From: Cellvibrio sp. KY-YJ-3
GTDB taxonomy: Bacteria; Pseudomonadota; Gammaproteobacteria; Pseudomonadales; Cellvibrionaceae
Direction of reading: 5' to 3'
DNA: 64,000 bases
Assembly (NCBI RefSeq): GCF_008806955.1
Contig: NZ_CP031727.1
Coordinates: forward strand, 62,001 to 126,000
Shown: one piece after another, positions 1 to 64,000 of the stretch
Numbering within the stretch: position 1 is the stretch's first letter
Layout: each line of letters starts with the position of its first letter
Translations under genes and position numbers: made by a program
Notes under the pieces: model-generated
Told to the model about the DNA's origin: nothing
Database searches by the model: none
What the model saw: the letters and a program-made list of their open reading frames with translations, nothing else

Positions 1-221
1 ACGTTCGCCTGCTTGATGCCTAAAGTGCGCATCAGCAACAAACATTGATTCGCATCGGTATTGGTCAAAACCACATCAAATTCATTGGTTAACAAAAAAC
101 TTTTGCCATCGTTCTCGCGCACCCACACCACCCACTCAGCAAGGTCAGCGGGATTACGCATCATCTCCACCTGAAAACTTTCATTGGCAGTTAGCTTGGT
201 TTTTATTTCCGATATTTTCAT
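1..221 (-). CDS. Hypothetical protein, truncated by the left window edge
   Basis: An open frame starts at an ATG (221-219) and runs without a stop to base 1, so only the first 73 or so residues are visible and the C-terminus lies outside the window. It reads MKISEIKTKLTANESF and continues as a soluble, mixed-charge protein without a signal peptide or membrane segment. The upstream region is shared with the divergent ribbon-helix-helix gene and contains a perfect 32-bp palindrome. No convincing Shine-Dalgarno is seen. I do not recognise the family. Support is the uninterrupted frame, plausible codon use and position. Confidence 0.55.
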   Translation of the reverse strand, partial: MKISEIKTKLTANESFQVEMMRNPADLAEWVVWVRENDGKSFLLTNEFDVVLTNTDANQCLLLMRTLGIKQAN

Positions 222-323
222 AAGGTGTAACCAGACTCATATTCCAGACAGCAGCAATTAACCCCGGGCCATGGCAGACATGAACTATGAGCTGGGCTTT
301 TTAGTGTAACACCAGAAGCATAT

Positions 324-355
324 AATGATAATAACATTATAATGTTATTATCATT
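324..355. promoter_or_regulatory. Perfect 32-bp A+T-rich palindrome in a divergent intergenic region
   Basis: Bases 324-339 are the exact reverse complement of 340-355, with no spacer. The core carries a TATAAT hexamer on each strand (338-343 plus, 336-341 minus), so a dimeric repressor here would overlap potential -10 elements in both directions. It lies between a minus-strand gene starting at 221 and the ribbon-helix-helix gene at 496. The A+T-rich repeated NATAAT character is reminiscent of Fur/Zur-type boxes, but it does not match either consensus cleanly. An operator role is inference. A cruciform or intrinsic terminator is less likely because neither flank has a long T tract. Confidence 0.5.
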
Positions 356-495
356 TACAGGCTGGATGTGTAAGATAGGAGGCTTGGGGAAACGGCACAT
401 TTCAGAGCGATATACCGCTAAAATGCGCCCCGAAATACTATTTAGCGCCCAATACCGGCAATAGCATCACCTCAATAGCTGACGAGACTCCCGTT

Positions 496-684
496 ATGGA
501 ACAGAAAACCGCGCGTTTGACTGTGTTGATAGACCCAACCAAAAAAGATGCCTTTGAACAACTGTGCGCCGAGCAGGATGTGACGCCCTCGCAAGTAGTG
601 CGGCAACTGATTCGCGAATATCTGGACAAGCATGGCGTTAGCTACGCCAATCAACCGTCCAATGGCGCGGCTAACAGCAAATAA
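496..684 (+). CDS. Ribbon-helix-helix (CopG/Arc-type) DNA-binding protein
   Basis: This 62-residue protein has the classic short RHH layout. A beta strand with alternating residues (ARLTVLIDP, residues 5-13) is followed by helix A ([12 protein letters not shown]) and helix B ([18 protein letters not shown]). RHH proteins bind DNA as dimers through the paired N-terminal strands and usually repress their own or neighbouring promoters. There is no toxin-like partner next to it, so a free-standing regulator is more likely than an antitoxin. The palindrome at 324-355 upstream is a possible binding site. The C-terminal tail is short, polar and probably disordered. Confidence 0.8.
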
Positions 685-725
685 CCCCCCTTTTCACCTT
701 TACCCTGTTAACAAAGAGATCACTT

Positions 726-1070
726 ATGAGCCAGCTCCCACCCTGCCCCAAATGCAACTCCGAATATACCTATGAGGATGGCGGCCTGTTAATTTGCCCG
801 GAGTGCGCGCACGAGTGGTCGAAAGAGGCAGTAGCAGCGGGCGTAGCTGAAGAAACCTTGATCGTGCGCGATGCCAATGGCAATCAGCTGAACGATGGCG
901 ATTACGTGACCGTCATTAAGGATTTGAAAATCAAAGGATCATCGTCGGTGGTAAAAGTCGGCACCAAGGTAAAAATTAATCGCCTGGTGGATGGCGATCA
1001 CGACATCGACTGCAAAATCGACGGCATTGGCGCGATGATGTTGAAATCGGAATTTGTGAAGAAGGCTTAG
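726..1070 (+). CDS. yjdM: YjdM (PhnA-family) zinc-ribbon protein
   Basis: The 114-residue product has the YjdM/PhnA arrangement. An N-terminal zinc ribbon has cysteine pairs at residues 7/10 (CPKC) and 24/27 (CPEC). It is followed by a compact beta-barrel domain (roughly residues 45-114) with the [20 protein letters not shown] signature. The length is normal for the family. The old name refers to alkylphosphonate use, but the E. coli protein is not a phosphonatase and its exact role is unsettled. An AGAG-containing Shine-Dalgarno lies just upstream of the ATG. The gene converges on ybiT, with a cluster of dyad repeats between them. Confidence 0.88.
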
Positions 1071-1088
1071 ATGTGAAGAAGGCGTAAG

Positions 1089-1222
1089 GCAAATCCCCCC
1101 TAGCCCCCCTTTTTCAAAGGGGGGAATTTGCTTCAATACCCCTTTTGAAAAAGGGGGTCGGCACAGCCGGGGGGATTTGCTCTTGCTCCCCCTTTGAAAA
1201 AGGGGGCTGGGGGGATTTGCTT
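1089..1222. repeat. Three linked G/C-run dyad repeats (REP/MITE-like)
   Basis: The spacer between convergent yjdM and ybiT is filled by three units. Each has a C-run, then a short T/A-rich centre of the TTTTTCAAAG or TTTGAAAAAG type, then a G-run. The units are flanked by GCAAATCC or GGATTTGC arms. The first (about 1089-1131) is one orientation; the second (about 1137-1180) and third (about 1187-1222) are close copies of each other. Such elements resemble dispersed palindromic repeats that collect in intergenic spaces, and they may also stop transcription from both sides. A looser relative occurs at 31140-31245. Confidence 0.75.
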
Positions 1223-1233
1223 TTACCGGGGGA

Positions 1234-2823
1234 CTACATTGTGTAAATACCCTGACTGCGCAGGTAATCCTCGTAGTTGCCGTGGAAATCGATAAGACCG
1301 CTGGGTTGCATATCGATAATACGGGTCGCGAGCGAGGATACAAATTCGCGGTCGTGGCTGACAAAAACCAGTGTGCCGGGGTAATTTTCCAGCGCGAGGT
1401 TTAATGCCTCGATGGATTCCATATCCAAGTGGTTGGTGGGTTCGTCCATCAACAATACATTGGGGTTGATCAGGCTGAGCTTGCCAAACAGCATGCGGCC
1501 TTTTTCACCACCGGATAATACTTTTACGTTTTTCTTCACGTCATCGTTGGAAAACAACATACGACCGAGAGCGCCGCGCACTAATTGCTCGTCGCCTTTG
1601 GTCCACTGTTTCATCCAATCAAACAGGTTGGTGTCGTAAGAAAAATCTGCCGCGTGATCCTGCGCAAAATAACCAATTTCCGCTTGCTCAGCCCATTTCA
1701 CTGTGCCCGCGTCCGGCTGCAAATCGCCATACAAACAGCGCAGCAAGGTGGTTTTACCGGCGCCGTTGGGGCCGATAATCGCGATGCGCTCACCCGCTTC
1801 TACTTGCAAGCTCAAATCGGTAAACAGTGGGCGGTCGTAAGCTTTACTTACCGCTTCCAGGGTTACTGCCTGGCGATGCAACTTTTTGTTCTGGGTAAAT
1901 TTGATGTAGGGACTCACACGGCTGGAGGGCTTAACGTCATCCAACTGAATTTTGTCGATTTGTTTGGCGCGCGAGGTGGCCTGTTTGGCTTTGGAAGCGT
2001 TAGCCGAGAAGCGGCTCACAAAGGTTTGCAGCTCGGCTATTTGTGCTTTTTTCTTGGCGTTTTCGTTCAACAACTTTTCGCGCGCCTGGGTGGACGCCAT
2101 CATGTAGTCGTCGTAGTTACCGGGGTAAACGCGCAGCTCGCCGTAGTCTAAGTCCGCCATGTGGGTGCACACCGAGTTCAAAAAGTGACGGTCGTGCGAA
2201 ATGATAATAATGGTGCTATTGCGCTGGGTGAGCATGCCTTCCAACCAGCGAATGGTATTGATATCGAGGTTGTTGGTCGGCTCATCGAGCAAGAGCACAT
2301 CGGGATCAGCAAACAATGCTTGCGCCAATAACACCCGCAGTTTCCAGCCCGGTGCCACCGCGCTCATGGGGCCAAAATGTTGTTCGATAGGAATATCCAG
2401 GCCGAGCAGCAATTCACCGGCGCGGGACTCGGCGGTGTAGCCGTCCATTTCGGCAAAAGCCACCTCCAATTCCGCCACGCGCATGCCGTCGTCTTCGCTC
2501 ATTTCCGGCAGGGCGTAAATGCGGTCACGTTCGGCTTTTACCGCCCAGAGTTCGGTGTGGCCCATGATCACCGTATCCACCACCGAGAATTCCTCATAGG
2601 CGAATTGATCCTGTTTCAATTTACCCAAACGCACGTTGGGTTCCAGCATCACTTGACCACCGGAGGGGTCCAAGTCGCCACCCAAAATTTTCATAAAGGT
2701 GGATTTACCGCAGCCATTGGCGCCGATCAGGCCATAGCGGTTGCTGTTATTAAATTTGACCGAAACATTTTCAAAAAGCGGTTTGGCACCAAATTGCATG
2801 GTGATATTGGCGGTGGAGATCAA
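1234..2823 (-). CDS. ybiT: ABC-F family ATPase YbiT
   Basis: The 529-residue protein has two ABC ATPase domains joined by a charged linker (about residues 240-310) and no membrane segment, the layout of ABC-F translation-associated ATPases. Walker A motifs are GANGCGKST (N-domain) and GPNGAGKTT (C-domain). Walker B motifs are [13 protein letters not shown] and [13 protein letters not shown]. The C-domain signature is LSGGEKGR. The N-domain has APGWKLR in place of LSGG, a substitution typical of YbiT itself. ABC-F proteins act on the ribosomal E site; the specific role of YbiT is not settled. The start is a TTG at 2823-2821, chosen because the N-terminus aligns with E. coli YbiT and a purine-rich stretch precedes it. 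Confidence 0.93.
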
Positions 2824-2942
2824 GGTAATTTCTCTGCGACTGTGCGACTAAATAGGAGTAACTAGGGATAAGTGGGTAAAAAAGGCGCGCATTTTAGCCT
2901 AGTTGGGACAGCAACAGGGATTTAGTGACGAAATTAGTGGAT

Positions 2943-2966
2943 AAAAAAGCCCGCAGGTTGCGGGCT
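2943..2966 (-). terminator. Rho-independent terminator after the PstS-like gene
   Basis: On the minus strand an AGCCCGC stem, a short loop and its GCGGGCT complement are followed by six T residues. It lies about 30 bases beyond the stop of the PstS-like gene and upstream of ybiT, so it separates these two minus-strand units. Confidence 0.85.
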
Positions 2967-2995
2967 CTGTAGCGGGAATAGTTGCATTGAGGCGT

Positions 2996-3421
2996 TTAGG
3001 GCACTTTGAACACCACTTTTACTGAGGCATCCACCACGCTGGCATCCACATAACCAATCATGTTGGTATTGGCGGCAACCAAGGCTTTTACGCCGGCATC
3101 ATCACCACCGTCTTTGGGCGGAGTGCCCTTGCCGGTAAACACCAACTGCGACCAATAGGCTTTGTATTGGCTGGCATTTTTTTTACAGACCGTCTCATTG
3201 AATTTTTCCCGCACCGCTGAACCTTCGTTCTGATTAATGGGCACGGCTTGCGCACCACCGGGAAAACTTTTGCTTTTGCCGAGGAACAAGCGTGCAATAT
3301 CATCCTCGGTGAGGCTTTCAATACCCGCCGAGGGGTGCACTATAACCGCGACTTCCGCCACACAAAGTGCAGGCAGTGACAAGGCCGCAACCGCGATAAG
3401 AGAACCTAACCATTTTTTCAT
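2996..3421 (-). CDS. PstS-like periplasmic phosphate-binding family protein
   Basis: The 141-residue product begins with a signal peptide (MKKWLGSLIAVAALSLPALCVA, cleavage near residue 22). It continues with the short PBP-like fold found in small relatives of the phosphate ABC transporter binding protein, with IARLFLGKSKSFPGG and an MIGYVD motif near the end. Full PstS proteins are more than twice this length, so this is not the transporter's main binding protein. Small versions often sit beside porin or surface genes and are annotated as phosphate ABC transporter substrate-binding proteins. It is transcribed right after the porin-like gene (13-bp gap), so the two probably form an operon. Confidence 0.75.
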   Translation of the reverse strand: MKKWLGSLIAVAALSLPALCVAEVAVIVHPSAGIESLTEDDIARLFLGKSKSFPGGAQAVPINQNEGSAVREKFNETVCKKNASQYKAYWSQLVFTGKGTPPKDGGDDAGVKALVAANTNMIGYVDASVVDASVKVVFKVP

Positions 3422-3433
3422 GTTGATCGCCCC

Positions 3434-4612
3434 CTAGAATACGGTTTGCACAGCAACGGAATAGACTTTTTGGTCGCCACGCACCTTATCGTCTACATCG
3501 TCAATCTGTAATTTAAGTGCAACACCCGAGGCGACATCCCAACGAGTTCCCAATGAAATTACATCGCGCTCATCCGCTTGCGCAGCGGCAATCGCATTGA
3601 GTGTGCCAATCAATTGTGCCGTTTGTTGTGCAACAGGAATTCCCTCCACTAAATTCACCGCTTCGTCTTTGGATTGTGCGGCCGTTACATGGAATAACCA
3701 GTCGCCCGTGCGCACTCCCACCATCACATACTCGCGAATATTTTTGGCGAGCATGGAATTTTCCGGCTCAAACTCCACATGCTCTGCTGCTGCCACAAAA
3801 CGCCCGGTGTCGATAGTGAAACCAATTTGCGCAAAGGTGGCCTTTTCCTCCTCCACTAATATGCGCGGGCCGACAAAACTGAAGGACGCAGGAATGCTGC
3901 CGATAAACTGCCCCAAGGTTAAACCAGGCATCAGGGCCGCACCGGTCACATCCACACTTAAATCCGCTTCGTGGTACGCCGCGCGCAAATTCCACCAATC
4001 TTTACCCAGCGTTGCCGCGATCCCCATTTGATTGCGGGTTTGGGCATCGCTGGTTACGCCATCAAAATTAAATTCGTCATCAAAACTGCCAAAATACACT
4101 TGTACGCTGGTATCAAAAATTCCCAGTGTTTGGGTGGCATAGAGGTCGATGCCATCCACATTATTGAACGGTAAGTAATACACTTCTTGCGGCGGTGTTA
4201 TCCACCCATAGCTGTAACCCACGTCAAGAAAATCGGAGTAAATATAAAACGGGGTGCGCAAACGGCCGGCGCGGAGTTTAATACTGTCGGTTGCCTGCCA
4301 GGTTAAATAGGCCCACTCCGCATTCACTTCGTAGCTGTCATTTTTGCGCGCGATTAATTGCGCTGTGGCTGACACTTTTTCATTGACTTGCCCCGTAACT
4401 TGCAACCCCAGCAAGCTGCGATCGAAGGTGAGGTCTTCCTCGTAGCCACCGTAATTGCCGCCAGAGTCAAAGTCGTCATCGACCATACCGCCGCCCACGG
4501 ATAAAAAGCCGGAAAAATTAAGTTCCGCCGCCTGACTGCAAGGCACTGCCGCTGCGAATAATATGGCGAGCGCGAGTGTATTTTTTTTACGAGCCGAACT
4601 GTGTTTTCTCAT
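3434..4612 (-). CDS. Porin-like outer-membrane beta-barrel protein
   Basis: Starting at the ATG at 4612, the product has about 392 residues. It has a basic N-terminus, a signal peptide (ALAILFAAAVPCSQAAEL), alternating beta-strand segments throughout and a C-terminal aromatic residue (VAVQTVF) typical of outer-membrane barrels. The frame is open further upstream, but an AGGAGTG Shine-Dalgarno sits 8 bases before this ATG and the signal peptide begins there. It resembles the porins of the phosphate-selective/DcaP-like kind and also the short OM proteins paired with PstS-like genes. The downstream PstS-like gene supports a joint surface or transport role. The substrate cannot be told. Confidence 0.75.
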   Translation of the reverse strand: MRKHSSARKKNTLALAILFAAAVPCSQAAELNFSGFLSVGGGMVDDDFDSGGNYGGYEEDLTFDRSLLGLQVTGQVNEKVSATAQLIARKNDSYEVNAEWAYLTWQATDSIKLRAGRLRTPFYIYSDFLDVGYSYGWITPPQEVYYLPFNNVDGIDLYATQTLGIFDTSVQVYFGSFDDEFNFDGVTSDAQTRNQMGIAATLGKDWWNLRAAYHEADLSVDVTGAALMPGLTLGQFIGSIPASFSFVGPRILVEEEKATFAQIGFTIDTGRFVAAAEHVEFEPENSMLAKNIREYVMVGVRTGDWLFHVTAAQSKDEAVNLVEGIPVAQQTAQLIGTLNAIAAAQADERDVISLGTRWDVASGVALKLQIDDVDDKVRGDQKVYSVAVQTVF

Positions 4613-4673
4613 TGATTGTCCACTCCTGATGTTAAGCACTTCCTGTGCCCCGGTTCCTTGAAAAACTAATCGG

Positions 4674-6284
4674 TTAAACGCGAAATTGACTGGCAACCTT
4701 ATGCAGCTCATGGCTGATGTGATCTATATCGCGGCTCACTTCATCCAGCTCATTAGTGCTGGTAGTGACCAGTTGGGTATTGTGATAAATACCATTCACA
4801 TGCTCGGAAACCTGCGCAAAGGTAACTGTTTGCTCCTGAGTCGCGGCGGCAATTTTTTCGTTGATGCTGCTGATAATGTCCACATTATTTAAAATAGAAT
4901 TCAACACTTCACCCGAGGCAGTGGTTGCCTCCACACCGCGATTAGCGCGCACCACACTGCCCTGCATGGCAGTCACTGCACTGGCCGATACTGCCCGTAG
5001 CTCGCCAATCACTTTATGAATTTCTTCGGTCGCCTGGCGTGTGCGCACCGCCAGCCCGCGCACTTCGTCTGCCACTACCGCAAAGCCGCGCCCGTGCTCG
5101 CCAGCGCGCGCCGCTTCAATCGCCGCATTGAGTGCGAGCAAATTGGTTTGATCGGCAACGTTTTGAATCGTATTTAATAATTTCCCCACATCAGCCGAAA
5201 ACTCTTCAAAGCGATTCACCACATTTGCTGCACTGCGCACCTCCTCTGCCAAGGTGCTAATAGTCGCCACGTTGGTCGCCAGGGTTTCTTTGCCGCGCGC
5301 TGCAGCCGAGCTGGCATCCTGCGCTTGCGCTGACGCATTGCCTGCAAACTCGGCAATTTCATTTACGGTTTGTAAGAGATCGTCAATCGAGGAGCGCATC
5401 GCCGCAATCGCGCCAGCCTGATCATTAATGCGCACTAAATTTTGACTGCTGGAATTGGTGAGCCGCGAAGCGACTTGCGCGAGCGCACCCACATCGTTAC
5501 TGACATTGCCAAATGCACCGTGTAGTTTTTCTACAAATGCGTTGAAATATTTCACCAAATATAAAATTTCATCGTGCCCGGCGTAATGGATACGCTTGGT
5601 TAAATCGCCCTCGCCTGATGACATTTCTTTTAACGACACGGTCACTTCATTGATGCTGGACGTAATTGAACGGCTGATAAATAAACTGATAATTACCAAC
5701 GCAATCACCGCGCAAATTGCAATCAGCAGTGCGATATGCGCAGCGTTTTGTGAAGCGGAAACTGTTTCGCTAATGGATTCATTGAAGCGTTTGGCCGTTT
5801 CACTTTTCATGGTGGCAAGTGAGTCGCGCAGCTTTTGCAAACGCTCGGCGTTGGCGGCGGCCTCCACACCTACTTTTTCAAAATCCACGGTGTTATTGAT
5901 AAAACTTTGTGCGATACGTGTTGCGGTGGTGTACCAGGCTTCCAATTGCGCATCAATCCCCTTCACCTGCGCGGAAAGGTCACTGCTAAGGCTGGATAAT
6001 TGCGCAAGATTTTTACGGATTTCCTCATAGTGCGCCGCAGTTTCTTGCAACACCTGCGCATCACCGGTGGTTACCGAACTATTAATTTGTTGTTCCATCA
6101 GCAACAGCGAACCGAGATTAATAGTGGTTAATTCAAGTGTGGGATAAATACGTTGTTCTACATCCGCCAAACGGCTGCTATTGGCGCGCTCAACCCACAT
6201 GGAATAAACCTGACTAACAACAAACCCAAGCAGCGCGATACTGACTAAGAGCATCAGCTTTTTGGCAATGGTCAAGCGAAGCAT
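4674..6284 (-). CDS. Methyl-accepting chemotaxis protein
   Basis: The 536-residue receptor starts at ATG 6284, with GAGGT at proper spacing; an upstream extension of the frame lacks support. Transmembrane helix 1 spans about residues 10-27. A four-helix-bundle periplasmic sensor covers about 30-182. Transmembrane helix 2 is at 183-204, followed by a HAMP domain to about 260 and the MCP signalling domain. The highly conserved hairpin tip includes [20 protein letters not shown] and [15 protein letters not shown]. There is no C-terminal NWETF-type CheR/CheB tether. The ligand is unknown. The gene is separated by about 60 bp from the porin-like gene and has no chemotaxis operon around it, so it is an orphan receptor. 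Confidence 0.93.
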
Positions 6285-6412
6285 CGGTGCTACCTCAGAA
6301 CACAGTAATTGCTTTTGGGTATAGCAGCAGCCCAGACAATGCGCAAAAAAACGCCGCCACATATCGGGAAGGGAGCCAAACTAATTTATTTTTTAGTGTG
6401 TTTAATGCTTTA

Positions 6413-6451
6413 AAAAAAATGCCTAATCACTAATGGCGATTAGGCATTTTT
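6413..6451 (-). terminator. Rho-independent terminator of the ECF sigma operon
   Basis: A 10-bp stem (ATGCCTAATC with its complement, 6419-6428 and 6438-6447) with a 9-base loop is flanked by T-rich tracts on both sides. On the minus strand it follows the small membrane protein gene by about 30 bp and ends in a run of T. It could also work from the other strand. Confidence 0.85.
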
Positions 6452-6480
6452 AAAATCAGATATATACACAGGCATTAAAT

Positions 6481-6840
6481 TCAGGCGTCGCTATTCAACA
6501 ACCAGGCGACAGGTGCAACTACCAGCGCGATAAATACCGCCAGCGCAAGCGTGATAAGGCTGCTCACATCCAACAATAAAAACCAGGCGTAAACCGGCTG
6601 AACCAAGTCGCGCCAGGGAAGATGGCGGAGCACCAGAAACGCAATCAAGGCAACAGGCAACGCGATAATGGTTTTTTCCAACCAGGGGTTAAGTGTTTTC
6701 TGCACGGGCAGCGCCGCCATTAACTGCGAGGTAAAACCATTGTCGTCAATATAATCGGCGCACAATTGCTGACGCAGAAAATCATCAAAACGATCCGCCT
6801 GCAGGCTATTGCTATTTATCATGTCATTGTCATTCATCAT
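6481..6840 (-). CDS. Small two-helix membrane protein encoded after an ECF sigma factor
   Basis: About 119 residues. A soluble N-terminal half (to about residue 55) with LQADRFDDFLRQQLCADYID is followed by two hydrophobic helices (IIALPVALIAFLVLRHLPW and SLITLALAVFIALVVAPVAW). The start is taken at ATG 6840, because the GTG that would begin a longer version is itself part of the GTGAGG ribosome-binding site. It lies 17 bp downstream of the sigma-factor gene in the same operon. That position and the membrane anchor make an anti-sigma or regulatory role possible. It lacks a recognisable zinc-binding anti-sigma motif, so this is inference only. Confidence 0.7.
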   Translation of the reverse strand: MMNDNDMINSNSLQADRFDDFLRQQLCADYIDDNGFTSQLMAALPVQKTLNPWLEKTIIALPVALIAFLVLRHLPWRDLVQPVYAWFLLLDVSSLITLALAVFIALVVAPVAWLLNSDA

Positions 6841-6857
6841 CAACCTCACGTGGCTGG

Positions 6858-7406
6858 TTAGTGCGGCAGCGCATCCTGCCAGGATGCCAGCAGGGTTTGC
6901 AGTTTGGCTTTGCCGCGCGCTATGTGGGTTTTTACCGTACCGAGTGGAATACCCATGATACTCGCCGCCTCCTCGTGGGAAAAGCCGTCTTCGTAACAGA
7001 GGCGCAGTGCCAATTGCTGCCCGGCGCTCAAGGTTTGCATGGCTGCCTCCACGTCTCTTTGAGCATGAAACTGTTTAACACTGCACTGTTCTGCTTCGAT
7101 CTCTTCGTTCCCGTCGAGTTCACACCATTCAATTTTTTTGGCGCGCCAGCGGTTGGCCGCAATATTAAAGGCGATGCGATACAGCCAAGTGGAGAACTTG
7201 GCTTCCGCGCGGAACGCACCGAGCGCAGCATAGGCCTTCATAAAGGTCTCTTGCGCCAGGTCATCGGCGAGGTGGGTATCGCCGTTGCACAAGCGCCGCG
7301 CCCAAATACGCAGTGCCGACTGGTAGCGCAGGACCAGCTGCGCAAAGGCATGCTGGTCCCGGCGGCTTACCACCCGCGCAATTAATTCCTGATCGGAAAG
7401 GGACAT
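6858..7406 (-). CDS. ECF-family RNA polymerase sigma factor (RpoE/SigW-like)
   Basis: The 182-residue protein has the two-domain ECF layout. Region 2 spans about residues 20-90, with the core-binding and -10 recognition motif DDLAQETFMKAYAALGAFR and FSTWLYRIAFNIAANRWR. Region 4 spans about 125-175, ending in the helix-turn-helix HEEAASIMGIPLGTVKTHIARG that reads the -35 element. It directs polymerase to a small regulon. The gene lies between the DUF6249 gene (6 bp gap, its Shine-Dalgarno overlapping that gene's stop) and the small membrane protein gene. No classical zinc-binding or RseA-like anti-sigma factor is visible beside it, so the trigger is unknown. Confidence 0.92.
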   Translation of the reverse strand: MSLSDQELIARVVSRRDQHAFAQLVLRYQSALRIWARRLCNGDTHLADDLAQETFMKAYAALGAFRAEAKFSTWLYRIAFNIAANRWRAKKIEWCELDGNEEIEAEQCSVKQFHAQRDVEAAMQTLSAGQQLALRLCYEDGFSHEEAASIMGIPLGTVKTHIARGKAKLQTLLASWQDALPH

Positions 7407-7412
7407 TGCCGC

Positions 7413-8174
7413 TTAGTCCTGCTGCTCAACCTGTGGTGCAAGCGGCTGCCCGGCTTTGGGCTGGTTGAGGTACCAAATCAGCACTTGGGATATGCCCAGC
7501 GCAATCCAGATAAAACCAATTGCGCCTATATCAATACCGGCGAGGATAGTCAGGAAAATCGCCCAGCCAGCACCGAGGCAAATATTGCGGATGCCCTTGC
7601 TGCGATTGCTATTGTCGTCGGCCCCCTTAGGTTCGTCGCCGCGCAGCAACTCCACCGGAATATCGCGCCCGGCGGCGAGCAACTTGTCGATATTGGAATT
7701 GATGCTCTGCTGGCGCACCGCTCTGGCGCGATAGCGCTGCACAATCAATAAGGCGACCAGGAAAATCGGCCCGCCGAAAATAAAAATCACCGCCAGAATC
7801 GGGATCAACATTGCCAGCTCAAACGCGCCTTTGTAATTTGCTTCGTCATCATGACCTTCACCAAAGGCATGTTTGAGGCCCATTTCAAATTCGCGCTCCC
7901 AATCGCCGTGACGATGGTGATCTGGAGGTTCGTGAGCAGGAGATGCAATCGGCGCAGGTGCGGCGATGGGGGCAGGTTGTGCATCTGGCGCAGCGGCGCT
8001 TGAGGCAGGTGCAATTGCATCTGCGGCACCAGTGTCGGCCGATTCAATCGGCACCGGGGTGCCTTCCAATTCCGCAGCCTGGGCTGAAATGGCGTGCGCC
8101 AACGGCAAACAGCCGACAAGCGCCAGACCAAGTGCACCCAATAGGTGACGGGAGAAGCGTGGAAGTAATGTCAT
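7413..8174 (-). CDS. DUF6249-type membrane protein, first gene of the ECF sigma operon
   Basis: From ATG 8174 (GAGAGGTT upstream) the product has about 253 residues. It has a signal peptide ending near AHAISAQAAE and a long Ala/Pro-rich, low-complexity linker (about residues 35-85). A His/Asp/Glu-rich patch (HEPPDHHRHGDWERE) follows. The C-terminal DUF6249 domain has a membrane helix around AMLIPILAVIFIFGGPIFL, a cytosolic loop with LLAAGRDIPVELLRG, and a last pair of helices. DUF6249 genes are often found with ECF sigma genes, which fits here. It could sense the envelope state for the sigma factor; that is inference. The upstream frame extension is ignored because the signal peptide would be buried. 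Confidence 0.78.
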   Translation of the reverse strand: MTLLPRFSRHLLGALGLALVGCLPLAHAISAQAAELEGTPVPIESADTGAADAIAPASSAAAPDAQPAPIAAPAPIASPAHEPPDHHRHGDWEREFEMGLKHAFGEGHDDEANYKGAFELAMLIPILAVIFIFGGPIFLVALLIVQRYRARAVRQQSINSNIDKLLAAGRDIPVELLRGDEPKGADDNSNRSKGIRNICLGAGWAIFLTILAGIDIGAIGFIWIALGISQVLIWYLNQPKAGQPLAPQVEQQD

Positions 8175-8368
8175 GGGAAAACCTCTCAGGAAAAATCCGG
8201 GCAGGATGGTGATTATTGCCCCCAACTCACCAACTAAGACACAGTCTAGCGAGCGTCAGATTCACCTGAGTGATTTATTTTTGGAGCGCGGTTTGGGGGG
8301 AACCCTTTAGGCTGCTCTTTATTGATCTGTCTATTCAACTCATTGTTAAATAATTGAATAACAGCGGC

Positions 8369-10717
8369 TTAGTTGACCAGCCGCTGCCAGAAGTTTTTCA
8401 CCGGATTATTGCTGTTAGGCAGCAAGCAATCCGCCGATTGTTGTGGGCGGGCATCATCCCGCAGCGGCAACCACAGGGCACCGATACAACCTTCCGCACT
8501 GAGCTTGCCGGTGGCGCCATCCAACCAATCGAAACTGACGCCGGGTGGCGGTTCTTGCGGCAGGCTCTGGCTGGGCAGCTGCTTCATAAACTCAGCCCAC
8601 ACTTGCAAGGCGCCGCCCGCACCACTGAGCGGGGTTGCACTATTATCATCGCGCCCCAGCCAGACCACCGCCAGATGCTCGCCACTGTAACCGGCAAACC
8701 AGCTGTCGCGCTGATCGTTGGTAGTACCGGTTTTACCTGCCACTTCAAGGCTAGCAGGCAACTGGTTGTAGGCGCTGCGCCCGGTGCCCTCGCGCATGGT
8801 GCGCTGCATGGCGTATTGCAATTGGAAACTGGTCTCGGCAGCAAAACGCTGCTCTAATTCCAGTGGGTAACGTTTTAATGGCTTGCCGTCGGCCGCCAAT
8901 ACTTCGCGAATCGCATTGAGCGGGGTATAGACGCCATCAGCCGCCAGGGTGTGGTAAATACCGGCCACTTCCAGTGGCGACATTTCAATCGAGCCCAGCA
9001 ACATGGCGGGCAGCGCGGGCACCTTACCTTCATAACCTGCGCGCTTTACCACATCCGCAACCGTATCCAGCCCCAGCGTCATGCCCAAACGGGCGGTTGC
9101 CTGGTTGTAGGAAAATGCCAGCGCTTTATAAAAGGGGATATCGCCGTGATCTTTTTTGTCGGCATTTTGTGGCGCCCACCACTTGCCACCGGATTTGTAA
9201 CTCACCGGTGCATCACTGACTGTCGTGGCCAAATTGTATTTGTGCGGTTGCTCCAGCGCCGCGAGAAACACAAAGGGTTTCATCAGGGAACCGATTTGGC
9301 GTTTGGCGTCCAGCGCGCGGTTAAACCCGGTAAAGCGCGGATCGCGATCCCCCAGGAGCGCCAGAATCTCGCCGCCACCCACCGAGGTCACCACCATGCT
9401 GGCCTGTACGCCCTTGGTGTTGAAGCGTTTTTCCAAGTCCGGCAGACGGGTCGTCATAGCGCGCTCGGCTTGACGCTGCACCATCGGCGATAAGCTGGTA
9501 AAAATACGCAAACCTTCGCTGCGCAAATCCGCCTCGTTGTAATCCTCATTCAATTGACGTTTCACCAACTCCATAAACGCCGGATAGGTGGTGCTGCGCG
9601 ATTCCCCTTCGGCGACTATGCCTAATGGTGCTGCCTGCGCGCGCTTGAGTTGCTGCTCGTCAATCAGCCCCTCCTCTTTCATTACACCCAGCACCACATT
9701 GCGCCGCGCTTTGGCGCGCTCGGGGTTGCGCCAGGGGTTGTAATAGGAGGCACCTTTCACCAAGCCCACCAAGAGTGCGAGTTCATGAACCTCCAACTCA
9801 CGCAACGGTTGGCGGAAATAATGCTGCGCCCCCAGGGCAAAACCGTTAATCGAACGCGCGCCGCTCTGACCTAAAAACACTTCGTTGATGTAGGTCTCCA
9901 GAATTTCGGATTTGCTGTAATGCACTTCCAGCAAGACCGCCATAATCGCTTCGGGAATTTTACGCCGCAGCAAACTCTGCTCATTGGTGAGGTAGAAGTT
10001 TTTCACCAACTGCTGGGTGATGGTACTGCCGCCCTGTACTACACCACCGCTCGATGCATTTACCCAAGCCGCGCGCAAAATCGCCAAGGGTGATACACCG
10101 TGGTGGTCGAGAAAATGTTTGTCCTCCACGGCCAACAAGGTTTCGCCGAGCAGCGGCGGCAAATCTGCCAGACGCACCAACAAGCGATCCTCTTTATCGG
10201 CGGGATAAAAACCGCCAATTTCTTCCGGCTCCAACCGTACCAGCGGCAAATCTGCGCCCGCCAAATCAATCAAACCCTGCACACTGCCATTGGCGACGCG
10301 CAACATAAATTTATGCGCCGGCTCTTTTTTATCCCAGAAATCAAAACCGCGACTGTGAATGTGATAAGTCACTTCGCTGCTAGTCGCGCTGACTTTTTTC
10401 ACCACCTGCCCCGGCGCATTAATACTGCCTTCAAAGCGATAACCCAGCGCGCGCAGCTCCTGTTCAAACAGTCCGGGGGTCAGTGACTGGCCAACGTACA
10501 ACTCCAGCGGCCGCGCATAAACACGCGCCGGCAGCGACCATTTTTTACCTTCAAATTTTGCGCGCACCACCGAATCCAAATACAGCGTCCAAATGCCCAA
10601 CAACGCTACCAACAGCAGCGTGGCGTAAAGAATCCAGATGCGTACCAGCGCCCAGCCAGTGCGTGGTGCGCGAGGGGTGGATTTAGTGCGACGGTTATTA
10701 GTGCGACGTTTGGTCAT
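8369..10717 (-). CDS. mrcB: Penicillin-binding protein 1B (bifunctional peptidoglycan synthase)
   Basis: The 782-residue class A PBP has a basic cytosolic tail and a single membrane anchor (about residues 25-47). A UB2H domain (about 65-155) docks the activator LpoB. The glycosyltransferase GT51 domain includes EDKHFLDHHGVSPLAILRA and GGSTITQQLVKNFYL. The transpeptidase domain has SxxK within IGSLMKPFVFLAAL, the SxN motif in SYNQATARLG and KTGTTNDQRDSWFAGYS. It polymerises lipid II and cross-links peptides on the periplasmic side. Order and length match E. coli PBP1B, although the N-terminal tail is shorter. It is transcribed alone, and divergently from adenosine kinase. Confidence 0.95.
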   Translation of the reverse strand: MTKRRTNNRRTKSTPRAPRTGWALVRIWILYATLLLVALLGIWTLYLDSVVRAKFEGKKWSLPARVYARPLELYVGQSLTPGLFEQELRALGYRFEGSINAPGQVVKKVSATSSEVTYHIHSRGFDFWDKKEPAHKFMLRVANGSVQGLIDLAGADLPLVRLEPEEIGGFYPADKEDRLLVRLADLPPLLGETLLAVEDKHFLDHHGVSPLAILRAAWVNASSGGVVQGGSTITQQLVKNFYLTNEQSLLRRKIPEAIMAVLLEVHYSKSEILETYINEVFLGQSGARSINGFALGAQHYFRQPLRELEVHELALLVGLVKGASYYNPWRNPERAKARRNVVLGVMKEEGLIDEQQLKRAQAAPLGIVAEGESRSTTYPAFMELVKRQLNEDYNEADLRSEGLRIFTSLSPMVQRQAERAMTTRLPDLEKRFNTKGVQASMVVTSVGGGEILALLGDRDPRFTGFNRALDAKRQIGSLMKPFVFLAALEQPHKYNLATTVSDAPVSYKSGGKWWAPQNADKKDHGDIPFYKALAFSYNQATARLGMTLGLDTVADVVKRAGYEGKVPALPAMLLGSIEMSPLEVAGIYHTLAADGVYTPLNAIREVLAADGKPLKRYPLELEQRFAAETSFQLQYAMQRTMREGTGRSAYNQLPASLEVAGKTGTTNDQRDSWFAGYSGEHLAVVWLGRDDNSATPLSGAGGALQVWAEFMKQLPSQSLPQEPPPGVSFDWLDGATGKLSAEGCIGALWLPLRDDARPQQSADCLLPNSNNPVKNFWQRLVN

Positions 10718-10944
10718 GGAAAAATCTTAATGGTGATAAAGGCAGAATGGTGTTTGCAGTAGCAGCAAAGAGTGGGCGCAAGTTTACCCGCCACACCCAG
10801 TGATTGCGAGGAGCAATAATGCAAAGTGCTGCACAGCGAGCGGTTGTGCTTTATCGACCAAGGCGAATTTTGCATAATGCGGCCCACTGTGGCACTCAGG
10901 GCTACTTTCTCCCGCAATATTCTCCCGCAAAAGGTTAACTGCGT

Positions 10945-11946
10945 ATGAACAAGCACTATCACATCTACGGCATAGGCGCGGCACTGGTCGATACCGAAAT
11001 TACCCTCACCGATGCTGACCTCACACGCATGGCCGTTGCCAAAGGAGTGATGACGCTGGTAGATGAAGCGCGCCAAAACACACTTATGGATTATTTGAGC
11101 GATCACCTGGTTGCATCACATCGCGCCAGCGGTGGCTCGGCGGCCAATACCATCATCGCCGCCAGTTATTTTGGCTGTAATAATTTTTATTCGTGCAAAG
11201 TCGCCAACGATGAAAACGGCGCGTTCTATCTGGACGATATTCAAGCCGCCGGTGTGGCAACCCCGGCACACATCACACCGCCCGCCGGTATTACTGGCAA
11301 ATGCTTGGTGATGATTACCCCCGATGCCGAGCGCACCATGAATACCTTTCTCGGTATTAGCGAAACACTCTCGGTGAATGAACTGGATGTGGGTGCAGTT
11401 GCAAAATCCCACTACGTTTACATTGAAGGCTATTTGGTGAGTTCCACCACTGGTCGCGCGGCGGCGATTGAATTGCGCAAACAGGCCGAAGCCAACCACA
11501 CCAAAACGGCATTGAGTTTGTCTGACCCGGCAATGGTGCAATTTTTTTACGACGGTTTGGTGGAAATGATTGGCGAGGGTGTGGATTTAATTTTCTGCAA
11601 CCGCGACGAAGCCATCGGCTTTACCAAAACACACTCGCTTGAAGAAGCTTGTATTGGGCTGAAAAAATATTGCAAACAATTTGCGATTACCTGCGGTGCA
11701 GACGGTGCGCTGGTTTTTGATGGCAATGAATTGATTCAGGTTGCCGGCGCTGCCGCGACACCAGTAGATACCAACGGCGCTGGCGATATGTTTGCCGGTG
11801 CGTTTTTGTATGCCATCAACCAGGGCAAAGATTTTAAAACCGCAGCAGAGTTTGCCAATATTGCCGCCGCCAAAGTGGTGTCACAATTTGGCCCGCGCTT
11901 GAAACCAGAGCAATATGCAGAATTAAAAGAAGGTTTTTTTAACTAA
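10945..11946 (+). CDS. Adenosine kinase (PfkB family)
   Basis: The 333-residue sugar-kinase-fold protein belongs to the bacterial adenosine kinase branch. The N-terminal GIGAALVDTEI, the substrate-binding ASGGSAANTIIAASYFG and the C-terminal anion-hole/catalytic-base motif DTNGAGDMFAGAF are all present. It phosphorylates adenosine, or related nucleosides, to AMP in purine salvage. The start is supported by AAAAGG upstream of the ATG. The gene is monocistronic and divergent from mrcB. Ribokinase-like specificity cannot be excluded without experiments, but the overall sequence looks like the adenosine kinase of pseudomonads. Confidence 0.88.
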   Translation: MNKHYHIYGIGAALVDTEITLTDADLTRMAVAKGVMTLVDEARQNTLMDYLSDHLVASHRASGGSAANTIIAASYFGCNNFYSCKVANDENGAFYLDDIQAAGVATPAHITPPAGITGKCLVMITPDAERTMNTFLGISETLSVNELDVGAVAKSHYVYIEGYLVSSTTGRAAAIELRKQAEANHTKTALSLSDPAMVQFFYDGLVEMIGEGVDLIFCNRDEAIGFTKTHSLEEACIGLKKYCKQFAITCGADGALVFDGNELIQVAGAAATPVDTNGAGDMFAGAFLYAINQGKDFKTAAEFANIAAAKVVSQFGPRLKPEQYAELKEGFFN

Positions 11947-11998
11947 GGGACATTGCAGGATGGACAGAGCCAAAGCAATGCCCATCCTATTCTTCAGA

Positions 11999-12175
11999 TT
12001 ATTTTGGACCAAACAAAAACCACAAAATAAACCCGAGCAGTGGCAACAACAATAACACCACAATCCAGATCACTTTATTTCCCGTGCTTGCACTACTTTG
12101 TGTTGTTTTTACAATGGCGTAAACAACACAAATCAACAAAATAAGACCTAATAACCCACCGACTTCAACGTTCAT
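11999..12175 (-). CDS. Small PLDc_N-type membrane protein
   Basis: This 58-residue protein consists of two membrane helices (LGLILLICVVYAIVKTTQS and NKVIWIVVLLLLPLLGFILW) and ends FLFGPK. That is the signature of the phospholipase D nuclease N-terminal (PLDc_N) family found alone or on cardiolipin synthases. Start ATG 12175 is preceded by AGGAG at good spacing; a longer TTG start is unlikely. Function is unknown; in other bacteria such proteins are stress-linked membrane proteins. Confidence 0.8.
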   Translation of the reverse strand: MNVEVGGLLGLILLICVVYAIVKTTQSSASTGNKVIWIVVLLLLPLLGFILWFLFGPK

Positions 12176-12220
12176 AACCAACTCCTATTGCGTGAATTTA
12201 TCGCGAAACGCTGACAGCAC

Positions 12221-12631
12221 TTAACTAAACAATGATACCAGCCACTTGCCGTCCATAAACAACCAATCAAACCATAACACCTGGTGAGACAGCACTATCA
12301 ACCAAAATACCGACAAAAAGGATATTTTTTTGGTTTTGTGGCGAAATTGTTGCTGTGCCACAAACGCACCAGGCCAACCACCCACCAATGCACACAAATG
12401 TAAACTCGCTTCGGGAACACGCCATTCATTGCGCTGCGCGCGGCGTTTGTCGGTCCAGTAAAAGTAATAAGCGAGCAGACTGGCAGATACTATCACTAAC
12501 AGCGGCACCACCGTTTTGTGGCGGAGCAACAGGTCAGTTACACCTGCAACAGGCAGAGCAGCCAATACAATACAAAGCGCCCAGGGAATAGACTTTTTTG
12601 CGGACTTATGCCGAGTGGATTTGGCGATCAT
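12221..12631 (-). CDS. DUF1294 membrane protein
   Basis: The 136-residue protein carries the DUF1294 core: YWTDKRRAQRNEWRVPE, LCALVGGWPGAFVAQQQFRHKT and KKISFLSVFW, with about four hydrophobic helices. In many relatives this domain is fused behind a cold-shock domain; here only a short basic N-terminus (KSTRHKSAKKS) precedes the first helix. The role of the family is not known. It is probably expressed on its own, because the neighbours on either side are separated by about 45 and 85 bp. Confidence 0.85.
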   Translation of the reverse strand: MIAKSTRHKSAKKSIPWALCIVLAALPVAGVTDLLLRHKTVVPLLVIVSASLLAYYFYWTDKRRAQRNEWRVPEASLHLCALVGGWPGAFVAQQQFRHKTKKISFLSVFWLIVLSHQVLWFDWLFMDGKWLVSLFS

Positions 12632-12716
12632 AGAGGCACAAGGTTTGAGGAAGGAAAAGCAGGCAACTTATTGCCAGTAACCGTGGGCAGCTTTCACCGC
12701 CCACGCGAACCGTTAA

Positions 12717-13277
12717 TTAATGTCCATTTTTATTGGCAGAGCTCACACGCTGCATCAACAAATCGGTGTAAGCAATACCAATTGCTGACGCAATAAATGC
12801 CATGTGAATAATGGTCTGCCACATCACACCTTCTTCAGTAAATTTCGCATCGGGCATACCAATGTTGCCAGCCTCAATAAAGGTTTTTAACAAGTGGATG
12901 GAGGAGATGCCGATAATCGCCATAGCCAACTTTACTTTTAATACCGTGGCATTAACGTGACTTAACCACTCGGGTTGATCCGGGTGCCCATCCAAACGCA
13001 GGCGCGACACAAACGTTTCATACCCCCCCACAATTACCATCACCAACAGGTTAGAAATCATCACCACATCGATCAAGCCCAAAACAATCAACATAATGGC
13101 TTGTTCGTTGAGTGAGTTAATATCCATCACCAAATGCGCCAGCTCTTTCAGAAACAAAAATACGTAGGCGCATTGGGCGATAATCAAACCCAGATACAGG
13201 GGTAGCTGCAACCAGCGCGAACCAAAAATGAGGGCAGGAAAAAAACCGGTTTTGTATACGGGAGGAACGTCGTTCAT
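12717..13277 (-). CDS. UPF0114 (YqhA-type) inner-membrane protein
   Basis: The 186-residue protein has about four membrane helices and the conserved YqhA features [38 protein letters not shown] and [20 protein letters not shown]. Length matches the family. The cellular role is unknown. A clear terminator was not seen after it; the gap to moeB's stop on the other side is about 115 bp and A+T-rich. Confidence 0.88.
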
Positions 13278-13393
13278 TGTTACACCTTTAAAGTCGATAG
13301 ATAGAAAGTTGAATAAAAAATGCGAGAAAAATTTGTTAGCGTCAATATAGAGACGCGATGATAAAAAACAAGCTTTTTACACAGCACTGGGCT

Positions 13394-14146
13394 TTAGGCC
13401 GACGCACACTGGCTGCATACCGGGCAATTGTGATCTTTCGGCAACTTCAATTCGCGCCACTGGCTATGGCGTGCATCCAGCAGCAGCAAACGCCCGGCAA
13501 GACTGGAGCCAAAGCCACAAATTAATTTGATGGTTTCCAATGCCTGCATCGAACCGATAATCCCTACCAGCGGGGCGAGCACGCCGTTTGCTGCACAAGT
13601 TAGATCATCGCTATCTTCTTCATATAAACAGCGATAACAGGGGCTGGTTTCAGCGCGTGCATCAAACACCGCGACCTGCCCTTCCAACCGAATTGCGGCG
13701 CCCGATACCAACGGTACTTTTGCAGCAACACAGGCGGCGTTAATCGCAAAACGGGTTTGGAAATTATCGGTGCAATCCGCCACCACCGTAGCCAATTTAA
13801 CCTGTGCAACAAGCTCATCGGCATCGAGCAATTTTTCGATGGTTTCAATTTTTACGTCGGGGTTTAGTTCGCGTAAGGTCTGCGCTGCCGAGGCCGCTTT
13901 GTTCATACCGATACGCGCCGTAGTATGCACAATTTGACGTTGCAGATTGGTTAAATCCACCGCATCAAAATCCACCAGTGTTAAGTGGCCAACACCGGCC
14001 GCCGCTAAATACATCGCGACCGGCGAACCCAAACCACCCAAGCCAATAATTAATACTCGCGCGGCTAATAACTTGTCCTGCCCATCGAGATCGACATCGG
14101 GCAGCATTATCTGGCGTGAGTAGCGCAGCAGTTGTTCGTCATTCAT
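13394..14146 (-). CDS. moeB: Molybdopterin-synthase adenylyltransferase / ThiF-family E1-like enzyme
   Basis: The 250-residue protein has the nucleotide-binding GLGGLGSPVAMYLAAAGVG and the acceptor-site region ADCTDNFQTRFAIN. Zinc-binding cysteines lie in CYRCLY and at the C-terminus (CPVCSQC). MoeB adenylates the C-terminal glycine of MoaD for molybdopterin synthesis. ThiF and HesA are close relatives with the same fold, so the exact sulfur carrier is not proven. It starts 3 bp after the prmC stop, with an AGGAGT Shine-Dalgarno overlapping the end of prmC. It is the last gene of the hemA-prfA-prmC operon, as in Pseudomonas. Confidence 0.88.
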   Translation of the reverse strand: MNDEQLLRYSRQIMLPDVDLDGQDKLLAARVLIIGLGGLGSPVAMYLAAAGVGHLTLVDFDAVDLTNLQRQIVHTTARIGMNKAASAAQTLRELNPDVKIETIEKLLDADELVAQVKLATVVADCTDNFQTRFAINAACVAAKVPLVSGAAIRLEGQVAVFDARAETSPCYRCLYEEDSDDLTCAANGVLAPLVGIIGSMQALETIKLICGFGSSLAGRLLLLDARHSQWRELKLPKDHNCPVCSQCASA

Positions 14147-14149
14147 GGT

Positions 14150-15007
14150 TTACTCCTGACCTTTCCTGCCCAGTGTGATACGTTCGTTGCCGCCCAAATC
14201 GCGCCGGGTTTCCACCTGCACAAACCCACGCTGGCGAAATAATTCCCGGACTGCGTGTGCTTGATCGTAACCATGTTCCAGCAACAACCACCCCTGCAAA
14301 TTTAGATAATCCCAAGCCTGCTGAATAATCAGTTCGATATCCGCCAAGCCATGGTTAGCGGCAATTAATGCCGAGCGCGGTTCAAAACGCACATCACCCT
14401 GCGCTAAATGCGGATCTTGCGGATCAATATACGGCGGGTTGCTGACAATCACATCAAATGCTTGTGCGCCAACGTTTTCAAACCAATCACTCTGTGCGAT
14501 GGCAACATGATTAAAACCCAAAGCCGCACGATTGTATTCCGCGAGTGCAACGGCATCCGCCGAGAAATCCACCCCCAGTAATTTCCAGTGCGGTTTTTCG
14601 CTGGCGATGGCTAACACAATTGCACCAGTGCCTGTGCCTAAATCCAAACCGCGACGAGCTTGCTGCGGCGCATCCTGCGCAAATAAATCCAACACCGTTT
14701 CTACTAACAACTCGGTGTCCGGGCGTGGAATCAAGGTGGAATTATTCACGGCGAGTGGCAGCGACCAGAATTCGCGCATGCCGATAATATGTGCAATCGG
14801 CTCGCCGGATTTACGGCGCGTGAAAAATTGCAAAAACTCTTCTTCCTGTTCGGGCGATAAGGTTTTTTCCGGCCAGGTAAAAAGGTAAGTGCGATTTTTT
14901 TGCAGGATATGACAGAGGATTAATTCAATATCCAAGCGCGCCGAATCACTGAGGGATTCAAGTTCATAGGCGCGCTGTAAACATTGTGCAACGGTGATGT
15001 TGCTCAT
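14150..15007 (-). CDS. prmC: Release-factor glutamine methyltransferase PrmC (HemK)
   Basis: The 285-residue SAM-dependent enzyme has an N-terminal helical domain (about 1-85) that grips the release factor. The Rossmann methyltransferase domain has motif I LDLGTGTGAIVLAIA and catalytic NPPY in VSNPPYIDPQDPHL. It methylates the glutamine of the GGQ motif in RF1 and RF2. It lies in the same operon as its substrate prfA, separated here by a small extra gene. No strong Shine-Dalgarno precedes the ATG, so coupling to the upstream gene (7-bp gap) is likely. Confidence 0.95.
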   Translation of the reverse strand: MSNITVAQCLQRAYELESLSDSARLDIELILCHILQKNRTYLFTWPEKTLSPEQEEEFLQFFTRRKSGEPIAHIIGMREFWSLPLAVNNSTLIPRPDTELLVETVLDLFAQDAPQQARRGLDLGTGTGAIVLAIASEKPHWKLLGVDFSADAVALAEYNRAALGFNHVAIAQSDWFENVGAQAFDVIVSNPPYIDPQDPHLAQGDVRFEPRSALIAANHGLADIELIIQQAWDYLNLQGWLLLEHGYDQAHAVRELFRQRGFVQVETRRDLGGNERITLGRKGQE

Positions 15008-15014
15008 AGGGGAG

Positions 15015-15356
15015 TCACGCAGGCCGGTGCTTTAATGAATCAGTCGGATGCGCAAATGTACCATCGCCATAAGCGCGCAATACCTGCGCGATCACAACTT
15101 GATAACCATTTAACCAATTGGCCTGTGCAGCCTTGGCTTCCAGATGTTTCGGGTGCTGCATCAGTTCATGCAAGCCGTCCATTGTTTCCCAATAATACAC
15201 ATTGGAGACGCGCCCGGTTTCAGGATTTTCCCAGGCTTCTTCCCCAATATAACCCTGGGTATTTTTGGCGACCTCAGCGATGCTTTTATCCAATTCATAA
15301 AACGCATCATCGAATTGCTTTTTATCAAAAATGAACGTTGCCGAATACATAATCAT
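15015..15356 (-). CDS. ABM-fold (antibiotic biosynthesis monooxygenase-like) protein
   Basis: The 113-residue protein has the ferredoxin-like alpha/beta ABM pattern: an initial strand, DAFYELDKSIAEVAKNTQGYIGEEAWENPE, and VYYWETMDGLHELMQHPKHLEAK. Relatives act as small heme-degrading or quinol monooxygenases, or have no known activity. Its ATG overlaps the prfA stop codon by one base (TAATG), so it is translationally coupled, and prmC follows 7 bp later. This gene is not part of the usual prfA-prmC pair in E. coli. A second in-frame ATG two codons downstream is also possible. Confidence 0.78.
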   Translation of the reverse strand: MIMYSATFIFDKKQFDDAFYELDKSIAEVAKNTQGYIGEEAWENPETGRVSNVYYWETMDGLHELMQHPKHLEAKAAQANWLNGYQVVIAQVLRAYGDGTFAHPTDSLKHRPA

Positions 15357-16438
15357 TAATCCGCAATCGCCGCTAATTGATCGGCTTGATATTCATTTGC
15401 CAGCGGCCCGACCACCGGATCGAGATCGCCCTGCATAATCGCATCCAACGAATAAAGCGTGAGGTTAATGCGATGATCAGTCACGCGCCCTTGCGGATAG
15501 TTGTAAGTGCGAATACGTTCGGAGCGATCACCGGAGCCGACCAGATTGCGGCGCTCATCGGAGAGTGATTTATGCGCAGCATCTTCCTGCATGGTTTTTA
15601 ATTTGGTGGCGAGCAAACTCATCGCACGCGCGCGGTTTTTATGCTGCGAGCGTTCATCCTGACACTCAATAACCAGGCCAGTCGGCAAATGCACAATCCG
15701 AATTGCCGAGTCGGTTTTATTAACGTGCTGACCACCGGCACCGGACGCACGGAAGGTATCAATACGCAAATCGGCTTTGTTGATATTGATCTCTTCCATT
15801 TCATCCGCTTCCGGCATCACTGCCACAGTGCAAGCGGAGGTATGGATACGACCTTGGGATTCAGTTTCCGGCACGCGTTGTACCCGGTGTGCGCCCGATT
15901 CAAATTTTAATTTTGAATACACGCCCTGCCCGCTTACCAGCGTAATAATTTCTTTAAAGCCGCCGTGTTCACCTTCGTTCTGGCTGAGCACTTCCACTCG
16001 CCAGCCTTGCGTTTCAGCATAGCGCGAATACATACGGAATAAATCGCCAGAGAAAATTGCCGCTTCATCACCACCAGTGCCAGCGCGAATTTCCAGATAA
16101 CAATTTTTTTCGTCATTCGGATCTTTGGGCAGCAGCAGTTTTTGCAATTCCAGCTGCATCGGCTCAAGTTGCGCTTCGCAATCTTTTAACTCTTCCTCGG
16201 CCATTTCTTTCATATCGTCATCGCCGTCCACCAGCAGGTGTTTGGCTTCTTCGATATTGGCAAGCAGATTTAAATAATTTTGATAGCCTTGCACCACCGG
16301 CTCTAACTCGGCGTACTCTTTGGAGAGATCGCGGAATCGGTTTTGGTTATTGATGATGTCCGCTTCCGACAACATGGCACTGACTTCTTCGTAGCGCTCT
16401 TTAAGGCGATCCAGTTTTTCTAAAATAGACGCTTTCAT
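15356..16438 (-). CDS. prfA: Peptide chain release factor 1
   Basis: The 360-residue RF1 contains the stop-codon-reading PxT motif (PET in [14 protein letters not shown]), which recognises UAA and UAG. The peptidyl-tRNA hydrolysis motif GGQ is in [18 protein letters not shown]. The N-terminal coiled domain and the C-terminal [17 protein letters not shown] are conserved. Length is standard. The start codon overlaps the hemA stop by one base (TAATG), and the stop overlaps the next gene in the same way, so three genes are tightly coupled. Confidence 0.97.
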
Positions 16439-17763
16439 TATGGCTCACTTGCATCGCTGCTTTTGTCGGCAGCGGGGTTAACAGATTCTTCAGACGCGTT
16501 TGGGAATTCAGAGTCTAACGACAAGTCAAACAACTCGTGCGCCACCTGCAATACATGGTGACGCGAACTGGCACTCGCCTCTTTTAATACGGTGGTGGGC
16601 GAGTGAATTAATTTGTTGGTGAGGTTGCGTGCAAATTGCTGCAGCACCTGCTCGGCATTGGCACCCCCCTGCAAACTGCGCAGCGCTTTTTGCAACTCCA
16701 TATCGCGCAGCTGCTCCGCTTTTTGGCGATAGGCTTTTACCGTTCCCACCGCTGTGAGCGCGCGCTGGTGACGCAAAAATTGCTCCACTCCCTCGCTGAT
16801 AATATCTTCCGCTTGATCAGCAGCGGCAACGCGGGATTTTTTGTTTTCATCAATCACCGCGTGCAAATCATCCACGGTGTAAAGGTACACATCGTCGAGC
16901 TCACCGACCTGTTCTTCAATATCGCGCGGTACGGCGATGTCGAGCATAAACATCGGTTTGTGTTTGCGCTTTTTCAGGGCAGATTCCACCGCCCCCTTGC
17001 CTAATAAGGGCAATTGGCTGGCAGTGGAGGAGATGACGATATCCGCACGCTGCAAATGTTCGGGGATATCCGCCAGCAAAATCGCCTCGCCGTTAAACTC
17101 CCGCGCAAGGCGCTGGGCGCGATCCAAGGTGCGGTTGGCGACAATAATATGTTTGATGCCCTGCTCCACCAAATGACGCGCCACCAATTCGATGGTTTCA
17201 CCCGCGCCGATCAGCAGCGCTGTGTCCTGCTTTAAATTAGAGAAAATCTGCTGCGCCAGACTCACTGCGGCGTAAGCCACTGACACCGGGTTTTCACCAA
17301 TCGCGGTTTCGGTACGCACCCGCTTGGCGATATTAAAAACCTGCTGGAAGGTCGCATGTAATTCCGCGCCGAGGGTGCCTGCTTCTTTCGCCACCGCAAA
17401 AGCTGACTTCATTTGGCCCAAAATTTGCGGTTCACCCAGCACTAGCGAATCCAGACCACCGGCCACTTTCATCATATGGCGCACCGCGTTGTGATTCTCA
17501 TAGCAGTAGTAGCTATTCGCCAGGTCAGCCGCTTCTATCGCGGTATGGGCGACCAACCACTGCTGAATCGCCTGGGCGTCACTCTCACTGGTGGCATAAA
17601 TCTCCGTGCGATTGCAGGTAGAGAGGATCGCCACTTCGGTTAAACCCGCCTGCGCACAGGCCTCCTGCAGTGCGGACTGCAGGTTTTCCGGCGCAAAGGC
17701 AACCCGCTCGCGCAGGGCAAGAGGTGCAGTGGTATGGTTTATGCCAAAGGCTAACAGGGTCAT
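16438..17763 (-). CDS. hemA: Glutamyl-tRNA reductase
   Basis: The 441-residue enzyme makes glutamate-1-semialdehyde from glutamyl-tRNA, the first step of tetrapyrrole synthesis. The catalytic cysteine is residue 50, within [11 protein letters not shown]. The NADPH-binding domain has [15 protein letters not shown], and a long dimerisation helix region with [20 protein letters not shown] follows. The C-terminal tail is rich in Ser, Glu and Asp. It is the first gene of the operon with prfA and prmC, as in most gammaproteobacteria. lolB and ispE lie on the opposite strand, but an exonuclease and a TPR lipoprotein gene intervene between hemA and lolB. Confidence 0.97.
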
Positions 17764-17916
17764 CGAAGGCGCTAGTTGTGATTTAGGGCGGTATTGTCGG
17801 GTTCGCAGCTTGGCGTGACAAGAGGCAAGCGGATAATCCCATCATAAACACTGGCTATTTTTTGCAGGAAGATCACAAGACACACCCTATACTGAAATGC
17901 ACTCAAAGGATTCTTT

Positions 17917-18453
17917 ATGCGCCATCACCCCTGCCCAACCATTATCGACATTGAAGCCTCCGGCTTTGGCTCCCGCAGTTACCCTATTGAAATCGGGGCA
18001 ATCAAGGCCAATGGCGAGCGCTACTGTGCGCTAATAAAACCGCAGGATGAGTGGCAGCACTGGTCAAGCGACGCAGAGGCAATGCATGGTATCAGTCGCG
18101 ATGTGCTCTGCGGGCGCGGCAAACCAGTGCGACAGGTATGCACGGAGCTGAATCAGTTTTTAGGTGAGATCACCGCTTACAGCGATGCCTGGACCCACGA
18201 TAGCGCCTGGCTTAACTGCCTGTTTTTTGCGGGGCGCATCCAGCCTCTCTTCCACCTCAGCCCAATAGAAATGATTGCCAGCGAAGCCCAACTGCTGATT
18301 TGGGATGCCACCAAAAAGAAGCTGGCAAAAGAACATGGGGCGCGCCGCCACCGCGCGAGCGTGGATGCACACCTGATCCAACAAACCTATTTGCGTACCC
18401 GCACCCGCCTGCAAGCTGAACCACAACTCGCGCTACGCGGCGGATTGCTCTGA
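17917..18453 (+). CDS. DEDD-family 3'-5' exonuclease-like protein
   Basis: The 178-residue protein has the ribonuclease H-fold exonuclease motifs. ExoI is DIEASGFGSRSYPIEIGAI, with Asp and Glu as metal ligands. ExoII is in AYSDAWTHDSAWLNCLF. The ExoIII-type end is HRASVDAHLI, with the H-x4-D arrangement of DEDDh enzymes. It resembles short stand-alone DnaQ-like exonucleases. The substrate is unknown. The start is backed by AAAGGA seven bases before the ATG. The gene is divergent from hemA. Confidence 0.82.
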   Translation: MRHHPCPTIIDIEASGFGSRSYPIEIGAIKANGERYCALIKPQDEWQHWSSDAEAMHGISRDVLCGRGKPVRQVCTELNQFLGEITAYSDAWTHDSAWLNCLFFAGRIQPLFHLSPIEMIASEAQLLIWDATKKKLAKEHGARRHRASVDAHLIQQTYLRTRTRLQAEPQLALRGGLL

Positions 18454-18589
18454 GCCTCCGCCGACACACCGAATACCCTCACTTAACGATTAATGACAAC
18501 TGTCCCCTTTTTATAAGCCAGTCGCCCGTTTATCATGTCCAGCCGCGCCTCCATTTACGGCGCACTTTCACTCCCGCTACTGGTCGAAC

Positions 18590-20329
18590 ATGATCAAACA
18601 CCGCCCGCTGATACTGTCGAGCATGACCCTCTACTGGGTATTGAGTGGCTGCAGCCTGCCCGCCAGTCGCACCGTTGCCGCCGTAGATCAGACACCTGAG
18701 CCAAGCGCGCCGGCAGCGGAGGTGCGCGTTCAGATCCCCGCCCGCCCCTTCCCAACCGAAACACTTTATTCACTGCTCACGGCTGAAATTGCCGGTAGTC
18801 GGGCGCAATATGATCTGGCACTGGGCAACTATGTGCAGCAGGCGCGTGAAACCCGTGACCCGCAGGTGGCGGAGCGCGCCACACTGATCGCGCGCTACCT
18901 GAACGATTATTCCACCGCATTGGAAATGGCCAAGCTGTGGACGAATGCCGTCCCCCACAACCAGGATGCACTGGCCAACGCGTCGCTGGCACACCTGCAA
19001 CTCGGGCAATTACGTGAAGCTTTTGAGTTTTCACGCCGCCTGCTGGATGAAGGTGGAGAGCCACTGTTTCAAAATATCGCCGCCAGCGCCGCCAGTGTTG
19101 ACGATGCGGCCCGGACGAAATTGCTGGAGGATTTTGCGCACGAATTGGAGCAGCACCCTGAAGATGAGCAACTGCTGGTCGGCACCGGGATATTGCTACA
19201 ACAAAGCGGCGACTATGACGCAGCAATGCAACAGGTTCACAAAACCCTGAAGCTGCACCCGCGCAGTATCCCCGCGGCTATTTTGGAAGCAAACCTGCTG
19301 CACCAACTCAAGCGCGACCAGGAAGCGATTGCCAAAATGGCAAGCCTGCTGGAGTTCTACCCGGAAAATACCAGCCTGCGCCAACAATACGCGCGCATCC
19401 TGACCCACCATGATATGACTCTGGCGCAGGAACAGTTCGCGATCCTCAGCCAGCAATTGCCGGGCAATGGCGATATGTTGCTCTCCCTGGGCATTATTGC
19501 CCTGGAGCGCCGCGATCTGGATACCGCGCGCGCCAGCTTCGAGGAATTACTGGATCGCGATCAACATATAGCTGCCGCCCACTATTATTTAGGGCGGATG
19601 GCGGAAGCGCGCAACGACCTGCAAGAGGCGATCATCCACTACCTGCAAGTAAATAGCGGCAATGATTTCCTCTCGGCCACCCTGCAGTTGCTAGATATTT
19701 TTGTCCGACTGGAGGATTTCCTCAGCGCCGAGCAGCACATGAATCGCGTGCGCTTGCGCTTTCCCGATCAAAGTGAAGCTCTGTATGTATTGCACGGCCA
19801 AACACTCATCAAACACAACTATTTGACCCAAGCCGAGCAAGTACTTAGCGACGGACTGACCAGCTTCCCCAGCAGCACGCACCTGCTGTTTGCTCGCGCC
19901 ATGCTCAACAACGAACGCCAACGCCTGCCCGCCACCGAGCGCGACTTGCGTCAGATCCTCAAACAAGACAGCGACAACGTGGCCGCACTTAACTCGCTCG
20001 GCTACATACTCGCGGACCGCACCCAGCGCTACAGTGAAGCCTATGAGCTGCTGGAAAAAGCATTGCGCCTGAAACCGGATGATGCCGCGATTATCGACTC
20101 CATGGGCTGGCTCTACTATCGCACCGGCAAATACCCGGAAGCGCTGAGCCACCTGCGCCAAGCTTACGAGGCATCGCCCAATGCTGAGATTGGCGCGCAC
20201 CTGGGCGAAGTGCTGTGGGTGATAGGCGAGACCGAAGAAGCGCGCCGCGTCTGGCGCGAAGCACAACAGCTGGAGCCAGACAACGCCACCATCCGCGAAA
20301 CACTCAACCGCCTGAAGGCCGATTTATGA
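18590..20329 (+). CDS. TPR-repeat lipoprotein
   Basis: The 579-residue protein begins with a lipoprotein signal peptide; the lipobox LSGC puts the acylated cysteine at residue 21. It continues as a long array of tetratricopeptide repeats, clearest near the C-terminus (AALNSLGYILADRTQRYSEA, IDSMGWLYYRTGKYPEAL). It is a periplasm-facing scaffold. The same kind of gene lies before lolB in Pseudomonas-type genomes. Its stop overlaps the lolB start (ATGATGA arrangement), so the two are probably co-translated. It may assist envelope biogenesis or LolB function; that is inference. Confidence 0.88.
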   Translation: MIKHRPLILSSMTLYWVLSGCSLPASRTVAAVDQTPEPSAPAAEVRVQIPARPFPTETLYSLLTAEIAGSRAQYDLALGNYVQQARETRDPQVAERATLIARYLNDYSTALEMAKLWTNAVPHNQDALANASLAHLQLGQLREAFEFSRRLLDEGGEPLFQNIAASAASVDDAARTKLLEDFAHELEQHPEDEQLLVGTGILLQQSGDYDAAMQQVHKTLKLHPRSIPAAILEANLLHQLKRDQEAIAKMASLLEFYPENTSLRQQYARILTHHDMTLAQEQFAILSQQLPGNGDMLLSLGIIALERRDLDTARASFEELLDRDQHIAAAHYYLGRMAEARNDLQEAIIHYLQVNSGNDFLSATLQLLDIFVRLEDFLSAEQHMNRVRLRFPDQSEALYVLHGQTLIKHNYLTQAEQVLSDGLTSFPSSTHLLFARAMLNNERQRLPATERDLRQILKQDSDNVAALNSLGYILADRTQRYSEAYELLEKALRLKPDDAAIIDSMGWLYYRTGKYPEALSHLRQAYEASPNAEIGAHLGEVLWVIGETEEARRVWREAQQLEPDNATIRETLNRLKADL

Positions 20330-20931
20330 TGCAACGCTGTTTTATCTGCCTGCTGCTATTAGTGACCATCAGCGGCTGCGCCCAGCGCGGCACATTTGCA
20401 CCACCGCCGGATCTGGTCGCCCACCAGCAGCAATTACAGCGCATCACCCACTGGGAACTGAACGGCAAGCTGGGTATTCGCACCCCGGACGAAAGCGGCA
20501 GCGCCTCGCTCAAGTGGGCCCAACAACTCGCTGATTACCAAATCAACCTCAGTGGCCCACTCGGCCAAAAGCGGATGATTATTACCGGCACACCCGGTAA
20601 GGTGCGCCTCGAACAAACCGGCAGCGACACACTGGAAGCTAAAAGTGCCGAGTCGCTTATTAAAGAAGCGGCGGGCTGGACACTACCGGTAGCGCAACTC
20701 ACCTACTGGGTGCGCGGTGTTCCCGCCCCCAAACAACGCATCACCCACTTGCAACAAAATGAGTCCGGGCTGATCGCGCAACTCCAGCAGGGCGGCTGGT
20801 CCATCACCTATAACAACTACAAAAACTACAACCACCGCGACCAAGCCTTTTCCCTGCCCGGCAAAATCACTGCAGAACATGACGATGTCCGCCTGATTCT
20901 GGTAATTCGCGATTGGCAGCTGGGCAACTAA
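20326..20931 (+). CDS. lolB: Outer-membrane lipoprotein receptor LolB
   Basis: The roughly 201-residue lipoprotein begins MMQRCFICLLLLVTISGC, with the lipidated cysteine in SGC. It then has the LolB beta-barrel core (WELNGKLGIRTPDESGSASL, LSGPLGQKRMIITG and LPVAQLTYWVRGVPAP). LolB takes lipoproteins from LolA and inserts them in the outer membrane. ATG 20326 overlaps the TGA of the TPR gene by 2 bases, and a second ATG follows immediately. The longer open frame upstream is inside the TPR gene and is not used. ispE follows 30 bp later. Confidence 0.93.
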   Translation: MMQRCFICLLLLVTISGCAQRGTFAPPPDLVAHQQQLQRITHWELNGKLGIRTPDESGSASLKWAQQLADYQINLSGPLGQKRMIITGTPGKVRLEQTGSDTLEAKSAESLIKEAAGWTLPVAQLTYWVRGVPAPKQRITHLQQNESGLIAQLQQGGWSITYNNYKNYNHRDQAFSLPGKITAEHDDVRLILVIRDWQLGN

Positions 20932-20961
20932 GCCGCCCATCAGTGCCATTGGATTTGATTT

Positions 20962-21807
20962 ATGAGTAGCTTGACGCTGTTATCCCCCGCCAAACTCAAC
21001 TTGTTTTTGCATATCACCGGCCGCCGCGCCGATGGTTATCACAACCTGCAAACGCTGTTTCAATTGCTCGATTACGGCGATGAAATGACCTTTAACACCC
21101 GCAGCGATGGCCAAATCACCCTCTCGCCCGAGTTGCCTGGTGTCGCCTTCGAGCAAAATTTAATTATCAAAGCCGTGCGTAAACTCGAAGCCTATAAAAG
21201 CGCAGCGGCCGGTGTAGATATCCAATTGCAAAAACGCCTGCCCATGGGCGGCGGTATTGGCGGTGGTAGCAGTAATGCAGCCACAACTCTTGTCGCCCTC
21301 AATCATTTATGGAATTGCGGGCTCACCAAAAACCAGCTGCAAACAATCGGTTTACAACTCGGTGCCGATGTTCCCGTTTTTATCAATGCGCAAACCGCAT
21401 GGGCCGAAGGGGTTGGCGAAGCACTTGAGCCTATTAAAATGCAGCCAAAATGGTTTTTGGTTGTGCAACCTGACTGCCATGTATCCACTGCAGAAATTTT
21501 TTTACATAAAGATTTGACAAGAGATACGTCGGCCATTAAAGTGGCGGCCTTCCTTGAGCGGGGCGGTAAAAATGACTGCGAAGCCCTAGTGAGAAAGCTC
21601 TACCAGCAGGTAGATAAAGCACTCATTTGGCTACAGAAATTTGATCGTAACGCGAGAATGACGGGAACCGGAGCATGCGTTTTTGCAAGCTTTGAGTCGG
21701 CAGAAAAAGCACAGCAAGTGCAGGCATTATTGCCCAGTGATCTGCCCGGTTTTGTAGCACAAGGTGTAAATCAATCACCGCTCTACAAACTGCTTCCGCC
21801 AAACTAA
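20962..21807 (+). CDS. ispE: 4-diphosphocytidyl-2-C-methyl-D-erythritol kinase
   Basis: The 281-residue GHMP kinase catalyses the ATP-dependent phosphorylation step of the non-mevalonate isoprenoid pathway. Motifs are [20 protein letters not shown] at the N-terminus, the ATP-binding glycine loop [15 protein letters not shown], and [12 protein letters not shown] near the C-terminus. Length matches E. coli IspE. It sits in the conserved lolB-ispE-tRNA-Gln-prs order, only 11 bp before the tRNA. Confidence 0.96.
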
Positions 21808-21818
21808 TCAAGTACAAC

Positions 21819-21893
21819 AGGGGCGTCGCCAAGTGGTAAGGCAGCGGGTTTTGATCCCGCCATTCGTAGGTTCGAGTCCTTCCGCCCCTGCCA
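21819..21893 (+). tRNA. tRNA-Gln, anticodon TTG
   Basis: The 75-base cloverleaf has a seven-pair acceptor stem (AGGGGCG with CGCCCCT), a discriminator G and an encoded CCA. The five-pair anticodon stem GCGGG/CCCGC encloses a TTTTGAT loop with TTG at 21851-21853. The sequence is close to E. coli tRNA-Gln. It follows ispE by 11 bp and may be processed from the same transcript. No integrase or attachment-site repeat is seen next to it. Confidence 0.96.
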
Positions 21894-21996
21894 TCTATTT
21901 CTCATCATGATCATTCAAAAACTTCTCCTTTTATCCAGTCGAAATTGCCAATTTGGCTAGGATTTCCTAGGGTAAAAAACTCTGTTTTGCGCAGAA

Positions 21997-22026
21997 AGAC
22001 TTTTTGCTGACAGACTTTTTATAGAC
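21997..22026. repeat. Tandem 15-bp near-repeat in the prs leader
   Basis: Two adjacent 15-base units share AGACTTTTT at their start and GAC at the end (21997-22011 and 22012-22026), about 70 bp before the prs start codon. The position suits a promoter-proximal control site, but no known regulator consensus was recognised. A separate 6-2-6 inverted repeat (CTAGGA/TCCTAG, 21957-21970) lies just upstream. Confidence 0.35.
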
Positions 22027-22092
22027 AGAAAGTATCGGCTCTGGCATTCAAGCACCAACAATCACCCCAGCAATCACCAAAAGGTATCTGAC

Positions 22093-23034
22093 GTGACTGA
22101 CTTAATGGTCTTTACCGGCAACGCAAACCCTGACCTCGCCAAAAAAATTGTTGATCACCTGGGCATGCCGCTTGGCAATGTTTCCGTGTCGCAATTTTCC
22201 GATGGTGAAATTGCGGTGGAGCTGCACGATAACGTGCGTGGTCGCGATGTATTTGTGGTGCAACCCACCTGCGCGCCCACTAACGATAACCTGATGGAAT
22301 TGATTGTAATGGTCGACGCATTGCGTCGCGCCTCCGCTGGCCGCATCACCGCTGTGGTCCCCTACTTCGGTTATGCCCGCCAGGATCGCCGCGTACGTTC
22401 CGCGCGCGTGCCTATCACCGCCAAAGTAGTGGCTGACATGATGGTGGGTGTAGGTGTTGACCGTGTGCTTACCGTTGACCTGCACGCCGAACAAATCCAG
22501 GGCTTCTTTGATGTTCCTGTTGATAACGTCTACGGCTCACCCGTATTGCTGGAAGATATAGAAGCACAAAAATTTGAAGACCTGATTGTGGTATCCCCTG
22601 ACATCGGCGGCGTAGTACGCGCCCGTGCGGTAGCCAAACAATTGGGCATTGACCTGGCGATTATCGATAAACGTCGCCCGCGCGCCAACGTCGCCGAAGT
22701 CATGCATATTATCGGTGAAGTCGATGGCCGCACCTGCCTGTTGGTAGACGACATTATCGACACCGCCGGCACCCTGTGCAGCGCCGCCAAAGCACTGAAA
22801 GCCCAAGGCGCCAAAAAAGTGGTGGCCTACTGTACTCACCCGGTGCTATCGGGCAAGGCGATTGAAAACCTGAACAATTCCGAGCTGGATCAGTTGGTCG
22901 TTGCCGACTCCATCCCGCTCAGCGAAGCGGCTAAAAACTGCCCGCGCATTCGTAGCTTGACCCTGTCAAGAATGCTCGCCGAAGCGGTGCGTCGCTTGAG
23001 CAATGAAGAATCCCTGAGTGCCATGTTTCGCTAA
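22093..23034 (+). CDS. prs: Ribose-phosphate pyrophosphokinase (PRPP synthetase)
   Basis: The 313-residue class I enzyme converts ribose-5-phosphate and ATP to PRPP for nucleotide, histidine and tryptophan synthesis. Motifs are [13 protein letters not shown] (flexible loop), [15 protein letters not shown] (metal-binding histidine region) and [13 protein letters not shown] (PRPP-binding loop). The start is GTG 22093, which gives the family's normal N-terminus. Position after tRNA-Gln and before rplY is conserved in gammaproteobacteria. A leader of about 200 bp with small repeats separates it from the tRNA. Confidence 0.97.
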
Positions 23035-23063
23035 TACTTAGCAGACACAGCACCTGGTAAACC

Positions 23064-23088
23064 ACCGTACAACATAGTGTTGTACGGT
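23064..23088. promoter_or_regulatory. 11-bp hairpin in the prs-rplY spacer
   Basis: Bases 23064-23074 (ACCGTACAACA) pair perfectly with 23078-23088 across a three-base loop. There is no T run after it, so it is not a standard intrinsic terminator. It lies in the leader of rplY, between the prs stop and the rplY Shine-Dalgarno, and could be an RNA control or processing element, or an operator on DNA. No function can be shown from sequence. Confidence 0.45.
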
Positions 23089-23145
23089 TACTGAAACCCG
23101 GTAGATTCTGGTCGCGGATCTACACGGAAAATTGAGGACGTAATC

Positions 23146-23754
23146 ATGTCTGAAGACTTTAAATTAGATGCAACAGCCCGTAACGATTTGGGGAAAGGTG
23201 CGAGCCGCCGCCTGCGTCGTTTGGCAAAACAAGTTCCTGCGGTAATTTACGGCGGTAACGTAGCGCCAATCAGCGTTTCAGTTTCTGAAAACGAATTGAT
23301 GAAGCACTTGGAACACGAAGCATTTTACTCGCACATCATCAGCCTGAATGTTGATGGTGCTGCGCAAGATGTGATCCTGAAAGATGTACAGCGTCACCCA
23401 TCCAAGCCAGTGGTTCTGCACCTGGACTTCCTGCGCATTGACAAGTCAACCAAGGTACACACTCACGTACCTCTGCACTTCATCAATGAAGCTGGTTCTA
23501 AAGGCGTGAAAATCCAAGGCGGCAAAGTGGTTCACAACCTTACCCAATTGGACATCATCTGCTTCCCACACCAGTTGCCAGAGTTTATTGAAGTAGACTT
23601 GGCTGATGCTGAAGTTGGCACCATCATCCATATTTCTGACCTGAAACTGCCTGCTGGCGTTGTTTCTGCTGACCTGCAAAAAGGCGCAGACCACAACCTG
23701 GCTGTTGCAACCATTCAGAAGCCGAAAGGTGGTGCAGAAGGCGAAGAAGCGTAA
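23146..23754 (+). CDS. rplY: 50S ribosomal protein L25 (long CTC type)
   Basis: The 202-residue protein has the N-terminal 5S rRNA-binding L25 domain (about 1-95; ARNDLGKGASRRLRR, VILKDVQRHPSKPVVLHLDF). The C-terminal beta domain of the CTC type (about 96-190) is also present, unlike the short E. coli L25. The end is acidic (GGAEGEEA). The gene follows prs and precedes pth. A strong terminator follows immediately, so prs and rplY can be a unit separate from pth. Confidence 0.96.
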   Translation: MSEDFKLDATARNDLGKGASRRLRRLAKQVPAVIYGGNVAPISVSVSENELMKHLEHEAFYSHIISLNVDGAAQDVILKDVQRHPSKPVVLHLDFLRIDKSTKVHTHVPLHFINEAGSKGVKIQGGKVVHNLTQLDIICFPHQLPEFIEVDLADAEVGTIIHISDLKLPAGVVSADLQKGADHNLAVATIQKPKGGAEGEEA

Positions 23755-23776
23755 TTGCTTTTTTACCGCTGCTGAA

Positions 23777-23809
23777 AAGGGCTGGATCTTCGGATCCGGC
23801 CTTTTTTTT
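23777..23809 (+). terminator. Rho-independent terminator after rplY
   Basis: A nine-pair stem (GGCTGGATC with GATCCGGCC, one G-T pair) closes on a TTCG tetraloop and is followed by eight T residues. It is a textbook intrinsic terminator 23 bp after the rplY stop. Confidence 0.95.
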
Positions 23810-23889
23810 GCCTGCCATTACAGCGACAATGCGCGCCGCATAGTTCCTCAACGCCGCTGGCGAATCCCATTTAAAATCAAGGTTCAACC

Positions 23890-24498
23890 ATGACCAACGA
23901 GATTCAATTAATTGTCGGCCTCGGCAACCCGGGCAGCGAATACGACCGCACTCGCCACAATGCAGGGCAGGATTTTGTGATCGAATTGGCCCGTAAACTC
24001 GGCGCCACACTCAATACCGACAGTAAATATTTTGGCCTGACAGCACGCGTCAACTACCAAGGGCACGATTTGCGCTTATTGATCCCCACCACTTACATGA
24101 ACCGCAGCGGGCAGGCAGTGGGGACACTGGCGAATTTTTTCAAAATAGAACCGGCTGCCATTCTGGTAGCACACGACGAACTGGATCTCGCACCCGGCGT
24201 AGCGCGTTTTAAACAGGGTGGTGGCCACGGTGGTCACAACGGCCTGCGCGATATCATCGCCGCACTCGGCAATAACCCCAATTTTCCGCGTCTTCGTCTG
24301 GGTATTGGCCACCCCGGCGTTGCCGCGCAAGTTGCTAACTTTGTACTCAAACGCGCCCCGGCCGCCGAGCAGGAACTGACTGATGAGGCGATCAACCGCG
24401 CAATCCACTGCCTACCCGATGCCCTCAAGGGGGATTGGAATACGGCGATGAAAAACCTGCATACCGATCCTAAAAAAAGCGAGCCTCAAAAAACCTGA
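23890..24498 (+). CDS. pth: Peptidyl-tRNA hydrolase
   Basis: The 202-residue enzyme releases peptides from drop-off peptidyl-tRNAs. Conserved motifs are [20 protein letters not shown], with the catalytic histidine at residue 23; [19 protein letters not shown], with aspartate 96 the partner of the histidine; and [12 protein letters not shown]. Length is standard. The start has AAGGTT eight bases upstream of the ATG. ychF follows after about 100 bp, the usual order. Confidence 0.96.
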
Positions 24499-24597
24499 CC
24501 TGTCTATAGCGGGCGCGAGCCTATATAATCGCGCAACTTTCTTACCATGCTTTTTGCGGCTCCTTTTTCTTTCTTATATTTATAGTGGACACACACC

Positions 24598-25689
24598 ATG
24601 GGTTTTAACTGCGGCATAGTCGGCCTGCCCAACGTCGGCAAATCAACACTCTTTAATGCATTGACCAATGCCGGTATCAGCGCGGAAAACTTTCCCTTCT
24701 GCACCATCGAACCCAACGCCGGTATCGTAGTAGTGCCCGATCCTCGCCAGGACAAACTCGCTGAAATCGTGAAACCCGAGCGCATTGTTCCCACTACCAT
24801 GGAATTTATCGATATCGCCGGGATTGTCGCGGGCGCATCCAAAGGTGAAGGCCTGGGCAATAAATTCCTCGCTAACATCCGCGAGACCGATGCCATCGCC
24901 CACGTCGTGCGCTGCTTTGATGACGACAACGTGATTCACGTAGCCAACGGCGTAAACCCGGCTGCGGATATTGAAGTTATCAATACTGAACTCGCACTCG
25001 CCGACCTCGAAGCCGTGGATAAAGCCATCAATCGCTACGCCAAATCGGCCAAAGGCGGTGACAAACACGCCATGGCGATCAAAGCGCTGCTGGAAAAAGT
25101 CCAGCCACATTTGAACGAAGCCAAACCGCTGCGCTCCTTCCCGCTCGACAAAGAAGAAGTGGCGATGCTGAAAGAGATCAACCTGCTCACCCTCAAGCCA
25201 ACTATGTATATCGCCAACGTGGCGGAAAATGGTTTTGAAAATAATCCGCATTTGGATGTGGTGCGCAAAATCGCGGAAGAAGAAAAATCTGTCGTAGTGC
25301 CGATTTGCAACAAACTGGAAGCCGATATCGCAGAACTGGAAGGCGACGACAAAAAAGAATTCCTCGCCGAAATGGGCATGGAAGAGCCAGGCCTGAACCG
25401 CGTAATTCGCGCTGGCTACCAGTTACTCGGCCTGCAAACTTACTTCACCGCCGGGGTAAAAGAAGTGCGCGCCTGGACCATTCCTATCGGCGCCACCGCC
25501 CCCCAAGCCGCAGGTGTAATTCACACCGACTTTGAAAAAGGTTTTATCCGCGCCGAAACCATCGCTTACGAAGACTTTGTTCAGTACAAAGGCGAACAGG
25601 GCGCAAAAAACGCCGGTAAGTCACGCAAAGAAGGCAAGGAATACGTAGTAAAAGACGGTGACGTACTGCACTTTTTGTTTAACGTCTAA
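24598..25689 (+). CDS. ychF: Ribosome-associated GTPase/ATPase YchF (Obg family)
   Basis: The 363-residue P-loop protein has G1 [15 protein letters not shown]3 [17 protein letters not shown], an inserted coiled-coil domain (about 130-200) and a C-terminal TGS domain ending [17 protein letters not shown] and [12 protein letters not shown]. YchF binds ATP in preference to GTP and is linked to translation and oxidative stress. Length matches E. coli. A terminator follows the stop. Confidence 0.97.
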
Positions 25690-25714
25690 TTCCGTCCAGT
25701 ATTTGCACCCACAA

Positions 25715-25750
25715 AACGCCGCCCCACAACCATCGGGCGGCGTTTTTTTA
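25715..25750 (+). terminator. Rho-independent terminator after ychF
   Basis: A ten-pair stem (AACGCCGCCC, 25715-25724, with GGGCGGCGTT, 25735-25744) and a ten-base loop run into a T tract. It ends the pth-ychF unit 25 bp after the stop codon. Confidence 0.94.
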
Positions 25751-25820
25751 TGCGCAACACTGGCTATGACATAGCCATAGGGTATCAGCGCAAGTGGGTA
25801 CATGATTGGAGAGTATAAGA

Positions 25821-25844
25821 AAGATGATTTAGGCGAAGTATAAT
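25821..25844 (+). promoter_or_regulatory. Candidate promoter of the GGDEF gene with a 16-bp motif shared elsewhere
   Basis: A perfect -10 hexamer TATAAT (25839-25844) lies about 40 bp before the diguanylate cyclase ATG. Just upstream is AAGATGATTTAGGCGA (25821-25836), which occurs again identically and on the same strand at 61348-61363 upstream of another gene. No good -35 TTGACA was found at normal spacing, so an activator or alternative sigma factor could be involved. That is inference. Confidence 0.4.
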
Positions 25845-25884
25845 AACTCTCACCTCACAGTCCTTACGAATAGCAGGGCACATC

Positions 25885-27033
25885 ATGGCGCTGCTCGACA
25901 CGGTCAATGTCATCGGCTCGACCATCTATTTTGTGTTTGTGATATTACTGGCATGGTTGAGCACGATTCCGCGCACCAGCCCCGGCGCTGGTTGCTGGGC
26001 TATTGCCATTTTATTTGGCATGAGCGCTCGCCTCAGCCTTCTATTACTTCCGCAACTACTGCCAGCAGAAAATATCGATCACATTTATGCATTTTTTATC
26101 TTGCTGGAAAAATGTTTTTTATTAATTGGCGCATTTCAATTTCTAAACCTTCGCCATTTAATACGTCCTTATTTGTTGTTTATTGCGTGCGGATTTTTGT
26201 GGCTAGCAATCACTTTTTTAGCAGAATCAAACCGTATTTTATTTTCGCTAGGCTTTGGCATTATTAACGCTGCCGCATTATTTTTACTCGCCTATATTTG
26301 TTATCGCGAGCGCGACAATATTCCACACCGCATTATGAACATCACCAGTATTATTTGTTTGCTGCTGGGTATTCACTGGCTCACTTACCCCCTGTTACGC
26401 TTTACCGACTTCTGGCAAGTGCCTGGTTTTTTATTGGGCACCACACTGGTACTACTGGAATACCTGTGTTTAATTTCAGCGGTACTACTGCAATTTCAAA
26501 AACGCTTATTGGAGGCAGAGCGCAACGCGCTTGAACTCGCGTATCACGATCCACTCACCGGCTTGAACAACCAGCGCTACATGACCACCCTGTTTGAACA
26601 AGCATTAGTTCTCGCCCTCCGCCCGCATCAAATGCTCGCGGTTTTTTACATTGATCTGGATAACTTCAAACCGATTAACGACAGCGCCGGTCATCACGTC
26701 GGCGACGAAGTATTAAAAGTTATCGCCAAACGTTTAGTCGAACACACCCGCAGCACCGATATTTGCGCCCGCATGGGCGGCGACGAATTTGTGGTTATCG
26801 CCACTCAATTGGAAACCGAAGAGCAAGTCAAACAAGTCGCCAACAAAATCCTCCAACAATGCTGCACGCCGGTGGAAATCAATAAAAACCACTACCACCT
26901 GGGCGCCAGCATCGGCATCAGCATCTACCCCCAACACGGCAATGACCTGGCTCAACTATTACAAAATGCCGACGACGCGATGTACCAAGTGAAAAAAAAT
27001 GGCAAAAGTGGGTTTCAGGTTTTTGATGGGTGA
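25885..27033 (+). CDS. Membrane-bound diguanylate cyclase (GGDEF domain)
   Basis: The 382-residue protein has about seven hydrophobic helices in its first 200 residues, a short coiled linker (KRLLEAERNALELAYHDPLT) and a GGDEF domain. The active-site loop is GGDEF at residues 298-302 (ARMGGDEFVVI). An RxxD inhibitory site (RSTD) sits five residues before it, so product inhibition is expected. It should make c-di-GMP from two GTP in response to a signal sensed in the membrane. The signal is unknown. The gene has its own promoter region after the ychF terminator. Confidence 0.92.
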   Translation: MALLDTVNVIGSTIYFVFVILLAWLSTIPRTSPGAGCWAIAILFGMSARLSLLLLPQLLPAENIDHIYAFFILLEKCFLLIGAFQFLNLRHLIRPYLLFIACGFLWLAITFLAESNRILFSLGFGIINAAALFLLAYICYRERDNIPHRIMNITSIICLLLGIHWLTYPLLRFTDFWQVPGFLLGTTLVLLEYLCLISAVLLQFQKRLLEAERNALELAYHDPLTGLNNQRYMTTLFEQALVLALRPHQMLAVFYIDLDNFKPINDSAGHHVGDEVLKVIAKRLVEHTRSTDICARMGGDEFVVIATQLETEEQVKQVANKILQQCCTPVEINKNHYHLGASIGISIYPQHGNDLAQLLQNADDAMYQVKKNGKSGFQVFDG

Positions 27034-27156
27034 GTAATGTCGCGTAATTCCCCTTTCATAAGCTTTAATGATAATCTTATCGCGCTCAAACATTGACCGT
27101 AGGGTGCGCCAAGCGCAGTAACCCGCCGCCTCATCAGTAGGTGGCAAGGAGTCCAA

Positions 27157-27423
27157 ATGCGTAGACCCATCCTGTTGCTGATCATCATGGCAATCGCCTA
27201 TTCCCAAAGCGAAATCATGTCGCCAGACATCATCAAAGGTGTGATGTTTCCCCTGCTATTTTCTGCCGCATTATTGATATTGCTTATCTGGCTTATACGT
27301 CTATCTCATAGTAATCGCAGGGGCGATGGGGGATCGGGGGATTCAGGTGGTGGTTTTTACTCAAGTGGAAAAAGTAATGATAGGGATTTGGGAGACGGTG
27401 GTGGGGATGGTGGCGGAGATTAA
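27157..27423 (+). CDS. Small membrane protein with Gly/Asp-rich tail
   Basis: The 88-residue protein has two hydrophobic stretches (ILLLIIMAIAYSQS and GVMFPLLFSAALLILLIWLI). It ends in a low-complexity tail of Gly, Asp and Ser repeats (GDGGSGDSGGGF and DGGGDGGGD). AAGGAG sits at ideal spacing before the ATG, which supports real translation. I do not recognise the family; glycine-rich tails like this recur on short membrane proteins of unknown role. Confidence 0.65.
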   Translation: MRRPILLLIIMAIAYSQSEIMSPDIIKGVMFPLLFSAALLILLIWLIRLSHSNRRGDGGSGDSGGGFYSSGKSNDRDLGDGGGDGGGD

Positions 27424-27475
27424 CGCATTTATATAATCACACCACTCAACTTCTCACAGAGAATAACTAGCATCT

Positions 27476-28192
27476 TCACTCAAACAACACATTATTGCCA
27501 AAGTACTCACGAATGAATAACGGAAAAGCACTAAGCACATAAATTTCAGCTGCTCTTTCCATAAGTTCAGATTGCGCAACAAATATTTGCAGTTGGCTTG
27601 GGCAGTCTGGATCCTCTAGGCATGTTATTTTCTGCGATTTAATTAAACTGTAGCGAATTAAGTCCATCCAGTTTTGATGGGATATTTTCCGATAGTCCTG
27701 CGGAATAGCCTGACGTCGTGATTCAGACAATTGCTTGTAAGTCGCACCATCACATTTATTAATTGCTATTTTTAGATCGACAAAATCTGCAAATGTAGCC
27801 ACATCACGCAGCGCTTCGACCATCGGATAACTAATATATAACTTCCCGTGCTCAGTTTCTTCTGTGAACTTCACTAGCATTTGTGCAAGGTTAGGGAGTG
27901 AGAAATGATTATCTTGGGGTTCCATATCAAAAAATAAAAACACCTGCGCTATTTCATCGCGCTCGATGCCAGCCAATACATCTTTATTGGCTGGCACAGT
28001 GGCTGACTCGCGAACCAACTCGACAACATCCAAATCATCATCTTGTTGTAACTCATGTAGTAAATGGTACAGATCATTGCCGTAAGAGCATTTAATAATC
28101 GCTTCCTGTTTAAAAAAATGCTCTTCTACTGATGAAAAATAATGTGGTTCTCGCTTTTCCCCCTCAAAAACACACAATATAGTATTAGCCAT
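27476..28192 (-). CDS. TOPRIM/RloB-like protein, partner of the adjacent ATPase
   Basis: The 238-residue protein begins ILCVFEGEKREPHYF. That resembles the first acidic motif of TOPRIM-type proteins of the RloB/OLD group, with Glu10 as metal ligand. The second acidic motif is VFLFFDMEPQD (Asp89, Glu91, Asp94), followed by LYISYPMVEALRD. The rest is unassigned. Such proteins are candidate nucleases that act with an ATPase encoded next to them. Its start overlaps the end of the ATPase gene by 8 bp, so both are co-translated. The region is more A+T-rich than its neighbours, which suggests horizontal acquisition. The catalytic class is inferred from motifs only; AbiL-, PARIS- or OLD-like membership needs a profile search. 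Confidence 0.7.
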   Translation of the reverse strand: MANTILCVFEGEKREPHYFSSVEEHFFKQEAIIKCSYGNDLYHLLHELQQDDDLDVVELVRESATVPANKDVLAGIERDEIAQVFLFFDMEPQDNHFSLPNLAQMLVKFTEETEHGKLYISYPMVEALRDVATFADFVDLKIAINKCDGATYKQLSESRRQAIPQDYRKISHQNWMDLIRYSLIKSQKITCLEDPDCPSQLQIFVAQSELMERAAEIYVLSAFPLFIREYFGNNVLFE

Positions 28193-29354
28193 TAGTTAAT
28201 CCCTTATATATCTTTTCCAAGTTATGCGCTTTACGAAGCTCCTTATCAACCAAACTGAAAAATGGGTACATACCTGGCTTTTCATGTTTATGATCAGAGC
28301 CAACATTTTTTTGTTGGCTGACATTAGCTCGCACCTCAAAGTAACAATCGGGTCGCAGCAAGTCATTCGACATAATGCCAGTATTGTGGGTAGTTAATAC
28401 AGTTTGGCAATCCTCAAGAGCAGAAAGTTTTTTCACGATTTCTTTAGCCAGTGCGTGGTGATAAAACGCATCAAACTCATCAATGTAAGCAAAGCTCAAC
28501 GCACCTTTTTTCAATTTCAACCACCAGAAATAGAAAACCCCTAAAGATTGGGTGCCAGACGATGCAGCCAGCGAAAATTCCACATTGCGTCCATCAAACA
28601 CAAACTCGATGCGCTCATCATCTTTTGGTCCAGCCTTTTTTAAACGGCATTCAACACCAGACTCGTTGAGAAATGCTTCAAAATCGACCAGATGCCCCGA
28701 GTTAATAATTTCTTTAGATAAACGACTGATTTCAAACTCAACACCAAGGTGCTCAGAACGTTTATTGAGCGTACGAAAAAAGACCATTCCTTTTACGAAG
28801 CTAATCAATTTTTTAAATGCAATCCCCGCCTTAGTATCTTCAAGAATAGCATTTGCACTCAGATACTTGAGCGCAGATATGGGCGAATCAGACAGGTCAT
28901 TTTTTAGATGCTCAGCACCTTGAATAGCATAAGTTGCTAAAGCAGATTTGCGGCGGTCAATACTGATGCAGGTTTCCCCATCGATGTCTAACCGCTCATA
29001 AACAAGCGTACTTACATCCTTTTTTCCATAGGAATAAACAACCTCAACACCGTCGAACTCAAACTGATATTTAAACTCCGCCATATCATTACGGTTGTTT
29101 GCATTTAGATAGTTGCTGGACAAACTACTGAATGAACTATTACTCGACATATCATTTAAATGGCAGGTCAAGTCCAACATAGCCAAACCTAAATTTGATT
29201 TGCCACCACCGTTTAGGCCATAAATGATGGCATGCTTGACGACACCATTTTGAACAGCAAAGGAACTGAACTCGTAATTTTTTGTTGTTCGAAGATCAAA
29301 CTCAAACCAATCCTCGAAATTGCGAAAGTTTTTGATTTGCACGCAAACAAGCAT
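28185..29354 (-). CDS. AAA/ABC-type ATPase of a two-gene defence-like cassette
   Basis: From ATG 29354 the protein has about 389 residues. The N-terminal strand-loop MLVCVQIKNFRNFEDWFEF leads to Walker A GLNGGGKSN (residues 46-54). A long insertion follows. Further on are an SSGTQSLG signature-like motif, Walker B FAYIDEFDAFYHH and the switch histidine in VLTTHNTGIMSN. This is the RecF/SMC-like AAA_15/AAA_21 layout used by RloA, AbiLi, PARIS AriA and OLD-type systems. Start choice: the longer frame would begin with TTG and lacks a ribosome site. The orn terminator lies directly upstream, leaving about 50 bp for a promoter. Codon use and G+C differ visibly from the flanking orn and rsgA. Confidence 0.82.
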   Translation of the reverse strand: MLVCVQIKNFRNFEDWFEFDLRTTKNYEFSSFAVQNGVVKHAIIYGLNGGGKSNLGLAMLDLTCHLNDMSSNSSFSSLSSNYLNANNRNDMAEFKYQFEFDGVEVVYSYGKKDVSTLVYERLDIDGETCISIDRRKSALATYAIQGAEHLKNDLSDSPISALKYLSANAILEDTKAGIAFKKLISFVKGMVFFRTLNKRSEHLGVEFEISRLSKEIINSGHLVDFEAFLNESGVECRLKKAGPKDDERIEFVFDGRNVEFSLAASSGTQSLGVFYFWWLKLKKGALSFAYIDEFDAFYHHALAKEIVKKLSALEDCQTVLTTHNTGIMSNDLLRPDCYFEVRANVSQQKNVGSDHKHEKPGMYPFFSLVDKELRKAHNLEKIYKGLTNG

Positions 29355-29406
29355 GATTTTTCTCACAAGAAAATAGATTGCAAATTGATAATCCAAATCC
29401 TAACAC

Positions 29407-29448
29407 AAAAAAAGGGGTGCCGTAAAAAAATTACGGCACCCCTTTTTA
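29407..29448 (-). terminator. Strong terminator after orn
   Basis: A 15-pair stem (29411-29425 with 29431-29445) encloses a five-base A-rich loop, with T runs on the minus-strand exit. It follows the orn stop by 23 bp and insulates orn from the ATPase gene. The mirror-like flanks mean it could also work on the plus strand. Confidence 0.94.
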
Positions 29449-29470
29449 CAGCTTTAGTGAAATAGAAAAC

Positions 29471-30016
29471 CTACTCCATCTTAAAAAACGTAGCCCGATA
29501 ATGCTGCAACTCTGCAATCGAATCCTTAATATCATCCAACGCTAAATGTGCACCGGATTTTTTCACGCCGGCAATCACATCCGGTCTCCAGCGGCGGGCT
29601 AATTCTTTTACGGTGCTGACATCCAGATTTCGGTAGTGGAAATAATCTTCCAGCTTGGGCATGCCGCGCACTAAAAAGCGGCGGTCCTGGCAGATGGAGT
29701 TGCCGCTGATGGGTGATTTGCCTTTGGGTACCCATTGCTCCAAGAATTTAATGGTCTCGGCTTCGGCTTGTTCAATACTGATTTTACTCTCGCGCACGCG
29801 CTGGGTAAGGCCGGATTTACCGTGTTGGTTGGTGTTCCATTCATCCATATTTAACATGATGCTGTCAGGCTGATGGATGGCGAATACGGGGCCTTCGGCG
29901 AGGATGTTGAGATCGGCGTCGGTGACGATGGTGGCGATTTCGATAATCACGTCGGTATCCGGGTTGAGGCCGGTCATTTCCAGATCGATCCAGATCAGGT
30001 TGTTTTCATTCAGCAT
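29471..30016 (-). CDS. orn: Oligoribonuclease
   Basis: The 181-residue DEDDh exonuclease degrades 2-mer RNAs, including pGpG left from c-di-GMP turnover, which fits the c-di-GMP enzymes nearby. Motifs are [11 protein letters not shown] (Asp and Glu ligands), [11 protein letters not shown] and the [11 protein letters not shown] end with H-x4-D. The start is ATG 30016 with GAGGAA upstream; the longer frame is not conserved. It is divergent from rsgA, the common gammaproteobacterial arrangement. Confidence 0.96.
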
Positions 30017-30116
30017 GGGTTTTTCCTCGGTAAATAGGGCACAATTGCCGCGCAGCTTAAAGTAATAAATCAGTCTAGCCAAACATCACCCACCTCACAG
30101 GCAAGTTCACCAACGC

Positions 30117-31136
30117 ATGACCAAACGCAAATTGACTCGCCGCCAGCAATGGCGCATCGACAAAATCCAGGACGAACGCACCGCCCGCGTGGCGAAACGC
30201 GACAAAGTCACCGATGAACAAATGCACGAGAACGATTTGGGGCCTGAGCAGCTGGGTTTGATCATCACCCACTACGGCACCCAAGTGGTGGTAGAGGCAA
30301 CTGAAGGTGAACAAGCGGGGCAGCACCAGCGCTGCCATTTCCGCAGTAACCTCGGCTCTTTAGTGACCGGCGACAGAGTGGTATGGCGCACCGGTAACCC
30401 TATGGGTGTGGTGGTGGCGGTAATGCCGCGCGATTCCGCACTGCAACGCCCCGACCCGCACGGCGATATGAAAACCGTGGCCGCCAATATCGATCGCATT
30501 ATGATTGTGGTCGCCCCCTACCCCGAACCCCACGCGAATTTGATTGACCGCTATCTGGTCGCCGCCAATGCCATCGATATAGAACCGGTGCTAGTGATCA
30601 ATAAAATCGACCGCATCGATGACAGCACCCGCGAAAAAGTCACTTATTTGGAAACCACTTATCGCAAGCTGGGTTATACGGTGTTGATGGTATCCACCAA
30701 AACCGAACATGGGCTGGATGAACTGCGCAATTACCTTGCCGATTACACCAGCGTATTTGTGGGGCAATCAGGTGTGGGTAAATCGTCGCTGGTGAATGCG
30801 CTGTTGCCAGAATCGAACTTACGCGTGGGTGATTTGTCGGAAAGACAACAGGGAACCCATACCACCACCAGCGCCACACTCTTGCACTTCCCCGGTGGCG
30901 GCCATTTGATCGATTCGCCCGGTATCCGCGAATTTGGTTTGTGGCATATGGAGGAAGATGAGGTGCTGGAAGGGTTTATTGAGTTCAAGCCTTTTATCGG
31001 CCACTGTAAATTCCGCGATTGCTCGCACCGCCACGAACCTGGCTGCGCGATTTTAAAGGCGCTGGAAGATGGCACAATCAGTGCAACACGTATGGATTCA
31101 TACCGGTATATTTTGCGTACATTAAACGAGAATTAA
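30117..31136 (+). CDS. rsgA: Small-subunit ribosome biogenesis GTPase RsgA
   Basis: The 339-residue circularly permuted GTPase has an N-terminal OB-fold domain. The GTPase motifs come in the order G4 (NKIDRID), G1 ([15 protein letters not shown]) and G3 ([11 protein letters not shown]). A C-terminal zinc knuckle has [14 protein letters not shown]. It helps late 30S maturation and releases RbfA. The N-terminal extension of about 40 basic residues ([18 protein letters not shown]) is typical. It is divergent from orn. Confidence 0.96.
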
Positions 31137-31139
31137 TCG

Positions 31140-31245
31140 GCAACCCCACCCCGGCCCGCCCCTTAACGCCCTACCATTTTAAGGGGAGGGCGCCAAAACC
31201 CCTCCCCCCTGTCAAGGGGGAGGGGAGGCTGGGAGGGGGATAAAT
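31140..31245. repeat. G/C-run inverted repeats between rsgA and the sulfurtransferase
   Basis: The spacer contains pyrimidine-rich and purine-rich runs that pair with each other, such as the CCCCTCCCCCC and GGGGGAGGGG arms about 31199-31225. A preceding CGCCC...GGGCG dyad is around 31168-31192. It is similar in style, not identical, to the cluster at 1089-1222, and probably a degenerate or different member of a dispersed palindromic repeat family. It may act as a terminator or as an mRNA-stabilising hairpin for rsgA. Confidence 0.6.
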
Positions 31246-31269
31246 ATTATTTTTCCAAAGGAAAACATT

Positions 31270-32094
31270 ATGGCCCTGCCCTTTGTGATTGAACCCACGC
31301 AGCTGGCGGCATTGCTGGCGCAGCCCACCAGTAAACTGCTGGTAATTGATATGTGTGTCGAAGCCACCTATTTGCGCGGCCACATTGATGGCGCCGTGCA
31401 TGTGCCGCCGCAAAAAATCGTTTGTGGCACTGCGCCAGTGCCGGGCAAAATCGCCAGTCTCGAGCAACTCAATCGCCTATTTTCGTTTTTGGGTTTAACC
31501 CCCGAAACCCACGTGGTGGTGTATGACGATGAAGGCGGCGGTTGGGCCGGGCGTATGATCTGGACGCTGGACGCTATCGGCCACAAAAACTATTCCTACC
31601 TGAATGGTGGCTTGCACGCCTGGATTGCCTCGGGGCAATCGCTCTCAACCGAGGCGCCAGTGGTCACGCCAAGCGAGGTAAAAGTCAAAATTGACCCGCT
31701 GGTGGTCATCGAACTGACCGATGTGCTGGGCGAAATGGATCGGGCAGATTTTGTGGTATGGGATGCGCGCAGCCCGGCAGAATTTACCGGCGAACGTATT
31801 ACGGCGCAAAAAAATGGCCATATTCCCGGGGCGATTAACTGCGAATGGACCAATTTGATGGATCGCAATAATGCGCTGCGCATCCGTACCGATGCGCGCG
31901 AATATTTGGCATCGCTTGGTTTAACAGCGGATAAACGAATTATCACCCATTGCCAAAGCCATCACCGCTCCGGCTTTACCTATTTGGTGGGCAAGGCGCT
32001 AGGGCTGAATATCCGCGCGTACCACGGCTCCTGGGCTGAGTGGGGCAACCACCCGACTACGCCGGTAGTGCAATCCCAAGCGGTTGCCGTTTAA
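31270..32094 (+). CDS. Thiosulfate/3-mercaptopyruvate sulfurtransferase (two rhodanese domains)
   Basis: The 274-residue protein has an inactive N-terminal rhodanese domain (about 10-130) and a catalytic C-terminal one (about 150-265). The active-site loop is HCQSHHRSG with Cys228. The loop differs from the CGSGVTA of mercaptopyruvate enzymes, so the sulfur donor is uncertain, and thiosulfate is the usual suggestion for this type. In Pseudomonas the corresponding gene (rhdA) lies between rsgA and psd. Here psd is about 19 kb further on, beyond accessory genes. AAAGGA precedes the ATG. Confidence 0.9.
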   Translation: MALPFVIEPTQLAALLAQPTSKLLVIDMCVEATYLRGHIDGAVHVPPQKIVCGTAPVPGKIASLEQLNRLFSFLGLTPETHVVVYDDEGGGWAGRMIWTLDAIGHKNYSYLNGGLHAWIASGQSLSTEAPVVTPSEVKVKIDPLVVIELTDVLGEMDRADFVVWDARSPAEFTGERITAQKNGHIPGAINCEWTNLMDRNNALRIRTDAREYLASLGLTADKRIITHCQSHHRSGFTYLVGKALGLNIRAYHGSWAEWGNHPTTPVVQSQAVAV

Positions 32095-32100
32095 AAAAAC

Positions 32101-32126
32101 ACCCGCCCCTTTTTAAGGGGCGGGTT
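32101..32126. terminator. Strong hairpin after the sulfurtransferase gene
   Basis: An 11-pair stem (ACCCGCCCCTT with AAGGGGCGGGT) has a three-T loop and begins 7 bp after the stop codon. A T tract is present only in the minus-strand direction. It may therefore be a 3' end-protecting hairpin or an inefficient terminator for the plus-strand gene. Confidence 0.6.
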
Positions 32127-32266
32127 AGCCCCCTCCTCCCGAAACATCCCCCCCTCTTAATGCTGTGCTACTTTTGTTTAAAGCGAAAACAATTCGTTCA
32201 TCCTCAGTGATAGTGCGATGAGTTGTTAACGTAAACACAAGAAACGCTAATCAGCAGGATAGGGCC

Positions 32267-33805
32267 ATGAAGTTTCTGAAACCCGCAAGTGCGCAATCCC
32301 CCACCAAAAGCGCCGCAGGCAGCCCCTGGAAAGTCGCGATTATTGACGACGAGCAGCAGATTCACGCGGTCACCCAATTGGTGCTGAAAAATACCCGTAT
32401 CGATGACCTGCCACTGCAGTTCCTCAACGCTTACAGCGCCGAAGAAGGCCTGCGTTTGTTTCAGGATCACCCGGACATCGCCCTGGCATTTATCGATGTG
32501 ATTATGGAGAGCGACGATGCCGGTTTACAGTTAATCCACAAAATTCGCAACGAGCTGGGCAACCACAGTACCCGCATCGTATTGCGCACCGGCCAGCCCG
32601 GCACCGCACCCGAAGAAACCGTGATCCGCACCTATGACATCAACGACTACAAAAGCAAAACCGAACTCACCGACACCAAATTAAAAACCTGCGTCTATTC
32701 CTCTATTCGCTCCTACCGCGACATCATTACCATCGAAACCAGCAAGCGCGGCATGCAAAAAGTTATCGCCGCGTCTGACTCCGTATTGCGCAGCCAAACG
32801 CTTTATCAATTTGGCAATGCGATTTTGAATCACACCATTCAACTGCTGAACATTAAAACCGCCGAGATGTATTTAATCAGCCAGCATGTGGATTTATTTG
32901 GCGATTCAGAAATGATCCTGCTGGCAGCCACTGGTGATGAGGTGAAACTCGATACACATTGGAGCGCAGACATCATGCCCGCCGATGTAAAAAAAATGAT
33001 TGAGCAGACGCTGGCAGAAAAAAAATCCTACAGCGACGACACTCTTTTTATCGGCTACTACCACACCAATAGCAGCACCGAGAGCGTGCTCTACACACGT
33101 TTTCATGAAGCACACGACGCCTTGCAAGATGAAATTCTCACGCTCTTTGCCGCCAACATCACCTTAATTTTTCAAAACCTGCACAACCGCGAGCATATTC
33201 AGGAAACCCAAAAAGAATTACTGCTGGTGCTGGGCGATGCCATAGAGCAACGCTCCAAAGAAACCGGCTCCCATGTGCGCCGCGTGGCGCTAATGTGCGA
33301 ATTGATTGCGCTGAAATTAGGCCAGAGCAGCGAGTACGCAGAAATGCTGAAATACGCTTCACCGCTGCACGATATTGGCAAAATCGGCATTCCCGAAACC
33401 ATTTTGCACAAACCGGGCAAGCTCGATGACGCCGAGTGGGAAGTGATGAAAACTCACGCGCAAATTGGTTATGAGCTGTTAAAAAATTCCACCCGCACTA
33501 TCGCCAAAATGGGCGCGCGCATAGCACTGAGCCATCACGAACACTGGGATGGCAATGGCTACCCCGGCGGTTTACAAGGTGAGGCGATTCCGCTGGAGGG
33601 GCGCATTGTGGCGATTATTGATGTGATAGACGCCCTCGGCTCCGAGCGTGCTTACAAAAAGCCCTGGCAGGAAAACGACATCATTCAATACATTCGCGAG
33701 CGCAGCGGCAAACAATTTGACCCGGCCATTGTTGACGCCGCGCTGGAATTGTTTGAGCACTTCCGAGTGATTCGCCAGAACTTTCCCGATCACCTGCAAC
33801 ACTGA
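32267..33805 (+). CDS. Response regulator with DUF3369 and HD-GYP domains
   Basis: The 512-residue protein has a receiver domain (about 20-145) with acidic residues Asp27 and Asp28 and phosphoacceptor Asp77. A DUF3369 linker domain (about 160-310) follows. The HD-GYP phosphodiesterase domain (about 320-505) has His368-Asp369 in SPLHDIGKIGIPE and GYP at residues 431-433. HD-GYP enzymes hydrolyse c-di-GMP to GMP or pGpG. The sensor kinase gene follows 16 bp downstream and is its likely partner. A leader of about 170 bp is upstream. Expected outcome: the kinase changes phosphodiesterase activity. Confidence 0.93.
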   Translation: MKFLKPASAQSPTKSAAGSPWKVAIIDDEQQIHAVTQLVLKNTRIDDLPLQFLNAYSAEEGLRLFQDHPDIALAFIDVIMESDDAGLQLIHKIRNELGNHSTRIVLRTGQPGTAPEETVIRTYDINDYKSKTELTDTKLKTCVYSSIRSYRDIITIETSKRGMQKVIAASDSVLRSQTLYQFGNAILNHTIQLLNIKTAEMYLISQHVDLFGDSEMILLAATGDEVKLDTHWSADIMPADVKKMIEQTLAEKKSYSDDTLFIGYYHTNSSTESVLYTRFHEAHDALQDEILTLFAANITLIFQNLHNREHIQETQKELLLVLGDAIEQRSKETGSHVRRVALMCELIALKLGQSSEYAEMLKYASPLHDIGKIGIPETILHKPGKLDDAEWEVMKTHAQIGYELLKNSTRTIAKMGARIALSHHEHWDGNGYPGGLQGEAIPLEGRIVAIIDVIDALGSERAYKKPWQENDIIQYIRERSGKQFDPAIVDAALELFEHFRVIRQNFPDHLQH

Positions 33806-33821
33806 ATGGCGCAAATAGACT

Positions 33822-35186
33822 ATGGCTAGAAATCTCTACGAAACATTACTCGATGTATCCAAGTCATCAATGATTGATGCCGGCGATATGCAAAGTGCGG
33901 GATTATTAATTCTCACCGCCGCTATTCACGGGCTGGGCATTAATCGCGCAGGAATCTGGTTGCTCAGCGACGACAAACAAGCCATTTGCGGCAAGATGTT
34001 AATTGACGGCGACGACTGCAAATTGGATACGGAGTTGTGCCTCGCCCGGCGCGACTTTCCCAATTACTTTGCCAGCTTGGACAGCGAGCGCGCCGTAGTC
34101 GCTAACGATGCACAAACCGACCCGAGCACCTGCGAGTTCCGCAGCAGCTATTTAATTCCTCACGGCATCACGTCCATGCTCGATGCGCCGATTCGCCATC
34201 GCGGTAATATGCTCGGCATTATTTGCTGTGAACATCAGGGCGAAGCGCGGGTCTGGACCAATGAAGAAATTGCCTTTGTCAGCGCTCTGGCCGACACCTA
34301 TGGACGCGCGGTAAGTGCGGCGCAGCGCAATGAATACGAACAAAAACTGCAGGACATTAACGATCAACTCGAGCAAAAAATTAATGAGCGCACCGAGGGC
34401 TTACAAACGGCGCTGCGCAATTTACATCACACCCAAGCCAAATTAATTGAAAGCGAAAAACTTGCCTCACTTGGGCGCATGGTATCCAGCCTCGCCCACG
34501 AAATTAATACACCGCTGGGCATTGCGGTTACATCGTCCAGCCATTGCGCCAGTGAATTAAAACGCGTACAGCAGTTATATCGCGATGAGCAATTAAACGA
34601 AGCCGAGTTCGCCCAATTTTTACAATCCATCGACGACGGCCTGCAATTAATTAACCACAACCTCAGCCGCGCTGCCGGGCTGGTGCGCGACTTCAAATTA
34701 TCTGGCGCCATTCATATTGCCGATGAGCGCGAGGAGTTTGACCTGCGCAGCTGTATTGAACTTTCACTCAAAGGTTTACAGCCGCTGCTGCGCAAAGAGC
34801 AGATTAGTTGCGAGCTGGCGCCGGGCGCTGCACTGCCACTCAACAGCTACCCCGGCGCTATCGCCCAAATTGTTACCAACCTGATTACCAACTCCATTCA
34901 CCACGCATTTGCCCACACCGAGCACAAACAAATTCGCATCGCCTTGGAGCACGGCGCAGAAAAAGTAGCCATTCACTACCACGACAATGGCAGCGGCATT
35001 CCAAACGACATTCGCGATAAAATTTTTGAACCCTTTTTCACCACCGCACGCCGCACCGGCGGCTCAGGGTTGGGGCTGTCGATTGTATACAACCTGATCA
35101 CGCAGAAATTGGGTGGGGAAATTGTTATAGATGAGGATCAAAGCGAGGGGGCCAAGTTTAGTATTGAAATCCCCGCTGCAAGATAA
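33822..35186 (+). CDS. GAF-domain sensor histidine kinase
   Basis: The 454-residue cytosolic kinase has a GAF domain (about 5-170) and a coiled coil (about 172-215, EQKLQDINDQLEQKINERTE). The dimerisation/phosphoacceptor helix has His226 in LAHEINTPLGIA. The HATPase domain has N-box NLITNSIHHAF, G1 DNGSGIPNDI and GGSGLGLSIVYN. It has no membrane segment, so it senses a cytosolic cue. It follows the HD-GYP response regulator by 16 bp. The RR-first order is the reverse of many such pairs. The frame ends 6 bp before the end of the convergent oxidoreductase. Confidence 0.93.
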   Translation: MARNLYETLLDVSKSSMIDAGDMQSAGLLILTAAIHGLGINRAGIWLLSDDKQAICGKMLIDGDDCKLDTELCLARRDFPNYFASLDSERAVVANDAQTDPSTCEFRSSYLIPHGITSMLDAPIRHRGNMLGIICCEHQGEARVWTNEEIAFVSALADTYGRAVSAAQRNEYEQKLQDINDQLEQKINERTEGLQTALRNLHHTQAKLIESEKLASLGRMVSSLAHEINTPLGIAVTSSSHCASELKRVQQLYRDEQLNEAEFAQFLQSIDDGLQLINHNLSRAAGLVRDFKLSGAIHIADEREEFDLRSCIELSLKGLQPLLRKEQISCELAPGAALPLNSYPGAIAQIVTNLITNSIHHAFAHTEHKQIRIALEHGAEKVAIHYHDNGSGIPNDIRDKIFEPFFTTARRTGGSGLGLSIVYNLITQKLGGEIVIDEDQSEGAKFSIEIPAAR

Positions 35187-35191
35187 TTAAT

Positions 35192-36673
35192 CTATTGTTT
35201 AACGAGCACATTATCATTTTCCACATAGACTTTTTCCCAAAGCTGGTTACGAAAACGATACTGGGGGTCAACTGCTTTTTTTAGTGCGAAAAATTCCTGC
35301 GAACGTGGATAGGCGGCCATAAACTGGGCAGGAGTTTCATAGACTTGATAAGGCAAGTAATAAGCACCACCTAGTTCAATCGCTGCATCATTCATTGCGC
35401 GCGTCCACAGCTCAACCACCTTCTGTGCTTCGCTACTAGTTTCCTGGCGATAATAAACTACAAAAGCAAATACTTCAGTTTTTGCCCAAGCTAATAATGT
35501 ACCTGGGTCTTGATGGGCATGACGCACTGAAACATTAATGATCGTCGCATCATAGGTCTGAAAAATAGCGCGCATTTTCGGCACAAATTCATCAAATTTT
35601 TCTACCGGGACAAAATATTCTCGCAATGCATAAGTAGTAGTTATACGGTTTGCTGGCTCCAATTCACGAACATCGTAACTGGCCTCATAATTACGCCAAA
35701 CCACTGGGGATGACGTGTAGATGAAGGGATCAATGACATGCTCGCGCAACCAAAGCCCAATATCATAGTCGGCAATCCAATCAACCACCTTTGGCCCCCA
35801 ATAATATTGGGCATCGCGCGGAATTAAACGTGCCGTTTCGGTTAAGGGCAGCTGGGTGTTGTACCAAGTCACAGAGCGCAATTTTTCGTAAGCTGGGGGG
35901 TAAATATCAGCATTGGTAAATACTGCACTGGTATCGTCGCGAATGTGTTCAAAAAAGAACTGCTTGTATTCGCTTACGGGCATAGACAGATCGCGGCGCA
36001 CCACTTTTTGATTCTCTTCTAGTTGCAAGGTTGCTTCGACAATGACGCCTATACCACCGTAACCGCCAATTGCCGCAAAGAACAACTCTGAATTTTCACT
36101 GGGGCTGGCAGTTTTCAATTCACCATTGGCTAAAATCAATTTAATACTTTCAACCGATTTCACTAGCGGCCCTTCACCCACATAGCGCCCATGAACATTG
36201 ACACTGAGTGAACCCCCTACCGTAAAGTTGGCGTAGGTTTGCATAATTTTGAGCGATAAATTGTACGGATCAATGTAGTCCTGAATATCGCGCCAGCGAA
36301 TACCAGCCTGCACTGTGATTTGTTTTTTATTTTTATCGAATGCCAGCACTTGCTTAAATTGTCGCATATCAATATGCAGGCTATCGGGATATGCCACTTG
36401 CCCGCCCTGACTGTAGCGTCCACCACCGATAGACACTGGCCCTGATGTTTGGGTAATGGCTGTAATAATTTCCTCAGTGGTAGTGGGTGCAATTACCTGT
36501 GCTACCCGCACGGGGTTTAGCTGCGTTACGTTGTCGATCCAAAGATTGTCGTACTGCGAATTGTTTTGAGTCTCATCAGCAGAAAGCATCCACATTACGA
36601 TGACAAGAACACAGCCTAAGAGCAGACAAACTAGCAACCATTTTGACAGGGGGCGTGCAAACATAGATTGCAT
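35192..36673 (-). CDS. Membrane-anchored FAD-binding oxidoreductase
   Basis: From ATG 36673 (AGGAA upstream) the protein has about 493 residues. It starts with an N-terminal membrane anchor (WLLVCLLLGCVLVIVMWML) followed by an extracytoplasmic FAD_binding_4 (PCMH-type) domain with GGGRYSQGGQVAYPDSLHID and LSVNVHGRYVGEGPLVKSVE. The C-terminal substrate domain resembles that of aldonolactone and alditol oxidases, ending PQYRFRNQLW. The longer frame at the 5' end is not supported. The substrate is unknown. The gene is single and lies convergent with the sensor kinase. Confidence 0.82.
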   Translation of the reverse strand: MQSMFARPLSKWLLVCLLLGCVLVIVMWMLSADETQNNSQYDNLWIDNVTQLNPVRVAQVIAPTTTEEIITAITQTSGPVSIGGGRYSQGGQVAYPDSLHIDMRQFKQVLAFDKNKKQITVQAGIRWRDIQDYIDPYNLSLKIMQTYANFTVGGSLSVNVHGRYVGEGPLVKSVESIKLILANGELKTASPSENSELFFAAIGGYGGIGVIVEATLQLEENQKVVRRDLSMPVSEYKQFFFEHIRDDTSAVFTNADIYPPAYEKLRSVTWYNTQLPLTETARLIPRDAQYYWGPKVVDWIADYDIGLWLREHVIDPFIYTSSPVVWRNYEASYDVRELEPANRITTTYALREYFVPVEKFDEFVPKMRAIFQTYDATIINVSVRHAHQDPGTLLAWAKTEVFAFVVYYRQETSSEAQKVVELWTRAMNDAAIELGGAYYLPYQVYETPAQFMAAYPRSQEFFALKKAVDPQYRFRNQLWEKVYVENDNVLVKQ

Positions 36674-36880
36674 GAATAATTCCTTGAATATTATGGGGCA
36701 AGTACCTTCGTGCAATGAAGTATCAGCGACGGTAATAAGCTTGGGAGTGTAGATGCCAAAGTCATAACAGAACAAGTGTTCAGGAATCCACCACCAAGAG
36801 CCGTAACGCTGGCATCTACCACCTCATACGCCTACAATTCCCCCCTTTGCCCAACACTGGTCGCATAGGCCGCGAGCACT

Positions 36881-38080
36881 ATGAGTTCATCGCTATTACC
36901 GGAACGCCCCCTGCTGATTTCCCCGTCCCTGGCCGCCACTATCGGGCTAGAGGAGGCGTGTATGTTGTCGATTCTGGGCGATATGGCGACTTACCTGCCG
37001 CTGCACCCGGCCAATAATCGCCAGTGGCTGGATATAGACGAGAGTTGGGTGAGCCGGCTGATGCCCTTCTGGACTGACTTTGATGTACAGCGCATCAGCC
37101 GCAGCCTGAAAGACAAAGGCATAATCCTGCTCGCCTCCGCACCCTATGTGGACAGCCGCCGCCTGACGCTGGCATTTGATGATGCTGGCACCGCGCCTTT
37201 CGCCCAACCTGCGCCCGCTATCGCCCCGATTGCAGCCATGGCCCCGGTGATCAATAGCGGTGCGACGCTGATATCGCCCAACTGGCAACCGGATCAGGAA
37301 TTGCTGCGTCAAATTGCCCAGTACAATATCCCGCTCGATTTTGTGCGATTGCAGGTGCCCGAGTTTGTGACCTACTGGCGCGAGCGCGGTGAGACCAATC
37401 ACTCCTGGGGCGCCAAGTTTTTAAAAGATTTGCTGCATAAATGGCGCAATTACGAGACCCAAATCGCCCGCCAGCAACGTGAAGAACAGGAGCGCAACAG
37501 TCGCGACCGCGATACCGAGTTCCTCCAGCGCGATCTGGAAACCGCTATGCACAGCCAATGGCGCCCGAGTAAGGATGCGCTGGAAGTGCTGGTCAAACAC
37601 GCCAACATCAGCCTCGCGTTTGTGGAGGATTCCATCCCCGAGTTTGTGGTTTATTGGCAGGAGCGCGGCGATGTAGGGCGCACCTGGAACAGCAAGTTTA
37701 TCCAGCATGTGAAACGCCAGTGGCAGCGTTACCACTCGGCGCTGGAACACGACACCGAACCCAAGCGTATTCCCGAGAACTGGAACCCCAGTAAAGATGT
37801 CTATGACGTTTTGAAACTGGCCAATATCGATTTGAAATTTGCGCAGCAGCAGGTGGCAGAGTTTGTTTTATTCTGGCGCGACAGCAATCAGGTCTACGCC
37901 AGCTGGAACACCAAGTTTTTGCAACACGTGAAATACCACTGGGCCAAACAACACGCCCTGGCAACCGTTAATTCGCAGCAGGTTAATCCAAATGCAGGAC
38001 AGCAATTCGCTAATCAACCAGGTCGCACACGAGATAGCAGCCTCGCACAACAGCTCAACGACCGCAGCTGGGCAAGCTGA
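36881..38080 (+). CDS. Protein with three DnaT-type DNA-binding domains (primosome-like)
   Basis: The 399-residue protein has an N-terminal winged-helix-like region (about 10-100) and an Ala/Pro linker. Three copies of a DnaT-like module follow at about 131-193, 224-287 and 297-358. Each has W.PS...L....L......I....F......EFV.YW......W..KF..HVK..W, with the W, EFV and YW positions kept in all three. The E. coli DnaT protein, which helps load the helicase during PriA restart, has one such module. Charged linkers separate the modules. The next gene overlaps it by 89 bp and encodes a lambda-P-like protein. A joint replication role is likely but inferred. Confidence 0.78.
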   Translation: MSSSLLPERPLLISPSLAATIGLEEACMLSILGDMATYLPLHPANNRQWLDIDESWVSRLMPFWTDFDVQRISRSLKDKGIILLASAPYVDSRRLTLAFDDAGTAPFAQPAPAIAPIAAMAPVINSGATLISPNWQPDQELLRQIAQYNIPLDFVRLQVPEFVTYWRERGETNHSWGAKFLKDLLHKWRNYETQIARQQREEQERNSRDRDTEFLQRDLETAMHSQWRPSKDALEVLVKHANISLAFVEDSIPEFVVYWQERGDVGRTWNSKFIQHVKRQWQRYHSALEHDTEPKRIPENWNPSKDVYDVLKLANIDLKFAQQQVAEFVLFWRDSNQVYASWNTKFLQHVKYHWAKQHALATVNSQQVNPNAGQQFANQPGRTRDSSLAQQLNDRSWAS

Positions 38081-38669
38081 CCGGCGCAGTGAGCAGGCGA
38101 CACCGACGGATGCGCATATCGATGCGATCAATCAGGTATTTGCCCTGTTTCGCATCAACTATCACAACCAGTATTACGCGGCCTTTAAAGACAATGAACT
38201 GCTCAATCAGGCGCGCCGCCTGTGGCTTAATTCACTCGCGCAGTTTGCGCCGGAAACTATTTTGCGCGGCGCACGCCGGGTGATTGAGGAGTCGGAATAC
38301 CTGCCCACCCTCAACCGCATGATTCGCGCCTGCCAGGGCGACCCGGAAAAGTTTGGCCTGCTCGACGCCCATGCCGCCTATGTGGAAGCTTGCCGCGCGC
38401 CCAGCCCGAAAGCCGCGCACAACTGGAGCCACGCGGCGGTGTATCACGCGGGTTGCGCTAGCGATTGGTATTTTTTGATGACCAATGCCGAGAAAGTCGC
38501 GTTCCCGATTTTTGAACGCCACTATTTAAAATTGTGTGAGCGCGTGATGAATGGCGCCGAGCTGCCTGCACCCAATGTGCAGCTGCTGCCTGAAACCATA
38601 GAGACGCCACTCAGCAAAGAGGAAAACCTCAAGCGCATGGAAGACCTGCGCAAACAGCTCGACTTATAA
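37992..38669 (+). CDS. Lambda replication protein P-like helicase loader
   Basis: The 225-residue protein resembles phage lambda P, which carries DnaB helicase to the origin. Core segments include INQVFALFRINYHNQYYAAF, LWLNSLAQFAPETILRGARR, LPTLNRMIRACQG and WYFLMTNAEKVAFPIFERHY. The N-terminal 40 residues are polar. It starts inside the DnaT-domain gene, an 89-bp overlap in a different frame, preceded by an AGG-type ribosome site. No phage structural gene is nearby, so this looks like a resident chromosomal copy, possibly domesticated. Confidence 0.78.
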   Translation: MQDSNSLINQVAHEIAASHNSSTTAAGQADRRSEQATPTDAHIDAINQVFALFRINYHNQYYAAFKDNELLNQARRLWLNSLAQFAPETILRGARRVIEESEYLPTLNRMIRACQGDPEKFGLLDAHAAYVEACRAPSPKAAHNWSHAAVYHAGCASDWYFLMTNAEKVAFPIFERHYLKLCERVMNGAELPAPNVQLLPETIETPLSKEENLKRMEDLRKQLDL

Positions 38670-38705
38670 CCCTCTTTTTCTGTTCACTTTTGGTAGCCCC
38701 CCGCT

Positions 38706-39506
38706 ATGAATAAACATGCTTCACAATGGTTGCTAGGTTTTGCGTTTGCAGCCTTTCCACTGATCACCCTATTCCTGGTTTTGGTACTGGCCAGTGTTTC
38801 ACCGCAACAATTTTTTACAGCAATGGATGACGATGAGCTAACCAGCAATACTCTGTTACCCGACTTTGCCGCCATCGAACAAACACCTGAGCGCAAAGCC
38901 CAGTTTTTAGACATGCTGCGCCCGTTGATCGATGAAAAAAATGCCAAATTATTAAAATCGCGCGAGCGTTTACTAAAAATCAAAAATGAATGGGATACAA
39001 AACAAACGGTCACTGGTGTAAATAAACGCAACCTGGAAAAGCTGCGTGAGAAATTCCACGTCACCTACAAAACCTACCCGGAAGATGCGCGCGCTATAGA
39101 AATTCTGCTGTTGCGCGTGGACGTGATTCCACCGGCCATGGTGCTGGCACAAGCGGCGGTGGAGTCCGGCTGGGGCACCTCACGGTTTGCCGAGGAAGCA
39201 CACAATTTGTTTGGTCACTGGTGCTACACCCCGGGCTGCGGCTTGGTGCCAAGCCGTCGCGCCGCCAACGCCAAACACGAAGTTAAGAAATTTAACAATG
39301 TTGAAGAGTCGCTTACGGCATACTTCAATAACATTAATACCCACAACGCCTATCGCCCATGGCGTCAGCTGCGCGCACAGTTGCGCCACGACGAAGCGCA
39401 GTTTACCGGTAGCACCATGGTGGCGGAGCTGGGCAAATATTCCAGCCGTGGCCCGGCTTATATTCACGAATTGCGCACCGTAATACGCGCCAACAACCTG
39501 GAATAA
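38706..39506 (+). CDS. Bax-type glucosaminidase-fold protein
   Basis: The 266-residue protein has an N-terminal membrane anchor (LLGFAFAAFPLITLFLVLVL). It then has a Bax-like glucosaminidase/GH73 domain with VIPPAMVLAQAAVESGWGTS (catalytic Glu), FAEEAHNLFGHWCYTPGCG and HNAYRPWRQLRAQLR. These enzymes cleave the glycan strand of peptidoglycan or serve as inactive scaffolds. The active-site glutamate is present. Its gene is independent of the flanking genes; the surrounding set is envelope-linked. The anchor holds it on the periplasmic face of the inner membrane. Confidence 0.88.
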   Translation: MNKHASQWLLGFAFAAFPLITLFLVLVLASVSPQQFFTAMDDDELTSNTLLPDFAAIEQTPERKAQFLDMLRPLIDEKNAKLLKSRERLLKIKNEWDTKQTVTGVNKRNLEKLREKFHVTYKTYPEDARAIEILLLRVDVIPPAMVLAQAAVESGWGTSRFAEEAHNLFGHWCYTPGCGLVPSRRAANAKHEVKKFNNVEESLTAYFNNINTHNAYRPWRQLRAQLRHDEAQFTGSTMVAELGKYSSRGPAYIHELRTVIRANNLE

Positions 39507-39556
39507 AGACGATACCCAAATAACAAACACCAACTTTCACCCAGCAAGGATTACTT

Positions 39557-40129
39557 ATGTGCAAACGATTGGTTACTTCACTCTGCGCCCTGGCACTGGC
39601 CAGCAGTGCCGGCGCTTTTGCCCAAGGGCAAACACCGGATGGATTGCCCTTGGCCTACCATCTCTCCGGTCAGGCGACCTACACCAAAATCAAAGCCTCG
39701 GGTGAAAGCTTTTCACCCAGCCTGTTTCAATTTCGCGCCGATGTTGAAGTCACCAACGGCATGCTTGATGGTATTGGTTTACAAGGTATGTTTGGCGTGC
39801 CAATGAGCAATGATGAAAAAAATGACATGACGCTGGATATTAAACAGCAGAGCGCCGCTTACATCACCCTAAGCAACCCCGACTACGAACCTGGCGATTT
39901 ACGTGTAGTGATTCTGTTGGGTTATGCCGCTACCGAATTGGAAACACACTTGCCGAGCCTTGGCGATAAACAACAAGATACTTTCAGCGGTTTTAGCTAC
40001 GGTTTTTCGCTGCAGGATCGTGTAGTGGAAGGCAAAAATTATTATTGGGCGCTCGATTGCGCCCGCTACTTTAAAGACGACAACCTGAGCATTGATGGCT
40101 GCGGCCTGGGAGTTTCCTATGCGTTCTAA
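39557..40129 (+). CDS. Secreted/outer-membrane beta-barrel-like protein
   Basis: The 190-residue product has a signal peptide (ALALASSAGAFA, cleavage near residue 22) and alternating strands such as LRVVILLGYAATELE and FSYGFSLQDRV. It ends with an aromatic-terminated sequence (GLGVSYAF), like a small 8-strand barrel. Two cysteines (DCARYF, GCGLG) could form a disulfide. No family recognised. The next gene overlaps its end by 11 bp, so the two may act together at the surface. AAGGA lies upstream of the ATG. Confidence 0.7.
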   Translation: MCKRLVTSLCALALASSAGAFAQGQTPDGLPLAYHLSGQATYTKIKASGESFSPSLFQFRADVEVTNGMLDGIGLQGMFGVPMSNDEKNDMTLDIKQQSAAYITLSNPDYEPGDLRVVILLGYAATELETHLPSLGDKQQDTFSGFSYGFSLQDRVVEGKNYYWALDCARYFKDDNLSIDGCGLGVSYAF

Positions 40130-41411
40130 AGGATTACATTATTCATGTGCACTGCTATTAAGTGTGGGTGCGCTGGGCATAAGCGGCTGTGGCGGCGGTG
40201 ATGGCGACAGCGCACGTATCGCCCAAACCGTGGATGCCAGTAAAAACGGTGTTACCAGTATCGAATTGGAAGACAACGACGGTTACGCGCATTTCAAAGG
40301 CACGCTGCAATTAAACCTGATTGGTCGCAATAGTGAAAACGTCGCCACCAACCTCAACACCCAAGCGACCTGGAAACTCAGCGACAAAACCTTGGGTAGT
40401 ATCAAAAATGGTTTGTTTACTGCCTCGGGTAAATCCGGTGAGCTGATTGCAACGGTGGAATATGCGGGGCTGAGCGAGACCCAAAATATTATTGTCTCCG
40501 ACGCCAACCTGGTGAGCATTAGCGTTACTCCCGCCAGCAGCTCTGTCGATGAATGTAAAAATGCCAGCTTCACCGGCAGTGCATTATTTGATAATGGCTT
40601 AACACTGGAATATCCACTGATATGGGCAGTCACCGAAGGCGTCACTCTCGCGCAGTTTAGCAATACCACCAAAGGTGAGTTAAGCACCAAAAATAGTGGC
40701 GTGGTGAGCATTGTGGCGCACGCTGAAAATAACAACGGCGAGCTCATCAGCTCCACGCCGCTCAGTTTTCCTATCAACGACACCTTAGTGAGTTTGGCGC
40801 TGGTATCTGACAAAGAACTGGAAATGCGTGAAGGTGAGTCCGCCACTGTCACCATCACTGGCACTTACACTAATAACAGCACTGCCGTTATTACCAGTAA
40901 CAGTACGTTGGCCGCCGATCCAAGTGCGTCATTGACCATTGATGGCGCAAAAATTACTGCCAAAAACGGTAGCTATGCCGGAACAGACCTCACCCTCACG
41001 GGCGCTTGCGGCGGTGAAACGGATGAACTGGCGCTGGTCATTCTGAAAAAACAACTCAAGTCAGTTGAGATCAAAAACAGCAATGGTGGCACCGAAAATC
41101 TCTCCGTCACTGAAGGCAGCAATCTGGAATTGAATATCACCGCCACCTTTGCCGATGACACCACCGATAGCAATTATGATTACAACTTGACTTGGTCGAT
41201 TGTGGATTCCAAATCCGATGATTATGAAGATGACCTGATCACGCTGGATCAAACCGGAAAATTATCGGTAAGCTCTGAATTGGATCTTGCCCTTAATCAA
41301 CAACTCAACCTGGTAGTCCGTGCGGAAGTTCGCGATGAGGATGACCGAATTGCAACCAATGCCCAAGGCCAGCAATTGGTGGATGAAATTAATATTGTTG
41401 TGCGACCATAA
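40119..41411 (+). CDS. Lipoprotein with tandem bacterial Ig-like domains
   Basis: From ATG 40119 the product has about 430 residues. A lipoprotein signal peptide ends at ISGC (GGGDGDS follows). About four Ig-like (BIG_2-type) beta-sandwich repeats follow, each starting with a pattern like VTSIELEDNDGYAHFKG, VSISVTPASSSVDE, LVSLALVSDKELEMREG or LKSVEIKNSNGG. BIG_2 domains occur in adhesins and other surface proteins. The start overlaps the previous gene by 11 bp, with a GGGAG site. Asp/Asn-rich loops may bind calcium; that is inference. Confidence 0.82.
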   Translation: MRSKGLHYSCALLLSVGALGISGCGGGDGDSARIAQTVDASKNGVTSIELEDNDGYAHFKGTLQLNLIGRNSENVATNLNTQATWKLSDKTLGSIKNGLFTASGKSGELIATVEYAGLSETQNIIVSDANLVSISVTPASSSVDECKNASFTGSALFDNGLTLEYPLIWAVTEGVTLAQFSNTTKGELSTKNSGVVSIVAHAENNNGELISSTPLSFPINDTLVSLALVSDKELEMREGESATVTITGTYTNNSTAVITSNSTLAADPSASLTIDGAKITAKNGSYAGTDLTLTGACGGETDELALVILKKQLKSVEIKNSNGGTENLSVTEGSNLELNITATFADDTTDSNYDYNLTWSIVDSKSDDYEDDLITLDQTGKLSVSSELDLALNQQLNLVVRAEVRDEDDRIATNAQGQQLVDEINIVVRP

Positions 41412-41431
41412 TTGGTTGCACTCACCCAGCC

Positions 41432-41470
41432 CAATAAAAAAACGCGCCAAAAACGGCGCGTTTTTTATTG
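41432..41470. terminator. Bidirectional terminator between convergent genes
   Basis: A stem made of AACGCGCC (41441-41448) and GGCGCGTT (41455-41462) has A and T runs on both sides, so it can end both the Ig-repeat lipoprotein transcript and the 996-residue protein's transcript. Flanking CAATAAA/TTTATTG complementarity extends the stem. Confidence 0.92.
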
Positions 41471-41494
41471 GATATTGCGCTGCATTAGGCTTGG

Positions 41495-44485
41495 CTAAGG
41501 CAGTGTGATATCAAAAGGCACAAATAATTCTTCGCTCTCACTGGTGTATTCAATTTCAAAACGCGCAGGCAGCTCACTGATTTCCAGCGTAAGCTGTGGG
41601 TCGCCAAATATAGAAGAATATTGCGCGGGTTGACTGATAAGCGCATTGGCATGATTGAACGCTTTTAACCCTATCACCTCTTCGTAACTGCCCTGCACCG
41701 CAAAAACCAAACGCCCGCTTTTCCATTCAATTAATTCCACGCTGGATTTAGGGCCACTCCAAATCGGTCCCAACACAAAAGGCAGAGTTGCCGTTTGTAA
41801 GCGTTTGGGTTGATAAAAACGCAGCTCACCCTGTACCTGACGAATATTGTCGACGCGTACGTCGGCCGCCTTGAGCGAAAAATCAGACCTCAACCAAGGT
41901 GTTTTTTCATCCGGCTGGTAAACACCATTACTGGTTATGCCGCCCTGCCGCTCAAAATATAAAGGCACTGATTTATTTACCGGGAAAATTTTTCCATCGG
42001 CATCGGCCAACTGTTTGATAAATAATTGCGCTGCACCGATTTGTCCATACAGTGGCAATGCAAGGTCAGTGTAAGCCGCACCTTCAACCGATAAACCAAA
42101 ACTGTTACTGCTGCGCACATCGTTAATGGCCAGCTCCACCGGCGCAGCTGTGGCACGCGCTTTCGGTGGATAAAAAGGGAACTCATCAATTTGTGGCGCC
42201 TGTGCCAACAGCAATTGCTCAAAACCTTTATCGCCAAAGGGCGGCGGAAATTCCTTGTCCATAAAAAATGCTTTAGCGGGCGGTGTTAGTTGGTTTAATT
42301 CAAATTCATAACGCTGGTTTTCTATGGCGCTGGCAACAATCACCTCCGCCTTGGCAACGGTGCCTTTGAAATCCAGACTGGCGGATTTACCCGACCCAAA
42401 AAATATACCGCTACGCATCCCACTGCTTGATGAGAGCGGTTTGTTTGTCGCGTTTAATGCATTGACTTGTAACAACTGTTGGGTGTTGCCGCTGGTTTCA
42501 AAACTGAGTGCACTGGCGCCCGCTGTTTTGAATCGAACGCGAGTGCCGTACAAATCGATCGACTTTCCGGCTAGCGGCGCATCAATAATTTTTGTCTCTA
42601 CCGCTATGGGTAAGTGGTAATCGATATAACCTTTAATGCGTGCCACTTGCGCAAAGTTCACCCCCGCGGCTAATTCAATTATTTTCTCGCCAATTAATGC
42701 ACGGCCCGGCACCAATTTGCCATCTTCAAACCGGCTCGTGGCGTAACTATTAGTAATTGCCTCAGGGGCACGCTGATCGGTTTCTCCGCAACCCGGTGCG
42801 GACAATAAAGAATTACCCTGTTGATCCACCACATCCGTAATCACCAGAAATGCAGGACTGCTTTCATTGCCAAGGTTCGGCAAGTCATAAGCCTTTACAC
42901 CCAACTTAATCTGTATGCGCTGATTTTTTAGTGCCAAGGATTCAACACCCAACCCAAAGGGGCCAGTTGTGGTTTTATATATTCCATCCATGAAATCATC
43001 TTTTGGCACAAACGATGTGAGCTGTTCGCGGCGCGCGGGAGCAAACGCCGCCGGATTTTCATCAATCACATCCTGCTGTGCAACCGTAGGCTGATCCATC
43101 CCGACGGAAAAACTAAAGAGTGAGCGAAACCAGATAGCGACTTCATCTTTTATATGTTGATCAAAACGAATTGATGCCTGCAATTGTTTAGTGCTGCGGC
43201 TCAATTGCAAACGATCATAAATGGCGACAACCTCCGGCCAATCCTGTGCGATTTTTTTGCGTGTTTCATCAAGCCGGGTTTGTAACGCGGTATGAGTGTT
43301 ATTAATAAACTCAGCGTCGCCACTGATTAAGCTTAGGCTTAGCGTCATACCTTGGGCCACAACATCAGGTTCGACATCAACATATACTTCGCTCACTGCT
43401 TCCATTTCATCAGCCAGTTTTCCCAAGCTGTATTGCACCATACCCGACTTATCAGCCTGCCAACGCGCAGGAGAAAAAATAACAAGGGAGAATAATTTTC
43501 CACCCAAGGAGTTTTGCCATTGCGCAAGATCCACCGCCGCCCCTGCGGCATTTTTTAAGCGCAGTGCAATACGTTTTACCGCCTCTGGCGAACCGATTAA
43601 TAACTGACCTTGAGTAAACTGCGCAAGCATGGGCTCACCTTTAGCACAGGTGGTTTTATCCAGTGGCGCAAACCAAATGCCATCAGCATCTTGTTTGTCT
43701 ATGCCGTATTGCTCATCGAGCCAGCGGGATATTTTGTCCGGTGAAAAATTACCGCGCGCGATAACTGCAACTTCCATCTTATCCGCAACAAAAGCAGCCG
43801 CATAAAGTTGCGTGGCCTGTTGTTGGATATGAATGCCCGAACGCTCCATGCTGCTCCACATATCGGCATCCACGCCGGGAAGGTTTTGCAATTGTCCTGC
43901 CTCCGCCAGTGAAGGATCGAGTGTGCGCATCAGTTCAATATCTACACGCGCAAGGGCGAGCAATTGCGGATCGGCCATTGCCGCCAGCAAGGTTTTTTCT
44001 TCTTTACTGACGGCGGAAAATAACCAGCGATTTAAATAACCCTGCTGCCAAACAATCGCCGCACTGACCACTACTACCAACAAACAGGCCACAAGGCCGA
44101 TTATCAATTTACGAAATTTTAGTTTAGGCAGTGTGGCTGAAACGGCTGACTGAGTTGCAACTGGATGATCAGAGGAATCCGAATGGGCAACACTGGATTC
44201 TGAGTCGGTAGTATTGGAAATTGATGGCGATTCAGTAACCGGAGGTGTTGGCTCAACCGCAGTTTCGTCGACGATTGTTAACACCGCCCCCGCAGTGGCA
44301 AATGCATTTTTCCATTGGGTTGCGCGCGCAAAATTATCAACCCGTTTAATAACACGCTCTGTGCCGCTAAATAATAATTGCTCAATACGCGCTGGTGATT
44401 GTTTTAACAGCAGTGCCAGTTTTGCGATAACATCCGCGCGAACAGCACCCTCACCTAATTCGCCACGAAAGACTAATTTGTACAT
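41495..44485 (-). CDS. Large membrane-anchored protein of unknown function (996 residues)
   Basis: The N-terminal 75 residues (MYKLVFRGELGEGAVRADVI, LLLKQSPARIEQLLFSG) resemble a small domain that precedes various proteobacterial membrane proteins. A Thr/Ser/Pro-rich linker (about 76-120) and one membrane helix (about 126-146) follow. The remaining roughly 845 residues would be periplasmic and beta-rich, with no signal that I recognise. Segments such as FFMDKEFPPPFGDKGFEQLL and YQPDEKTPWLRSDFSLKA look like folded domains. AAGGATC precedes the ATG. It precedes the polysaccharide deacetylase gene convergently with nothing but a short gap on the right side. No enzyme motif is evident. Confidence 0.75.
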   Translation of the reverse strand: MYKLVFRGELGEGAVRADVIAKLALLLKQSPARIEQLLFSGTERVIKRVDNFARATQWKNAFATAGAVLTIVDETAVEPTPPVTESPSISNTTDSESSVAHSDSSDHPVATQSAVSATLPKLKFRKLIIGLVACLLVVVVSAAIVWQQGYLNRWLFSAVSKEEKTLLAAMADPQLLALARVDIELMRTLDPSLAEAGQLQNLPGVDADMWSSMERSGIHIQQQATQLYAAAFVADKMEVAVIARGNFSPDKISRWLDEQYGIDKQDADGIWFAPLDKTTCAKGEPMLAQFTQGQLLIGSPEAVKRIALRLKNAAGAAVDLAQWQNSLGGKLFSLVIFSPARWQADKSGMVQYSLGKLADEMEAVSEVYVDVEPDVVAQGMTLSLSLISGDAEFINNTHTALQTRLDETRKKIAQDWPEVVAIYDRLQLSRSTKQLQASIRFDQHIKDEVAIWFRSLFSFSVGMDQPTVAQQDVIDENPAAFAPARREQLTSFVPKDDFMDGIYKTTTGPFGLGVESLALKNQRIQIKLGVKAYDLPNLGNESSPAFLVITDVVDQQGNSLLSAPGCGETDQRAPEAITNSYATSRFEDGKLVPGRALIGEKIIELAAGVNFAQVARIKGYIDYHLPIAVETKIIDAPLAGKSIDLYGTRVRFKTAGASALSFETSGNTQQLLQVNALNATNKPLSSSSGMRSGIFFGSGKSASLDFKGTVAKAEVIVASAIENQRYEFELNQLTPPAKAFFMDKEFPPPFGDKGFEQLLLAQAPQIDEFPFYPPKARATAAPVELAINDVRSSNSFGLSVEGAAYTDLALPLYGQIGAAQLFIKQLADADGKIFPVNKSVPLYFERQGGITSNGVYQPDEKTPWLRSDFSLKAADVRVDNIRQVQGELRFYQPKRLQTATLPFVLGPIWSGPKSSVELIEWKSGRLVFAVQGSYEEVIGLKAFNHANALISQPAQYSSIFGDPQLTLEISELPARFEIEYTSESEELFVPFDITLP

Positions 44486-44542
44486 ATCAGATCCTTAATA
44501 ATTCACACACTTTGAAGTTATTGTTATATTTTTTGGCGAGCG

Positions 44543-45613
44543 TTAATCGCGATAAGTCCAATTGCCCTGCTTGTCGGTTACCAACCATTGCTGGGTGTAC
44601 CAGTAAAACCGCCCTTTTTCGCCCGTGTACGCCGTGCAGTTATAGCGGGTGCGCCCCGAAGGTAAAGGTTTGTTCGGTTGCACCCACACTTTGTTGTCGA
44701 TCACCTCAGTAACAATTGCCCCTTGGCCGGAGGCAAAACAATTTATTTTTTTCAGCAGACTGGCATCGGCCAGCGTTAACACCAACCAAGGTTTTTCACC
44801 TTGGCGCACAATTAAATTGTCAGCTTTCTTTTTGTTATCTGCATAAAATTCCACCCGGGAAACAGGCATAGGTTTGGCATTCACCTTGAGAATAAAATCA
44901 TCCAAATCACTAAAGCTGCCGCCAAACGGAAACCGCGGCACCGCCTGTAAATCGCCCTCACTATACAGCGCACCTGACTGCTGCCCAAATGCGATATAGC
45001 CTAATTTTTTCGCGATGCGCTGTACCTCGGTATCGTATTCACCAAAGGGGTAAGCCAGAATCATCGGCGCCGAGCCAATTTCCGTTTTTATTGTTTGCTG
45101 GGCATTATTAATTTCTTGTGTGATACGTTCACGCCATTGTGCAGCGGACTCACCGCTTTCACGTCGGGGTAAATGTGTATGGCTGCTACTGTGGTTGGCG
45201 ATAGTCGCACCCGCCTGTGCCATTTCGCGCAATTGGTCCCAGGTTACAAATACCTTACCTGTGCCCACCGCATCGGTGTTGACAAAAAAAGTAAACGGCC
45301 AGCCGCGTTTTTGTAAGCGCGGAAAAGCCGACTCATAAACTGATACATAGGAGTCATCAAAACTGATCGCCACCGTTTTATCGGGTAGCGGTTCGCCTTT
45401 GCGCAGTTTTTCGGTCAGCTCTAACAGCGGCACTACTGCAAAATTATTTTTCTCCAAATAATCCATCTGCGCTTCAAAGGCCGCGGGGCTAATGCTGGTG
45501 GACTTGGGTGTTTTATCGCTGACGTGGTGATACAAAAGCACCACGGCTGCTGATGCCGGTAACGCCAGTGAAGTCATTGCAGCCAGGAAGAATATACGAA
45601 TTAAATAAGCCAT
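44543..45613 (-). CDS. Polysaccharide deacetylase family (NodB-type) protein
   Basis: The 356-residue protein has a signal peptide (FFLAAMTSLALPASA). Its NodB-fold catalytic domain has LLYHHVSD, the metal-binding FDDSYVSVYE motif, HSSSHTHLPRR with the His pair, and AYPFGEYD. The C-terminal domain (about 245-356) is unassigned and Lys/Trp-rich (FYWYTQQWLV). Such enzymes remove N-acetyl groups from surface glycans, as PgaB does, or from peptidoglycan. The PilZ gene sits 13 bp upstream, so c-di-GMP control of the deacetylase through PilZ is a reasonable inference. Confidence 0.88.
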   Translation of the reverse strand: MAYLIRIFFLAAMTSLALPASAAVVLLYHHVSDKTPKSTSISPAAFEAQMDYLEKNNFAVVPLLELTEKLRKGEPLPDKTVAISFDDSYVSVYESAFPRLQKRGWPFTFFVNTDAVGTGKVFVTWDQLREMAQAGATIANHSSSHTHLPRRESGESAAQWRERITQEINNAQQTIKTEIGSAPMILAYPFGEYDTEVQRIAKKLGYIAFGQQSGALYSEGDLQAVPRFPFGGSFSDLDDFILKVNAKPMPVSRVEFYADNKKKADNLIVRQGEKPWLVLTLADASLLKKINCFASGQGAIVTEVIDNKVWVQPNKPLPSGRTRYNCTAYTGEKGRFYWYTQQWLVTDKQGNWTYRD

Positions 45614-45626
45614 TGTTTAAACCGGA

Positions 45627-45899
45627 TTAGTCCTCTTGTACAAAACGCAAACCAACCCCGGCGGGTTCTACCCGCACCACCTCCATTTCCAATACCGGTG
45701 CATCATCCATCAAGCCCTGCACCTGACCGGTGAGGCGCGTGCCAATCGGCGGAATCTGCTCGGGCTCCAGCACTAAAAAAACGCCACCATCCGAAATGTC
45801 GCGGGTTTTTACCTGTAGCTCGCCAATCGATTCATGTTGAATTTTAATGCGACAGCTAAACGCAGTGCGCACGTATCGACGTTGATCTTTATCGCTCAT
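45627..45899 (-). CDS. PilZ-domain c-di-GMP-binding protein
   Basis: The 90-residue single-domain protein has the PilZ features DQRRYVRTAF (RxxxR-type arginines), VKTRDISDGGVFLV (DxSxxG motif) and VEPAGVGLRF at the end. It binds c-di-GMP and changes partner activity; the partner is not visible. It starts with AGGAA upstream of ATG 45899, and its stop lies 13 bp before the deacetylase gene, so they are probably co-transcribed. A terminator separates it from parC. Confidence 0.9.
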   Translation of the reverse strand: MSDKDQRRYVRTAFSCRIKIQHESIGELQVKTRDISDGGVFLVLEPEQIPPIGTRLTGQVQGLMDDAPVLEMEVVRVEPAGVGLRFVQED

Positions 45900-45940
45900 A
45901 ACTATTCCTGCATTATTGTTTTACCGTTTTTTCCAGACAA

Positions 45941-45969
45941 AAATAAAGGCGGAATACCGCCTTTATTTG
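45941..45969 (-). terminator. Rho-independent terminator after parC
   Basis: An 11-pair stem (AATAAAGGCGG, 45942-45952, with CCGCCTTTATT, 45957-45967) and a four-base loop are followed on the minus strand by T residues. It ends the parC transcript just after its stop at 45976 and before the PilZ gene. Confidence 0.92.
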
Positions 45970-45975
45970 CTCACT

Positions 45976-48234
45976 TTATTTATCTGTCACTTCGGCCTTA
46001 TCCACTTTTTGGAAACCGCGCGGCAACTTATTACCACGACGTCCCCGCTCACCTTTGTAATGCTCAAGGTCAGCCGCTTTCAAGGTGATAAAACGTTTAC
46101 CCGAATGCAGCGTTAACAATTGCCCCGGATGAATGACTGCCAGCGCCACCACAAATTCTTCGCGGCTTTGCACTTTTGCCGAGGGAATATTCATGATTTT
46201 ATTGCCCTTGCCTTTGGCGAGTTCCGGCAATTCGGTCACCGGGAATACCAACAGACGGCCATCATTGCTTACCGCCGCCAACTGCACCTGTTCGGGTGAA
46301 TTAATTAATTGCGGTGGTAAAACTTGTGCGCCTTCCGGCAAGGTCAGCAGTGCTTTACCTGCTTTATTTTTACTGGTGAGATCTTCCAATTTGGCAACGA
46401 AACCATAACCAGCATCCGATGCAATAAGCACACGCTGACTGTCGGCGCCCATTAGGGCCCCCTCAAAAGTCGCCCCACTGGGTGGGCTGATACGACCGCT
46501 CAGTGGTTCGCCCTGACCGCGCGCGGAAGGCAAATTGTGCGCGGGCACCGAATAACTGCGACCAGTAGAATCAATTAAAATCACCTGCTGGTTACTCTTA
46601 CCCTGTACCGCAAATTTAAAACTGTCGCCCGCTTTATAACTCAAACCGGTTGGATCTATATCGTGGCCCTTGGCAGCACGAATCCAACCTTTATCCGAAA
46701 TCACTACAGTAACAGGGTCGACACTGAGCAATTCGGTTTCGCTCAAGGCTTGCGCTTCAGCGCGCGCTACAATCGGTGAGCGACGTTCATCGCCAAACGC
46801 CTCGGCAATTTGCAGCAGTTCTTTGCGCACCAGATTTTTTAACTTCACGGCGGACTCAAGAATTTTTTGCAAGCCATCGCGCTCTTTTTCCAGCACGGTT
46901 TTTTCTTCCAGAATTTTCATTTCTTCCAAACGCGCCAATTGGCGCAATTTGGTTTCCAGAATATATTCCGCTTGCATTTCAATTAAATTGAAACGCTCCA
47001 TCAATACCGGCTTGGGGTTGTCCTCTTCGCGAATAATACGAATCACTTCATCGACATTGAGAAACACCACCATCAAGGCGGCCAAACGCAGCAAGCGCTC
47101 TTCCACTTTCTCCAAGCGATATTGCAAACGGCGGCGAGTCGTAACCGTTCTGAAACTGAGCCATTCACTCAAAATTTTGGTAAGCGATTTCACCGCCGGG
47201 CGGCCATCGATACCAATCATGTTCATGTTGACGCGATAGGTGCGTTCAAGCTCAGTGGTGGCAAATAAATGCTGCATCACCTGCTCCAGATCAACACGAT
47301 TGGAGCGCGGAATAATCACTAAGCGGGTAGGATTTTCATGGTCGGATTCATCGCGTAAATCGGCGACCATCGGCAATTTTTTCGCCTGCATTTGCGCAGC
47401 GATTTGCTCCAGGATTTTTGCCCCACTCACTTGGTGTGGCAGCGCAGTGATAATGATATCGCCCGACTCTTCATCTTTTTGCCAGACCGCGCGCATGCGC
47501 ACACTGCCGCGCCCGGTTTCGTACATTTTGATCAGCTCTTCGCGCGGAGAAATAATTTCCGCTTCGGTGGGCATATCGGGGCCGAGAATATGCTGGCACA
47601 AATCGTTGACCGTCGCCTGCGGATTGTCGAGCAAGTGCACACAGGCATTAACCACTTCGCGCAAATTGTGCGGCGGAATATCCGTCGCCATACCCACCGC
47701 AATACCGGTAGTGCCGTTCAATAACACATTGGGCACGCGTGCGGGTAATACGATAGGTTCTTCAAGTGTTCCGTCAAAGTTGGGCTGCCAATCCACCGTG
47801 CCCTGCCCCAACTCTTCCAGCAAGACTTCGCTGTATTTGGTGAGGCGCGATTCGGTATAACGCATCGCGGCGAAAGATTTGGGGTCGTCAGGTGAACCCC
47901 AGTTGCCCTGGCCATCCACCAGCGTATAGCGATAGGAAAATGGCTGCGCCATTAATACCATCGCTTCATAGGATGCTGAATCACCGTGCGGGTGGAATTT
48001 ACCGATCACATCACCCACGGTGCGCGCGGACTTTTTATATTTGGCGCTGGCTTTTAAACCCAGTTCACTCATCGCATACACAATGCGGCGCTGTACCGGT
48101 TTAAGACCGTCGCCAATATGTGGCAGAGCGCGGTCGAGAATTACATACATGGAATAATCGAGATAGGCTTTCTCGGTGTAATCTTTCAGCGCGATGCGTT
48201 CATCGGCTTCGGGCAATACAATTTCGTCAGTCAT
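45976..48234 (-). CDS. parC: DNA topoisomerase IV subunit A
   Basis: The 752-residue protein decatenates daughter chromosomes with ParE. The active-site tyrosine is Tyr126 in [14 protein letters not shown]. The quinolone-determining region has [12 protein letters not shown] with the wild-type Ser86 and Glu90. The C-terminal beta-pinwheel starts near residue 500. AGGATC is before the ATG. The LEA-14-like lipoprotein gene is directly upstream. parE is not within the window next to it, a gene order also seen in other gammaproteobacteria. Confidence 0.96.
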
Positions 48235-48282
48235 TGAAGATCCTGAAAATACAAAATTCAGTGAAAATACGTTCGCTAAAAA

Positions 48283-48786
48283 TTAGCGCTTTTTGGCCGC
48301 AAGCGGGATCGAGCCTTTTTCATTTACCCGCAGCGCGGGCAGCCAGGCGCTAAAATCCAGCTTGGCGGAAAAATTATAATCAACATTCTCTTTCATGCCA
48401 TTGCGACCAAAGTGCTCAATCAAACGCACCAGCTGCAATACATTGGCTGTCACCACAACTTTTATTGGTGTTTCCTGATAGGCGGTGAGGGTTGGCAACT
48501 CGTTGCTCACACCACTCAATACGTCAAAATTTTCGATGCCCACGGTATAGGACATACCGCGCAGTGATAAGTCGCGGTCATTGGGGTTAGTCACTAACAA
48601 ATTCACTTCTATCGGCTGCAACAAACCTTGCGCGGGCAGCAACTGCAAGCCGGCCACCTTGACTGTCGGCTGCTCCAATTTGGGCTTGATGGCGGCACAA
48701 CTTGCCAATAACAAACATAAAGCGATAAAAAAAATATTTACTAGCGACTTGGCCCGCAGTACACCAAGGTTGGGGGATGAAATCAT
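48283..48786 (-). CDS. LEA-14/WHy-domain lipoprotein
   Basis: The 167-residue lipoprotein has the signal peptide FFIALCLLLASCAAI, with the lipidated cysteine in ASC. A single late-embryogenesis-abundant type 2 (WHy) beta domain follows, with EVNLLVTNPNDRDLSLRGMS and SNELPTLTAYQETPIKVVV. Short stand-alone WHy lipoproteins occur in many proteobacteria and are of unclear role, possibly stress-protective at the envelope. GGAG precedes the ATG. It lies immediately upstream of parC (48 bp). Confidence 0.82.
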   Translation of the reverse strand: MISSPNLGVLRAKSLVNIFFIALCLLLASCAAIKPKLEQPTVKVAGLQLLPAQGLLQPIEVNLLVTNPNDRDLSLRGMSYTVGIENFDVLSGVSNELPTLTAYQETPIKVVVTANVLQLVRLIEHFGRNGMKENVDYNFSAKLDFSAWLPALRVNEKGSIPLAAKKR

Positions 48787-49098
48787 TGCACGCTCCGTTT
48801 AGCTACCTAAGGTTTAACTGAACTATCTTTACGTTATCTTTAACTGAATTATCTTCAACCGAATACCGCTTGAGTGGGTAAACAGAAAAACAAAAATGTG
48901 AAAGACCGCACTCGGCGATTAACAACGCTGTGGTCTAATCCACGCGCTTTTTACAGTCTATTTGTCTTTGGCTTTGTCACAGCGGATAGTTACACTAGGT
49001 GTTTTTACAACCTTGTCAGGATACTGGAGTGCTTGTTTCACTCTGCCCGACCACGATGGTCAGCCTATTCGTCAATAACGTATAACTGACTTTATCTT
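48787..49098. other. 312-bp intergenic region with a 17-bp direct repeat
   Basis: This is the longest gene-free stretch in the window. It holds two near-identical copies of TTTAACTGAAYTATCTT at 48813-48829 and 48839-48855, 26 bases apart on the same side of the divergent promoters. This may be a regulator site for the lipoprotein or for the gene at 49099. An open frame of 71 residues within 48874-49089 has no ribosome site or recognisable content and is not called. No RNA gene was recognised. Confidence 0.5.
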
Positions 49099-49470
49099 AT
49101 GCAGCAGCCACCACACAAACGTTTGATTGATCCAGACGAGTTATTCGCCAGCCGCGAAATTCGTTTTCAGGATCGACGCGAGTCGCAGTATCCGCTGCTG
49201 ATGCGACTCTGCGCGGATTTTAATTTTTCGGTACTGCAACTACAGCGCAAACTATTTAGCCACTTGAGTCGCAAAACAGTGCCGGGCGCACTGGAATTTG
49301 TTTTGGCGACCCGCGATGAGTCAACCAATTTTTGGTGTAGCCTCAGCCCCGGTGTTGCCGATTTAAAAGCGCTGAACGATTACGCTAAACACTACGAGGT
49401 AGATATTTTGCACCTGCAATTGTTTGGCGAAGAGACCGACCAGAATCAAGTAGGGGATGCTTATTATTAA
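49099..49470 (+). CDS. Hypothetical protein (123 residues)
   Basis: A soluble acidic protein with RLIDPDELFASREIRFQDRR at the start, a helical centre (LLMRLCADFNFSVLQLQRKL), FVLATRDESTNFWCSL and an acidic end (LFGEETDQNQV). No signal peptide or membrane helix is seen. The Shine-Dalgarno is weak, but the frame is free of stops and codon use looks coding. I do not recognise a family. It is divergent from the lipoprotein gene. Confidence 0.55.
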   Translation: MQQPPHKRLIDPDELFASREIRFQDRRESQYPLLMRLCADFNFSVLQLQRKLFSHLSRKTVPGALEFVLATRDESTNFWCSLSPGVADLKALNDYAKHYEVDILHLQLFGEETDQNQVGDAYY

Positions 49471-49492
49471 GCGCACCGGTCAGCGGTAACGC

Positions 49493-49888
49493 TTAGTCAC
49501 TCATTTCCTGTTCAAACTCTTCCAGCAAGTCCAGCGGCTCCAGTTCCTCGCCTTCCAGCTCATCGTTCCAGTTGATGCCCACCAGCAATACATCTTCATG
49601 CATACCGGGCAGCCAATCCTCCAGGAACTCTTCCAGGTCCACAGCAACCGGCTGGTAATCTTTCCAATCGTCCTGGCAGTGGGCGCGGGCAAAACTCTCC
49701 TGCGACCAGAAGGGCATCACATCTACGTCTTCATGCGCTTCCGAGCCACTGAGCGCCCAGCCTTCTGGCCCTTGCAGCCCCCAGACACAGCCCAGCTCCA
49801 TGGCTTCCACGATAAAACGATCCAGGTTTTCAGCGGGATCATCACTCAGGGGTTCGATGGTGCTTTCAATAGAGGGAATGTCATTCAT
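49493..49888 (-). CDS. DUF2750 family protein
   Basis: A roughly 131-residue acidic protein with VWGLQGPEGWALSGSE, DVDVMPFWSQESFARAHC and DLEEFLEDWLPGMHEDVLLV, the conserved pattern of DUF2750. The start is ATG 49888 with AAAGG upstream; the longer frame overlaps the next gene's spacer. The family is of unknown function. It probably shares a transcript with the upstream YgjP-like gene 19 bp away. Confidence 0.78.
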   Translation of the reverse strand: MNDIPSIESTIEPLSDDPAENLDRFIVEAMELGCVWGLQGPEGWALSGSEAHEDVDVMPFWSQESFARAHCQDDWKDYQPVAVDLEEFLEDWLPGMHEDVLLVGINWNDELEGEELEPLDLLEEFEQEMSD

Positions 49889-49907
49889 CACTAAATACCT
49901 TTGGAGT

Positions 49908-50663
49908 TTATAAACTGAGCCGTGCACCGTTCGCTTTTAACCAGGCGCGATCGGCCGCAAAAGATGGACAAACACTGGCAACCAGAGCCCAAAAATCGCG
50001 GCTGTGGTTTTGGTGGCGCAGATGACAGACTTCGTGTGCGACAAGATAATCGACTATGTGTTCGGGTGCCAGCAGTATATTCCAGTTGTATTGGATGGCG
50101 CCGCGACTGGTGCAGTGGCCCCATTTTGAGCGTGTCGCCTTCACCGTCACCGCGCTGCACACCAGCCCCATTTGCCCCGTTAATTGCGCCGTTTTTGCGG
50201 TGAGAATGTGCAGCGCTTGCTGTTGATACCAGCGCATTAACAACTGCTGGATTTGCTGGGCATCTGGCAGGCGCGAGCGGGTTGATAAAAGTACATGCAA
50301 GTGCTGATCGACACGGTGGATAGCCGCAGTGGCACCGCGCCCAAGCACCAGCGTCAAACGCTCATCCATAAACACCACTTCGGTACCTTGGGTGTAGACC
50401 GGTGCAACTGGCGGCGCAACGGACTCTAACCGCTGGGTCTGTTCAGCGATTTTTTGCTGCACCCAGCGCGCTTTCTGCTGCAAAAAATCGAGCAATAGTG
50501 CTTCAGGCACAGCTACCGGTGCGCGAATCACCACCTCCGCGCGGCGGATTTCAATGCTGATACTGCGCCGCTTCGCCGAGCGCGCAATACTAAAGTCAAA
50601 GCCCGGGTTCCAGTTGGAATCAACGCCCGGCTTGGATTTTTTGAGATCGGCAAACAGCGACAT
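49908..50663 (-). CDS. YgjP-like M48-type metallopeptidase
   Basis: The 251-residue protein belongs to the YgjP/SprT-like zinc peptidase group. It has the zinc-binding HExxH in VAHEVCHLRHQNHS (third ligand in the following HQNHSRDFW region). The upstream VKATRSKWGHCTSRGAIQYN substrate-side motif of the family is also present. The first 60 residues form a beta region with ARSAKRRSISIEIRRAEVVI. It is soluble and cytosolic. The DUF2750 gene follows closely. Confidence 0.85.
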   Translation of the reverse strand: MSLFADLKKSKPGVDSNWNPGFDFSIARSAKRRSISIEIRRAEVVIRAPVAVPEALLLDFLQQKARWVQQKIAEQTQRLESVAPPVAPVYTQGTEVVFMDERLTLVLGRGATAAIHRVDQHLHVLLSTRSRLPDAQQIQQLLMRWYQQQALHILTAKTAQLTGQMGLVCSAVTVKATRSKWGHCTSRGAIQYNWNILLAPEHIVDYLVAHEVCHLRHQNHSRDFWALVASVCPSFAADRAWLKANGARLSL

Positions 50664-50672
50664 AAGGTTACA

Positions 50673-51320
50673 TCAACCGTAGTTTTTATCGGCGACAAAG
50701 GGATTGCTCAGTCGCTCATGACCAAAAGTGGACATAGGGCCGTGGCCCGGAATAAAACGCACCGCGTCACCCAAGGGCAATACGCGGGTGCGAATGGCAT
50801 TGATCAAATCGGCGTGATTACCGCGCGGGAAATCGGTGCGACCGATGGAGCCTTTAAATAACACATCACCCACCAGCGCCAATTGGGCCGCGCGATTATA
50901 AAAAATCACGTGGCCGGGAGTGTGGCCGGGGCAGTGCAATACCTCCAGCTCGGCATTGCCGACCCTTACTTTATCGCCGTGATTCAGCAGTTGATTCGGG
51001 GTAAAGCCCGCCACCGGTTTGAAACCCATCATTTGCGCCTGCTGGGGCAATAGATCAATCCAAAACAGGTCATCCGCGTGCGGGCCAATAACGGGCAGTT
51101 GCAATTCTGCGATCAACGCGGCGGTGCCACCAATATGATCCATATGACCGTGGGTGAGTAGAATCTGGCGCAGGTTTACGCCCTTTTCGGCTACGACAGC
51201 GAGGATGCGCTCAATATCGCCGCCAGGATCGACCACGGCGGCATCGAGCGTTTCATCACACCACAGCAGGGTGCAATTTTGTTGATAGTGAGTGACGGGA
51301 ATAATCTGGAATTGCAGCAC
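50673..51320 (-). CDS. Metallo-beta-lactamase-fold hydrolase (glyoxalase II-like)
   Basis: From GTG 51320, with GAGGTG upstream, the product has about 215 residues. Zinc-ligand motifs are LTHGHMDHIGG (HxHxDH), the His in VLHCPGHTPGHVIFY, Asp in ALVGDVLFKGSIGRTD and the final His in FIPGHGPMS. The length is short for glyoxalase II and fits the YcbL-type hydrolase of unknown physiological substrate. Codons before the GTG lack a ribosome site. It follows the YgjP-like gene by 9 bp, likely one operon. Confidence 0.9.
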   Translation of the reverse strand: MLQFQIIPVTHYQQNCTLLWCDETLDAAVVDPGGDIERILAVVAEKGVNLRQILLTHGHMDHIGGTAALIAELQLPVIGPHADDLFWIDLLPQQAQMMGFKPVAGFTPNQLLNHGDKVRVGNAELEVLHCPGHTPGHVIFYNRAAQLALVGDVLFKGSIGRTDFPRGNHADLINAIRTRVLPLGDAVRFIPGHGPMSTFGHERLSNPFVADKNYG

Positions 51321-51524
51321 GGAACACCTCGTAAACACAGAGGCCGCCACCATACCACAGCGGCGCATGCGAGATATCTTCTCTACCCTCGCAATAGTCG
51401 CCGCCTCCAGTTGAGTTTGTTAAACTGCGCCGGCACTGATTACCACCCCAAGTGAATTACACTAGCCCCAGCCCTTTACCCTCTGAAACGGTCGACAAGA
51501 CCTGCGCAGGAACAATAACAACAC

Positions 51525-52379
51525 ATGAATCCAAAACTGTTTATCGGCCTTCAATATCTGGTTCCCCAACACGCCCTGTCGCGCGCGGCCGGTTGGCTGG
51601 CCAATAATGAAACACCCTTTATTAAAAACACCTTTATCAAATGGTTTGTAAAACGCTACAACGTGGATATGAGCCTCGCGGCGCAAGAAAACCCCCTGGA
51701 GTACAAACACTTCAATGATTTTTTCACCCGTGCCCTAAAACCTGATGCGCGCCCCATCGATGCCAGCAGCAATGGCATTGTCTGCCCCGCCGATGGCGCC
51801 ATTAGTCAATTGGGTAAAATCGTGAATGGCCGTATTTTCCAAGCCAAAGGCCAGGACTACAGCACCGTGGAATTACTCGGCGGCGACGAACAACTCGCCG
51901 CCGAATTTAACGAGGGTGAGTTTGCCACTGTGTATTTATCGCCACGGGATTACCACCGCGTACACATGCCCTACGGCGGCAAACTGCGCAGCATGATCAG
52001 TGTTCCGGGCGAATTATTTTCGGTGAATACCGTCACCGCCGAAAACGTGCCGCGCCTGTTCTCGCGCAATGAACGGACAGTGGCAATTTTTGATACCGAT
52101 ATAGGCCCCATGGCCGTCGTGCTAGTCGGCGCCATGATTGTGGCTGGCATAGAAACCGTATGGGACGGCGCTGTCGCCCCCTTCGCCAGCCGCGAAATCG
52201 CCACCTCCCTCTACCCCTACCAAAATATCCAGCTGGAAAAAGGCGCCGAAATGGGCCGTTTTAAACTAGGTTCCACCGCCGTCATTCTCTTCGCCAAAGA
52301 CAAAATGCAGTGGGATGCAAAGTACCAAGCGGGCACACCGACCAAAATGGGTGAGTTGATGGGGGTTAAAAACACCTGA
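51525..52379 (+). CDS. psd: Phosphatidylserine decarboxylase proenzyme
   Basis: The 284-residue proenzyme makes phosphatidylethanolamine. Its self-cleavage site is LGST (in [14 protein letters not shown]) near residue 250, where serine becomes the pyruvoyl group. A conserved FVEGEYR-type loop is replaced by the usual proteobacterial [16 protein letters not shown]. The N-terminal helix includes [25 protein letters not shown] lies upstream of the ATG. In Pseudomonas it is near rsgA and rhdA; here accessory genes separate them. Confidence 0.95.
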
Positions 52380-52395
52380 TTAATCACCCCGGCAC

Positions 52396-53763
52396 CTAGG
52401 TGAATATGCGCTCCGCCCATACCCCCAAACCCGCCGCCACACTGCCAAAGTGATCACCATCGACAATCGCTATATCGTCGCCAAATAATTCGCGCACCAC
52501 TTGGCGAATGAGCGGCGATTTAGCGCTGCCGCCAGTGATATAAACGATGTGCGGTTGCACACCCGCCTGCCGCGTTGCTTCGCTGATCAGCGCGGCGATT
52601 TTTTGCAACAGCTGTTCGCTGACGTGAGCGTAATCCTGCGCGCTGCACTGCGGCGCCAAACCTTCCTCGATAAAACCCAATGGAAAACTGTGATGCGCTT
52701 GTGCCGAAAGCGCAATTTTACCCAGCTCCGCCTGGTGCACCACGGCAAAATTATGTTTGCCTTCGCGCATTTTTATTAAGCGCGCAAGCAATTCCGGCTC
52801 ATGGGTTTCGCGGGTTAATCGCTCCAATAAAAAACCGGTTTTGGCATCGTAAAAATCAGTTTGTGCGCCTATATCGTTAATAGCCATCGCATTCACAAAC
52901 GGCATGAGCGGCATGGGTAAGCCGGTTTTTAATGGCGACAACATACCAAAATGGGGCATCAATATTTTTTGCGCGAGCTGGATATCAAAATCGTTACCGC
53001 CGATACGCTCACCGGTGTGACCGAGAAAATCCTGCGCCCGATCCAGTTGCCGAATATGCTGCGGGCCCATCAGCACCATGGAGCAGTCGGAAGTACCACC
53101 GCCCACATCGACTACCAATACCGTTTTGTTTTCGGTTAAGCGTGTTTCAAAATCAAAACCGGCGGCGAGCGGTTCAAACAAAAATTCTATATCGCGAAAG
53201 CCAATACGTTTTGCTGCCGCCGCCAAAATCGTTTGCGCTTGAGCATTACTTTCCTGCGCATTAATACCTTGAAAGTTAACCGGACGACCAATCACCACTT
53301 GGGTGATATTGTTTTGCAGCTGCTGCTCAGCGCGGTTTTTAACGTTGAGCATCATGGCGGCAACCACGTCCTCAAAAAAATCCACCGACTGTTGACGCAA
53401 ACCACTCGCACCTAAAAACGATTTAGGCGATTTAATAAAATAACCTTCACCCGGTGCAGAAATATAATGGTCGATCGCCTCCGCGCCAAAAAAGATTCCC
53501 TCGTGCGCATGATCAAGATCATGTTCCATTTTTCCTGCGCGCGCCTGACTTAACAGCGCCGCCCGACCCTGGGCATAAACACGTTTATCCGCATCATCGG
53601 TTAATTGCGTTGCCACCAACTCGGCGATGAACGAGCGCTCCAATGCGTAGAGGGTGGAGGGTACAAACGCGTCATTGCCGTAGAGTGGGATTAACTGCGC
53701 TTGTCCTTCATTGATAAATGACATAGCGCAATTGGACGTACCGTAATCAAAACCAACAAACAT
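52396..53763 (-). CDS. yegD: Hsp70-like chaperone-family protein YegD
   Basis: The 455-residue actin-fold ATPase has phosphate-1 motif GFDYGTSNCAMSF, phosphate-2 VLVVDVGGGTSDCSMVL and adenosine motif YITGGSAKSPLIRQVV. It has the nucleotide-binding half of Hsp70 but lacks the substrate-binding and lid domains, as E. coli YegD does. The ATG overlaps the stop of the carboxypeptidase gene by one base (TAATG), so the two are translationally coupled. Client proteins are unknown. Confidence 0.93.
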   Translation of the reverse strand: MFVGFDYGTSNCAMSFINEGQAQLIPLYGNDAFVPSTLYALERSFIAELVATQLTDDADKRVYAQGRAALLSQARAGKMEHDLDHAHEGIFFGAEAIDHYISAPGEGYFIKSPKSFLGASGLRQQSVDFFEDVVAAMMLNVKNRAEQQLQNNITQVVIGRPVNFQGINAQESNAQAQTILAAAAKRIGFRDIEFLFEPLAAGFDFETRLTENKTVLVVDVGGGTSDCSMVLMGPQHIRQLDRAQDFLGHTGERIGGNDFDIQLAQKILMPHFGMLSPLKTGLPMPLMPFVNAMAINDIGAQTDFYDAKTGFLLERLTRETHEPELLARLIKMREGKHNFAVVHQAELGKIALSAQAHHSFPLGFIEEGLAPQCSAQDYAHVSEQLLQKIAALISEATRQAGVQPHIVYITGGSAKSPLIRQVVRELFGDDIAIVDGDHFGSVAAGLGVWAERIFT

Positions 53764-55253
53764 TATTCACCCGTTAAATAGCGACGCTCGAGGTGCGCCT
53801 TAAAGTGGCTGGCATTGAGCGGCTCGCCAGTTGCAGCAATCATTAATTCATCGGTCGAGCGCAAACTCGCTTGCGACCAAATATTCACGCTCAACCAAGC
53901 GAACAGTTCGCCTAAATCGCCGGCGGCAATCTTACTACGCAATTGTGGAATCATACGCTCTGCCGCAGCGAATTCCTGCGCCGCATACATAGCCCCTAAG
54001 GTATAGGAGGGGAAATAACCAAAAGCGCCGCCCGCCCAATGAATATCCTGCATACAACCGTGGCGATAATTTCCTGCAGTGCTCAGCCCCAAATATGCCT
54101 GCATTTTTTCGTCCCACAAGGCAGGAATATCATCCACTTCGATATGCCCTTCAATCAGCGCACGCTCCAATTCGTAACGCAAAATTACATGGGCGGGATA
54201 GGTCAGCTCATCGGCATCCACGCGAATAAAATCGCGCTTAACCCGAGTATTGAGTGCGTAAATATTGTGTGCACTCAATGCCACATCTTGCGTGCGCGCC
54301 AAAAATTCTGCCGCCATAGGTGCGAGCAATTGTGCAAATTCCGCTGAGCGCGCCAATTGCATTTCAAAAAATAAACTCTGCGACTCGTGCACGCCCATCG
54401 AGCGCGCCTCACCTACCGGCAAGCCCGCCCACGCTGCGGGCAAGTTTTGTTCATAGCGCGCGTGACCGGTTTCGTGGATTACGCCAAACAGTGCTTTCAT
54501 AAAATCGCTTTCGTCGTAGCGGGTAGTAATGCGTACATCCGTCGGCACGCCGCCACAAAATGGATGAGCACTTACATCCAGGCGGCCGTGATTAAAATCA
54601 AAGCCAAGCAGCCTCATTGCCGCCAGCCCCAATTCTTTTTGTTGCGCGATGGGAAACGGCCCTTGCGGGACGATAACTTTTTGTGTTGCCTGCAGCGCTT
54701 CCGCGCGCACAATAAAATCCGGCAGCCAGGTTTTTACCTCGCCAAACAACACATCAAGCGTTGCACTGCTCATGCCTGGCTCGTAGATATCCAACATGGC
54801 GTCATAGCTGCTCAACCCCGCTGCCGCCGCGCGAATAGCAGCCTCCTCCCGCGCCAATTCCACCACCTTGGCGAGATTGGTTTTAAACCCCGTCCAATCG
54901 TTATTGATGCGCTGTTCGCGCCAGGCGTGCTCACATTCGGAATTGGCCAGCGATTGCGCCATCACCAATTTTTCCGGCAACAACGTCGCTTGTTGCCAGC
55001 GGCGCTTAATAGCAGCGAGACTTGTTTTTTCGGCGGGCGATAAACTTTCATTTTCCGCCGTCGCAATCCAGTCGCCTAATTGCGGCGCCGTTGTCAGTTG
55101 ATGAATTAACACCGACAGCTCAGCCATGGCTGCACCGCGGGCATCGTTACCGCCGGCAGGCATCATCGCCGCCTGATCCCAGTGGCTGATAGAAGCGAGG
55201 TGTTCAAAGTGAGAAATTTTGACAAAGTGTTGCTGCAGTTGTTGATACGACAT
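53763..55253 (-). CDS. M32-family metallocarboxypeptidase (Taq type)
   Basis: The roughly 496-residue zinc peptidase starts at ATG 55253 with GAGAG upstream. The active site HETGH is in GVIHETGHARYEQNLP. The M32 motifs DVRITTRYDE and VHESQSLFFEMQL are also present. It trims C-terminal residues of peptides and is cytosolic. Coupling to yegD suggests shared handling of damaged or foreign peptides, which is speculative. Confidence 0.93.
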   Translation of the reverse strand: MSYQQLQQHFVKISHFEHLASISHWDQAAMMPAGGNDARGAAMAELSVLIHQLTTAPQLGDWIATAENESLSPAEKTSLAAIKRRWQQATLLPEKLVMAQSLANSECEHAWREQRINNDWTGFKTNLAKVVELAREEAAIRAAAAGLSSYDAMLDIYEPGMSSATLDVLFGEVKTWLPDFIVRAEALQATQKVIVPQGPFPIAQQKELGLAAMRLLGFDFNHGRLDVSAHPFCGGVPTDVRITTRYDESDFMKALFGVIHETGHARYEQNLPAAWAGLPVGEARSMGVHESQSLFFEMQLARSAEFAQLLAPMAAEFLARTQDVALSAHNIYALNTRVKRDFIRVDADELTYPAHVILRYELERALIEGHIEVDDIPALWDEKMQAYLGLSTAGNYRHGCMQDIHWAGGAFGYFPSYTLGAMYAAQEFAAAERMIPQLRSKIAAGDLGELFAWLSVNIWSQASLRSTDELMIAATGEPLNASHFKAHLERRYLTGE

Positions 55254-55299
55254 AGAAACTCTCATTCACATTGACTGGCGCGAAGAAGCGCCATGTTGA

Positions 55300-56199
55300 T
55301 CAATTCAAGGATTTATTCGCACGCAATTGCTCAGCCATCAAATCAATAAAGCTGCGAATTTTGGTGGAAGTATAACGCCCCTCACGATGCACAATATGAA
55401 TTGGCACAGGAGCGGTTTCGTATTCACTCAATAAAATTTTCAATTTGCCGGAATCAATTTCGGGGGCAACCTGATAGGACATCAAGCGGGCAATTCCCAA
55501 ACCACGAACCGCCGCTTCAATCGCTGAATCATTACTGGAGACGCTCAAGCGCGGTTTGATGCGCACAACCCAAGGCGTTTTATCCTGCATAAAACGCCAC
55601 TCAACATTGGCACCGAGACTGGTAGCTACGATAATCGAGTGCCCCGTCAGCGCATCCGGATTTTCAGGTACCCCCTGACGGGCAAGGTAATCTGGCGACG
55701 CACAAAGCACACGGCGCACACGGCCCACGCGCAGCGCATTAAAACTGGAATCGCCCAGTTCGCCAATGCGCAGTGCAACATCCACGCCCTCTTCCAATAG
55801 ATTCACTACGCGATCAACAAACAGTGCCGATACTTCAGCCGCTGGGTAGCGCTGCAAATAATCGACTATCGCCGGCATAACATAGATCCGCCCGAACAAT
55901 ACCGGCGCGGTCACGGTTAAATGTCCACGCGGCTCGCTATTAACACCGATGGCCGCCTCGTCCGCTTCATCGGCTGCCGCAATTACGCGCCGGGCATCAT
56001 CCAGGTAACGCTGCCCAGCATCGGTTGCACGCACATAACGTGTGATGCGATTCAGTAGCCTGACCCCAAGGCGAGCCTCCAAATCAGCTACCGCCCGCGT
56101 GACAACCGGAGGTGATATTCCCAACCGCCGCGCCGCTGCCGCAAAGCCCTCACATTCGGCAACCGCCACATAGATTTGCATTTCAGTAAGTCTATCCAC
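55300..56199 (-). CDS. LysR-family transcriptional regulator
   Basis: The 299-residue protein has an N-terminal winged helix-turn-helix (MQIYVAVAECEGFAAAARR, ISPPVVTRAVADLEARLG) and a LysR substrate-binding domain (about 88-295). It starts at GTG 56199 with AGGAAT upstream. It is divergent from the AhpD-like gene, the usual LysR arrangement, so the 114-bp spacer should hold its operator. The inducer is unknown; redox or aromatic metabolites are plausible given the target genes. Confidence 0.93.
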   Translation of the reverse strand: MDRLTEMQIYVAVAECEGFAAAARRLGISPPVVTRAVADLEARLGVRLLNRITRYVRATDAGQRYLDDARRVIAAADEADEAAIGVNSEPRGHLTVTAPVLFGRIYVMPAIVDYLQRYPAAEVSALFVDRVVNLLEEGVDVALRIGELGDSSFNALRVGRVRRVLCASPDYLARQGVPENPDALTGHSIIVATSLGANVEWRFMQDKTPWVVRIKPRLSVSSNDSAIEAAVRGLGIARLMSYQVAPEIDSGKLKILLSEYETAPVPIHIVHREGRYTSTKIRSFIDLMAEQLRANKSLN

Positions 56200-56313
56200 G
56201 GATTATTCCTTTTTTGGAAACAATCAATTAATAAGCGTGAGTATTCTTTACATTGCTAGTGGTTGGCAATATGAACTTCCACCCATTGCTATTTATCTCA
56301 ACAGGAACACACC

Positions 56314-56853
56314 ATGAGCCGCATCAACACAGTAACCGACCTCACCGCATCCGACGAACAGACCGCGCTGTTTAAAGCGATTCAGCAAAAAATTGGCATG
56401 GTGCCGAATTTTCTGCGCGTACTTGCCAATTCCCCCGCTGCGCTGCGCGCCTTCCTTGGCTTACATGGAATTGCCAGTGAAGGCAGCCTGGATTTACCAA
56501 CCCGCGAGCGCATTGCACTGGCGATCGCACAACAAAATGCTTGCGACTATTGTTTATCTGCGCATTCAGCGATTGGAAACCACGCTGGGTTAAATCCAGC
56601 GGAAATAGATGCAAATCGCAAGGGCACCAGTCAGGACACCAAAGCCGTCGTGGCAGTAAAACTGGCGCGCTCGCTGCTTGAGCACAAGGGCGAGATTACG
56701 ACTGCAGAACTGCTCGAAGCGCGCAATGCAGGTTATTCAGACGCAGACATAGTAGAAATTATTACCCATGTGGGAATGAATTTATTGACGAACATTTTAG
56801 GCAAAGCCAGCCGCGTGGAAATTGATTTCCCGAAAGTGACAGCTAACAGCTAA
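56314..56853 (+). CDS. Carboxymuconolactone decarboxylase / AhpD-like peroxidase-related protein
   Basis: The 179-residue helical protein has the redox-active CxxC with following His in NACDYCLSAHSAIG, typical of AhpD-like thiol peroxidases. The preceding IGMVPNFLRVLANSPAALRA and DLPTRERIALAIAQ are the usual CMD motifs. It may reduce organic peroxides or act in aromatic metabolism. It is divergent from the LysR gene and precedes the PPOX-family gene by 53 bp; probably co-regulated by LysR. Confidence 0.85.
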   Translation: MSRINTVTDLTASDEQTALFKAIQQKIGMVPNFLRVLANSPAALRAFLGLHGIASEGSLDLPTRERIALAIAQQNACDYCLSAHSAIGNHAGLNPAEIDANRKGTSQDTKAVVAVKLARSLLEHKGEITTAELLEARNAGYSDADIVEIITHVGMNLLTNILGKASRVEIDFPKVTANS

Positions 56854-56906
56854 ACCGGCGCCTATGCAAATGATGCTGGCAGGAAATTTTTAACGAGGTA
56901 GTTATT

Positions 56907-57530
56907 ATGTCGCGTGCATTTTCTGATATCACTTTCACACCCAGCGTCAAAGCCGCACAAGAGTTTTATGGCAGCCGGGAGGGAAATCGCAATTTCGAAT
57001 TGGCGAACGAGCCGCGCAACAGATTAACGGAAGCCGAAATTCAATTTATTCGGGCACGCGACAGTTTGTATCAGGCAACCGTGGGCGAAAATGGCTGGCC
57101 TTATGTGCAGCATCGCGGCGGCCCTGTTGGCTTTTTAAAAGTGTTGGATACAAGCACAATTGGTTTTGCTGATTTTCGTGGCAACCGGCAGTATCTCAGC
57201 GTGGGCAATATTACCGCCGATGAGCGAATCAGCCTGATACTGATGGACTACCCACGACAGCGCCGGTTAAAACTCTGGGGGCGTGCACGTATTGTGCATG
57301 AGGCTGAGCAACCAGAGATTCTTGCTGCCGTAGAAGATCCCGCTTATCGCGCCCGCATTGAACGCGCGATTGTAATCAGCATCGAGGCGTTTGATTGGAA
57401 TTGCCCGCAGCATATTACGCCGCGTTTTTCTGCAGATGAAATACGGGCCTATATCGACCCAATCATCGCCGAGAACGAAAATTTAAAACTCCAATTACAA
57501 ATGCTGCTAAAAGACCAAGCCCCCCGTTAG
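56907..57530 (+). CDS. Pyridoxamine 5'-phosphate oxidase-family flavoprotein
   Basis: The 207-residue protein has the split-barrel FMN-binding fold. DSLYQATVGENGWPYVQHRG contains the flavin-site strand, ISLILMDYPRQRRLKLWGRA follows, and DWNCPQHITPRFS is the C-terminal motif. It is not the biosynthetic PdxH. It follows the AhpD-like gene in the LysR-divergent unit, GAGGTAG before the ATG. Likely role: oxidoreduction of a small or xenobiotic compound. Confidence 0.87.
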   Translation: MSRAFSDITFTPSVKAAQEFYGSREGNRNFELANEPRNRLTEAEIQFIRARDSLYQATVGENGWPYVQHRGGPVGFLKVLDTSTIGFADFRGNRQYLSVGNITADERISLILMDYPRQRRLKLWGRARIVHEAEQPEILAAVEDPAYRARIERAIVISIEAFDWNCPQHITPRFSADEIRAYIDPIIAENENLKLQLQMLLKDQAPR

Positions 57531-57555
57531 CCTGCAATTGAAAAAGGAAATATAG

Positions 57556-57993
57556 CTATGACTGAATCTCGCCCACCCGAGCCTCCGCTTCCACCGCAGA
57601 GAATAACCCTGTGATCACCTCGGGTACAAATGGGCGACCGCGCTCATTGAGTGAGGTGCCAGTAATTTTGGCGGAGAGCATTAATTTATTGTCGCGCTTA
57701 CGATAGATATTTTGCAAAAAATCAAACCGCACCCGCGATGACAGTTCAACATTTACCGTGACATAAAATTCATCGCCACTCACCAGCGGCAATTTGTAAT
57801 CCAACTCGGCGCGCACTACTACCAAGTGAATTTTCTGGCGCGTCAGCTCGGCAAAATCCACACCTTTGGCAAGCAAGTATTCGTGGCGGGCATGCTCCAA
57901 ATAATTTTGGTACACGCTGTTGTTCACTATGCCCTGCATATCGCATTCGTAGTCGCGCACTTTGAAATCGAGCGTAAATAATTCCTTATCCAT
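57556..57993 (-). CDS. Hotdog-fold acyl-CoA thioesterase (YbgC/FcbC-like)
   Basis: About 145 residues with the 4HBT motif RDYECDMQGIVNNSVYQNYL, where the Asp/Asn region forms the active site, and YLEHARHEYLL. Start ATG 57993 is chosen because AAGGG lies 9 bases before it; a second ATG two codons upstream is too close to that site. The substrate is unknown. It precedes nothing on the same strand except aroA, 11 bp upstream, suggesting co-transcription with aroA. Confidence 0.85.
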   Translation of the reverse strand: MDKELFTLDFKVRDYECDMQGIVNNSVYQNYLEHARHEYLLAKGVDFAELTRQKIHLVVVRAELDYKLPLVSGDEFYVTVNVELSSRVRFDFLQNIYRKRDNKLMLSAKITGTSLNERGRPFVPEVITGLFSAVEAEARVGEIQS

Positions 57994-58004
57994 CACCATT
58001 GCCC

Positions 58005-59291
58005 TTATTTAACGACCGATGCAAATACATCGAAATAAGTCGGGAAAGTTTTGGCGGTACATTTGGGGTCGTTAATGCGCACTGGCACGCCGCCAAAGGT
58101 CGCGAGCGAAAAGCACATCGCCATACGGTGATCGTCATAAGTATCAATCGCCGCATTCGGGATTAAATTTTTCACCGGCGTAATACGCAGCCAATCGTCG
58201 CCCTCTTCCACAATCGCCCCCAACTTGCGCAATTCAGTCGCCATCGCCGAAATACGATCGGTTTCTTTCACGCGCCAGCTGGCGATATTGGTCAAACGCG
58301 AGGGGCCATCGCAAAACAACGCAACTACTGCAAGGGTCATGGCTGCATCGGGAATATGATTGAAATCGCGATCAAAAGCTTTAAGCGGCAGCGAGGGTGC
58401 CGAAGCCTCAATCCAGTTCTCGCCTTTGGTGATGGTCACACCGATTGCTTCCAGTGCATCGGCAAACGCCACATCACCTTGAATGCTGTTAGCGCCGACG
58501 CCTTGCACCCGCAACGGGCCACCACCCAACGCACCAGCGGCAAGGAAGTAAGACGCCGAAGAAGCATCACCCTCAACAAACACTGTGCCGGGGCTGGTAT
58601 AACCGGTCGCCGCTGGAACCGTAAAACGCTCCCAACCATCGCGCACCACGTTTACGCCGAATTGCGCCATCAGTTTGAGGGTGATTTCAATGTAAGGCTT
58701 GGAAATCAGCTCACTCACCAACTCGATGTGGGTTTCCTTGCCAGTCATGGGCAGCGCCATCAGCAGCGCGGTAAGAAATTGACTGGAGACATCGCCGCGA
58801 ATTTTGATACTGCCGCTGGCAGCGATTTGCGCCGGCTTGATCAACAGTGGAGGAAAACCTTCCTGCCCCAGATAAGTAATGTCCGCCCCGATTTGACGCA
58901 GCGCATCCACCAAATCGCCAATCGGGCGCTCGTGCATACGCGCCACACCGTGCAACTTATAGGTGCCGCCACTCAGCGCCAGCGCCGCAGTCAGCGGGCG
59001 AAACGCCGTACCGGCGTTGCCGAGGAATAAATCCGCCTCTTTATTAGGAAAAATGCCGCCGGTACCTACCACACGGTAATCCATCTCGCCGGTTTTGGTC
59101 ACACTCACACCCAGCGCCGCCAAGGCTTCCAACATCCGGTCGGTATCGTCAGACTTCAGCAGATCACGAATATCCGTCTCGCCCTGCGCCAATGCCGCCA
59201 GCAGCAGCGTGCGATTGGAGATACTCTTGGAGCCGGGCAAATGCACAACGCCCTGGGCGCGGGTAACGGGAGCGAGATCGAGAAATTCCAT
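58005..59291 (-). CDS. aroA: 3-phosphoshikimate 1-carboxyvinyltransferase (EPSP synthase)
   Basis: The 428-residue enzyme joins shikimate-3-phosphate and phosphoenolpyruvate in aromatic synthesis. Class I motifs are [65 protein letters not shown] and [17 protein letters not shown]. It looks like the enterobacterial short form. The start is ATG 59291 with AGGTTCA upstream; the frame runs further but is not conserved. The gene is close to a tRNA-Met gene on its right. Confidence 0.96.
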
Positions 59292-59449
59292 CGTGAACCT
59301 ATTTATCGGTGGGTTTGCGGGATGAGTTAGGCAAGCAATAAAACAAAGCGCGCATGATACCCCCATCCGCCGCCGCTGGCATTATCACAAAGGTGATTTT
59401 TGGGGTTGACAGCACGCCCTTCAGTCGCCAAAATGCGCGCCTCATTTAT

Positions 59450-59526
59450 GGCTAGATAGCTCAGCCGGTTAGAGCACAGCACTCATAATGCTGGGGTCGG
59501 CGGTTCAAGTCCGCCTCTAGCTACCA
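59450..59526 (+). tRNA. tRNA-Met (elongator), anticodon CAT
   Basis: The 77-base cloverleaf has a GGCTAGA/TCTAGCT acceptor (one G-T pair at the end), D-arm AGCTCAGCCGGTTAGAGC, and anticodon stem CAGCA/TGCTG around CTCATAA with CAT at 59484-59486. The discriminator is A, followed by encoded CCA. The anticodon-arm layout matches E. coli elongator Met tRNA, not the GGG-rich initiator. A tRNA-Ile2 read by lysidine has the same anticodon and is the alternative. Confidence 0.88.
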
Positions 59527-59534
59527 TATTTGAT

Positions 59535-59569
59535 AAAGCCAGCTTGGTGAAAACCTCGCTGGCTTTTTT
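59535..59569 (+). terminator. Rho-independent terminator after tRNA-Met
   Basis: A nine-pair stem (AAAGCCAGC with GCTGGCTTT) and a 14-base loop run into T residues. It is located 8 bp after the CCA end of the tRNA. Confidence 0.93.
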
Positions 59570-59627
59570 ATTGGATTGAATTTGGTCAAGTGTTAATACG
59601 GCGCGCACTTACAGAAGGAGAGTTTCG

Positions 59628-59972
59628 CTAATCCTCCCTCTTTCCCATCAAATCCTTCAAATTCGCAAAAGGGTTGTGCGTGGCGGGTTGGATTTTCTTT
59701 TCGGTGGTTGCGCCATAGAGTACGTATTCGTGGAACTTGGTGTGTTCGTGGTCGTGGCAGTAGATGCAGAGCAACTCCCAGTTGCTGCCGTCGGCGGGGT
59801 TGTTGTCGTGGTTGTGATCGCGGTGATGGACGGTGAGTTCGCGCAGGTTGGAATAAGTGAACTCACGTGCGCAGCGGCCGCAGACCCAAGGGTACATTTT
59901 TAAGGCGCGATCCCGATAACCTTGCTCTTGTTTTAAATAGGTCGTGGTGCGGCCAAGTTTGTCGGTGGTCAT
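59628..59972 (-). CDS. yajD: HNH-endonuclease-fold protein YajD
   Basis: The 114-residue protein has an N-terminal zinc pair (CGRC), the HNH core LTVHHRDHNHDNNPADGSNW and the second zinc pair in LLCIYCHDHEHTKF, ending with YVLYGA. It closely resembles E. coli YajD, a small putative nuclease of unknown cellular function. Start ATG 59972 follows AGGCG; the longer frame at the 5' end is not conserved. It lies 20 bp after nudK's stop, likely one transcript. Confidence 0.9.
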   Translation of the reverse strand: MTTDKLGRTTTYLKQEQGYRDRALKMYPWVCGRCAREFTYSNLRELTVHHRDHNHDNNPADGSNWELLCIYCHDHEHTKFHEYVLYGATTEKKIQPATHNPFANLKDLMGKRED

Positions 59973-59992
59973 GTGTGCGCCTGTTGATTGGA

Positions 59993-60574
59993 TTATTGGC
60001 AAAGGTTATGTAATTTGGCGTATTGCAGGAGCATGATAGTTTTTCCGTCCATGATCTCGCCCGATTTAATCATCGCGTAAGCAGCATCAAACTTGAGCTC
60101 AAGTACTTCAATATTTTCTTGCTCATGCTCCAAGCCACCACCTTCGGACACTTTCATATTTTCGCTATATTCCGCGATAAAAAAATGTACGATTTCTGTA
60201 ACTGACCCAGGCGACATATAGGCTTGAAATATTTTTGTTACCTTTTCGATTTTATAGCCGGTCTCTTCTGCTGCTTCCTTTTTAATACAATCTTCAGCAT
60301 TGTGTTGATCGAGTAAACCGGCGCAGGTTTCAATCAGCATGCCGTCGCTATTGCCATTCACGTAAGTCGGCAGACGAAACTGGCGCGTCAGAATTACTGT
60401 GCCTTTGTCGGTATTGTATAAAAGAATGGTTGAACCATTACCTCTGTCGTAAGCCTCACGCTCTTGTTTACTCCACTCACCATTGGGTTTTTGATATTCA
60501 AACGAATATTTATTCAAGGTGTACCAATTATCGGAAAGCAGGGTTTTAGTGAGGTTTTTGATCTTTGCGGACAT
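59993..60574 (-). CDS. nudK: NUDIX hydrolase, GDP-mannose pyrophosphatase type (NudK-like)
   Basis: The 193-residue protein has a Nudix box in [22 protein letters not shown]. The catalytic EExG part is present, but the first Glu of GX5E is Asn and the Arg is Lys. E. coli NudK has DE in that place, so one metal ligand may be changed. The [12 protein letters not shown] and [18 protein letters not shown] regions match NudK. The E. coli enzyme splits GDP-mannose. GAGAG precedes the ATG. Activity on nucleotide sugars is inferred from family. Confidence 0.87.
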
Positions 60575-60650
60575 GCTTTTCTCTCATTCATGGAATAGAA
60601 TCGGCCAACGGATTTTGGCAACACTATAATCGAAAGCTCAAGGAGGAACT

Positions 60651-61229
60651 ATGCAGAAGTTGTTAATCATTTCTACCGCACTCGCGGCATTAAGCCTGCC
60701 CACACTAGCCCTCGCCAATGACTGCGGTCAGTGGCAATCCAAATTAAAATCCACCCAGCGCAAACTTAATAATGGCGGCAATCAAAGTCAGGTCAGGCAA
60801 TGGGCCAAGGAGCGGGATTATTATGCGGACACGCTGGATAGATGTAATAAAAAAGCGGGGACACATCGCTGGATTGAAACGGCGAACAATCCCTCAACCT
60901 CCCGCCACACACCTACGCGCGGTAAACGCGAGAAGCCGCGTGCGCTAAACACTGAAAACCCACAGCTGCAACAACTTATTGCGACCTGCAATTATTGGAT
61001 CGACCAGTACAACACCAATGCCAGCGACACCAATTACACCTACCAAACCACGGCCTGCCGCCACGCAGACCAGATGATGGCAGAGGCTGACTCGCCGCCC
61101 ACAAAACACAATACCTTCGCGCCGACACGTTCACTCAAGGAATGCGTAAAACCTGACAATCGCATTGATGAAGATGTGAAACGCTGTATGCAGGGGCAAA
61201 TGGAGCCGCAGTGGCGAGTGAACCGATGA
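60651..61229 (+). CDS. Secreted hypothetical protein with paired cysteines
   Basis: The 192-residue product has a signal peptide (LLIISTALAALSLPTLALA, cleavage near 22). The mature part is rich in Gln, Asn, Arg and Lys, with about six cysteines (DCGQW, DRCNKK, ATCNYW, TACRHA, KECVK, KRCMQ) that could form disulfides. AAGGAGGA, a near-perfect ribosome site, lies 3 bases before the ATG, supporting high expression. I do not recognise a family. It is divergent from nudK, with about 75 bp between. Confidence 0.72.
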   Translation: MQKLLIISTALAALSLPTLALANDCGQWQSKLKSTQRKLNNGGNQSQVRQWAKERDYYADTLDRCNKKAGTHRWIETANNPSTSRHTPTRGKREKPRALNTENPQLQQLIATCNYWIDQYNTNASDTNYTYQTTACRHADQMMAEADSPPTKHNTFAPTRSLKECVKPDNRIDEDVKRCMQGQMEPQWRVNR

Positions 61230-61347
61230 GAGCAAACGTATATCAGACTCGCTGGCGCTCTGATTTTCACAAATTAAAAATGATTTAAACGCCAAACAAA
61301 TACTGTGAACATAAAAATTTATGCTGCTGCGTAAAAATATCGCACAG

Positions 61348-61363
61348 AAGATGATTTAGGCGA
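61348..61363 (+). promoter_or_regulatory. Second copy of the 16-bp motif AAGATGATTTAGGCGA
   Basis: This exact 16-mer also occurs at 25821-25836, upstream of the GGDEF gene and on the same strand. Here it lies about 130 bp before the hotdog protein ATG, in a spacer of about 260 bp. A related ATGATTTA string lies about 70 bp upstream at 61279-61286. One such exact match pair would be expected by chance in a window of this size, so the value is in its placement, not its occurrence. Confidence 0.3.
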
Positions 61364-61490
61364 CATAAATTTTATTTAGCTTTTTGCTGGGACACAAACG
61401 GTGGTGTCTTGTTTGGCGCTTCATTACTCTAGGTCAGCAAATGAACAATTCATTTGCATAACCGACCTTTAAACGAATGAGGATTCAATC

Positions 61491-61997
61491 ATGCAAACTA
61501 CTAATTCTTCTGTTGCTTTCCGTGCTGACGACGTTCTTAACAGCTTTCCAACTGCCAAAGCCTGGCCAATTGCGCCGCAAACTTACTATCAAAAATTTGA
61601 AACGTCGCTCAAGCATTCCAATGCAACACAGAACGTGTATTTCTCCAACTTTTTTGAATGGCAAGGTGCAGTGAGAGAGCGCTGGTTCTTTGAGTGCATC
61701 TCTAACGATATGCTGCAAGATCAAGGCGTATTTATTACCAAACGCGCGCACAATGAGTACCTGAAAGAGGCCTTCCCCTTCCAGACAGTCACCTGCTCAC
61801 TCAATGCGTTTAACATTCAAAAATGTTCGTTCTACTTGCTGTTCAGCTTTTATATTAACGATGAACTGGCATCGCGCGGCTATCAGCAAATCGTATTTGC
61901 CGACAAGGAAAAACGCATTGCACGCCTGCCCGACCAGATCATCCGCAAGATCAAAAAGTTTGAGCGCACGGATATCGATTTGGACGATTTGAAGTAA
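61491..61997 (+). CDS. Hotdog-fold thioesterase-like protein
   Basis: The 168-residue protein has the hotdog helix motif YYQKFETSLKHSNATQNVYF and NFFEWQGAVRERWFFECI. It resembles the acyl-CoA or enediyne-type thioesterase family, in which the middle Asn/Gly region lines the pocket. The N-terminal 30 residues are an extra segment (SVAFRADDVLNSFPTAKAWP). There is GAGGATT before the ATG. The substrate is unknown, and no other biosynthetic gene is beside it. A hairpin follows about 80 bp after the stop, and the response regulator gene lies on the same strand further on. Confidence 0.75.
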   Translation: MQTTNSSVAFRADDVLNSFPTAKAWPIAPQTYYQKFETSLKHSNATQNVYFSNFFEWQGAVRERWFFECISNDMLQDQGVFITKRAHNEYLKEAFPFQTVTCSLNAFNIQKCSFYLLFSFYINDELASRGYQQIVFADKEKRIARLPDQIIRKIKKFERTDIDLDDLK

Positions 61998-62079
61998 ACC
62001 GCACAACGCTTTAACCAGCGACAACCCGGCATAACAAAATGAAAAGGGTGCACTTATAACTACGCTGATAGACCACATC

Positions 62080-62123
62080 CAACGTCTTGGCTGCTATAAC
62101 TGTAGCCAGGACGTTGCTTTTAT
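62080..62123 (+). terminator. Long hairpin after the hotdog gene
   Basis: A 13-pair stem (62080-62092 with 62104-62116, one G-T pair) and an 11-base loop run into CTTTTAT. The T run is short, so termination may be partial. A second small dyad, GGGATTAATCCC at 62148-62159, follows in the response-regulator leader. Confidence 0.7.
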
Positions 62124-62266
62124 CGCGGATTAGCCACAGCAGATCGCGGGATTAATCCCACGAGCGGCTGTATAAAAGCAGATCTTTTGTATATATTTAA
62201 GTCAGGCGCCCAACAATAACCCTCAACCGCCACCATCAACGCATTCGCCGATAACAGGACACCACC

Positions 62267-63250
62267 TTGAAATCCAAGATACCGCTGTTTTTTTATCCTG
62301 CACAAATCGTGTTTATTGACGACAATCCGGATTTTCTTGCCTCGCTGGATATGGTTTTTTCCAACGAGTACAACCTGAAGCTGTTTGATAATGCTCTGTC
62401 CGCCCTCGAGTACATTAATGCACCCAAGCCGGCAACCCGCTCAAGCCACAACAAAAACGCCCCTGAGCTTGCAGGCGACTCCGACAAGTGGGTCAAAAAG
62501 GTACTCAATCATTCCCACTTAAAACAGCGCAACAATGAGCGCGACATGGAAATCTCCGTGGTGGTTGCCGACTTCTCCATGCCGTCACTGAATGGCATTG
62601 AGTTTTGCAAAAAAATAAATAATCCGGCCATCAAAAAAATACTTTTAACCGGCCATGCCACACCCAGCGACGCAGTCACCGCATTTAACGAAAATATTAT
62701 TCATTACTACATTAAAAAAAGTGATGAAAACATGCTGGAACAGCTGACCAACGCCATCAACAAATTACAAAATGCCTACTTTCAGGATTTAACCAGCCAC
62801 ATTAAAAATGAAGCGGTAGATGTAAACACGCCATTTTTTGCCGACGCAGAATTGGCCGATTATTTTCAAAAGGTATGCAGCGAATTGGATGTCAAAGAAT
62901 ATTTTTACCTGTCCAATCCCTCGCGCTTTACCTTGCAAACACGCGATGGCAGTGAATCACTCTGTTTGATTTACACCGAAGAGGATATTGCCGAGCACTT
63001 GAAAATTCTGGAAGAAGAGGATGCACCCAGCGATTTGATCCAGCGCATTGCCTCTCGTGACTTCATTCCCCTGTTCAACTCAGAGGATGGCTTTTACGAA
63101 CCGGAAAGTTTTAATCACAGCGTGAATATTTATCCCGCACAGAAAGTAACAGGCAAAACCAATTATTACTGCGCCGTTATTCCGCAACATGAAATATGCA
63201 CCGCACAACCGCACATCAGCCCTGTCGCCAACCGGGGCAAGTTGCACTAA
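62267..63250 (+). CDS. Response regulator with an insertion in the receiver domain
   Basis: The 327-residue protein starts at TTG 62267, the only start that keeps the first receiver strand because an in-frame TAA lies 15 bases upstream. Receiver features are VFIDDN (Asp18, Asp19), phosphoacceptor Asp102 in VVADFSMPSLNG, ILLTGHAT, and Lys in YYIKKSDE. About 45 extra residues (about 52-96) lie between the second strand and the third, which ends at Asp102. The C-terminal half (about 170-327) is an unassigned domain with no DNA-binding motif. A sensor kinase gene converges on it and is a possible partner. Confidence 0.8.
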   Translation: MKSKIPLFFYPAQIVFIDDNPDFLASLDMVFSNEYNLKLFDNALSALEYINAPKPATRSSHNKNAPELAGDSDKWVKKVLNHSHLKQRNNERDMEISVVVADFSMPSLNGIEFCKKINNPAIKKILLTGHATPSDAVTAFNENIIHYYIKKSDENMLEQLTNAINKLQNAYFQDLTSHIKNEAVDVNTPFFADAELADYFQKVCSELDVKEYFYLSNPSRFTLQTRDGSESLCLIYTEEDIAEHLKILEEEDAPSDLIQRIASRDFIPLFNSEDGFYEPESFNHSVNIYPAQKVTGKTNYYCAVIPQHEICTAQPHISPVANRGKLH

Positions 63251-63273
63251 CACTTGCCCTGGCGCTACGGCGC

Positions 63274-64000
63274 TTACTTTTTAAATGACAAGGTAAAGCG
63301 GGTGTATTCGCCCAGTTTGGATTCGCAGGTAATATTGCCGCCAAAAGATTCCATCACCTTGCGGCAAAATGTCAGCCCTACACCCGAGTTGTTGCTGCGG
63401 TCTTTGGTAGTAAAAAAGCGATCAAAAATGTGCGGCAGAATTTTTTCATCTATGCCAACACCATTATCCAAAAACTCGAGCCGATTACCTGCCTGATCCG
63501 CAATAATAGTGATATTAATGCTGCCGCGCTCTTTGCCGCGCAATGCATCCAGCGAATTTTTAATCAGGTTGATCAATACAAAGGTGAGAAATTCGTTAGA
63601 GGCCAACACCACAAAATCGGCTTTAACATCGACATTAACGATCTTTTCTGCATCGTTTTTATAAGGCACCCGGCTCACCGCCAACTCAACGCATTCCTTC
63701 ATGGAAAAATGTTTAAAATCCTTTTCATTTAAATAATGGGCGGTGGTTAACGCCATGAGCATGTCGATGGCGTGATTAGCCTGCACCACCTCGCGCTCGA
63801 GAATTTTGGCAGTGCGTCCCAAATGTGCCAGCGTTTGTTCGCTGATTGACTGCTTCAACAACCCCTCTTCGCGCGCGAGGTTGTATCCGGCAATCAGTTC
63901 CGGTAGATACTCGGTTAATACCCGCGCCTGTAATTTTAACGACGCCAGCGGCGTGCGCATTTCATGGGCGATACTCGCCACCAGCATGCGCGAATCATCC
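63274..64000 (-). CDS. Sensor histidine kinase, truncated by the right window edge
   Basis: The frame is open to the last base and encodes the C-terminal 242 or so residues of a kinase. Visible parts: the H-box VASIAHEMRTPLASL with phosphoacceptor His, a long dimerisation helix, then HATPase N-box NLIKNSLDAL, G1 LDNGVGIDEKIL, F-box FDRFFTT and G2 NNSGVGLTFCRKV. The HEMRTPLASLKLQ helix style recalls the CqsS/VieS-like kinases, which is only an impression. The N-terminal sensor is outside the window. It converges on the response regulator gene with a 23-bp gap, so a two-component pair is likely. Confidence 0.9.
   Translation of the reverse strand, partial: DDSRMLVASIAHEMRTPLASLKLQARVLTEYLPELIAGYNLAREEGLLKQSISEQTLAHLGRTAKILEREVVQANHAIDMLMALTTAHYLNEKDFKHFSMKECVELAVSRVPYKNDAEKIVNVDVKADFVVLASNEFLTFVLINLIKNSLDALRGKERGSINITIIADQAGNRLEFLDNGVGIDEKILPHIFDRFFTTKDRSNNSGVGLTFCRKVMESFGGNITCESKLGEYTRFTLSFKK

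What the first reader, a model, noticed from the sequence alone, without database searches (positions are those of the whole stretch)
27476..29354. Two-gene TOPRIM-like plus ATPase cassette wedged beside orn: candidate anti-phage system
Seen: an ATPase of RecF/SMC style (Walker A GLNGGGKSN, Walker B FAYIDEFDAF, TTHNTG switch) overlaps by 8 bp the gene of a 238-residue protein with two acidic motifs (FEGEKREP, FFDMEPQD). The pair is visibly A+T-richer than its neighbours and sits directly behind a strong orn terminator. Known: AbiL, RloA/RloB, PARIS (AriA/AriB), Gabija and OLD systems join such an ATPase with a TOPRIM-type nuclease. Inference: this is a member or an undescribed variant of that group. 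The DMEPQD motif differs from a plain DxD.
Basis: partly seen in the sequence, partly recalled or inferred. Interest (0 to 1): 0.75.

Follow-up and report, generated by a model that had tools for sequence, protein, structure and literature searches.

The report
ATPase plus RloB-like nuclease defence pair
Two overlapping genes beside a housekeeping RNase gene form a mobile pair, an ATPase and a probable nuclease, of a kind already listed as a candidate anti-phage system but not, as far as I could find, tested; it looks like a member of a known kind rather than something new.

Summary
At 27476-29354 (- strand) a RecF/SMC-type ATPase of 389 aa (A) overlaps by 8 nt a 238-aa protein (B); the pair has 39.8% G+C against 50.5% for the window and lies behind the orn terminator. 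A and B match PADLOC's catalogued candidate PDC-M12 (1.8e-141 and 7.7e-73), so the pair is not undescribed; no paper in the library holds that name. B belongs to the RloB superfamily (profile comparison 90-92%), and RloB has been linked to TOPRIM nucleases in print. It is not a PARIS, Gabija or AbiL member by the profiles tested. DMEPQD is the family's DxD site with the second D as E, as in 11 of 78 aligned proteins, this one included. The pair is mobile: 3 of 21 genomes of the genus have it, here behind orn; relatives sit on 4-kb enterobacterial plasmids and in Vibrio filamentous phages. In two related genomes the same slot holds an ABC-3C set or a TIR protein. Most likely it is a two-gene abortive-infection system in which A restrains and triggers the nuclease B. 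Anti-phage activity, TOPRIM fold and nuclease target were not shown.

The parts
28185..29354 (-). gene A: AAA_21/RecF-SMC-type ATPase, 389 aa; PADLOC PDC-M12A; proposed sensor and restrainer
   Evidence: Pfam AAA_21 1.1e-15; PDC-M12A 1.8e-141, AbiLi 2e-32; AlphaFold2 model mean pLDDT 88.6, pTM 0.88; Foldseek matches to SMC/Rad50 heads and retron PtuA ATPases, best E 4.8e-11
27476..28192 (-). gene B: RloB-superfamily protein, 238 aa; PADLOC PDC-M12B; proposed nuclease effector
   Evidence: PDC-M12B 7.7e-73; Pfam RloB 4.5e-6, 27.4 bits, below the 31.5-bit cut-off; profile comparison with RloB 92.4% and 90.2%; AlphaFold2 model mean pLDDT 93.7, pTM 0.91
28185..28192 (-). 8-nt overlap of A stop and B start (translational coupling inferred)
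   Evidence: the same 8-nt overlap in 42 of 82 full-length relatives, 11 nt in 19
27911..27928 (-). codons of D89-D94 of B (DMEPQD): the family's DxD site as DxE, D89 at 27926-27928 and E91 at 27920-27922
   Evidence: position 89 is D in 78 of 78, position 91 is D in 67 and E in 11 of 78 aligned proteins; letters checked
29409..29447 (-). intrinsic terminator of orn, upstream border of the pair
   Evidence: 17-bp perfect stem, 5-nt loop, T tail
27424..29470 (.). variable slot between orn and the 88-aa ORF; its content differs in each of five related genomes that keep both flanks
   Evidence: homology to the relatives ends at the orn stop and resumes at about 27423

Best explanation
The pair is a member of the catalogued candidate defence type PDC-M12, acquired horizontally into a cargo slot behind orn. 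A is an SMC/Rad50-type ATPase that is expected to form oligomers, to hold B inactive and to sense something made or changed by an infecting phage. On that signal B is freed or activated; B is an RloB-superfamily, probably TOPRIM-type, metal-dependent nuclease whose site includes E10, D89 and E91. It then cuts RNA (tRNA by analogy with AriB) or DNA and stops the cell before phage can multiply. Shown here by computation: the gene pair, its conservation as a pair, the conserved acidic positions, the RloB kinship of B, and mobility. Inferred: anti-phage function, restraint of B by A, nuclease activity and target.
For: Both genes match PDC-M12 strongly. Pairing is strict: B lies next to A in 92 of 97 loci found by searching with A alone; the same 14 of 72,556 plasmid records and the same 3 of 50,697 phage records were found whether A or B was the query. 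No third gene recurs: among 125 neighbours from 77 of the 80 genome loci the commonest Pfam family occurs in 4, while some neighbours match defence models (DpdF 2, PsyrT 2, Cas1 1; 25 of 110 families were shown). Patchy distribution: 8 of 144 genomes of the family, 3 of 21 of the genus, the window's own included. Carriers are mobile: Escherichia and Raoultella plasmids of 4.0-4.4 kb, Acinetobacter and Pectobacterium plasmids, Vibrio filamentous phages after the gene-1 gene; 9 of 5,426 E. coli genomes, all 13 places on plasmids. The same slot behind orn holds an ABC-3C set (DUF2326 9.5e-20, CTD12 1.3e-10) in one relative and a TIR protein (5.9e-18) in another. B aligns to RloB over the EG, DxD and PxxE motifs. 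In print: an RloB-class TOPRIM_OLD toxin paired with an AAA antitoxin is reported as a validated toxin-antitoxin pair in E. coli, and AbiL is cited as abortive infection (PMC10440598, passages and part 1 of section 11 read); AriA sequesters the tRNase AriB until a phage protein frees it (PMC12409363, introduction and passages read).
Against: No phage test exists here. Foldseek of the confident B model found no PDB match at E <= 0.001 and no TOPRIM protein in the 50 rows shown of 767. Profile searches of B against PDB sequences gave no TOPRIM hit, and direct profile comparison with OLD TOPRIM domains gave 0.1%. 24 of 78 B relatives match Pfam RloB at 0.01 and one matches Pfam Toprim, at only 0.0044. 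Two other PADLOC candidates, PDC-M63AB and PDC-S04, showed no activity when tested in their host (PMC12409345, passages), and an AAA pair from Acinetobacter, with a different toxin, gave no hit in the BASEL screen (PMC10440598). A occurs without any detectable B in four loci whose contigs run on by 1.1-6.0 kb (L097, L112, L150, L157).
Confidence: 0.7

Rival explanations
1. It is mainly a toxin-antitoxin or addiction module for plasmid and phage maintenance: B is the toxin, A the antidote, and phage defence is secondary or absent.
For: Carriage on 4-kb plasmids and filamentous phages; published toxin and antidote behaviour of an RloB-class pair (PMC10440598); where one gene is missing or broken in the A-led set of 97 it is mostly B: no B in 5 loci and only partial B in 10, of which L105 and L102 are cut by the contig end, against A split in 2, L141 and L168.
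Against: The set was chosen by A matches, so broken A genes are under-counted. Chromosomal copies are widespread and patchy, beside varied genes including defence genes. For PARIS, single deletions were reported as non-toxic, which its authors took to exclude a toxin-antitoxin system (PMC9122126, passage).
Confidence: 0.15
2. It acts as a DNA-degrading ATPase-nuclease complex, in the manner of Gabija or OLD, with A as a motor or clamp on DNA and B cutting phage DNA directly, without growth arrest.
For: A resembles Rad50 and SMC heads, the DNA-clamping ATPases.
Against: B does not align to OLD TOPRIM domains (0.1%); A and B are separate and A has no TOPRIM match; A's best matches to named systems are AbiLi and AriA, whose systems are described as abortive or growth-arresting.
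Confidence: 0.12
3. It is a chromosomal repair or housekeeping pair unrelated to phage.
For: RecF/SMC-type ATPase; position beside housekeeping genes.
Against: No B match in 136 of 144 family genomes, some of them incomplete; foreign composition; mobile carriers.
Confidence: 0.03

Closest known systems
PADLOC candidate PDC-M12 (PDC-M12A + PDC-M12B)
   Same: both proteins match over nearly full length (1.8e-141 and 7.7e-73), genes adjacent and overlapping
   Different: the window copy and 10 other proteins of the 78 aligned carry DxE where 67 carry DxD
AbiL (AbiLi + AbiLii) and RloA/RloB pairs
   Same: ATPase followed by an RloB-type gene; A matches AbiLi at 2e-32; shared EG.KTEP-like, DxD or DxE and PxxE motifs
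   Different: B has no AbiLii match at E up to 10; it scores below the Pfam RloB cut-off, and only about its first 130 residues align; four canonical RloB proteins of the same bacterial family score 2.8e-21 or better on AbiLii and at best 4.6e-5 on PDC-M12B
PARIS (AriA + AriB)
   Same: A matches AriA at 5.9e-17; two-gene ATPase plus small effector layout
   Different: no DUF4435 domain, which the authors' detection rule requires (PMC9122126, passage; not found)
Septu / retron PtuA ATPase
   Same: A model resembles PtuA chains in Foldseek
   Different: the partner is RloB-like, not the HNH nuclease that PMC10440598 names as PtuB

Membership tests
PDC-M12 (PADLOC) | A matches PDC-M12A over most of its length | tested here: met
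   1.8e-141, residues 1-386 to profile 1-365 of 369
PDC-M12 (PADLOC) | B matches PDC-M12B over most of its length | tested here: met
   7.7e-73, residues 1-236 to profile 6-243 of 251
PDC-M12 (PADLOC) | the two genes are adjacent | tested here: met
   8-nt overlap; that PADLOC requires adjacency is my assumption
RloB (Pfam PF13707) | score above the curated cut-off of 31.5 bits | tested here: not met
   27.4 bits, E 4.5e-6
RloB superfamily | profile similarity over the EG, DxD and PxxE motifs | tested here: met
   92.4% with 8 and 90.2% with 17 RloB sequences; seven unrelated window proteins, each as a single sequence, at 0.1-0.3%
PARIS | AAA_15 or AAA_21 ATPase over the stated score | tested here: met
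   AAA_21 58.9 bits against 27; AAA_15 32.3 against 32
PARIS | DUF4435 partner over 27 bits | tested here: not met
   no DUF4435 match in B or in its genome
AbiL | AbiLi-type ATPase | tested here: met
   2e-32, but PDC-M12A is far stronger
AbiL | AbiLii partner | tested here: not met
   no match in B at E up to 10; 13 of 78 aligned proteins match weakly, best 1.7e-5
Gabija / OLD | ATPase and OLD-type TOPRIM in one protein, or an OLD TOPRIM in the partner | tested here: not met
   A has no TOPRIM match; B against 29 OLD TOPRIM sequences 0.1%; weak GajA profile matches of A (best 0.00023) reflect the shared ATPase
TOPRIM nuclease fold | E plus DxD acidic centre on a parallel alpha/beta core (recalled definition) | tested here: inconclusive
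abortive-infection anti-phage system | phage protection with growth arrest | not testable with these tools
   needs plating and infection assays

The most novel reading that the evidence does not exclude
PDC-M12 is a separate, unvalidated branch of the ATPase plus RloB/TOPRIM defence systems, with its own effector C-terminal half and target, small enough to ride on 4-kb plasmids and filamentous phages; and in this genus the interval behind orn is an unreported exchange slot for small defence cassettes.
Probability: 0.5. Interest if true: 0.5.

Novelty: new member of a known kind. Interest (0 to 1): 0.38.

Why it matters
If the pair is active, it would give a very compact two-gene defence unit (about 1.9 kb) that natural 4-kb plasmids and 10-kb filamentous phages already carry, and an entry to the RloB effectors, whose target is not stated in the passages I read. 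The slot behind orn would be a place to look for further small defence genes in this genus.

Tried and rejected
PARIS, AbiL, Gabija/OLD and Septu were considered and not adopted as families, for the failed profile features listed above. An attachment-site origin was looked for: in 25600-30200 seven direct-repeat families of 14-28 nt were listed, all imperfect and none at the two borders of the slot; one 16-nt pair (88%, 27400-27415 and 29921-29936) happens to bracket the pair, but its second copy lies inside orn. Site-specific integration is therefore not supported. Exchange by recombination between the conserved flanks is my inference, suggested by a second, partial orn copy (87% identical, L057:9056-9376) before the far flank in G020.

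The DMEPQD motif as a sign of a new catalytic type was rejected: DxE occurs in 11 of 78 aligned proteins, the window's included, and three RloB loci read DRE (L174, L175, L182).

Led nowhere: a single-protein scan of genome contigs with A and of viral contigs with B found no relatives; PDB sequence searches for B gave only chance-like hits; Foldseek of B against viral models gave none at E <= 0.001, the first row being an RloB-like phage protein (E 0.008, probability 0.99, TM 0.44). The DUF4435 comparison used five long proteins, of seven matches, and is a weak test. Paper searches were made; none showed a test of PDC-M12, but the library lacks most subscription journals and holds no bioRxiv preprints as such, and I saw most papers only as listing rows.

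Rows dropped or chosen: A3 holds the window and 77 of 82 full-length B proteins, five left out as near-identical copies; A4 holds the window and 48 of 97 A proteins, chosen by hand; the second RloB set has 17 sequences, with L182 left out because its frame is broken, L230 and L235 because their stretches were short, and L240-L243 not used; the OLD set has 29 of the 30 loci I listed, L214 being short. For the slot, 10 proteins picked by hand and the window were scanned, and eight of 20 fetched stretches were compared.

Full report
Observation. They are A+T-rich: 0.398 G+C against 0.505 for the window, with GC3 of 0.39 and 0.36 against 0.53-0.64 in six neighbouring genes; 292 of 62,122 windows of that size are as low and all overlap the pair. 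The orn terminator, a 17-bp stem at 29409-29447, separates them from orn. No direct repeat sits at the two borders.

Identity. Pfam gives AAA_21 for A (1.1e-15) and a sub-threshold RloB match for B (4.5e-6). PADLOC gives PDC-M12A and PDC-M12B at 1.8e-141 and 7.7e-73. The pair is therefore a member of a catalogued defence candidate. The term PDC-M12 occurs in 0 papers of the library. A wider search for PADLOC candidates listed 14 papers; of these I opened passages of one, PMC12409345, which tested two other candidates and found no defence activity.

Relatives. With B as query, 8 of 144 genomes of the bacterial family have a match, the window's own included, and 3 of 21 of the genus. In the seven others A lies beside B, and no orn was found in the stretches of 5.6-19 kb fetched around them. 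One of the two other genus members, G020, has the pair far from orn; in the other, G032, a draft, another small gene follows orn before the contig ends 535 bp on, so a copy deeper in the slot cannot be ruled out. A class-wide sample gave 2 of 369, again with the window's own. 17 more came from viral contigs. B was detected next to A in 92 of these 97; 82 were full-length and 10 partial. Of the five without B, one (L105) is cut by the contig end, as is one partial copy (L102). The gene overlap is 8 nt in 42 and 11 nt in 19 of 82. Plasmid and phage collections returned the same 14 and the same 3 records for A and for B. Ten of the plasmids (9 Escherichia, 1 Raoultella) are only 4.0-4.4 kb long; in E. 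coli 9 of 5,426 genomes have the pair, always on plasmids. In the three Vibrio filamentous phages the pair follows a gene annotated as gene-1 protein. A study of marine Vibrio prophages describes an accessory locus in filamentous prophages, with defence systems including Paris (PMC11630473, passages); whether this pair is what it calls Paris I did not establish, though the records label A 'Paris_II AAA_21'.

Anatomy of B. In 78 aligned proteins E10, G11, E15, Y42, F88, D89, F109, G116, Y122, P123, M124 and E126 are invariant, and position 91 is D in 67 and E in 11. So DMEPQD is the DxD site in a DxE form. The 11 are the window protein, eight from gamma-proteobacterial records by title (L078-L080, L082-L086), one from a viral contig (L155) and one from a Pontiella MAG (L092); the two closest relatives of A (L073, L074) are not among them. 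Profile comparison aligns residues 3-134 of B with RloB over EG..TE, DxD and PxxE, at 92.4% and 90.2%, while seven unrelated window proteins score 0.1-0.3%. RloB to OLD TOPRIM is weak here (25.5%, E 7.5e-4), and B to OLD TOPRIM is nil (0.1%). PMC10440598 reports an HHpred link of RloB to OLD_TOPRIM (passage). The B model is confident (pLDDT 93.7, pTM 0.91), and its strand and helix order fits an alpha/beta core by my reading, but Foldseek found no PDB match at E <= 0.001 and, among viral models, one fair match, an RloB-like phage protein (E 0.008). I therefore hold 'RloB superfamily' as shown and 'TOPRIM nuclease' as likely but not shown.

Anatomy of A. Walker A, Walker B (DEFDA) and the His switch are conserved in 49 relatives. 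The model (pLDDT 88.6, pTM 0.88) matches Rad50, SMC and retron PtuA ATPases. Among named two-gene systems the best profile matches are AbiLi 2e-32 and AriA 5.9e-17.

The slot. orn has a match in 21 of 21 genomes of the genus, and its downstream region differs widely. I compared the window with eight of the 20 fetched stretches. Five keep both flanks, orn and the 88-aa ORF, with different content between: G023 an ABC-3C-type set (DUF2326 plus CTD12; also PADLOC PDC-M68B 2.2e-56), G019 a TIR protein, G018 a 235-aa protein without a match and two small genes not scanned, G014 a small peptidoglycan-binding-like protein, G020 about 6 kb with methyltransferase and glycosyltransferase-like genes and a second, partial orn (the far flank in G020 is a 54-nt match only). 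Two of five thus hold other defence-associated genes, three do not as far as scanned. Of the other three stretches, two show the orn flank only (L054 ends soon after it) and one lacks the 88-aa ORF but keeps the GGDEF flank. The 88-aa ORF has a match in 8 of 21 genomes, two of them weak.

Neighbours elsewhere. Among 125 neighbours from 77 of 80 genome loci no Pfam family recurs beyond 4 members, so the unit is two genes. Some neighbours match defence models; no control set was run, so enrichment is not claimed.

Mechanism. By analogy with PARIS, where the ATPase AriA holds AriB until a phage protein frees it and AriB cuts tRNA (PMC12409363, introduction), and with an RloB-class toxin neutralised by its AAA partner in E. 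coli (PMC10440598, part 1 of section 11), I judge that A senses infection and controls B, a nuclease that stops the cell. The analogy rests on kinship of A to AriA and AbiLi and of B to RloB; the trigger, the target and the direction of control are inferred.

Verdict. It is a new member of a catalogued candidate type, with anti-phage function still to be tested.

Noticed in passing
27424-29470 and L053, L055, L056, L057, L072: The interval between orn and an 88-aa ORF is a variable slot in this genus; two of five relatives with both flanks hold other defence-associated genes (ABC-3C, TIR).
   Followed up: partly
L057:9056-9376 (G020); G016 contig 11; G026 contig 9: Second, partial matches to orn lie downstream of or apart from the full gene, which hints at exchange by recombination in the orn flank.
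   Followed up: no
L011, L012, L013: Vibrio filamentous phages of about 10 kb carry the pair after the gene-1 gene, with A 50% identical to the window's.
   Followed up: partly
L010 and 9 further plasmid records: Enterobacterial plasmids of 4.0-4.4 kb carry the pair; in L010 it takes about half the length.
   Followed up: partly
L097, L112, L150, L157: The ATPase gene occurs without a detectable B although the contig continues.
   Followed up: no
L014 record NZ_CP155548.1: An Acinetobacter plasmid holds two places that match each gene, so probably two copies of the pair.
   Followed up: no
L017 record NZ_CP084075.1: A Fusobacterium record of 2.1 Mb is listed as a plasmid but has the size of a chromosome; it holds the pair.
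   Followed up: no
L170-L176: Canonical RloB genes occur next to large ATPase genes in other genomes of the same bacterial family, apart from PDC-M12; the four pairs scanned match AbiLi and AbiLii.
   Followed up: partly
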